Below, in pieces: positions 1 to 33,096 of a stretch of 33,096 bases of DNA. This DNA comes from Desulfamplus sp. (lineage in GTDB: Bacteria; Desulfobacterota; Desulfobacteria; Desulfobacterales; Desulfobacteraceae). Both the position numbers and the translations under genes were made by a program. The notes beneath the pieces were generated by a model. It was not told where the DNA came from. It was given only the letters and a program-made list of their open reading frames with translations, and ran no database searches. The stretch spans positions 1 through 33,096 of the forward strand of contig JADFZJ010000042.1 in NCBI GenBank assembly GCA_015232555.1, given 5' to 3'. The first letter of the stretch is position 1; each line of letters starts with the position of its first letter.

Positions 1-37
1 AAGGATTATATGTGTCCTGCGGAAAAAATGAATGGAT

Positions 38-1324
38 TCAGATATCATGACAATTGGTTACATAATCTTTTAATTTCGGCATCTTTGGGAGGGTGTCGTT
101 CTCATCCCCCAAATCCGTTATAACCAGGATAGTTTTTGTATTTGTAAAAGATTCTCTCCTCGATTTGGCAATAAATGGCTTTTCAATAAACATGTATGAG
201 AGCGTTGACACTGCAAAAGTGATAAATAGATAACTAATAAAAGCAGATATAAAATTTTGTGATGGAGAAAAAAAATTGTTCATTATCGGATAGTGAATAA
301 TATACATGCTGTAACTTATTGTTGCTATGTATTGAACTGGAAGATAAAAAATTTTAGGCAATGAGATGTTACGATAATGAAACACAATATATGCTAAAAT
401 AATCTGAGATATATATTTCATGTTTGTAATTACCATGAATTGAATATAACCATCTCTCGTATTCAATCGCTCAATTCCTATTACATTATTACTATTACTT
501 CCAATGGCAAAATAAAAACTGTAGGTATAAAATGCAATCAACAAGAACCCTGCCCATATCAATATCATACCCATGTTTGATAGCCTCCACTCTGTTCGTC
601 TAAATCTCCAAATTATTATACCAAGTGCAAAACTATAAAGCTCCACATATATCTGCTCATTGCTCAAACGCCACAACTCTGCAATAGGAATTTTTTCTGC
701 AAAATAGCTCCAGATAATCCAGTTTCTTGAGCAAATTGAGATAATCAAGATTATAAAAAATGTTATCAGCATGTTACGATTTGATTTGTCCAGCATAAGA
801 TAGAAAAGAGCTGGTGCGAGCAGATACCACTGAAACTCCACAGCCAAAGTCCAGAATACAGGGTTGATAGTGCGGCAGTATTGCGGGAAAATATTATGGA
901 TATTAAAAATATGCGTTACCAAATCCATTATCTGTACAAAGATATTGGTACCCTCAATATTACTATTAAAATTCAAGATATTACTACTCAAAATATTATT
1001 GCTCAGTCCCCAGATGATAAATAACCAAAATATATAGGCAGGATAGATACGGCACACTCTTAAATAGTAAAATCGTTTAAGGCTCTGCAAGTAGGTAGTG
1101 TGGGCGATTGCTCTCAAAGATGAGATCGAGCCTGCAAGCAGATATCCGCTTATTATAAAGAAGAGCGGCACTCCATAGTTTATAGGAGTTACAAAAAAGA
1201 GTTTAGACAAACCGTCTATACTCTCCATATAAAGTCCTATATGCCCTATAACTACAGCAAGAACAGCTATACAACGGTAAAGATCAAAAGCGTGACTTCT
1301 CTGTTTTGAAAAAGCTAAACCCAT
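38..1324 (-). CDS. Membrane O-acyltransferase, acyltransferase-3 (OafA/YrhL) family
   Basis: A 428-residue integral membrane protein with about ten hydrophobic segments. It probably moves an acetyl or other acyl group onto a sugar hydroxyl of the surface glycan. Family signatures are visible: Arg17 and His28 in the first membrane segment (DLYRCIAVLAVVIGHIG), the PLFFIISGYLL segment, the basic stretch YLRVCRIYP and the FWTLAVEFQWYLLAP segment carrying the conserved Glu. The start at the ATG whose complement is 1322-1324 is backed by AAGGG six bases upstream on the minus strand. The C-terminal 40 residues are hydrophilic and have no counterpart I know in the family. It is divergent from the main rightward operon and is the left-hand member of two acyltransferases in the window. 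The acyl group and the acceptor cannot be told from sequence. Confidence 0.9.
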   Translation of the reverse strand: MGLAFSKQRSHAFDLYRCIAVLAVVIGHIGLYMESIDGLSKLFFVTPINYGVPLFFIISGYLLAGSISSLRAIAHTTYLQSLKRFYYLRVCRIYPAYIFWLFIIWGLSNNILSSNILNFNSNIEGTNIFVQIMDLVTHIFNIHNIFPQYCRTINPVFWTLAVEFQWYLLAPALFYLMLDKSNRNMLITFFIILIISICSRNWIIWSYFAEKIPIAELWRLSNEQIYVELYSFALGIIIWRFRRTEWRLSNMGMILIWAGFLLIAFYTYSFYFAIGSNSNNVIGIERLNTRDGYIQFMVITNMKYISQIILAYIVFHYRNISLPKIFYLPVQYIATISYSMYIIHYPIMNNFFSPSQNFISAFISYLFITFAVSTLSYMFIEKPFIAKSRRESFTNTKTILVITDLGDENDTLPKMPKLKDYVTNCHDI

Positions 1325-1330
1325 TTATGC

Positions 1331-1375
1331 CCTTATGGTATGTTAAAAAGTAGCCTTGTGGTATGTTAAAAAAGG
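1331..1375. repeat. Short tandem duplication, 23-bp period, two copies
   Basis: CCTTATGGTATGTTAAAAAG at 1331-1350 is followed by a near copy, CCTTGTGGTATGTTAAAAAA, at 1354-1373. It lies in the 211-bp gap between the leftward acyltransferase and the rightward radical SAM gene. The first copy carries the leftward gene's ribosome binding site. It resembles the other short tandem duplications in this locus. No function is implied. Confidence 0.6.
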
Positions 1376-1413
1376 ATAGATACACAAAATATATCACTGT
1401 TTCAAACTGTTTT

Positions 1414-1442
1414 TTGACTTTTAAGTTTTTTGCCTTTTAAAA
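1414..1442 (+). promoter_or_regulatory. Possible weak promoter for the radical SAM operon
   Basis: TTGACT at 1414-1419 is followed after 17 bases by TTAAAA at 1437-1442. The -35 is good and the -10 is poor (three of six). About 95 bases of AT-rich leader would lie before the start at 1536. This is the best candidate in the gap and is only suggestive. Confidence 0.25.
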
Positions 1443-1535
1443 GGTTATGTGGTATTTATCACAGGTTTTAAGCTGACTTAGGACGTTTATTTATGCTGAT
1501 TTAAATATATCTTAGCGAAAGGTTGGGTTTTATAA

Positions 1536-2522
1536 ATGGTTGATAAGATTATATATCCAGAAGAGATTATTTTAGAGGTGACAAACTTATGTAATCTCAA
1601 GTGCAAGTTCTGCCACTTTCATGGTGAAGATGCACAGAACAGAAGAAAACTTGGATTGATGCCCCCTGAAATATGGAAAAAACTTCTAAATGAGATAGAT
1701 AACTGGAACAAACCTTGTACCATCCTAACTCATGGAGCTGGAGAGCCATTACTATACCCTCACCTTGAAGATTTGTTAAGTCAGGCAAAAAAGAACCCTA
1801 AACTTGGTGTCGGATTTATGACCAATGGAATGCTTTTAACTTCTGATATCTCAAAGATGCTTGTATCACTTAAAATTGACAGCCTTGCACTCAGTATTGA
1901 TGGAATCATACCTGAAACCCATGACCATTTTAGAAAAAATGCTGATTTAAAGCTAATTGAGAAAAATCTTGAGTATCTAATATCTGAAAAAGAGCGGTCT
2001 GATTCTAACTATCCAGCCTTGACATTTAATATGGTTGGATATCCTGATATTTTAGATCAAGAAGAGGGTTATGTTAAAAAGTGGCTTCCTCATGCAGATG
2101 TAGTAATGATATCCAAATTTAGACCAGTTGGATCAAGAAAACTTTGGGATTCAAACGATGATTTACCATTTACTCCTTGTCCGTTGCTTTATAATCAGAC
2201 AGTAATCTCAATTGATGGATTTATGGGGCTTTGCTGTGAAGATATAAATCTTGATGTTAAGGTTGGAAACGTGCTGCAAGATGAGCTTTTAACGCTTTAT
2301 AACAGCAGTCCAACTTTAAATAGATATAGAGATATACATGAAAAAAATAGAGATAGTATAATCTCTTCTAATCATAAGTCACAGCTTGAGCAGTTAAAAC
2401 TCTGTTCTGACTGTGATGTTTGGAGTGCACATATCAGACTTGAATCACAGCAAAAACAGATTGGGAATATGAAAGTTAGTTGTGAAATTTACCCTTCAGG
2501 AAAGGTATATCGTAAAATATGA
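1536..2522 (+). CDS. Radical SAM / SPASM-type protein
   Basis: A 328-residue cytoplasmic iron-sulfur enzyme. The radical SAM cluster motif CNLKCKFC gives Cys19, Cys23 and Cys26, which bind the 4Fe-4S cluster that cleaves S-adenosylmethionine. Next come the usual (beta/alpha) elements, including GAGEPLLYP and the LALSIDG strand. The C-terminal part has a SPASM-like set of cysteines (Cys215, Cys233, Cys234, Cys290, Cys293) that would bind one or more auxiliary clusters. A purine-rich AAAGGTTGGG lies upstream of the ATG. It heads the rightward operon and overlaps the next gene by 4 bp (ATGA). No small precursor peptide gene is visible nearby. A sugar or nucleotide-sugar substrate is therefore more likely than a peptide, but this is inference and the reaction is unknown. 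Confidence 0.88.
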   Translation: MVDKIIYPEEIILEVTNLCNLKCKFCHFHGEDAQNRRKLGLMPPEIWKKLLNEIDNWNKPCTILTHGAGEPLLYPHLEDLLSQAKKNPKLGVGFMTNGMLLTSDISKMLVSLKIDSLALSIDGIIPETHDHFRKNADLKLIEKNLEYLISEKERSDSNYPALTFNMVGYPDILDQEEGYVKKWLPHADVVMISKFRPVGSRKLWDSNDDLPFTPCPLLYNQTVISIDGFMGLCCEDINLDVKVGNVLQDELLTLYNSSPTLNRYRDIHEKNRDSIISSNHKSQLEQLKLCSDCDVWSAHIRLESQQKQIGNMKVSCEIYPSGKVYRKI

Positions 2523-3877
2523 ATAGCCCAAATAACACTATAAATTTAAGAACCGGTAAAAAGTTAAAGACACTTGATATTATATGGGGCTGTGGACATC
2601 CTCCTGATATTGTTGAATCTATCTTTTCATATAACTACTGTCTAAAGACAAGTCGGCAGTTATGTAAATCATCAGAGTTAAACAAATTGGGGTTGGAGAT
2701 TATATCATGGCATGAACCCGTTTTTTACGATCAGATATGCAGATGTCTTATTGATAATCAATTAAATGCAGATTCTCTGCTAATTGTTGCAAACCCAGAG
2801 CTTGTAATCAGTCCAGAGGCAGTCAAAAAGATGGTAAAAACTTTAGAAGGAAGTAGTGCTGGTGCTGTTCTGCCTGTTTTTAATGAAACAGCCAATCCAG
2901 TTCAAGCGGCAAATCTTCCTGCAATATATTTGAATTTATCTACATATCTTGAAGTTGCAGACCTTATGCAAAATGAGACACCACCAATTTTGGCAAGTGG
3001 AGATCTTGACTGCTCCTGCGTATTGATTCACAGAGATTTTGTGCAAAATTTTATATTATTTGTAAATAATAAAGAGCCTTTTAAGAGCATAAAGCAACCT
3101 TGTAAAAACAGTTCAGACTCTTTGCAAAATAGCAAAACCTTCCTTCACAATAGTGAAATATCATTTCAAGATGTTTTAACAGCTTTTGTATGCTCTCTTG
3201 TATCTCAAAATTTATGCCTTATTGATACAACCGCCCTGATTCATTCATTTGGCAGATACTACGGCGGACAAAGAGAAGACCTTGTAAGCCTTGTGCCTGA
3301 ATCTGCTTCAAACGTTCTTGATGTGGGGTGTGCGAAAGGCGGATTTGGAGAGCTTATGAAAACAAAGAGACCTGACACTCATCTTACAGGCGTTGAGATG
3401 AACAGCGTAATGGCAGATATAGCATCTCTTCATTACGATAAAATTTACAATATGAAAATTGAAGATGTCAATTTTAAGACAGAGTTTGATCACATAAATT
3501 GCGGTGATATTATTGAACACCTTTATGAACCTTGGCAGATGATTAAACTATTTCACAGTCTGCTTAAAAAAAATGGCTCTCTTGTTATAAGTATTCCAAA
3601 TGCAGGACATTGGACTATTGTAAATGATCTTGCACAAGGCAGATTTCAATATCTTCCTGTAGGTCTGCTCTGTTTGACTCACATAAGATGGTTTACAGAA
3701 GAGAGTATAAAAGAGGCTCTTTATGATGCAGGATTTGAGATTGAGCTTTTTGTGCGAGAACAGATACCTCCTACACCAAAGGGAGTGAGCTTTTTAAAAT
3801 TACTCTGCCAAAATGGTATGGGAGATCGCATATCACTTTTAACGAACCAGTTTAACATAAGGGCATGGAAAAGATGA
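2519..3877 (+). CDS. Degenerate GT-A domain fused to a class I SAM methyltransferase
   Basis: A 452-residue two-part protein. Residues 265-415 are a class I methyltransferase: the glycine-rich SAM-binding loop VLDVGCAKGGFG starts near 266, followed by an acidic GVEMN strand end, and CGDIIEHLYEPWQM resembles the acidic motif II of sugar and ubiquinone-type methyltransferases. Residues 15-250 look like a GT2-type fold that has lost its metal site: ANPELVISPEAV near 93 stands where NPDv would be, and a later SGDLDCSCVLIHRDF matches the usual G-A-C-hydrophobic region. A Ser/Asn-rich loop sits near 197-215. It probably methylates a sugar of the glycan, with the N-terminal part perhaps binding the acceptor. 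The start overlaps the radical SAM stop by 4 bp, so translation is probably coupled. Its 3' end is duplicated in the next 44 bases. Confidence 0.82.
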   Translation: MNSPNNTINLRTGKKLKTLDIIWGCGHPPDIVESIFSYNYCLKTSRQLCKSSELNKLGLEIISWHEPVFYDQICRCLIDNQLNADSLLIVANPELVISPEAVKKMVKTLEGSSAGAVLPVFNETANPVQAANLPAIYLNLSTYLEVADLMQNETPPILASGDLDCSCVLIHRDFVQNFILFVNNKEPFKSIKQPCKNSSDSLQNSKTFLHNSEISFQDVLTAFVCSLVSQNLCLIDTTALIHSFGRYYGGQREDLVSLVPESASNVLDVGCAKGGFGELMKTKRPDTHLTGVEMNSVMADIASLHYDKIYNMKIEDVNFKTEFDHINCGDIIEHLYEPWQMIKLFHSLLKKNGSLVISIPNAGHWTIVNDLAQGRFQYLPVGLLCLTHIRWFTEESIKEALYDAGFEIELFVREQIPPTPKGVSFLKLLCQNGMGDRISLLTNQFNIRAWKR

Positions 3878-3921
3878 ATTTATTAACAAACCAATTTGAC
3901 ATAAGGGCATGGAAAAGATGA
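3834..3921 (+). repeat. 44-bp tandem duplication at a gene junction
   Basis: Copy 1 is 3834-3877 and copy 2 is 3878-3921. The last 39 bases match at 36 positions, and the final 21 bases, including the stop/start ATGA, are identical. Two of the three differences are synonymous in the frame that encodes LLTNQF(N/D)IRAWKR. Each copy ends with the same overlapping stop and start, so the 3' end of the methyltransferase gene and its junction were copied together. Confidence 0.85.
3874..3921 (+). CDS. 15-codon relay mini-ORF MNLLTNQFDIRAWKR
   Basis: This ORF is created by the 44-bp duplication. Its ATG overlaps the methyltransferase TGA (ATGA at 3874-3877) and its own TGA overlaps the next gene's ATG (ATGA at 3918-3921). 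The peptide repeats the last 13 residues of the methyltransferase with one change (Asn to Asp). It would let ribosomes pass from the upstream to the downstream gene by two successive reinitiations. It may equally be a fossil of the tail of a lost paralogous methyltransferase. There is no evidence that the peptide itself does anything. Confidence 0.4.
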   Translation: MNLLTNQFDIRAWKR

Positions 3922-5096
3922 GTGTATCTGCAATAGTTGTGAACTACTACACATCTATTTATTTGCCAGAGCTTTTAAACGATCTTGCAGCCCTTAAAGA
4001 TATTGAACAGATTTTCATTGTTGATAACAGTGGTGATATTGATTATTCATTAGATAGGCAATCATCTAAAATTGAAATCATCAAACCAGGAAAGAATTTA
4101 GGCTTTGGAGCTGGTGTTAATCTTGCAGCTTCCAAGGCATCGTCAGAACATCTTCTTGTAATCAATCCAGATGTAAGGCTATTTCCGAATTGTTTGGAAC
4201 ACTTGCTTGATGCTGCCCTAAAATATGGTTCTGTTCTGACTGGTCCAAGATTTTTTTGGGACAACGATAAAAAATACAGACTTCCACCAAGTCAAGGTTC
4301 AACCTCCAGCTTAGATTATGCTGTTCAAGCTGCAAACAAAAACCGCCTTGAGTTTGAGCATCTTTCATTTTATTGGCAGATGAGGCATGAAAGATTTTGG
4401 AGCAGCACACGACCGTTTGCAGAGCTATTTATTTCAGGTGCCTGCGTTCTGATTAACCGCGAATGGGCAGTCCGCAGAAATCTATCTTCAATATTTGATA
4501 ATCGTTCTAATCTGGATAATAGAGAATCTTCTGTATTTGATGAGCGTTTTTTTCTCTATTTTGAAGATAATGATATCTCTTTAAGAGCCTATTTTGAGGG
4601 GAAACTTCCTCTATGCGTTCCTGATGCAGAGGCTTTGCACCATTACGATCAATCTCCGCAGCCTGAAGAGGGTAAAGGTTCGCTTATGGCAAAATCCCAC
4701 GCACTGTTTGCTCAAAAATACTATGGAGATATTCGTTATACTTTAGATAAACCAGTAAGCATAACAGACTATTATCTGCCTGAAATTGAAGATATCGGAC
4801 AGATTACTGCTCCTTTTTCTTGTGATTTAAGGTTTTTAGATATTGCTGTTATGCAAGGATTTGGAGTTAATAAATCTGAGTGTAAACAATATTTTGGTAA
4901 TATCTATTTTGAGATTGGCGTAAATCCCTTTTTTGTTCCTTTTGCCCAGACAGAGATATCTGAGCAAAGTTATGGTATTGGTATGTTCAAGATTGACGAT
5001 TCTATATGGGAAAAACTCGCAAAAGGTCTCTATTATACAAGAATACGTGATAGCATTAAGGGAACTTTAAAAGTATGGAAGTTAGAAAAAGCATAA
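3918..5096 (+). CDS. GT2 family (rhamnosyltransferase-like) glycosyltransferase
   Basis: About 392 residues. The N-terminal GT-A domain opens with SAIVVNYYTS, has the nucleotide-binding FIVDNSG strand end, and the metal-binding motif is N-P-D (83-85) in LLVINPDVRLF, as in rhamnosyl- and galactosyl-transferases of the WbbL type. FDERFFLYFEDNDISLR near 205-222 holds the conserved acidic pair for the catalytic base region. An Asn/Ser-rich insert (around FDNRSNLDNRESS) breaks the usual sequence just before it. The C-terminal ~110 residues are not recognised. An in-frame ATG at 3909 gives three extra residues. I prefer 3918 because it forms the same ATGA overlap used elsewhere in this operon and has AAGGG ten bases upstream. 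It is cytoplasmic, uses a nucleotide sugar of unknown type, and ends 4 bases before the next gene. Confidence 0.87.
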   Translation: MSVSAIVVNYYTSIYLPELLNDLAALKDIEQIFIVDNSGDIDYSLDRQSSKIEIIKPGKNLGFGAGVNLAASKASSEHLLVINPDVRLFPNCLEHLLDAALKYGSVLTGPRFFWDNDKKYRLPPSQGSTSSLDYAVQAANKNRLEFEHLSFYWQMRHERFWSSTRPFAELFISGACVLINREWAVRRNLSSIFDNRSNLDNRESSVFDERFFLYFEDNDISLRAYFEGKLPLCVPDAEALHHYDQSPQPEEGKGSLMAKSHALFAQKYYGDIRYTLDKPVSITDYYLPEIEDIGQITAPFSCDLRFLDIAVMQGFGVNKSECKQYFGNIYFEIGVNPFFVPFAQTEISEQSYGIGMFKIDDSIWEKLAKGLYYTRIRDSIKGTLKVWKLEKA

Positions 5097-5100
5097 TATA

Positions 5101-6204
5101 ATGGACTCTGAAAATATGAAAATTAGAAAAAGTGTAGTATGGAATAATGAGACCCTAATTATTAGAAAATATAATCATGAAAGAGATGAAGCAAACGTTC
5201 TTCAACTTTGGCGGGCAGCATTCAACAATCAGATGCCCCCATCGCTGTGGCAGTGGAAATATATTGAAAACCCATATAGAACAGCCATTATGATCTGTGA
5301 AAATTCTAAAAGTTTGCCTGTAGTTTTCTATGGAGGAGTTCCATTTGCTTCAACATGTTGCGGCAGACAGATCGTAATGATTCACCTTTCAGATATTATG
5401 TCTCACCCTGACTACAGAGGCAGCGGACTTTTTATTCACACTGCAAATGCCTATTTTGATACCTTTGGAAGTGTTGATGATATTTGCATTATGTACGGAT
5501 TTCCGGGAAAATTTCATTTTGATATAGGTGCAAAGTATCTTCAATACTCTCCTCTTGGAAGTGGTGCAGCATTTTTTAAAGCTGAATCCGAAAATATAAA
5601 GAAATTTAAACAGATAGTTTCAGGAACCATTGCCCTATTTCCAGCATCTGATCCATGTTTTGATTATATATGGAAGAATCTTTCAACAATCTATCCATTG
5701 AGTGTAGTCAGAGATAGTGCCTATATGGCATGGCGATACTTTAAGCATCCTGTTAGAAAATATGAGGTGTGGTGCTATAAAGGTCTATTTCATAAAGAGT
5801 GGCAGGCATTTGTGGTGATTCAGATAAAAGACGAAGTGGTCACAATAGAGAGTGAAGCAATTTCAAAACAAGATGGAATAACTCAAACCAATGATAAAAC
5901 AAATTTTAGGAGAACCGCTCAGAAGGCTGTTATTGTTGATATGTTAATGCCAGATTCTGAACCAGTATTTCGTGATTTTATGGGAAGTGTCGCCTCAATG
6001 CTCATAAAAAGAGGCATAAAAACTGTTGAAACATGGATTTCAGATAACCATTTCCTCTGCTCGCTCTTTTCTAAATATGGGTTTGAGAAAGCTGAAGAGC
6101 CTATTGGAATTATTCCAACAGTCAGACTTTTTGAGAATACGTTTGATATTAATTGGGTCAACCAGAATTTTTATTACACTATGGGAGATGGGGATCTATT
6201 TTAA
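5101..6204 (+). CDS. GNAT-superfamily acetyltransferase
   Basis: A 367-residue protein. The acetyl-CoA-binding signature is MSHPDYRGSGLF (His102 to about 110), the R/Q-x-x-G-x-G/A type loop of GNAT enzymes. YGFPGKFHFDIGAKYL follows near 138, a pattern common in the larger GNAT proteins of polysaccharide loci. A second alpha/beta half near 305-350 (VETWISDNHFLCSLFSKYGFEK) looks like a further GNAT-like element with the usual asparagine/aromatic end. It probably N-acetylates an amino sugar or its nucleotide-linked precursor. The ATG lies 4 bases after the previous stop; ATG codons at 5116 and later are possible alternatives because no strong ribosome site is seen. A decayed copy of its last codons follows the stop. 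Confidence 0.75.
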   Translation: MDSENMKIRKSVVWNNETLIIRKYNHERDEANVLQLWRAAFNNQMPPSLWQWKYIENPYRTAIMICENSKSLPVVFYGGVPFASTCCGRQIVMIHLSDIMSHPDYRGSGLFIHTANAYFDTFGSVDDICIMYGFPGKFHFDIGAKYLQYSPLGSGAAFFKAESENIKKFKQIVSGTIALFPASDPCFDYIWKNLSTIYPLSVVRDSAYMAWRYFKHPVRKYEVWCYKGLFHKEWQAFVVIQIKDEVVTIESEAISKQDGITQTNDKTNFRRTAQKAVIVDMLMPDSEPVFRDFMGSVASMLIKRGIKTVETWISDNHFLCSLFSKYGFEKAEEPIGIIPTVRLFENTFDINWVNQNFYYTMGDGDLF

Positions 6205-6257
6205 AAGTGTCTGCAAAACAAGTTCTATTACACTATGTAAGATAGATATCTATTTTA
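6172..6257 (+). repeat. Duplicated 3' end of the GNAT gene, 54-bp period
   Basis: 6172-6203 (encoding YYTMGDGDLF and the start of the stop codon) recurs at 6226-6257 with 27 of 32 bases identical. The 54-bp spacing keeps the frame, and the codons before copy 2 read NKFYYTM, echoing QNFYYTM of copy 1, before a TAA. Copy 2 is not translated as part of the gene. It looks like a leftover 3' end, parallel to the repeat at 3834-3921. Confidence 0.7.
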
Positions 6258-6280
6258 GAGTATCATAAAGAATATAGTTT

Positions 6281-9208
6281 ATGTTCAACATCTTTAAAAT
6301 AAACATTATCAGCCCGATAAAACTAAAGCTGCTGGTATGTTCTGCAATCTCTGCCTTGCTGCTGATGCCTTTGCTATATCTTGTAATAATATCAAGGCTC
6401 TCTTTTTACGAAATTACACTTAAAACTTTTATATTTTTAATGGTAATATGGATATTGCAATCTCTGCTTTCTGTTTTAGCATCTAAAAATTTAAGGCTTT
6501 CTGCTGCTATCGGCTCTATTTTTTTTATCCTTTTTTTTATTACAACATGGATAGAGGCTGGACTAATTCATTTTACTGGAGAAGGTTTCTCTCCCGCCTT
6601 TTTTTATCATCTTAACTGGCACAGCTCTTTTATTGCATTTAACACTTATAAACTATTCCCAGCCGCTCTTGTCATATCATTATCTATATCTGTTCTAATA
6701 CTAAAAAAATATCTTGAGTTTGAAAAAAACAAAAATACAAATAAATTCGCTTATTCTGACGTAGGCAGGACTGGTTTTAAAAAAAGCAAGATATTGATAT
6801 ATTTATCTATCATCCTTTTATCTCTACCCAATACGCCAATATGGGGTTTAAGTAAGGGGCTATGGCAATACTATTTTGCTGAGCGAATCAAAATTAAAGC
6901 AAACAGTAATGATAGAAAAATACTCTCAAATATAGGAGTCCGCTTAATTTCAGAAGACAAATCTAATATAGCTGCCTCTCTTCCGCCGTCACCTGAAAAT
7001 CTAATTCTAATTTTTCTTGAATCCATGAATTTTCAATTTGTAAATAATCTGAATTTTCCAAATCTAACCCCATCGCTGAATCGTTATTCAGATAGATTTA
7101 CACTGCTGAAAAATCACATAAGTACAGAAAATGCGACTCTTCCAGCGATGATTTCAAGTTTATGCGGAATTGTGCCAGACTACTCAATGGGGAATGACAC
7201 CTTAGTATATGAGGAGTCAGTATATAAAAATCTTGCCTGTTTTACTGATATCTTGCGATCCGCAGGATATTATCAGGTCTATATGGGCGGGGCAGAAAGC
7301 TCGTTTGCCAGCAAGCAGGATTTTTTAAAGCAGCATGGATACCACGAGATCATAGGCTGGGAATATTGGAAAAACAAAGATCATTACAAAGATGATGATA
7401 GGCATTCATATTGGGGGCTTTACGATTCTGATCTCTTTGGAGAGGCAATAAATAAAATGGAGGAGTTAAAATCCCTATCTCCTTTTAACTTTACCCTTTT
7501 AACCTTAAATACACATCTTCCTGGTTTCTTTTCAAATAGCTGTTCAGGTTATTTTGACGATGCTCCAAACAGCACAAACAGCGATATGCTTAATGCCATT
7601 TACTGCTCTGACGCAGCATTAGGAAGATATCTTGATTGGTTAGATAAAAAGGGCTTTTTTGAGAACACAACCATTGTAATTGTTGGTGATCATAAGATGT
7701 TCAACCATGAAGTTACAAGTGAAATTCTTGGGGATAAGATAGAAGATCAGAGAATCTTCGGCATGATCCACTCCCCTGGTGATAATCTTCCTAAAAGCAT
7801 TGATGAACGAACAGCACCTTATGATATAGCATCAACCATACCTGAACTATTAGGAGTAGAACACAATATTGAGTTTTCTATTGGGCAGTCTATGCTTGAA
7901 CCTATTTCTAAAAATCGTTTTATACTTGATAGGGATATGCAAAATAATGCTGGAAACTGTGATCCATTCAATATTGAGCTTCCAATAGATACTGCCTCTT
8001 TTTCTCCATGTGAGTATAAGAGGTTGATATCAATATTAGATCATAATCTATCAGATTTTAGAAGAGCAGAGCCGTCAATTGTGCAAAAACTTGAGCGTGT
8101 TGTGTTGCTCTCTTCAACAGAAGAAGATAAAGCTCCTTCTATTTTTTTAGATGACATAGAGCAGCTTGAATATATTTCTAAAGATGGTATCAGAAACGAT
8201 TTAAGCCATAATGGAATTTACTGCGTAATACTTGCTTCTGACGGAAAGGTAAAAGAGAGAAGTTTTTACGATGTAACCCAGCCTTTAGACATGGATAATT
8301 TTTTAGATATGCTTGAAAATTTAACATTTGGAGATTGGCTGTTTATGGTTCATAAAGGCGATATTTTAGGACAAATGCCGGCTTCTGTTCATTATCTTTT
8401 AGAGAGAATGGGCTGGAGTATACCGCTGAATCTGCTTGGCGGCACGAGTTCTGTTTTTATCTCAAGGCATGGTTCTGATCCATATCATGCTGTTTTTAGC
8501 TGCACATCTTATGATAATAGGTCTATCGATAATACATTGTTTAGTAGTAGCGATAATCAAGAAGGTAATACTTTAAAAAAAGAGTTGATGTTTGATGATT
8601 TTAAAGGATTGCTTACTTTGATATCTCCAAAGGATAAAAAAGAAAATATATGGAATGATCCTAAATTTATTTCAATGTTAATTTATGACGAAAATTCTAT
8701 ATACAGAAATGCAGCGGCAAATATAAATATCTGTGGGTTTGGCAGAGGAGCAAGTTTGTTCTCTTTTTTTTACGAACCAGTAGAGTTAAAACGAGGAATC
8801 AATCTGCTGATATTTTCTAACTTATGGGAGCTTACAGCCGATTTAAACTATGATTTTTATGAGTCTGATAAAGATTCTGAGCAATTGGCTAAAGCTCTTG
8901 CAAGTGATACTTCAAAATTTGATATGATAGTTGCAGTTGCAGTGCACGATGATGCTAAAGCCAATCTTCCAGAATCTGTTATTCAAGGATTGAAAAAAAG
9001 GGGAGCAGAAAAAATTGATGAATTAGAGTTCAGGTCTCCCTATCTGTTTGTATTTCATACAAAATATGGAGCGGTATATGAGGAAGTCGGAAAGAGTGGT
9101 GAATGTATTGCTGCTGACAGAGGTAAAATAATAAAAAAGGTTCTCTCTTTTGCAGAAAAAACAAAAATAATTATAAATGAAGCAGAAAAACAGAACAATG
9201 ATAAATGA
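6281..9208 (+). CDS. LTA-synthase-like membrane sulfatase-fold transferase with two ILEI/FAM3-type domains
   Basis: A 975-residue membrane protein. Five hydrophobic segments (about 13-35, 45-66, 74-92, 120-142, 165-185) anchor an extracytoplasmic alkaline-phosphatase/sulfatase-fold domain at about 230-540. Likely metal and catalytic residues are Glu247 (ILIFLESMN), a threonine nucleophile in STENATLPA (Thr282 or Thr286), His412 (NTHLPGFF) and Asp470/His471 (VGDHKMF). Such enzymes move glycerol-phosphate or phosphoethanolamine from a lipid to a glycan. Two regions, about 640-735 and 815-930, then each follow the ILEI/FAM3 pattern: a GIN-hydrophobic strand, a basic or acidic FD/YDFY turn, a D/N-F-hydrophobic helix, G/F-D-hydrophobic, a D-D-A-like turn, an L-x-x-x-G helix end and an FR-aromatic strand. 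The second copy is the clearest (RGINLLIF, AVAVHDDAKANLP, ELEFRSPYLFVF). I know no published protein with this exact layout. The start lacks a strong ribosome site, and the end overlaps the next ORF. Confidence 0.85.
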   Translation: MFNIFKINIISPIKLKLLVCSAISALLLMPLLYLVIISRLSFYEITLKTFIFLMVIWILQSLLSVLASKNLRLSAAIGSIFFILFFITTWIEAGLIHFTGEGFSPAFFYHLNWHSSFIAFNTYKLFPAALVISLSISVLILKKYLEFEKNKNTNKFAYSDVGRTGFKKSKILIYLSIILLSLPNTPIWGLSKGLWQYYFAERIKIKANSNDRKILSNIGVRLISEDKSNIAASLPPSPENLILIFLESMNFQFVNNLNFPNLTPSLNRYSDRFTLLKNHISTENATLPAMISSLCGIVPDYSMGNDTLVYEESVYKNLACFTDILRSAGYYQVYMGGAESSFASKQDFLKQHGYHEIIGWEYWKNKDHYKDDDRHSYWGLYDSDLFGEAINKMEELKSLSPFNFTLLTLNTHLPGFFSNSCSGYFDDAPNSTNSDMLNAIYCSDAALGRYLDWLDKKGFFENTTIVIVGDHKMFNHEVTSEILGDKIEDQRIFGMIHSPGDNLPKSIDERTAPYDIASTIPELLGVEHNIEFSIGQSMLEPISKNRFILDRDMQNNAGNCDPFNIELPIDTASFSPCEYKRLISILDHNLSDFRRAEPSIVQKLERVVLLSSTEEDKAPSIFLDDIEQLEYISKDGIRNDLSHNGIYCVILASDGKVKERSFYDVTQPLDMDNFLDMLENLTFGDWLFMVHKGDILGQMPASVHYLLERMGWSIPLNLLGGTSSVFISRHGSDPYHAVFSCTSYDNRSIDNTLFSSSDNQEGNTLKKELMFDDFKGLLTLISPKDKKENIWNDPKFISMLIYDENSIYRNAAANINICGFGRGASLFSFFYEPVELKRGINLLIFSNLWELTADLNYDFYESDKDSEQLAKALASDTSKFDMIVAVAVHDDAKANLPESVIQGLKKRGAEKIDELEFRSPYLFVFHTKYGAVYEEVGKSGECIAADRGKIIKKVLSFAEKTKIIINEAEKQNNDK

Positions 9209-12200
9209 AAATGAGTTGATTCCATATCAAGAGTCTCCTATCCCTGCAGGACCATACCTTGTGTTTTCTCCCCACCCAGATGATGAAACTCTTGGTATGG
9301 GCGGCACAATTGCCCTTGCGGCTAAAGCCTGGATTGATGTTTATGTTGTTTTTATCACTGACGGAGGAAAGGGCGGAGACCCTGATATAAGAAAAAAAGA
9401 GGCTCAAGCAGCCGCTGATATAGTTGGAGTGAAAAAGATTTTTTATCTGAATATGCCTGACAGAGAGGTTTCTCTTATACCTTTTCCTGATCAGGCTGTT
9501 GTCGAAATTTTGGAACAGATAAAACCCAAGACAATTTTTCTTCCATCATTTCAGGAGAACCACCCTGATCACAGAGCAACTACAAATCGTGTTTTGTCTC
9601 TGATTAAAAACTTCAACCGATTTAAAATTATATCTCCCTCTAAAGATTTACAGCCCTGTATTCCTAATAATTCTACAGAAGAGTTGAAGTTCCAATTATG
9701 GTTTTACGAGATTAACAGACAAGGCGAAATAAACAGGCTGATTGATATATCTTCTATGCTGGAGATAAAGGAGTCGGCAATTGAGTGCTACGCAAGCCAG
9801 CTTCAGCAGTTGGATTACAAGGTTCATGCACTTTGTCTAAACTTTATGAGAAGCATAACGCTTGATGTAAACACTAACTATGCAGAAGGTTTTTGGTGTC
9901 ATGATGCAGCAGAATCAATATCACCTGAGCAGTACTATTTTAGCCGTTTCTCAAATTACATACCAAACATACCAAATAGTGAATATTCAAATCATGAATT
10001 AAGGCATTTAAGAGATAAAACAAGCAGCCACGCCGCAATTGTTAAACAATACCGCAATTTTTCTGAATATCTTGCTAAAGATATTAATGATAACAATAGA
10101 GAAATAGAGCTTCTTAAAAAGCAAAAAGATGAATATCGTTCTATTATCCATCAGTTTGAACAACAGATATCTGAAATATCTCTGTCAAAATCCCATAAAA
10201 TTGTATCAGAATATATAAAATCCATAACAAAGCTGCGTAACTTTTTTAGAAAACTTAGAAAATTTAGTAAACTGAAAGATAGAAATTGTATTGACTCATC
10301 ATCTCCTGATCTTAATAATTTATCTGTCTATAAAATTTCTAAAAATTTAGATTCAAAGTTTCTAAAAGCTGCGGATTTAGAGCAAACAGAAGATGTTAAT
10401 ATCAATCCAGACTTAAATATTACACATATAAAATATCCAATTATCAGATTGCACTCAAACGATCAGATTGATGCGATTAATATTATTGATGCTGTTAATT
10501 CTAATATTTGCGATAGCAGCATAAATATAGACAACTCAATATTGATATCTGAACATAACGAAGATAATAAAATTGTTCCTCTTTTCAACAATAAGCCTGT
10601 TGGATTTTTAGTTGAGTGCAGTAAAGATAATTTAGCCCGTATTGATCTTTTTATGGCAACTTACATGAGGATAAATCCAGGGGTTTTGATATTATCCATC
10701 TATGAAAATAGGGGTGATAATTACAAAAATAGAGATTATGAGAATATTGATTCTAATAATATCAATATAAATAATCGAATGCTTAATGAGAATATCGATT
10801 TTAATAATACTAATCTAAATAATCCAATACTCAACCAAGAGCCGTTACGTAGTTGTAGAGTAATCTCTCCTGCAATTATGGATAACAGCTTTGTCTCTTT
10901 TGAGTTTGATCCAATTCAAGATTCTCATGCTAAAACATTCTATGTTACTTTATCTCTTACAGATGGAGTTGAGGATTTCTGCTTAGGACTTTGGACAAAT
11001 ACATTTCTAAATATTACTCCTGCTCAACGATATCATAAGTGGATTGAACAACATGAAAAATCAACTTCATCAATTGCTTCTATCAACTCATCAATATCTA
11101 TTGGAGATAATACTTATATTGCGATTATTGTGCCAGTCTTAAGTCCGCTTTATTCATCAAATTCACCTTACTCATCAAGTTCGCTTTACTCATCGCATGA
11201 CAATATTAAAATGTTTTCAGAAACTATTGAGTCAGTTTTTAAACAGTCCTATCCCCAATGGCAGATGATAATTTTGGCTGATAGAGAATCAGACTCAAAA
11301 AATTTTTATTCTCAATATACACACGACCCAAGGGTTGCTGTTGATTATAATTTAAAAGATGAGAATATTTCTGATTGTTTGAATAGAGCCATTGAAAGCT
11401 CAGAATGCAGATACTTTCTTGTTCTAAAACCTTTTGACACGCTTGCACCTCACGCTCTTGATGAGTGCATAAAGATTTTGAATCAATTTCCTGATACAGA
11501 TTTAATTTATAGTGATGAAGATAAAATATCTAATAATCGTGATATTGATGTTCATAATGATGATGTTGTTGGCGGTGATGGTGCTGATGATAACCCTGAT
11601 TCAGATACGACTATTCGTCTCGCTCCTTTTTTCAAGCCTGATTGGTCTCCAGACCTTTTTTTGTCGTTTATGTACATCGGGAATTTGGTTCTTTACAAAA
11701 AAGAGATGTTTCAAAAATCAGGCAGTTATTCTCAAGAGCTTCAAACAGATATTGAATATGACACAATTTTGAAGATAAGTGAGTTGACACAAAATATTGT
11801 CCATATTCCAAAAATACTATACCACAAAAGAGAGCTTTCTTTAGAGAATGGGAATAATATCACTCTCTCCTCTGCTGTAAGTTATGGGGAGAGGCTTTAC
11901 GCTACATCTCATAATGTCATTAAAAACGCGATAAAACGAAGAGGAATTGAGGCTGATGTTTATACTGGGCTGACAAAAAATTCGTTCAGAGTCTCATATA
12001 GATTTAATACCAATATACTTGTCTCAATAATCATTCCATTTAAAGATAACCACGAAGTTCTTCATACCTGCATCAAAAGCATATTAGAAAGAACAAAATA
12101 TAGAAATTATGAAATTATCTGCGTAAATAATCAGAGCAAAAATAGAGAAAAGTTTTTAGAGTTAGAAGGAGATAGATTTGAGAATAACTCGTTAAAATCT

Positions 12201-12860
12201 CTTTTAAATAGTTCATTCACTAATATAAATCTTACTATTCTTGATTATGACAAGCCTTTTAATTACTCAGCAATCAATAATTTTGCGGTAAAACACACAA
12301 AAGGAGATGTTCTGCTTTTGCTAAATTCTGACACAGAGGTTATTTCAAGTGATTGGCTCAACGCAATGTTAGAACACGCTTGCCGTAATGATGTAGGTGC
12401 AGTTGGAGCAAAACTATACTATGTCAATGACACAATACAACATGCAGGAGTTGTGTTCGGTGTTGCTGGAGTTGCGGGGCACGCTTTTAAACATGTTAAT
12501 AGGTATCAGACAGATTATTATTATGGTTTGCCTTGTATGGTGAGAAATGTAAGTGCGGTTACAGGTGCTTGCATGATGGTTAGACGCTATGTCTTTGATG
12601 AAGTTGGAGGCTTTGACGAAGAAAATTTTCAGGTAAGCTATAATGATCTCGATTTATGCCTAAAGATACAGCAAAGAGGCTATAAAATTATATATACTCC
12701 GTTTGCAGAGCTTTATCATTATGAATCTTACAGTAGGGGTTACTCTTTTGATAAGACAGCAACGGATAACATTAATGGTAAATGGGGAAACTCTCTTGAA
12801 AGAGACCCTTTCTATAATCCTAATCTTACAATATATAAAGAAGACTGGAGTCTTAAATGA
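9177..12860 (+). CDS. PIG-L/LmbE deacetylase fused to two GT2 domains
   Basis: A 1227-residue multi-domain protein. Residues 25-230 are a PIG-L/LmbE deacetylase: the zinc motif SPHPDDE (His33, Asp35, Asp36) and NHPDH about 95 residues later provide the ligands, so it should N-deacetylate a GlcNAc-like sugar. A coiled coil spans about 300-345, an Asn-rich spacer 350-470, and a beta-rich domain (GFLVECSKDNLARIDL) 475-640. GT2 domain A (650-900) has lost its aspartates: RYFLVLKPFDTLAP stands where the DhDD motif belongs. GT2 domain B (950-1220) is intact, with LLLLNSDTEV near 1048 and SYNDLDLCLK. Domain A holds two low-complexity inserts, the YSS repeats and an Asp/Asn stretch after SDEDKI. An ATG at 9198 (residue 8) is an equal start candidate: it shortens the 32-bp overlap with the previous gene to 11. 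It ends in a 4-bp overlap with the next gene. Confidence 0.85.
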   Translation: MKQKNRTMINENELIPYQESPIPAGPYLVFSPHPDDETLGMGGTIALAAKAWIDVYVVFITDGGKGGDPDIRKKEAQAAADIVGVKKIFYLNMPDREVSLIPFPDQAVVEILEQIKPKTIFLPSFQENHPDHRATTNRVLSLIKNFNRFKIISPSKDLQPCIPNNSTEELKFQLWFYEINRQGEINRLIDISSMLEIKESAIECYASQLQQLDYKVHALCLNFMRSITLDVNTNYAEGFWCHDAAESISPEQYYFSRFSNYIPNIPNSEYSNHELRHLRDKTSSHAAIVKQYRNFSEYLAKDINDNNREIELLKKQKDEYRSIIHQFEQQISEISLSKSHKIVSEYIKSITKLRNFFRKLRKFSKLKDRNCIDSSSPDLNNLSVYKISKNLDSKFLKAADLEQTEDVNINPDLNITHIKYPIIRLHSNDQIDAINIIDAVNSNICDSSINIDNSILISEHNEDNKIVPLFNNKPVGFLVECSKDNLARIDLFMATYMRINPGVLILSIYENRGDNYKNRDYENIDSNNININNRMLNENIDFNNTNLNNPILNQEPLRSCRVISPAIMDNSFVSFEFDPIQDSHAKTFYVTLSLTDGVEDFCLGLWTNTFLNITPAQRYHKWIEQHEKSTSSIASINSSISIGDNTYIAIIVPVLSPLYSSNSPYSSSSLYSSHDNIKMFSETIESVFKQSYPQWQMIILADRESDSKNFYSQYTHDPRVAVDYNLKDENISDCLNRAIESSECRYFLVLKPFDTLAPHALDECIKILNQFPDTDLIYSDEDKISNNRDIDVHNDDVVGGDGADDNPDSDTTIRLAPFFKPDWSPDLFLSFMYIGNLVLYKKEMFQKSGSYSQELQTDIEYDTILKISELTQNIVHIPKILYHKRELSLENGNNITLSSAVSYGERLYATSHNVIKNAIKRRGIEADVYTGLTKNSFRVSYRFNTNILVSIIIPFKDNHEVLHTCIKSILERTKYRNYEIICVNNQSKNREKFLELEGDRFENNSLKSLLNSSFTNINLTILDYDKPFNYSAINNFAVKHTKGDVLLLLNSDTEVISSDWLNAMLEHACRNDVGAVGAKLYYVNDTIQHAGVVFGVAGVAGHAFKHVNRYQTDYYYGLPCMVRNVSAVTGACMMVRRYVFDEVGGFDEENFQVSYNDLDLCLKIQQRGYKIIYTPFAELYHYESYSRGYSFDKTATDNINGKWGNSLERDPFYNPNLTIYKEDWSLK
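10740..10835 (+). repeat. 48-bp in-frame tandem duplication in the deacetylase/GT2 gene
   Basis: Copies at 10740-10787 and 10788-10835 are identical at 39 of 48 bases. They encode ENIDSNNININNRMLN and ENIDFNNTNLNNPILN. The period is 16 codons, so the frame is kept. It forms most of an Asn-rich loop inside the beta-rich domain that precedes the GT2 modules. Confidence 0.88.
11145..11198 (+). repeat. 18-bp in-frame tandem repeat, three copies
   Basis: Three 18-bp units encode PLYSSN, SPYSSS and SLYSSH. They interrupt the first loop of the inactive GT2 domain A, directly after the IIVPV strand, where related proteins have a short turn such as Y-N-T/P. Confidence 0.85.
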
Positions 12861-15631
12861 TAATGGAGAAACCACTTGTAAATATAATTGTCAGGACAAA
12901 AGATAGACCATTGCTCCTACTGGAGGCTCTTCAAAGCATTGTTGACCAATCCTACAGACCTGTAAAACCTCTAATTATAAACGACGGGGGTGCTCATATA
13001 GAATATGCAACAATACGTTCTATACTTAAAGATATACCCTTTATATATGTTGAGCATGAGCAGAACATGGGCAGAAGTGGAGCACTGAATTCAGGTCTTA
13101 TAAATAGTGATGGAGATTTTATATATTTTTTAGACGATGACGATCTTGTTTATAAAGATGGGATTAAATATTTAGTTGAAACATCACTTGAAAACGATAT
13201 TTTACCTGTTTATGGCAGGGTGGTATGTAGCGAAAATAGTATCCAGACAAAAGAGCTTGGAGAGCCGTTTGATTTTGGAAAACTTGTATTTGAAAACTAT
13301 ATTGCTACAAATGCACTTCTTGTACCTCTAAAAATTGCACAAAAAATTGGTCAATTTGATGAATCCTTTGAGATATTTGAAGATTGGGATTGGATTCTTA
13401 GAATGGCATCTTTGTATAAGCCTATTTTTACTGATAATCGCATTGCAGAATATAGAGCTTTTGAGTCAACTACTTTAACTGGAAAAGGAGGGGCTGATTA
13501 TCATAAAAAATATAAAAATATGCTTTTGGAAAAACATAAGGACAAAGTTACTCCAAAGCTAATCCTTGAGCATGTACAGAGATCCATAGATACATCTGTT
13601 ATTGAAAAAGAAAAAATAGTCAACACTCATAAAGATTTAAGTTTAAAATTTCAACTTGAATCAAAACACTATTTTAATGAGACAGTTACACTTAAAGACG
13701 AAATTAAAAACTATAAAAAAGAAATAGAAAAACATAAAGAAGAGATATCAAAATATAAATTAGAAGTAGGAGAATACGAAGAAGAGCTTGAGAAGCATAA
13801 AAAAGAGATTTTACAATATCAAGAAGAGCTTGAAAGATATAAGGTAGAACTTATTCGTCATAAAGAGCATATAGAGTGGCAGCAAGCTAATATCAAAAGG
13901 ATTGAAAATGAATCAGATAACCATAAATCTATTGCACAATCCAATCAAGATAGGGTTGTTTCTCTTAAGTTAGAACTTGATAACTCACAATATCAATATG
14001 AGAATTTAAAAGAAAAACATGAAAATATTATAAAATATAATTTTGAACTATCTGAAACAAATAGATATTTATCTGATGAGTTGAACAAAACAAGAAAAGA
14101 GCTTCTATCTTACCAGCTTCCACACATTGATATAGTTATTGTAACCTATAATGGTCTCTCATATCTGCCAGCATGTCTTGAAACTCTTTTTGCATCTGAT
14201 TATCCCAATTTTTCAGTAATTGTTGTTGATAACAATTCAGCAGATGATAGCGTTAATTGGATAAAGACAAATTATCCCAATGTAATTGTTATTGAGAACA
14301 AGAGTAATGAGGGTTTTGGAAGAGCTAACCTCAAAGGTATAAAACAGGGCAACTCTCCTTTTTTTGCACTTCTTAATAACGATACTAAAGTCGACCAAAA
14401 CTGGTTATTGCCGCTTGTTGAGGTTATGCAAAAAGAGCCTGAATGTGCTGCTGCATGTTCAAGGCTTATGTTTATGGATAATCCTGATGTTATGAATGCT
14501 TCTGGTGGAGGAATGAATTTTGTTGGTTATGGCTATGATCATAACATCTTCTCAATTTACACGCCTGATTCATCAAATCTTAATAAAATTGATACTGTAT
14601 TTTTTCCAACTGCTGCCGCATGTCTTGTCAGGCGTTCTGCATTTGATGATATCGGCGGATTTGACAGATCGTTTTTTATGTACCATGAGGATGTTGATTT
14701 AGGATGGAGATTTCACCTTAAAGGATACTCTATAAAATATGTTCCTGAATCAGTTGTGTTTCATGCTTTTGGGGGAACTTCTCTTAAATCAGGCAGTATG
14801 CACTTTAGAAACAGATTAGGTTTAAGACACGCATTAAGAAGCCTTCTTAAAAATTATGAGATTACTACCTTAAAAAAAGTTATTCCAATCTTCTGTCAAT
14901 TAGGCATTAATAACTTTAGAGCTGGTATTCCTACTGGTTTTTTCAGGGCTATTTTCTGGAATATTGTGATGCTGCCAGACACTATTATCAACAGAGTAAG
15001 GGTACAGCGAACCAGAAAACAGACAGATAATGAAATTTCATATCTTATATGGCAGGACGTGTTCCTTCCTGTTCAATTTCCCGATTACCAAATACAGAAG
15101 ATAAGTAGTTTTATTGAACATTATAAAAATAACCAAAATGATTTTAATAATAGAAAGTTAAATACTAACAAAGGTGATAATAATTTAGAGTTTCCTATCG
15201 ATATTATTAGCAACGCAAACTGTAATCTTGGATATGGCTGGCATCCGTGTGAGGTCTATTTCGGAGATGGTCATACTTTGTATAGATGGACACAGCAGAG
15301 GTCACAGCTCTTTTTCTGGCATCATGGGGGAGATGCTCTTTTAAGATTAAAAATTTTAGGTCTTTCAGGCTTGCTTGGAAAACCAAGATATTTTACGGTT
15401 CAATTAAAACTCTCTGAACAAAATATATCAGAAAAAAAAATATATACGCATAACTTTACCATCCATTCTGATCAGTGGGAACAGTTTGAAGCCCATTTCT
15501 CAGGGGAGCAAGGGGCTGTTGAAGTTCTGATTTCAGTTGCAGAATTATGGTCTCCTGATGAAAAATTTAATAACAGAGACTACCGAAGATTGGGAATTGG
15601 TATTGCTTCTGCTCAAATTCATTACCTTTAG
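12857..15631 (+). CDS. Two GT2 domains separated by a long coiled coil, with a C-terminal beta domain
   Basis: A 924-residue protein. GT2 domain A (about 7-230) has NIIVRTKDRP and an intact metal site, IYFLDDDDLV near 94-101, plus FEDWDWILRMA. Residues 250-418 are a coiled coil of glutamate/lysine heptads. GT2 domain B (422-700) has DIVIVTYNG, VVDNNS, the metal motif NNDTKV near 506 and YHEDVDLGWRF, like rhamnosyl- or galactosyl-transferases. The C-terminal 150 residues begin LGYGWHPCE and end IGIASAQIHYL, a beta-sandwich-like module that often accompanies such transferases and may bind the glycan. Both catalytic domains look active, so it could add two residues in turn. It starts in an ATGA overlap with the previous gene and is the last member of the tightly overlapping run. 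A palindrome begins one base after its stop. Confidence 0.87.
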   Translation: MIMEKPLVNIIVRTKDRPLLLLEALQSIVDQSYRPVKPLIINDGGAHIEYATIRSILKDIPFIYVEHEQNMGRSGALNSGLINSDGDFIYFLDDDDLVYKDGIKYLVETSLENDILPVYGRVVCSENSIQTKELGEPFDFGKLVFENYIATNALLVPLKIAQKIGQFDESFEIFEDWDWILRMASLYKPIFTDNRIAEYRAFESTTLTGKGGADYHKKYKNMLLEKHKDKVTPKLILEHVQRSIDTSVIEKEKIVNTHKDLSLKFQLESKHYFNETVTLKDEIKNYKKEIEKHKEEISKYKLEVGEYEEELEKHKKEILQYQEELERYKVELIRHKEHIEWQQANIKRIENESDNHKSIAQSNQDRVVSLKLELDNSQYQYENLKEKHENIIKYNFELSETNRYLSDELNKTRKELLSYQLPHIDIVIVTYNGLSYLPACLETLFASDYPNFSVIVVDNNSADDSVNWIKTNYPNVIVIENKSNEGFGRANLKGIKQGNSPFFALLNNDTKVDQNWLLPLVEVMQKEPECAAACSRLMFMDNPDVMNASGGGMNFVGYGYDHNIFSIYTPDSSNLNKIDTVFFPTAAACLVRRSAFDDIGGFDRSFFMYHEDVDLGWRFHLKGYSIKYVPESVVFHAFGGTSLKSGSMHFRNRLGLRHALRSLLKNYEITTLKKVIPIFCQLGINNFRAGIPTGFFRAIFWNIVMLPDTIINRVRVQRTRKQTDNEISYLIWQDVFLPVQFPDYQIQKISSFIEHYKNNQNDFNNRKLNTNKGDNNLEFPIDIISNANCNLGYGWHPCEVYFGDGHTLYRWTQQRSQLFFWHHGGDALLRLKILGLSGLLGKPRYFTVQLKLSEQNISEKKIYTHNFTIHSDQWEQFEAHFSGEQGAVEVLISVAELWSPDEKFNNRDYRRLGIGIASAQIHYL

Positions 15632-15632
15632 A

Positions 15633-15660
15633 GTAGAGACGCACGTCCGTGCGTCTCTAC
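15633..15660. repeat. Dispersed palindrome, 13-bp arms (copy 1)
   Basis: GTAGAGACGCACG, two bases (TC), then the exact reverse complement CGTGCGTCTCTAC. It starts one base after the TAG of the GT2/coiled-coil gene. The GTAGAGACG...CGTCTCTAC frame is a REP/MITE-like palindrome seen in many bacterial genomes (recalled, not searched). No T-run follows, so it is not a classical terminator, although the hairpin could protect the 3' end of the upstream mRNA. A second copy lies at 18163-18188. Confidence 0.85.
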
Positions 15661-15750
15661 AGCTTAGGTGAAACTCAATTTATGACCTTTAACAGTATAA
15701 TATTTAATTATAAGTTACACATAATTTATTGATAGGAAGGAAGCCGCTTG

Positions 15751-16680
15751 ATGAAAAACAGTAATGTGAGCATTATCATTCCAACATATAACAGATGTCA
15801 TATACTTAATAAAGTTTTTAAAGCACTTGAGCAGCAGACTATCGACAAATACAGGTTTGAGGTTATTGTTGTTGATGATGGCTCTACTGACGATACAGCC
15901 GATATAGTGAGAGAATTTTCAGTTAATAGCCAAATTAATATCAGATATTTTTTTCAAGAGAATAAAAAACAAGGTGCTGCAAGAAACCTTGCAATTAAAC
16001 ATGCAGAGATGCCCATTCTTATTTTTATTGGAGATGATACTGTTCCTGATATACGCTTTATTGAATCTCACCTTTCATTTCACGAAAAACTTGAAAATCC
16101 TTCCCAAAGCTGCGTGATTGGTTACACTACATGGCCTAAAGATATAAAAGTTACACCTTTCATGCACTATATAGGAGAATTTGGACATCAATTTGGTTAT
16201 TCTCTTATCAATGGCAATTGTCCTCTCAGGTTTAATTTCTATTATACATCAAATCTTCTAATCCCTTCATCAGTATTAGCAAAACATGATTACTTTTTTG
16301 ATGAAGATTTTGATGTATATGGTTGGGAAGATATCGAATTTGGCTACAGGCTTGAAAATAGTGGTGCTCAACTATTCTTCAATCGTAAGGCTTTAGCATA
16401 CCACTATCACCCTGTCACTGTATCCTCTTTTTGCAAACGTCAGGAAAATGTAGGTAAAGCATCCAATATTTTCATTAAAAAACACCCAGAACTTGAGTGG
16501 TTTTTAGGAGATAAGGCTATTTTAGAAAATAATGCAAAGCCATACATAAAAGCTGCTATCTATAAAAACATTGCCAATTTACTGGATAATCTATTATCAA
16601 TTCCTCTTTCCCATGATCTTTATAGATTTATTCTTGATACCTACTATGCAAAGGCTGCAACCTCAATTTCCAATGATTAG
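15751..16680 (+). CDS. GT2 family glycosyltransferase, stand-alone
   Basis: About 309 residues, one GT-A domain. It opens with VSIIIPTYNR, has VIVVDDGSTD, QGAARNLAI, the metal motif GDD (about 94-96) in LIFIGDDTVPD, and YGWEDIEFGYRL near 190 with the acidic pair of the catalytic region. A C-terminal helical tail of about 60 residues follows. AGGAAGG at 15734-15740 serves the ATG at 15751; a TTG at 15748 is seven bases from the same site and is the alternative. Unlike genes to its left it has its own leader (about 90 bases after the palindrome), so it may be a separate unit. Sugar specificity cannot be told. Confidence 0.87.
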   Translation: MKNSNVSIIIPTYNRCHILNKVFKALEQQTIDKYRFEVIVVDDGSTDDTADIVREFSVNSQINIRYFFQENKKQGAARNLAIKHAEMPILIFIGDDTVPDIRFIESHLSFHEKLENPSQSCVIGYTTWPKDIKVTPFMHYIGEFGHQFGYSLINGNCPLRFNFYYTSNLLIPSSVLAKHDYFFDEDFDVYGWEDIEFGYRLENSGAQLFFNRKALAYHYHPVTVSSFCKRQENVGKASNIFIKKHPELEWFLGDKAILENNAKPYIKAAIYKNIANLLDNLLSIPLSHDLYRFILDTYYAKAATSISND

Positions 16681-16711
16681 TCATAAAGATCGTTTTAAAT
16701 AGTAATGTAAA

Positions 16712-16717
16712 AAGGAG
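16712..16717 (+). promoter_or_regulatory. Strong ribosome binding site that fixes a TTG start
   Basis: AAGGAG lies eight bases before the TTG at 16726. No ATG in the frame is close to it and the protein's first conserved strand starts four codons later, so the TTG is the start. Confidence 0.8.
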
Positions 16718-16725
16718 TAACTATT

Positions 16726-18141
16726 TTGGATAGAGTTTCAATCATAATAATTAACTATAATGGTGCTCAGCATTTAGAAGAGAACCTACTCTCTTTGAGA
16801 CAACTTGATTATCCTCAAGACTATATTGAATTAATAGTATTTGATAATGGCTCAAAAGATAACTCTATTGAAATTATAAATAAGTGCTATCCAGATGCAA
16901 AAATTATAAGAAGCAACTGCAATACTGGTTTTGCTCAACCTCACGCGATAGCTTCTAAAGAGGCTACTGGTAATGTTCTTGCATTTTTGAATAACGATAT
17001 GAAAGTTGATTCCTGTTGGTTGAAAAATGGGATTTCAATGCTCAAAAGCTCAGAAAATATTGTATGCGTCTCATCTAAAATTATGAACTGGACAGGAGAT
17101 AGTATTGATTTTTGCGGAGGAACTCTTCAATACCTTGGTTTTGCAGATCAGTTTCATGATGATAGTATTAAAAATGGAGATGAGATTCTATTTCCCTGCG
17201 GCGGCTCAATGTTTATTTACAGAGATGTTTTTATTGAGGCTGGCTTCTTTGATGAGGATTATTTTGCTATTTTTGAGGATGTTGATTTAGGCTGGCGTTT
17301 GTGGGTTATGGGATATCGTGTTGTGATGGCAACAAATTCAATTGTTTATCATAAAGGGCACGGCACGCTTGATACAAAAAAAGAGTCAAAAAAGCGGTAT
17401 CTTATGCACCGTAACGCCATGATGACCTTAATAAAGAATTATAGTGATGAAAATCTGAATCGTATTCTTCCTCTTGCCTTAATATTTGCAGTTAAAAGAT
17501 CGCTTCTATTCATGGGAATAAATAAAAAATCATACTATTTTTGGGAGGCAGATTTAGAGGATAGCACGCTTGATAATAGTAGTAAAATTTTTGAACAGAA
17601 AGCGGACAACCTCTCTAATAAAGCTTTGTCTAATAAAAACGTTCCTGATAACTATGAAGAGGCTTGTATTCATATTGCTGCTCTTGATGATGTATTTACC
17701 AGTTTTAAGGCATTGAGTGAAAAAAGAGAGCATGTCCAATCTATGAGAAAAAGAGCTGATGAGGAGATTTTTCAACTTTTTAAAGACCCTTTTCGCAATA
17801 TAATGGGGTATCGTGATTACCTGTGGAACGAGGTATCTCTTTTTGGAAAATTTGCCTTAGATGATGTTTTCAAATGCTCTAAAGCGTATAGTCGCCGTGT
17901 GGAAGATGGCAATTATCATGCACGGCAGATGATGGAAGAGATGGTTGATAAATGCCGCTGTAATAAACCAAATACATTTTTATCTCAAAATAGTGATAAT
18001 AACGTAAATTGTGAACAGGTTATTTTAAATAACAATTTATCTTTATCAAATGACAATTTATTAATTAGATTTATAAGGCATGTCCAAAATCATGGATTAT
18101 TGCAGACAGGTAAAAAAATGGTTAATAGGCTTTTATCTTGA
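16726..18141 (+). CDS. GT2 family glycosyltransferase with TTG start
   Basis: A 471-residue protein. The GT-A domain occupies about 1-270: VSIIIINYNG, IVFDNGSKDNS, the metal motif NND (about 89-91) in LAFLNNDMKVD, FCGGTLQYLG, and FAIFEDVDLGWRLWVMGY near 183-197. It resembles dTDP-rhamnosyl- or galactosyl-transferases of the NND class. The C-terminal 200 residues are charged and mostly helical, with an Asn/Ser-rich patch near 280-310 and another near the end. They are not recognised. It starts 45 bases after the previous GT2 stop and is followed 21 bases later by the second palindrome copy. It converges on the mutase gene. Confidence 0.86.
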   Translation: MDRVSIIIINYNGAQHLEENLLSLRQLDYPQDYIELIVFDNGSKDNSIEIINKCYPDAKIIRSNCNTGFAQPHAIASKEATGNVLAFLNNDMKVDSCWLKNGISMLKSSENIVCVSSKIMNWTGDSIDFCGGTLQYLGFADQFHDDSIKNGDEILFPCGGSMFIYRDVFIEAGFFDEDYFAIFEDVDLGWRLWVMGYRVVMATNSIVYHKGHGTLDTKKESKKRYLMHRNAMMTLIKNYSDENLNRILPLALIFAVKRSLLFMGINKKSYYFWEADLEDSTLDNSSKIFEQKADNLSNKALSNKNVPDNYEEACIHIAALDDVFTSFKALSEKREHVQSMRKRADEEIFQLFKDPFRNIMGYRDYLWNEVSLFGKFALDDVFKCSKAYSRRVEDGNYHARQMMEEMVDKCRCNKPNTFLSQNSDNNVNCEQVILNNNLSLSNDNLLIRFIRHVQNHGLLQTGKKMVNRLLS

Positions 18142-18162
18142 TTTCTATCTTTATAGAATTTT

Positions 18163-18188
18163 GTAGAGACGATGGTGTGCGTCTCTAC
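18163..18188. repeat. Dispersed palindrome (copy 2, partly decayed)
   Basis: GTAGAGACG at 18163-18171 pairs with CGTCTCTAC at 18180-18188 around an 8-base centre. The right 12 bases (GTGCGTCTCTAC) are identical to copy 1 at 15633-15660; the left arm differs near the centre. It lies in the 123-bp gap between convergent genes and may also act as a two-way transcript end, but no T-run is present on either side. Confidence 0.75.
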
Positions 18189-18264
18189 TCTGACACAAAA
18201 TGGTTATCTATTGAGAAGTTCGATATTATTCATCCTCGGTATTATTCATTTCTAATTACAATTA

Positions 18265-19791
18265 TCAAAATTTTATCTTTGATGGGTGCGGTGAGTTTAC
18301 GATATCAGGGTACCAAATCGTCAACTCCTCTCCCTGATAAACAGCCTTACCAGCAGCCTCCACGCCCTGCATGAACGAGTGATCCATATTCCCGACCTCG
18401 TAACGCCACGCCCCAAATCTTCCTCTGGATAAAATCCCTTTTTCCTCTAATTTTGCAAGCATTGGAAAAAGAACTCTGTTTCTATCGCTACTTGGTGTGG
18501 GATATCCCTTTTCTACCCGCTTATGCCATGTGTGGTTTATCTGGCTCTTATCTTTAATCAACCGTGTATTAACTGCTCCTTGTATGACATCTTGAATTAC
18601 GGTTTCTTGATTGACAGGTTTCATTGGGCTTTCGCTCACTTCAAACATTAATGACCATGATGTTTTGATGTCTGGCACGTTATTGGGTGAGTAGTTGCTA
18701 AACACAGTAACACGATAGAATGGGTTATCGTTTTCAGGAAAATATATCCAGCACTTATCTTTTAGATGATCAGGAGGATTGCCCTTTAATCCAAGACCCA
18801 CAACATGAGTTGATGAGTGTTTTAACGCTGGAGACACTTCAGCAACTTGCTTATTTTTATCTTTAATATTTTCTTCCAAAGCATTTGTCGTGGATATTAT
18901 CTCAAACTTGCCTGCTGAATCTGACGTTGAAATAAAATTTGAGATAAGAGAGGTTAAGGGAATTGTGCTGATTAAAATATCGTAATGCTCTATTGAACCA
19001 TCGTTAAATTCAACAGTTTTTTCATCAACATTGACCGTTTTAAGTCCAGCGTTTAGATGAATTTTATCTGTTGGAAGATGCTGTGCAACCTTTTCCCATA
19101 TAGCACCAGTTCCGCCGAATTTTGGAAATCTAAAGCGTGAATTTGGTCCCCAGCCTATGTCATCTTTATCAAATATGTGGTTATCAATAATTCGTTTTAT
19201 ATCTACTTTTGCCACACGCTCGCCAACCCAATTATGGCTTAACTCCTCAACAGGATATGCCCACACTTTATAGTTGTATGGTCGCAGAAAATACTTTGCA
19301 AGACCGCTGCCAAAACTGGCATCAATCCAGTCTCCAAAGTGTTGTAAAGGTAGGTTTCCCGTCAATTTTGATTGAGATGCTGATGTTGATGAAGGTTGGT
19401 TGTTTTGAGTAGAAAAAGGTGCGGTTTGAATATCAATAAGACCATGCAGACATTCGCTGAAAATCTCTTTCGGCAGTCTGTGGATATTGTTCTGAATAGG
19501 GTAAGGGATAAATCGATTGTTCATCCAGACCCATGCACTTCTGTCATGGAATAGCCACTCTTTATCTTTATCCATAACCGTATCCATCACACGGTCAAAA
19601 TATGGGTAGTGGCTGAACAGAACGTGTCCGCCGATATCCCACCAAAACTCCTCGCTATCTTTAAATGATGCTGAAAGTCCGCCGTAATAGTTATTTTGCT
19701 CATAAACAGACCAATTTTTATGCCCAAGTTCGTTTAAACGCCACGCTGCACCAAGCCCGCATGGTCCTGCTCCGATTATAATAATATTCAT
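18265..19791 (-). CDS. glf: UDP-galactopyranose mutase, eukaryotic-type
   Basis: A 508-residue FAD enzyme expected to interconvert UDP-galactopyranose and UDP-galactofuranose in the cytoplasm. The N-terminal Rossmann motif is GAGPCGLGAAWRL (7-19). Throughout its length it follows the fungal/protist mutases rather than the shorter (about 370-390 residue) classical bacterial Glf: GGHVLFSHYPYFD with His56, YPIQNNI, the RPYNYKVWAYP block with Arg170, GWGPNSRFRFP, FGGTGAIW, SSTHVVGLGLKG, NPFYRVTVFSNYSP with Arg360, SESPMKPVNQET, GYPTP with Tyr430 and GRFGAWRYEVGNMDHSF with Tyr464. These match, from memory, His63, Arg182, Arg327, Tyr419 and Tyr453 of Aspergillus fumigatus UGM. Two Ser/Asn-rich inserts lie near 126-146 and 280-315. 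The ATG has AAGAAAGAG upstream. It is divergent from a GlfT2-like gene, which strongly supports the role. Confidence 0.93.
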   Translation of the reverse strand: MNIIIIGAGPCGLGAAWRLNELGHKNWSVYEQNNYYGGLSASFKDSEEFWWDIGGHVLFSHYPYFDRVMDTVMDKDKEWLFHDRSAWVWMNNRFIPYPIQNNIHRLPKEIFSECLHGLIDIQTAPFSTQNNQPSSTSASQSKLTGNLPLQHFGDWIDASFGSGLAKYFLRPYNYKVWAYPVEELSHNWVGERVAKVDIKRIIDNHIFDKDDIGWGPNSRFRFPKFGGTGAIWEKVAQHLPTDKIHLNAGLKTVNVDEKTVEFNDGSIEHYDILISTIPLTSLISNFISTSDSAGKFEIISTTNALEENIKDKNKQVAEVSPALKHSSTHVVGLGLKGNPPDHLKDKCWIYFPENDNPFYRVTVFSNYSPNNVPDIKTSWSLMFEVSESPMKPVNQETVIQDVIQGAVNTRLIKDKSQINHTWHKRVEKGYPTPSSDRNRVLFPMLAKLEEKGILSRGRFGAWRYEVGNMDHSFMQGVEAAGKAVYQGEELTIWYPDIVNSPHPSKIKF

Positions 19792-19902
19792 TTTTATTCT
19801 CTTTCTTAAATTATGTAAGTTTTTTTATATACTTGATTTTTAAGGACTAAAGATATATCAAAAGTGCTTTTTAATAAAGAAGAAATGAGCGTTTAACTTT
19901 TC

Positions 19903-19932
19903 TTGACTACTTTAATTTTGAAATTCTATTTT
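19903..19932 (+). promoter_or_regulatory. Predicted promoter of the galactofuranosyltransferase operon
   Basis: TTGACT at 19903-19908, an 18-base spacer, and TATTTT at 19927-19932. It lies 42 bases before the GTG start in the 183-bp gap between the divergent mutase and transferase genes. The -10 element sits at the edge and loop of a perfect inverted repeat. Confidence 0.5.
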
Positions 19933-19947
19933 TAAGAGAATTTCAAA
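19917..19947. promoter_or_regulatory. 11-bp perfect inverted repeat over the predicted -10, candidate operator
   Basis: TTTGAAATTCT at 19917-19927 and AGAATTTCAAA at 19937-19947, separated by nine bases. The spacing of arm centres is 20 bp, two helical turns, as expected for a dimeric regulator on one DNA face. It overlaps the predicted -10 and start region and could also control the divergent mutase gene. As RNA it would form an AU-rich hairpin in the leader. No regulator gene is in the window. Confidence 0.5.
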
Positions 19948-19959
19948 GCTGATTTTAAT

Positions 19960-19965
19960 AGGGAG
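19960..19965 (+). promoter_or_regulatory. Ribosome binding site that fixes a GTG start
   Basis: AGGGAG lies nine bases before the GTG at 19975. The next in-frame ATG is ten codons further on and would cut into the N-terminal domain. Confidence 0.75.
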
Positions 19966-19974
19966 CAAAAAACA

Positions 19975-22050
19975 GTGGTTAAAAGATATCATGAATGGAT
20001 TAATATGATTGCCTATCCAAATTTTGATGTCGCTTTTTTAAGTGATAAATCTCTTTTTTGGCGTATTGAAGCAAACCACCCATTTCATACAGTTATAAAG
20101 AGTGAAGAGGTTTTAAAGATAAACAACTACTACCATGAACCTATTATTATAAGAAACGGATTGTGGGGAAGCAGGATTTTTCTTGAACCTAAACAGCTAT
20201 ATTCAATTGGTATTAAATATAGATCAAATATTCGTCTATATATGGGTTTATACTATCACGGTTCAAATATACCTGTAAAAAATTGGGTTCTTAATCCTAC
20301 TGTAGATAATCAATCTTTAGATAATTTAAATAATCAAGCAGTAGATTGGAAAGATTATTTTTATATACAGGATAATTTTGATACTAATGTGATTGATATT
20401 AATTCAAAACCTCTACACCTTAAGATTATAATCCCTGATACTGGGGGCGAATTTATTGAGATTTCAGAGCTTTTTCTTGTAAGGCATGAAGATATAGAAA
20501 CTGTTAAAATAGATATAGAATCAGGGTTAAATGCAACACCTAACGATTCAAATCTTCCAGAGATTGCAGTTGGAATTGTGACATATAACAGAAAAAATCA
20601 TATTTCAGCACTTCTGAACCAGATGAAGAGCATTAACTATCCTGCAGATAAACTAAAAATTTTTGTTGTAGATAATGCATCTACAGATGGAACAGATACC
20701 CTTTTAGAAAAAGAGTTTCCTGAAGTTAATGTATTAAAAAACAGCGAAAATCTTGGCGGTTCAGGAGGTTTTAACCGATTTTTCACCCACCTTGCAAGTA
20801 TGGATAAAGAAGTTCCCCCATTTGGCTGGCTTATTGATGATGATGCAGTGGTTGATAAGAATACTCTGATATATCTTGTAAGAACAATTATAAATGATGA
20901 TTCAATTGCAGTTGCAGGCTCTGTAATGATGGATTTAGAAAACCCATCTACTGTTTATGAAGCTGGCGGTGATCTTTTTAAGGATAGTTTTGGTTGGAAT
21001 GCAAATATTTTACATACAGATGCTTCAAATTTACTGCACGTTAATGAAAAAACATGGGAATCTGGTTATGCTGGAGCATATTCACTGCTCTTTAGAACAG
21101 AACTTATCCATAAAGTCGGCATCTGGCGGAACTATTTTTTACATGTAGATGATTGTGAATGGAGCTTGAGAATTAAACGACTTACAGGAAAAAGGGTTGT
21201 TATTGCCCTTGACTCTCTTATCTGGCATGTTCTTCAAGGGTCAAAAAAACCGTTTACAACATTAAGATACTATGAAACAAGAAATTTTCTTGATTACTTT
21301 TCAGGTTGTAAAAGCGTAGAAACGAGTTACTTAGATAATACTCCGTCAGGAGTTAGTCTGACTGAGCCTACCTGCTCAGAATATGATAAATCTCAATATG
21401 TAGATAAAAAGCCTTTGCTGAAAGTTATGATCCAAACAACGCTTATGGGTCTAAAACAGCTTGTAATTAAAAGAGATGATCTTTGCCATTTTCACATAAA
21501 AGGGATTGATGATTTTTTTGAAGGCAGATTTGGTAAACAGCCTTTAGAACGCTCTGCTCTATTTTTTCCTGATATAAAATCTCTGTTTGATGAATATAAA
21601 AATGATCAAAACAATAGAGGCAGATATCCTAAAAAAGCCTTTATCGTAAGAGAGATAAACAGATATATGAATGATGGCGTTGATTATGAAGGTGATATAA
21701 TATCTAAAATACGAGAGATATCTCCGCAAACTGTTATTGTGGAAGCATCAACGCATCACAATATCAGAAATCCGTTTCTGTTAAAAATGGTGGTCATGGT
21801 AAAGATGGTTATAGCTTTTTTCTTTCCATCAAAGGGTATTGTTATACTGCCATTTTGGAGTGAGTCTGTTATTCCTAACAACATTGCAAAATATACAGCA
21901 GTGTTTGAAAATGGGCAGTATTCACTTTATAAGGCAAATCGCATTAAAGCTGTTGGCAATACTTTGAAAATACTCTGGAAAAGCTCTTTAAATGCTCTTA
22001 AAATCGTCAGAAATAAATTTAACCCCAAAGCCTCTCATGTGAGCTTTTAG
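19975..22050 (+). CDS. GlfT2-like galactofuranosyltransferase (GT2)
   Basis: A 691-residue protein (mycobacterial GlfT2 is about 637). Residues 1-180 are a beta-rich N-terminal domain (FWRIEANHPFHTVIKSEEVL) like that of GlfT2. The GT-A domain starts EIAVGIVTYNRKNH near 197, then FVVDNASTDGTD, the LGGSGGFNRF loop typical of GlfT2-type enzymes, the metal site LIDDDA (Asp288-Asp290), LHVDDCEW (Asp392, Asp393, Glu395) and IWHVLQGS (His418). The spacing of these resembles Asp256/258, Asp372 and His396 of GlfT2 (recalled). A helical C-terminal part follows from about 480, with a hydrophobic stretch near 600-625. It should add galactofuranose from UDP-Galf made by the divergent neighbour. Low-complexity inserts lie near 105-120 and 445-475. 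The GTG start is set by AGGGAG. The next gene starts on the base after its stop. Confidence 0.9.
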   Translation: MVKRYHEWINMIAYPNFDVAFLSDKSLFWRIEANHPFHTVIKSEEVLKINNYYHEPIIIRNGLWGSRIFLEPKQLYSIGIKYRSNIRLYMGLYYHGSNIPVKNWVLNPTVDNQSLDNLNNQAVDWKDYFYIQDNFDTNVIDINSKPLHLKIIIPDTGGEFIEISELFLVRHEDIETVKIDIESGLNATPNDSNLPEIAVGIVTYNRKNHISALLNQMKSINYPADKLKIFVVDNASTDGTDTLLEKEFPEVNVLKNSENLGGSGGFNRFFTHLASMDKEVPPFGWLIDDDAVVDKNTLIYLVRTIINDDSIAVAGSVMMDLENPSTVYEAGGDLFKDSFGWNANILHTDASNLLHVNEKTWESGYAGAYSLLFRTELIHKVGIWRNYFLHVDDCEWSLRIKRLTGKRVVIALDSLIWHVLQGSKKPFTTLRYYETRNFLDYFSGCKSVETSYLDNTPSGVSLTEPTCSEYDKSQYVDKKPLLKVMIQTTLMGLKQLVIKRDDLCHFHIKGIDDFFEGRFGKQPLERSALFFPDIKSLFDEYKNDQNNRGRYPKKAFIVREINRYMNDGVDYEGDIISKIREISPQTVIVEASTHHNIRNPFLLKMVVMVKMVIAFFFPSKGIVILPFWSESVIPNNIAKYTAVFENGQYSLYKANRIKAVGNTLKILWKSSLNALKIVRNKFNPKASHVSF

Positions 22051-23250
22051 ATGAATCAGAAGAATATTGAAATACAGTTTTTGCGTGTTATTGCAATTGT
22101 AATGGTTCTAATTATGCACGCTCCAGTTGGAATGCTCCATCAATATGCTGAAAAATTCAGTACTATTATGGCATTTATCCACCCAGCAGTTGGGGTTGAT
22201 ATCTTTTTTGTTATATCAGGCTATTTGATGGGGATAACATTTCTGCATAGGACAGAACTGAATAGAACAAATTTTGACAACACCAGTAATTTGAACAGCA
22301 CTGACGGTAATTTGAACAGTGCCGACAGTAATTTTAACAGTGCTGATTTAAATAAGAATGTTCTTTCTGAGAAAATATCACTTACAGCAAGGTTTTATCT
22401 AAGAAGATTTTGGAGGCTTTTTCCAGCCTCTTTTTTCTGGATAACTGTTACTCTTATAGTTGGAGTGATATCAGGCGATCATGAGATATGGCTGACTAAT
22501 GATTGGCTCTACAAAGCGTGGATAGCTTCTGTATTGTGCTTTAGAAATTTTCAAGAGTCAATCCACCCTACGCATCTTGGATACTATTGGTCTTTGTCGG
22601 TAGAGAATCAATTTTATCTCCTACTGCCTCTTGCGTGGTTTTTTGTTCCTAAAAAGTGGTTTTGGAAAGGCGTTATTTTGATTTGCATTATCTGCATATT
22701 TTGGAGACCCGGCGGAAATGAGTGGTGGCTTTTCAGGTTTGACGGTTTATTAATGGGACTTTTGATATACAAGCTGACAAGAATAGATGCATTTAAAGAT
22801 GCTGTAAGGTTTATGTCTCCTGAAACACGAACTGGAAGATTAATTATGACAGCTTTTTTATGTCTTGCTATACCATCAGTTCCAAATTCAATAGGCGTTT
22901 ATCCTCCTCTTACATGGTCAATTGTGGCTCTGTTATCTTCGATTTTAGTCTCTCAGGCTGTTCTTAATGAAGGTTATATTTACATACCGGAATTTTTAAA
23001 GCAGCCTATTTACTGGCTTGGTGAATTTTCCTACTCTGTTTATCTTTGCCATCTTCCAGTGTGGCTCATATTTAAAGATGCGGTTAAACGTAATCCTGAT
23101 TGGATTGATAAACCATCTATAGTTTTAACAATCGGCGTGGTATCAACAATATCAATATTTATCTGTGCTGCCCTTACCTATTTTTTTATTGAACAGCCTT
23201 GTCAAAAAATTGGATATAGAAAATTAAATCAGAATGTTAAAAATAGATGA
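22051..23250 (+). CDS. Membrane O-acyltransferase, acyltransferase-3 family
   Basis: A 399-residue multi-span protein of the OafA/YrhL family. Arg12 and His23 sit in the first membrane segment (QFLRVIAIVMVLIMHAP), followed by VDIFFVISGYLMG, the basic ARFYLRRFWRLFPASFFW and YYWSLSVENQFYLLLPL. It probably acylates the galactofuranose-containing glycan. Residues about 68-105, between the second hydrophobic segment and the basic segment, are an Asn/Ser/Asp-rich insert made by a 21-bp tandem repeat; related proteins usually have a few residues there. The ATG directly follows the TAG of the GlfT2-like gene with no gap, so the two are probably coupled. Confidence 0.9.
   Translation: MNQKNIEIQFLRVIAIVMVLIMHAPVGMLHQYAEKFSTIMAFIHPAVGVDIFFVISGYLMGITFLHRTELNRTNFDNTSNLNSTDGNLNSADSNFNSADLNKNVLSEKISLTARFYLRRFWRLFPASFFWITVTLIVGVISGDHEIWLTNDWLYKAWIASVLCFRNFQESIHPTHLGYYWSLSVENQFYLLLPLAWFFVPKKWFWKGVILICIICIFWRPGGNEWWLFRFDGLLMGLLIYKLTRIDAFKDAVRFMSPETRTGRLIMTAFLCLAIPSVPNSIGVYPPLTWSIVALLSSILVSQAVLNEGYIYIPEFLKQPIYWLGEFSYSVYLCHLPVWLIFKDAVKRNPDWIDKPSIVLTIGVVSTISIFICAALTYFFIEQPCQKIGYRKLNQNVKNR
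22287..22349 (+). repeat. 21-bp in-frame tandem repeat, three copies
   Basis: Units at 22287-22307, 22308-22328 and 22329-22349 encode the 7-residue pattern NLNSTDG, NLNSADS, NFNSADL (read in the gene's frame). The copies differ by a few bases each. They build the hydrophilic insert of the acyltransferase. Confidence 0.87.
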
Positions 23251-23270
23251 GTTGAAAATCATTAAGCAAA

Positions 23271-23329
23271 ACATAAAAACTTAATTTTACATAAATAATA
23301 CATAAGAACTTAATTTTAACATAAATCAT
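23271..23329. repeat. 29/30-bp tandem duplication between genes
   Basis: ACATAAAAACTTAATTTTAC with nine more bases (23271-23299) is followed by a near copy at 23300-23329 that differs by one inserted base and two substitutions. It fills most of the 94-bp gap before the secreted glycosidase gene. Confidence 0.8.
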
Positions 23330-23344
23330 AAAGGATAGGATATT

Positions 23345-26300
23345 ATGAGACTCTATGTGCGTCCAAAATTAGAATCGCTGTTTTACTTGCAGTTACATAC
23401 TACAAAAATGCTCTCTATTTTTGCAGCCTTACTGATTATAATTCCATCAACGGCAATTGCATCAGCTTATAACGGATACTACCACAAAAACACAGGAAGC
23501 GATTTTTCATTCTATGATGCTATGGCTCTATACGGAACTCCTGTTATTGATGGAAATATTGCAGACAATGAGTGGAACAGCTCTTACAGCAGACAGATTT
23601 ATAAATATGACAGAGACGATAATCGTATCAGGTATATGTTTCAGTATGATACATCTAATCTCTATATTCTTATTGAAGTTGATGATGATAAAATCTGGGA
23701 CGATTCACCAGGAGATGTGTGGCAGACTAATCAAGATGATGGAGTTGAGATATACATTGATCCAGACAGTTCGAGAGATAATGTTCTGACAAAAAATGAT
23801 AGAGTGGTTGCCTTTACAGTTACTGGTAAAAAATACAGATTTGATCAGGGCAACAACGCAGGATCAACAGAGTATTACGGAAAGTTTTCTCAAATAAAAA
23901 AAGCAGTTGGAATAAAGGGGAGTGTAAATGATTCATCTAATACAGATATTGGTTATGTGGTCGAAGTTGCAATTCCATGGAGTCATCTTGGCGGAGTTTT
24001 GCCCGCTGTAGTTGGAAGCAGTGCGACTGAGACTATTGGAGCCAACTCTTCTGTAAGCACGTCTTTAAAAGATTATATTTCACTTAACATAATTGTTGTT
24101 GAAGATGATGATGGCGGCTCGCTCAATGTCAATTACGATGAGACAAGATGGAACGAGCCATTTGAAATTGACCGATACTTTAAATGGTTTGGAGACGGGC
24201 TTAATGGACCTGAAAACTATGCTAAAATCTATCTTCTTCCCTCTGCTGACGCTGATAATCTTCCGCCCGCTGCAATAAACGATATCTCTTTTATTGATGT
24301 AAATCCTTTTTCTGCTGTCATGTCTTTTACCGCACCCGCTGACAACTACATATCTGTACAGAGTCAAAGTGCTGCATCTGGCGGGGCTGCTGTAAAATAT
24401 CACATAAGATATTCAAACAATGATGAAATCTCAACAGAAGAGGCGTGGGCATTTGCAACAGTTTTTGAGAACAGATTTATACCTAAAATAGGGGGTAAAC
24501 GAGAAACTTTAAGAATCGCTGGTCTTGAACCTGAAACTGTTTACTACTTTGCTGTAAGGGCTGAAGATGGTGCTGGAAATCTATCTCCGCTTGCAGCAAT
24601 TACTCCAACCAGTAGTACAGCTTTAACACAATTTTCATGCAAAACATCAAAGGCTCCATCAGCTTATGGAAAAGGAAAGATTTATCCATCTCCTGCTGGA
24701 CGTTTTTTCATATATGAAGATGGAACACCATTTGTTCCTGTAACAGAACCAGCGGGTATAACATGGGTTGGTATCAGAGATTTGTATGATTTTCCTTTGT
24801 GGGACGACACATTCAAAAAACTTATCAACTGGCATGAGAGCATTGAAGCGGAATCTGAACTTGCAAAAAATTATATCCAATCTCTTAGTGAAAAAGGTAT
24901 TAATTTTATAAGAATTTTTATTGAGGATTTAGCTTTTGCCCATTCTGGCAACCCTCATGCACCTGAAAAGGGTGTATCATATTTAGAATTTCCAGCAACA
25001 GAGACAGGGAAAAAATATATTAATGAGACTCTTGCGTTTTTAGATGATTTTATGAGTTTATGCGAAGATAATGGAATATATATTACCATAACTCCATTTG
25101 ACACCTATTTTTATAAAGATTATTGGGATTACAACCCCTACAATATCCAAAATGGCGGAATGCTCTCTTCACCTGATGATTTTGTTACTGATACACAAGC
25201 TGTATCTGCCCAAAAAAAGCGGCTGCAAGTCTTATATGATGTAGTTAAAAAACATCATAATTTCTTTGGCTGGGAGATGATGAACGAGTGGGACAACAAT
25301 ACATTTGCATCACAACCGCAAGGTTGGGAAAATTCAAGGATTGAATGGATAAAAGATTTACTTGGATATCTGCGGACAATTGATAAACACAATATGATTT
25401 TTATATCATCAGTAATATGGCAGCCTCAGTTTGAACTTAAAGATTTTGTTTTACTTAGCGACTATTTTGACTTTGTCTGTATTCATAATTACACAAAATC
25501 AGTCAAAGACCCTACATCATCTGGAGATTCAAACTTTTCTATTAGACCTGCATGGGATTCAAAACGACTTATTCAATATATGACAGGAAATACTGTTGAT
25601 TCACGCCCTATTCTTGATTTAGAGTTTGGACCTATCAGCCTTGAGACCTATTCAAAAGATTACACTATTGAAGATGATGAAGAGACATTTCACAATATAA
25701 TCTGGTCGGAATTTGCATCAGGAGCTGCTGGAATGGGCTTAAGATGGCCTGGTAAGACACTTGAGCATAAAGGTCCAAGGCTGTCTGATAATATGATTAA
25801 TTATCAAAAAAATATGGCAGACTATTTTAATCAGACAGAGATTGACTTTAAAAATCTTAACTCTTTTCCTTTTGAACGCCATATAAAAGTAACTGATAAC
25901 AGCTCAAAAGGAGTTATATCAGGCAGTGAAATAAAGAGTCTATCTGAGGGAGTTGTAAAGGTTTTTGCATCATCAAATGGTAAGTCTGGAGTTGTTTATC
26001 TATTCAACTCTAAGGAAAATGTGATCATTAATGCCTCTGTTGAGATCAGTAATCTTTCAGAAGATGGAGAATACATGGTTGAAATTTGGGATACAAGAAC
26101 GGATAATCAGACAATCTTACGTAAATCTGTAGAATCTAAAAACAGGACTCTTACATTTGCAATGCCTCCTTTTGAGAGAGACTATTTTACAGCCTTTTCA
26201 CTAAAAAAGAGTGTTAATCCTTTAGTAATTGCTCCTCCTGTATTGTCCGTCTCAAAATCAGGGCTGCATGTTGATCTAAAATGGACAATTCCTGCTGGTG

Positions 26301-26488
26301 CAGATGGTGTGATTCTCTATTATACACCAGCGGATTTAAGTTATATCGGCTCTATCGATATTGGAAAAACAGCTCTATTGCCTTTAGACCTGTTTCATGG
26401 ATTTGATTACTATGCCTCACTTACTGCATATAGCAAGACAGGCATAACAAGCAGCTACTCAAATCTTGAACGCATAACAATTCCATAG
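23345..26488 (+). CDS. Secreted CBM9 / FN3 / clan GH-A glycosidase-like protein
   Basis: A 1047-residue exported protein. After an unusually long n-region, the signal peptide core MLSIFAALLIIIP ends in AIASA with likely cleavage after Ala41. Residues 55-270 resemble a CBM9/DOMON carbohydrate-binding domain (VIDGNIADNEW, YILIEVDDDKIWDD, DGVEIYIDPD, YVVEVAIPW). A fibronectin type III domain follows at about 305-420 (LEPETVYYFAVRAEDGAGN). Residues 440-820 are a TIM barrel of the GH5-like clan GH-A: INFIRIFIEDL, WEMMNEWD with Glu648 as acid/base, CIHNYT, and LDLEFGP with Glu760 as nucleophile. A beta domain and a second FN3-like module close the protein. It probably trims or remodels a polysaccharide outside the cell, perhaps the one made here. 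AGGATAGGA precedes the ATG. Substrate is unknown. Confidence 0.85.
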   Translation: MRLYVRPKLESLFYLQLHTTKMLSIFAALLIIIPSTAIASAYNGYYHKNTGSDFSFYDAMALYGTPVIDGNIADNEWNSSYSRQIYKYDRDDNRIRYMFQYDTSNLYILIEVDDDKIWDDSPGDVWQTNQDDGVEIYIDPDSSRDNVLTKNDRVVAFTVTGKKYRFDQGNNAGSTEYYGKFSQIKKAVGIKGSVNDSSNTDIGYVVEVAIPWSHLGGVLPAVVGSSATETIGANSSVSTSLKDYISLNIIVVEDDDGGSLNVNYDETRWNEPFEIDRYFKWFGDGLNGPENYAKIYLLPSADADNLPPAAINDISFIDVNPFSAVMSFTAPADNYISVQSQSAASGGAAVKYHIRYSNNDEISTEEAWAFATVFENRFIPKIGGKRETLRIAGLEPETVYYFAVRAEDGAGNLSPLAAITPTSSTALTQFSCKTSKAPSAYGKGKIYPSPAGRFFIYEDGTPFVPVTEPAGITWVGIRDLYDFPLWDDTFKKLINWHESIEAESELAKNYIQSLSEKGINFIRIFIEDLAFAHSGNPHAPEKGVSYLEFPATETGKKYINETLAFLDDFMSLCEDNGIYITITPFDTYFYKDYWDYNPYNIQNGGMLSSPDDFVTDTQAVSAQKKRLQVLYDVVKKHHNFFGWEMMNEWDNNTFASQPQGWENSRIEWIKDLLGYLRTIDKHNMIFISSVIWQPQFELKDFVLLSDYFDFVCIHNYTKSVKDPTSSGDSNFSIRPAWDSKRLIQYMTGNTVDSRPILDLEFGPISLETYSKDYTIEDDEETFHNIIWSEFASGAAGMGLRWPGKTLEHKGPRLSDNMINYQKNMADYFNQTEIDFKNLNSFPFERHIKVTDNSSKGVISGSEIKSLSEGVVKVFASSNGKSGVVYLFNSKENVIINASVEISNLSEDGEYMVEIWDTRTDNQTILRKSVESKNRTLTFAMPPFERDYFTAFSLKKSVNPLVIAPPVLSVSKSGLHVDLKWTIPAGADGVILYYTPADLSYIGSIDIGKTALLPLDLFHGFDYYASLTAYSKTGITSSYSNLERITIP

Positions 26489-26501
26489 AAAAGAAATATA
26501 T

Positions 26502-28046
26502 ATGAAGATACTTTATGTAAACTGGGCACCTCTCTGGCGTGGTGCAGAAGTGGGGGGCGGAGTAAATCTTTACTCCCAATCAATGGCTGTAAAACTTGTT
26601 GAATTGGGTCATACTCTATTTTCAATTTCATCGGGCTTTGCATACAATTTAAAAAACAGAGCCTATATTAAAAAGGGTCCTGATTTTATGGGGGTAAAAA
26701 ACTATGAAATTTTCAATGCCCCAAACATAGCTCCAGGTTTTTTTAATTATGAAAATCCCATGCAGGATATTGAAGAGCCAGTTGTTGAGGAGCTTTTTGA
26801 AAATTTTATAAGACACATAAAACCTGATGTTGTCCATTTTCAAAACATTGAAGGCTTTTCTGTCAAATGTATTGATATTGCTGTAAAAAACGGTTGCAGG
26901 ACTATCTTTTCTCTTCACAATTACCACCCTGTCTGCAATCAGATTTATCTTTTATATAAGGATAAAACCATTTGTGAAGATTTTGATAATGGTCGTAAAT
27001 GCTTAGAGTGCATCAATCCCCCTCCATACTCTAAAGAGATTCTTAGAAGAAGAGCAGCTTTTCATGTTCATAGACTGCCTTTGGGGGATAGAATATGGAG
27101 AAAAGGGCAACGTGTTGCAGGTTTGGTTAGGGGATTGATTGGTAAACAGAACGATAATCAAGAAATATCAGATAACCAGCCCGCAAATAGCCGGTTATTA
27201 AATAAGCAAATCTCAAAAGAATTATTATCAGATAATCGGCATCTTCTTTATGCCAACCGCCGTAAAATGATAATTGATGGTTTAAACCGTGCTCATAAGA
27301 TTCATGCTGTCTCTGAATTTGTAAGAAATTTCTATATAAAGCAGGGAATAAAGCCAGAGATTGTAACCACCTGCCATATTGGAAATAAAATGGCAGAGAT
27401 TGGAAACAAAATAGAACGAAAACAAACAGATTACACTAAGCCTTTAAATATTGTTTTTCTTGGTATCTCATCACAACCTAAAGGTCTTCCATTTCTACTT
27501 GAGACACTGCTTTGTATGGATAAAAATGATGATAACAACCAAAAAGCCAATCAACAGAAGCAGACCGCCACAAAAAATAGTTTGTCTGTTTTAAAGGGAA
27601 GTTTTATTTTAAAACAGATAAATCTGTATATCCATGCAAGAGGAGTGTGGACGCTCTCTCATCTTATAAAACCTCTATCTGAAAAACTAAATTTACTTGA
27701 AATTCACGATGGATACGCTTTTCACAATCTGCCAGATATTCTCTATAGTATGAATTACGGTGTTGTACCCCCTTTATGGTATGACAACGCCCCGCAGGTT
27801 GTCTTTGAGATGATGGCAATGAAAGTTCCAGTAATTGGTGCAGATATCGGAGGTATTCCTGATTTTGTAAAAGATATGGATAACGGTATTCTGTTTAAGC
27901 CCGGCGATAAGATTGACCTTGCTTCAAAAATTTCAATGGTAGTTAATAACAGAGAGTTTGAGTCAAAGTTTAAAAAAAATATAGTGCCAATGAAAACTCC
28001 TGATCAACATGCTCAAGAACTCGAAGAGTTTTATATAAAACTGTAA
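26502..28046 (+). CDS. GT4 family glycosyltransferase
   Basis: A 514-residue GT-B enzyme. The N-terminal half has KILYVNWAPLWRGAEVGGGV with the glycine loop, PDVVHFQNIEGF, FSLHNYHPVCNQ and a cysteine set (CNQ...ICED...CLEC) common in this subgroup. The C-terminal Rossmann half has IVFLGISSQPKGLPFLLE, NLLEIHDGYAFHNLPDIL, and the E-x7-E type nucleotide-sugar site NAPQVVFEMMAMKVPVIGADIGGIPD near 428-453. Two Asn/Lys/Gln-rich inserts, about 213-248 and 339-366, break otherwise conserved spacing. It starts 13 bases after the glycosidase gene with only a weak AAAAGAAA as ribosome site. It is retaining by family; donor and acceptor are unknown. Confidence 0.88.
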   Translation: MKILYVNWAPLWRGAEVGGGVNLYSQSMAVKLVELGHTLFSISSGFAYNLKNRAYIKKGPDFMGVKNYEIFNAPNIAPGFFNYENPMQDIEEPVVEELFENFIRHIKPDVVHFQNIEGFSVKCIDIAVKNGCRTIFSLHNYHPVCNQIYLLYKDKTICEDFDNGRKCLECINPPPYSKEILRRRAAFHVHRLPLGDRIWRKGQRVAGLVRGLIGKQNDNQEISDNQPANSRLLNKQISKELLSDNRHLLYANRRKMIIDGLNRAHKIHAVSEFVRNFYIKQGIKPEIVTTCHIGNKMAEIGNKIERKQTDYTKPLNIVFLGISSQPKGLPFLLETLLCMDKNDDNNQKANQQKQTATKNSLSVLKGSFILKQINLYIHARGVWTLSHLIKPLSEKLNLLEIHDGYAFHNLPDILYSMNYGVVPPLWYDNAPQVVFEMMAMKVPVIGADIGGIPDFVKDMDNGILFKPGDKIDLASKISMVVNNREFESKFKKNIVPMKTPDQHAQELEEFYIKL

Positions 28047-28048
28047 AT

Positions 28049-28057
28049 AGGAGAGGG
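28049..28057 (+). promoter_or_regulatory. Strong ribosome binding site in front of a mini-ORF
   Basis: AGGAGAGGG, with its GGAG core eight bases before the ATG at 28062. It is the strongest ribosome site in this part of the locus, yet it serves an 18-codon ORF and not the large gene that starts at 28124. Confidence 0.6.
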
Positions 28058-28061
28058 TGCT

Positions 28062-28118
28062 ATGTTTATATATCAACTTTTTTATATTTTTATCAAAAAT
28101 CAAATAAATATTAGGTAG
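28062..28118 (+). CDS. 18-codon leader ORF upstream of the four-lobed GT2 gene
   Basis: It encodes MFIYQLFYIFIKNQINIR and stops with TAG five bases before the ATG of the next gene. The next gene's own weak ribosome site (TAGG, 28112-28115) lies inside the last codons of this ORF. Translation of the leader could open or deliver ribosomes to the large gene. It could also be the remnant of a deleted gene. The hydrophobic, aromatic make-up shows no known attenuator pattern. Confidence 0.35.
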   Translation: MFIYQLFYIFIKNQINIR

Positions 28119-28123
28119 TTTTA

Positions 28124-31100
28124 ATGAAAAACAGGTTAGTAGTTAAAATATTAAACAGAATAAAAAGATGGCTGCACAATCTCATTTTGTCAAAAAATAG
28201 ATGGATTATCCCTATATCTGAACAGATTGACAATCTTAAAACTCTTGACCCTGACTATTTTGCATGGCTTGTCCGTCATAAGTTAGTTGAGCCATTCTCA
28301 ACGCTTATGATTCCAACATATCAGAACAATAAAAACGTTCTTTTTTCAGTGGTTATTCCTGTTTATAATACCTCCCCTGCCCTGCTTGAAAAGGCTGTTC
28401 GTTCAGTTATGACGCAGATTTATTCAAATTGGGGAATTGTGATCTGCAATGACGCATCAGACTCTACAGAGACTTTAGAATATCTTGAGCATCTTAAAGA
28501 TAACTTTGGTGGCACTCAAAATATTACAATAATCACCAATAAACAAAATAGCGGTATTTCAGAATCAACCAATGCGTGTGTTGAGCAGTCAAAAGGTGAT
28601 TTTATTCTGTTTTTAGATCATGATGATGAACTTTATCCAGATGCCCTTTTAAAACTCAATCAGGCAATTGATCTTAATCCTAATGCAGCCCTATTTTATT
28701 CAGATGAAGATTATATCTCCTCAGATGGATACCGCCACTCCTATAATTTCAAGCCAAATTTTTCTCCATCTCTTCTTGAGAGCCACAACTACATTCTCCA
28801 TCTGATGTGCATAAAAAAGGAGATTTTCATTAAAGCTGGAATGTTGAGAAAAGAGTTTGACGGCTCTCAAGATTATGATCTTCTACTGCGTTTGATGGAT
28901 ATGGGAGAAAAGTTCGTACACGTTCAAGATATTCTCTACTCATGGAGAGAGAATGAGACATCTATGTTAGGTGGAATGCTCAAACCCGAAATATTTCAAA
29001 CAGGTAAAAAAGCATTAGAAGAGCACTACAAAAGGAGAGGGGATAACGTTGAATATATAAACGATTATCTTGAAAATATCAGAGGATTCTATCGAGCACG
29101 CTTTTTAATGCCAGATAATATATCTATTCTTATTGTTCAGATTTGTACAAGCAGTTTACAGTTTAATCCTTATGAGCCATTATCATCAACTGCCTTATCA
29201 ATAAAACAATCCATTGATATTAAACTCACTATTTGGAATCCATCAGACCCATTTCCAATGCAAATTGCAGATACAGATAGTGATGTTGTTATTTTTCTTG
29301 ACAGCCAGCTTACTCCTCACTCATGGGAGGAGTTCCTTAAGGAGACTGTTCCATTAGCGTTGCGTGATCATATTGGTGCTGTCGGGGCACTAATCTATTC
29401 AGGTGATGATAAGATAATTGCAGCCGGAAGAAGCCTTATGCCTTGGGGAGAGATGAGAAATGACTTCTTTGGATATGATTCAGGAGAGAAGAACTCTCAT
29501 GCTAAACGGACACGAGATGTTATTTCTGTATCTGGTGCTGCAATGGTTATCTCCTCAAAAAAGCTCAAAAACGTATTGAATGAAGGCGGTTTAGATCAAG
29601 CAATGTGGGATGTGGAGATATGCTTACGTCTTAACAGGCAGATAAATGGAATTATTAATAATTCAAACATCAATAACTCCTTCAACTGTTACAGCAGGAT
29701 AGTCTTCAATCCAAATGCTTTTCTGCTTTATAAAGGTACTATTGAGAAATATCATGGCTCTTCTATGTTTAATGTGAAACATTTGGCTGATAAATATAAT
29801 ATCTCTCAAGACCCATACCTTAACTTAAACTTAATTGATACACCTAACCATGAAGGAAGCGACAAACGAATATCTATCCCACCATATTTTGAAAAAAAGA
29901 GCTTTAAAATTTCCGAAAAAGAGGCAGAACAAATAGCGTTTGAGAAAAAAAAGAGAGATGATTTTTACCATAAATGGATAGCTTTATATTCACTAAATTT
30001 AAAAAAATCACCACAAAGGGTTGCAAACCTAGAATATAAACCATTGTTTTCTATTATATTACCTACCTACAACAGTGAGCTAATATTTTTCAAGGAGCTT
30101 ATTCAATCGCTTCAATCTCAAACATACAAATATTTTGAAATCTGCATAAGCGATGATGCATCTAAAAACAGAGATTTTCTTGAGTTTTTAGATGAACTTA
30201 AAGCTGAATCAGACAATATTAATGTTGTACGTTCAGAGAAAAATAGAGGAATTGCTGGAAATACAAATCAAGCCATTGCCATTGCAAAAGGAGAGTGGTT
30301 TATTTTGTGCGACCATGACGATCTTGTTGAGCCTTTTGCCCTTGAGATGATCGCCCAATATATCAATGATAATCCAGATGTTGATGTTTTATACTCTGAT
30401 GAGGATATGATTGATCAAAAAGGCTGGAGACACTCTCCAAGGCTTCAACCAGACTGGAATCCTGATATGCTTTTAAGTCACATGTATTGCCCTCATATAG
30501 TCTCTTTTAAACGGGAAGTTTTAAATAAAATATGTAAACCGAGTCTTTCTGAACAAAATAATATTGATTCTATTAGCTTACATGGAGTTCAGGCAACAGT
30601 ATCAACATTATCTCCATTTAATCCAGATATGGATGGTGCTCAAGATTATGATTTTTTTCTCAGACTTACAGAAAAAGCTAACAATGTTGGTCATATACCA
30701 CAAATTCTCTACTCATGGAGATCAGTTCAAGGCTCAGTTGCCTTAGATGCCTGTGCTAAAATATACGCTTATGATGCAGGAAAAAGAGCTTTAGAGGCAG
30801 CAATTAAAAGGCGAGAAGAAGATGCAGTTGTGTTAAAAGCCGCGGGTACCGGACTTGGTGTTTATAGAGTAAAACGAAGGGTCAAAAAGAGTTCTGTGAC
30901 ACATATTATTGAAGGCGGCTCAAATCATGTTGTCTCAATGATAAATAATATCAGAAACATATCAAATTTTCCTGTTGAAATCATTGTTGTCTGCCGTGAA
31001 GGTGAAAGAGATTTATTTGATAATCTAACTATCCAATCTGAGGCAAAAATAGTTACATGTCAAAAAGATGCTACACTATCCGAAATTTACAACACAGGTG

Positions 31101-31669
31101 CATCTTATTCTAATGAAGAGTATCTGATTTTTTCTTCGAAATATATCGATCTTCTTGACAGTGACTATCCATTTGGTTTAATTGAACACACTCAGCGGGA
31201 CGAGATAGGAGCTGTTGGAGTTAAAATTATTTATCCGAATGGATTTTATTACCATACAGGAATGATTTTAGGAGTTAATGGTGTTAGAGGATACGCCCAC
31301 AGAAATATATGGCAAAGCCCTGGACATTGGAACTTTGCAGCCTGTATAAGAAACTACAGTGCTGTATCATGGGATTTTATGGGAGTTGCAAGAGAGAAAT
31401 TTGATGAAATCGAAGGATTTGATTCTGAGTTAAATCAATTAGGCGATGTTGATTTTTGCTTGAAACTTGTTAAAAAAGGATATAAAAACCTTTACACACC
31501 TTATATTTCAGCAGTATTAAATCGATCTGTCCATTTTCTTGAAGAGTTAAGAGATAAGAATGAGGAAGATATAATAATAAAACGTCACGGGGCTTTTATA
31601 AACAGTGGTGATCCAATGTATCATCCTCTTATGTCCAAAACAGTGGAAGATTTTTCAATAACTTTATAG
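28124..31669 (+). CDS. Four-lobed GT2 protein: two intact and two degenerate GT-A domains
   Basis: An 1181-residue cytoplasmic protein built as two similar halves. Lobe 1 (about 70-320) starts FSVVIPVYNTSP and has ICNDASD, the metal motif DHDD near 165-168, LFYSDEDYI, and the GSQDYDLLLR region. Lobe 2 (325-600) has the hydrophobic VVIFLDSQLTP where an NSD motif would be, VGALIYSGDDKIIAAG and VSGAAMVISSKKL, but no metal aspartate set. Lobe 3 (640-905) repeats lobe 1: FSIILPTYNSE, ISDDAS, DHDD near 729-732, VLYSDEDMI, GAQDYDFFLR. Lobe 4 (920-1181) repeats lobe 2: YLIFSSKYIDLLD, VGVKIIYPNGFYYHTGMILG, GDVDFCLKL. Lobes 1 and 3 should be catalytic; 2 and 4 may bind acceptor. Asn/Ser-rich inserts lie near 505-520 and 803-830. 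It is the last gene of the rightward run; a long non-coding gap follows. Confidence 0.87.
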   Translation: MKNRLVVKILNRIKRWLHNLILSKNRWIIPISEQIDNLKTLDPDYFAWLVRHKLVEPFSTLMIPTYQNNKNVLFSVVIPVYNTSPALLEKAVRSVMTQIYSNWGIVICNDASDSTETLEYLEHLKDNFGGTQNITIITNKQNSGISESTNACVEQSKGDFILFLDHDDELYPDALLKLNQAIDLNPNAALFYSDEDYISSDGYRHSYNFKPNFSPSLLESHNYILHLMCIKKEIFIKAGMLRKEFDGSQDYDLLLRLMDMGEKFVHVQDILYSWRENETSMLGGMLKPEIFQTGKKALEEHYKRRGDNVEYINDYLENIRGFYRARFLMPDNISILIVQICTSSLQFNPYEPLSSTALSIKQSIDIKLTIWNPSDPFPMQIADTDSDVVIFLDSQLTPHSWEEFLKETVPLALRDHIGAVGALIYSGDDKIIAAGRSLMPWGEMRNDFFGYDSGEKNSHAKRTRDVISVSGAAMVISSKKLKNVLNEGGLDQAMWDVEICLRLNRQINGIINNSNINNSFNCYSRIVFNPNAFLLYKGTIEKYHGSSMFNVKHLADKYNISQDPYLNLNLIDTPNHEGSDKRISIPPYFEKKSFKISEKEAEQIAFEKKKRDDFYHKWIALYSLNLKKSPQRVANLEYKPLFSIILPTYNSELIFFKELIQSLQSQTYKYFEICISDDASKNRDFLEFLDELKAESDNINVVRSEKNRGIAGNTNQAIAIAKGEWFILCDHDDLVEPFALEMIAQYINDNPDVDVLYSDEDMIDQKGWRHSPRLQPDWNPDMLLSHMYCPHIVSFKREVLNKICKPSLSEQNNIDSISLHGVQATVSTLSPFNPDMDGAQDYDFFLRLTEKANNVGHIPQILYSWRSVQGSVALDACAKIYAYDAGKRALEAAIKRREEDAVVLKAAGTGLGVYRVKRRVKKSSVTHIIEGGSNHVVSMINNIRNISNFPVEIIVVCREGERDLFDNLTIQSEAKIVTCQKDATLSEIYNTGASYSNEEYLIFSSKYIDLLDSDYPFGLIEHTQRDEIGAVGVKIIYPNGFYYHTGMILGVNGVRGYAHRNIWQSPGHWNFAACIRNYSAVSWDFMGVAREKFDEIEGFDSELNQLGDVDFCLKLVKKGYKNLYTPYISAVLNRSVHFLEELRDKNEEDIIIKRHGAFINSGDPMYHPLMSKTVEDFSITL

Positions 31670-31783
31670 TTCTTATGGCTATAAATGACCAGATTGGGGC
31701 AAATGTAAGCAATTAAATTACTAAACATACTGCCATTATTGAGCTATTAAAAAGGAACCCTTAACTTTTTGTTAATACGGTGT

Positions 31784-31802
31784 AAAATAGAACCTCTATT
31801 TT
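31784..31802 (+). terminator. Weak AT-rich hairpin downstream of the GT2 operon
   Basis: AAAATAGA and TCTATTTT form perfect 8-bp arms around ACC, 114 bases after the operon's last stop. The stem has only one G-C pair and the T-run is part of the arm. It is at best a poor intrinsic terminator. Confidence 0.25.
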
Positions 31803-31902
31803 GAATAGATTAAGAGTAGTTGCATGGAATACTAATTGCATATAAAAACAGCTTGGTAATACACTTAGAATAATTAATTAAGCTTTAAATTTATATTTTT
31901 TG

Positions 31903-31930
31903 TTGACATACAAGTCACTATATGTAATTT
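31903..31930 (+). promoter_or_regulatory. Predicted promoter of the secreted-protein gene
   Basis: A consensus TTGACA at 31903-31908 is followed after 16 bases by TAATTT at 31925-31930. The -10 is imperfect. A leader of about 165 bases would follow, containing the G and T homopolymers. Confidence 0.45.
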
Positions 31931-31997
31931 GATTCTGAAAAACTTTGGCTTTAGTTTGTAAAAGATTAACTGATTTTTAAAAAAGCAATATTTTTAA

Positions 31998-32005
31998 GGG
32001 GGGGG
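31998..32005 (+). repeat. Run of eight G in the 5' leader of a secreted-protein gene
   Basis: Eight consecutive G residues in otherwise AT-rich non-coding DNA, 95 bases before the ATG at 32101. Such runs slip during replication and can switch gene expression. Confidence 0.8.
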
Positions 32006-32100
32006 TGATTTAAACCTTTAGTTAAAAAAGTAAGTAGGCGTTTTAGTGAGATTGTTTTTTTTTAAGATTAACTTTAATTGAATTAAGAGGTAGGTAAAAG

Positions 32101-33096
32101 ATGAATAAAAAAAGAATTAGTATGATGTTTGTTATGGCTCTGTTTGCCTTTGTTACATTAGCATCTAATGCTAATGCAGTAATTAAAAGATCGGAAAATG
32201 GAGTGGGCGATGCTCTTCTCTTCCCATTCTTTGATGCAGATGCTCTTAACTATGTTTGCATTTCAAATGAAGCAAACAACTGGGTTCAGATTCATGTAAG
32301 ATTAAGAACTGCTGGTGATAGTATAGAAGGAAAAGACTTCCCACTTATTCTATCTCCTGGTGATATGGCGATTTTTGAGGTAACTCGTGTTGGTCAGGCA
32401 GATGGTCTGTGGCGTATAGACTACTCTATTGATCCTCATAACTTCCAGTATGTACGAATCAATAGTTCACCTGTAAAATCTCTTGTTGATATGGGTACAC
32501 TTAAAAATGATTATGCAACACTTGCAAGTGCAGAGATTCTCGGTGATGGACCCAGAATAGAAGCAAACAAACGCTATGGATATATTGAAGTTATTGGTGA
32601 AGCTATTTTTGATCAGGGTTTGAACAAAACCGCTCTTCTTACCCCTGGCGGCTGCACAAATACAGTTCAGTATATCAAAGCTGGTAACACATTGAGTGAT
32701 GTACCAAATGTTCTTTCTGGAAAGATGTATGTTATGGAAACCAAATATGGAAGCGGCATGGCATACAATGCAATAGCTTTTGATAATTTTAGAACAGACG
32801 GAGCACTTCATCGTGTTGACAACTATCTTGCAGATACTGGTGTTATTGTAACATCTGAAAATTCAACTCTTAATGATCAGACTGATGCTAATGGTGATAA
32901 CTACACATATATGTTTACATCTGATCTTGCAAGAAATACGAATGGAGGAACATACGAAGCACTTGTTTCAGCAAATAATACTTGGGGACCAACTTTTGCT
33001 GACGGTGACGAATATTTGGGCGATTTTCTTGATCAAGTATTTCTTGTACCTTCAAGCGTTCGTGAATTTGAAGCCGCAATTAGACATATTTCTGTG
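32101..33096 (+). CDS. Secreted protein of unknown function (3' end outside the window)
   Basis: An open frame of 332 codons that runs off the right edge without a stop. It starts at an ATG with AAGAGGTAGG upstream. A clear signal peptide (MNKKRISMMFVMALFAFVTL) ends in SNANA with likely cleavage after Ala26. The mature part is rich in Asp, Asn, Gly and Thr with alternating hydrophobic residues (LLFPFFDADALNYVCISNEANN, then IHVRLRT, FPLILSPGDMAIFEV, GLWRIDYSIDP), which suggests a beta-sandwich or cell-surface protein. I do not recognise a family. It lies 431 bases after the glycan operon with its own promoter-like element, so it is probably a separate unit. Two cysteines are seen (near 54 and 183). 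Confidence 0.8.
   Translation, partial: MNKKRISMMFVMALFAFVTLASNANAVIKRSENGVGDALLFPFFDADALNYVCISNEANNWVQIHVRLRTAGDSIEGKDFPLILSPGDMAIFEVTRVGQADGLWRIDYSIDPHNFQYVRINSSPVKSLVDMGTLKNDYATLASAEILGDGPRIEANKRYGYIEVIGEAIFDQGLNKTALLTPGGCTNTVQYIKAGNTLSDVPNVLSGKMYVMETKYGSGMAYNAIAFDNFRTDGALHRVDNYLADTGVIVTSENSTLNDQTDANGDNYTYMFTSDLARNTNGGTYEALVSANNTWGPTFADGDEYLGDFLDQVFLVPSSVREFEAAIRHISV

Follow-up and report, generated by a model that had tools for sequence, protein, structure and literature searches.

A predicted galactofuranose module in Desulfamplus sp. with a eukaryotic-class UDP-galactopyranose mutase and a GlfT-like glycosyltransferase

We describe a divergent gene pair of Desulfamplus sp. that is probably a galactofuranose module. 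Judged by sequence and predicted fold, its 508-aa protein is a UDP-galactopyranose mutase (UGM) of the eukaryotic class and not a classical Glf, with predicted mutase activity, and the 691-aa partner is a GlfT-like transferase that has a GlfT2-like catalytic core and is not GlfT2. Both activities, the sugar, its linkage and the receiving glycan are what we infer for the pair, which most likely sits in a surface-glycan cluster. Galactofuranose mutases of this class are best known from fungi and trypanosomes, and the eukaryotic UGMs are regarded as a separate class and as drug targets. Within the window, the whole stretch of 33,096 nucleotides that was analysed, both open reading frames lie where the first-pass annotation had placed them. 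The features are as follows, with AfUGM denoting the Aspergillus fumigatus enzyme and published residue roles taken from excerpts of the cited papers.

18265..19791, minus strand: eukaryotic-class UDP-galactopyranose mutase (predicted), 508 aa, ATG start
18712..18714, minus strand: R360 = AfR327, diphosphate contact, by alignment to AfUGM
19141..19155, minus strand: GWGPN, residues 213-217, AfUGM 203-207, the eukaryote-specific 200s flap; N217 = AfN207
19216..19218, minus strand: R192 = AfR182, diphosphate and Galp contact, by alignment to AfUGM
19624..19632, minus strand: GGH histidine loop, residues 54-56, seen in the sequence; aligns with AfUGM G61-G62-H63
19792..19974, no strand: divergent intergenic region of 183 bp between mutase and transferase
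19975..22050, plus strand: GlfT-like GT2-family glycosyltransferase, predicted galactofuranosyltransferase, 691 aa, GTG start
19975..20544, plus strand: N-terminal stretch of the transferase, residues 1-190, without a Pfam match
20755..20772, plus strand: GGSGGF loop, residues 261-266, from sequence and alignment to GlfT2
20836..20844, plus strand: DDD, residues 288-290 = GlfT2 D256-D258, metal site, by alignment (roles in GlfT2 from PMC7168186 and PMC11538602)
21148..21153, plus strand: DD, residues 392-393 = GlfT2 D371-D372; D393 is the expected catalytic base (PMC11538602)
21226..21228, plus strand: H418 = GlfT2 H396, metal ligand, by alignment (PMC11538602)
22051..23250, plus strand: acyltransferase (Acyl_transf_3), directly after the transferase gene
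23345..26488, plus strand: CBM9-like and fn3 protein, from domain matches

The best PDB matches of the mutase by phmmer are the UGMs of Trypanosoma cruzi (TcUGM, 4dsg, E 3.4e-138) and A. fumigatus (3ute, E 6.2e-130), and none of the 31 PDB sequences that matched up to E 0.1 is named as a bacterial UGM. The alignments follow the fungal and protist enzymes along their length and contain the motifs named in the first-pass annotation. BLAST identity is 45.8% to TcUGM and 42.7% to AfUGM, slightly below the 47-60% found among three eukaryotic UGMs in excerpts of PMC3624792, where enzymes of the two UGM classes share merely 14-18%. With the AlphaFold2 model (pLDDT 85.4, pTM 0.87, low confidence in stretches 136-144 and 300-320), a fold search placed TcUGM and AfUGM chains at ranks 1-34 of the 50 PDB matches listed, followed by protoporphyrinogen oxidase at rank 35. 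The proposed distinction from classical bacterial Glf held as well: Pfam PF03275 (GLF) has no match in the mutase (E 1e-3) nor anywhere in the genome, the 14 classical Glf rows form a single clade (100/100) with the mutase outside it, and the chain of 508 aa, against 367 in E. coli Glf, has the roughly 100 residues by which the eukaryotic class exceeds the classical one. NCBIfam matches fall far below cut-off, the nearest superfamily name being PRK07208, hypothetical. Since Table 4 of PMC3624792 lists the UGMs of T. cruzi and L. major as monomeric, the tetramer elements of AfUGM do not define the eukaryotic class. Both glycines of the GGH loop are described in the same excerpts as exclusive to eukaryotic UGMs; the loop is absent from all 14 classical Glf rows and occurs in four of the 12 distant relatives listed (L033, L036, L039, L047), so that the motif is not exclusive to the class.

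In the proposed route, GalE, for which a match above cut-off is encoded elsewhere in the genome, would supply UDP-galactopyranose. The mutase would then contract the ring, with a covalent adduct to N5 of reduced FAD as intermediate as in the eukaryotic enzymes, to give UDP-galactofuranose, and the GT2 enzyme (19975-22050) would extend a growing surface glycan with beta-galactofuranose in a GlfT2-type inverting reaction with a DxD metal site and D393 as aspartate base. Mutase sequence and predicted fold, contact residues, the transferase core, cross-genome linkage and the GalE-family gene all speak for such a module. Promoter-like matches between 18100 and 20100 were no commoner than in shuffled sequence (5 against a mean of 6.1).

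Profile comparison of the transferase with PDB sequences returned GlfT2 first (4fix, E 3.1e-25) and another family next (E 1.9e-12). GlfT2 was also the first match by fold in Foldseek, where the matches rest on the core; the model, built from an 11-row alignment, has a mean pLDDT of 54.4, and residues 1-190 could not be judged by fold because their pLDDT lies under 50. The GlfT2 catalytic residues D256/D258, D371/D372 and H396 are matched by D288/D290, D392/D393 and H418, the last two sites lying in HVDD (390-393) and WH (417-418). The main catalytic residues are present in mutase and transferase alike, in agreement with the first reading of both sites as complete.

The two genes are also linked across genomes. 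Of the 146 genomes of the order, 11 have a transferase match at E <=1e-30, and ten of these 11, the window's own included, carry a eukaryote-class mutase, against 12 carriers among all 146; the Fisher p of 8e-13 is too small, because genomes of one order share ancestry. In the eleventh transferase genome (G448), a classical Glf directly adjoins the transferase, and among the 12 mutase genomes G043 and G384 have no transferase match at 1e-30. In the genome of Desulfamplus magnetovallimortis the mutase gene and a GlfT-like gene are likewise arranged divergently. With the limit relaxed to 1e-20, co-occurrence is 11/13; these limits were chosen after gaps appeared in the tables, and the first look at each of the 146 genomes scored a limited number of candidates. 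Full-length relatives of the transferase were found in two genomes of one other genus (G045, G397) among the 146, and in both a gene 51-52% identical to that for the CBM9-like and fn3 protein adjoins it. A GlfT-like gene of at least 120 bits stands at 8 of 82 mutase loci, every one in the window's clade, a count that follows by construction and is not evidence, since those same loci supplied the profile. No such gene was found in the examined flanks of the 66 mutase loci outside this clade, and other clades must therefore use different transferases or act otherwise; at 29 of these 66, a GT2 gene cluster defined by single linkage at 1e-20 (representative 271 aa) has a member within 4 kb of the mutase.

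One might argue that the partner is a GT2 enzyme for a different sugar and simply adjoins the mutase. The GT2 family is broad, Pfam gives general GT2 domains alone, several further GT2 genes lie in the cluster, and GlfT2 W347/W348, listed as substrate-contacting in a docking study (PMC6863818, excerpts), align with A368/Y369. We nevertheless consider this unlikely, as GlfT2 is the top match by profile and by fold and the transferase is linked across the order to a mutase of either class.

Somewhat less probable still is that the mutase acts on another nucleotide sugar, such as UDP-GalNAc or a 6-deoxy sugar, and that the glycan holds another furanose. Relatives of classical Glf that act on other substrates are known. 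Among wider relatives of the mutase (13 rows, 24-33% identity) many contact residues are kept and R192 and N468 are often changed, from which it follows that the superfamily may have switched substrate elsewhere. Against this, all 15 tested residues are kept in 92 of 93 family rows (identity at least 38%, window protein included) and in TcUGM and AfUGM; G55 and H56 are likewise conserved in 92 of 93, the remaining row having a gap. When the AfUGM substrate contacts listed in PMC3624792, Table 3, are mapped onto the mutase, 12 of 13 are identical, among them Q107 in the uracil site and N207 in the 200s flap, the exception being F106, which is I99 here.

The first-pass annotation had also described the partner as built like mycobacterial GlfT2. 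This stood for the catalytic core with its GGSGGF, DDD, HVDD and WH motifs; it did not stand for the flanking domains, nor for the tryptophan pair, which is replaced. Specifically, the N-terminal stretch had been read as the GlfT2 N-terminal domain, and neither Glft2_N nor GlfT2_domain3 was found in the transferase at an E limit of 10, at which HMMER filters discard most matches above about 0.1, while the Nocardia and Rhodococcus controls were positive for both (3.7e-60 and 6.1e-14 for Glft2_N, 1.1e-76 and 2.2e-24 for GlfT2_domain3). Although a true GlfT2 gained from Actinobacteria would account for the GGSGGF, DDD, DD and H motifs and for the comparable total length, these missing domains, together with a profile comparison with three actinobacterial GlfT2-like proteins (98.7% probability) that aligned only residues 155-518, make such an origin highly improbable. 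A Nocardia FAD oxidoreductase whose gene lies close to a GlfT2-like gene was considered as a candidate mutase and proved not to be one.

We retain the reading of a GlfT-like transferase paired with a eukaryotic-class mutase, yet not the suggestion that the pair is a special hybrid of eukaryotic and actinobacterial parts: mutases of this class occur widely among bacteria, and transferases resembling the partner's core were found throughout the order. A GTDB scan gave 532 relatives of the mutase, and the 80 that were kept, mainly from MAGs and some from named strains, carry 15 NCBI phylum labels. In an 85-row tree, the window mutase and five Desulfamplus rows group together (100/100) within a clade of 17 rows, most of them from Desulfobacterota, that leaves the eukaryotes outside (100/99); the two sampled eukaryotes are therefore unlikely to have been recent donors of the gene. 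The tree draws both eukaryotic sequences among bacterial rows; its outgroup branch is weak (39/33), and an AU test did not reject (p 0.111) a placement of the eukaryotic pair outside the full set of 73 bacterial rows. That this bacterium recently acquired the gene from a fungus or protist is scarcely credible, for although identity to AfUGM is 47% over 453 aligned positions and the window clade joined with the eukaryotic pair, a sample of two sequences, is not rejected by the AU test (p 0.168), the mutase nests as above, occurs in seven of nine other Desulfamplus genomes (the remaining two being 72% and 63% complete) and lies in a window of even base composition. Membership in a broad bacterial group overlooked by standard annotation likewise means that the gene is probably no recent eukaryotic gift. 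A single-protein scan of viral contigs yielded no confirmed match, an alignment scan found two contigs with mutases 46% identical, both added to the tree, and phage records gave three weak matches.

It is possible, though we would not favour it, that a broad, mostly unannotated clade of eukaryote-class UGMs exists in bacteria and some archaea, that the enzymes of fungi and trypanosomes arose from this pool, and that the distant sisters, in which the loop histidine and several diphosphate residues are retained and R192 and N468 are frequently replaced, are nucleotide-sugar mutases that have taken on new substrates. Our search of titles and abstract openings in mostly open-access literature did not find a bacterial eukaryote-class UGM family, which is no proof of novelty. 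This large bacterial set, unmatched by Pfam GLF, offers a reservoir for tracing the origin of the UGMs of fungi and trypanosomes, and its environmental homologues could be used in work on UGM mechanism and inhibitors. It also suggests that current predictions miss part of the galactofuranose in such bacteria.

Compared with known systems, the mutase resembles TcUGM and AfUGM in its end-to-end alignment, GGH loop, the WGPN segment within the 200s flap and predicted fold, and differs from them in the identities given above and, against AfUGM, in 5 of the 12 FAD contacts that were mapped, including Q458, which is M469 here. The transferase shares with GlfT2 (4fix; Nocardia brasiliensis 9dtp) a core with GGSGG[FY], DxD, DD base and H metal ligand, and differs by the undetected Glft2_N and GlfT2_domain3 and by A368/Y369. 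The Kingella kingae galactan synthases PamC1 and PamC2, compared here through their description in excerpts of PMC12269835, are likewise GT2 UDP-Galf transferases with DxD and DD and a co-encoded mutase; 103 residues separate the two motifs in PamC (239 to 342) and 104 in our transferase (288 to 392), whereas the Kingella mutase PamB was overlaid on the E. coli enzyme (PMC12269835). E. coli K-12 Glf (PF03275) has the same predicted reaction as our mutase without significant BLAST similarity to it (E 0.16). Either mutase class thus occurs next to this type of transferase in the order, and G448, with its classical Glf, represents one case in which the donor-making enzyme has been swapped within one module.

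The window contig is a glycan cluster of even base composition (GC 32-37% in 2-kb windows), in a Desulfamplus genome of 3.82 Mb (106 contigs, 96.3% complete). Its gene series runs as follows:

minus strand, head of the series: acyltransferase
next: radical SAM protein, methyltransferase and several GT2 genes
next: GNAT-like protein
6281-9208: 975-aa protein of this bacterial glycan cluster with a sulfatase domain and an ILEI (interleukin-like) domain, two stretches matched
9177-12860: 1227-aa protein in which PIG-L deacetylase and GT2 domains are fused, its ORF overlapping the previous one by 32 bases
18265-19791, minus strand: 508-aa UDP-galactopyranose mutase (UGM)
19975-22050, plus strand: 691-aa GlfT-like transferase, divergent from the mutase
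next: second acyltransferase
23345-26488: CBM9/fn3 protein; a 51-52% identical gene adjoins the full-length transferase in two genomes of another genus (L175:11-4906; L176:1-4383)
next: GT4 and a large multi-GT2 protein

The first-pass annotation had described the mutase as eukaryotic-type, and this was confirmed. Its best PDB sequence matches are the UGMs of T. cruzi (TcUGM, 3.4e-138) and A. fumigatus (AfUGM, 6.2e-130), below which the matches fall to other flavoproteins (4e-06 and weaker), and none of the 31 PDB sequences matching up to E 0.1 bears the name of a bacterial UGM. Foldseek listed 50 matches for the AlphaFold2 model (40-row alignment, pLDDT 85.4, pTM 0.87): the first 34 are all chains of TcUGM or AfUGM (TM by query length 0.82-0.85), with protoporphyrinogen oxidase next at rank 35. 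We transferred the AfUGM contact residues in Table 3 of PMC3624792 via the PDB-search alignment; 12 of the 13 mapped substrate contacts are identical (Y104, F158, Q107, R182, Y317, R327, Y419, Y453, N207, N457, N163 and W167), the sole change being F106, which is I99 in the window mutase. Seven of the 12 FAD contacts are kept (H63, G62, V64, G456, S461, L46 and R447) and five are changed (T18, D38, S39, V242 and Q458). The histidine loop reads GGH, a form that PMC3624792 calls unique to eukaryotic UGMs. NCBIfam returned PRK07208-type hypothetical models, far below cut-off (165 bits vs 389).

The genome gave no match to PF03275, the Pfam family of the classical bacterial UGM (Glf), in a search that was positive for 4 of the 14 genomes used as controls. 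A 36-row tree groups all 14 rows of classical Glf (one from E. coli K-12, 13 from the phylum) in a single clade (100/100) that excludes the window mutase; the mutase therefore withstands the tree test of the first-pass annotation, namely a placement inside classical Glf; the eukaryote-class rows group together with weak support (79/48). PF03275 is over cut-off in 6/146 genomes of the order and 25/297 of the phylum. In four of these 25 (G079, G088, G117 and G263), the match is weak and lies over or next to distant relatives of the mutase; these relatives match PF03275 weakly around the cut-off, hinting at intermediates between both UGM classes.

The window mutase belongs to a widespread bacterial enzyme class. 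Counting its own genome, matches at E <= 1e-3 occur in 17/58 near genomes, 32/146 genomes of the order and 74/297 of the phylum, many of the last being distant relatives; at E <= 1e-50, 12/146 genomes of the order remain. A scan of GTDB contigs gave 532 loci, the best 80 of which span 15 NCBI phylum labels (one of them archaeal), with some rows unlabelled and titles bearing old deltaproteobacterial names labelled Myxococcota. These 80 are mostly MAGs, but named strains are among them (Fibrivirga algicola, Fibrisoma montanum, Fibrisoma limi, Siphonobacter aquaeclarae and Aquirufa aurantiipilula), so the class is not merely a binning error. The best 80 of the 532 loci, the loci from genome searches and two viral contigs, after rows covering < 400 query residues were dropped and near-duplicates removed (120 to 106), made up a set of 106 proteins. 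All 15 tested contact residues are kept in 92 of the 93 rows at >= 38% identity, the remaining row having a gap at the loop. In 13 distant relatives at 24-33% identity (L014, L032-L040, L044, L047 and L048), H56, Q100, Y350, R360, R458 and Y464 are always kept, N468 is kept in only two, and the R192 position (AfUGM R182) holds S in six and R in four; the extremes are L033, with all 15 tested residues, and L014, with only 7. These 13 are possibly mutases with other substrates. Plasmid-borne homologues are distant (34% identity at best) and are named FAD-dependent oxidoreductase, NAD(P)-binding protein or not at all.

In an 85-row tree (23 of the 106 proteins omitted for thinning, TcUGM and AfUGM added, ten outgroup rows), the closest company of the window mutase is five Desulfamplus rows (100/100), all within a 17-row, mainly Desulfobacterota clade (100/99). 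Such branch support argues against Desulfamplus having recently acquired the gene from the eukaryotes sampled. The two eukaryotes form a pair (100/95) whose neighbours are rows of Planctomycetota and Gemmatimonadota (93/85, not starred), and the branch leading to the outgroup is weak (39/33). TcUGM shares 53% identity with a Schlesneria MAG protein and 49% with AfUGM (219/443 aligned positions). With two eukaryotes sampled, AU tests rejected neither a position for them outside the whole set of 73 bacterial rows (p 0.111) nor a grouping of the window clade with them (p 0.168). Two IMG/VR contigs, L130 and L131 (49.7 kb and 17.6 kb), encode 46% identical mutases and branch inside a 14-row clade with Verrucomicrobiota rows and others.

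Among the same 146 genomes of the order, the window genome included, the transferase (E <= 1e-30) occurs in 11, the mutase (E <= 1e-50) in 12 and both in 10. The Fisher p of 8e-13 is only a guide, because the limits were set after the tables had been seen, the genomes are related and a limited number of first-look candidates was scored per genome; loosening the transferase limit to E <= 1e-20 gives 11/13. Two genomes (G043 and G384) have the mutase without a transferase match at 1e-30. In G448, the transferase lacks a eukaryote-class mutase and is directly adjoined by a classical Glf (37% to E. coli; L190:10372-12867): here the mutase class is swapped within one module. The divergent order recurs in D. 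magnetovallimortis (L181), the two genes are same-strand neighbours in L178, L191, L192 and L193, and they lie 5-6 kb apart in L179 and L180. No GlfT-like transferase of at least 120 bits was found in the examined flanks of 66 loci outside the window clade. A single-linkage GT2 cluster lies within 4 kb of the mutase in 29 of these 66 (L094:9127-9939 and 28 others, ten phylum labels) and is a candidate Galf transferase of another type.

A galE match over cut-off (456 bits vs 262) is present in the genome, and the expected route would lead from UDP-Glc via UDP-Galp to UDP-Galf, made by the predicted mutase and used by the predicted galactofuranosyltransferase for a Galf-containing glycan. UGM needs reduced flavin (PMC3624792), and we infer that the flavin should remain reduced in an anaerobe.

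The first-pass annotation had joined this mutase to a partner built like GlfT2; the eukaryote-class mutase stands, and the partner resembles GlfT2 in its core and active site but not in domain make-up. Pfam places a GT2 domain at residues 195-421. A PDB search with a profile built from the window transferase plus ten relatives places GlfT2 at the top (3.1e-25 and 7.3e-24, against 1.9e-12 for the next other family), as does a fold search (1.1e-17) with a model that is confident in the core but averages a pLDDT of only 54.4. When profiles were compared, three actinobacterial GlfT2-like proteins matched residues 155-518 at 98.7% probability. Full-length relatives occur in 2/146 genomes of the order, G045 and G397, both belonging to a single further genus; the remaining matches at <= 1e-30 start near residue 190. 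The enzyme is GlfT2-like at the active site, yet fails the family domain tests, and the window pairs a regional form of a widespread mutase class with a GlfT-like transferase whose domain make-up is its own. It shares with GlfT2 the DDD, DD and H residues (D288-D290, D392/D393 and H418, equivalent to D256-D258, D371/D372 and H396, whose roles are covered in PMC7168186 and PMC11538602), whereas GlfT2 W347/W348 are replaced by A368/Y369, and Glft2_N and GlfT2_domain3, strong in Nocardia and Rhodococcus control proteins, were not found, with the limit set at E 10, in it or in the full-length relative at L175. K. kingae PamC1 and PamC2 exemplify galactan synthesis by GT2 enzymes of low GlfT2 similarity: according to PMC12269835, these Galf-transferases have 22% similarity to GlfT2, yet make galactans.
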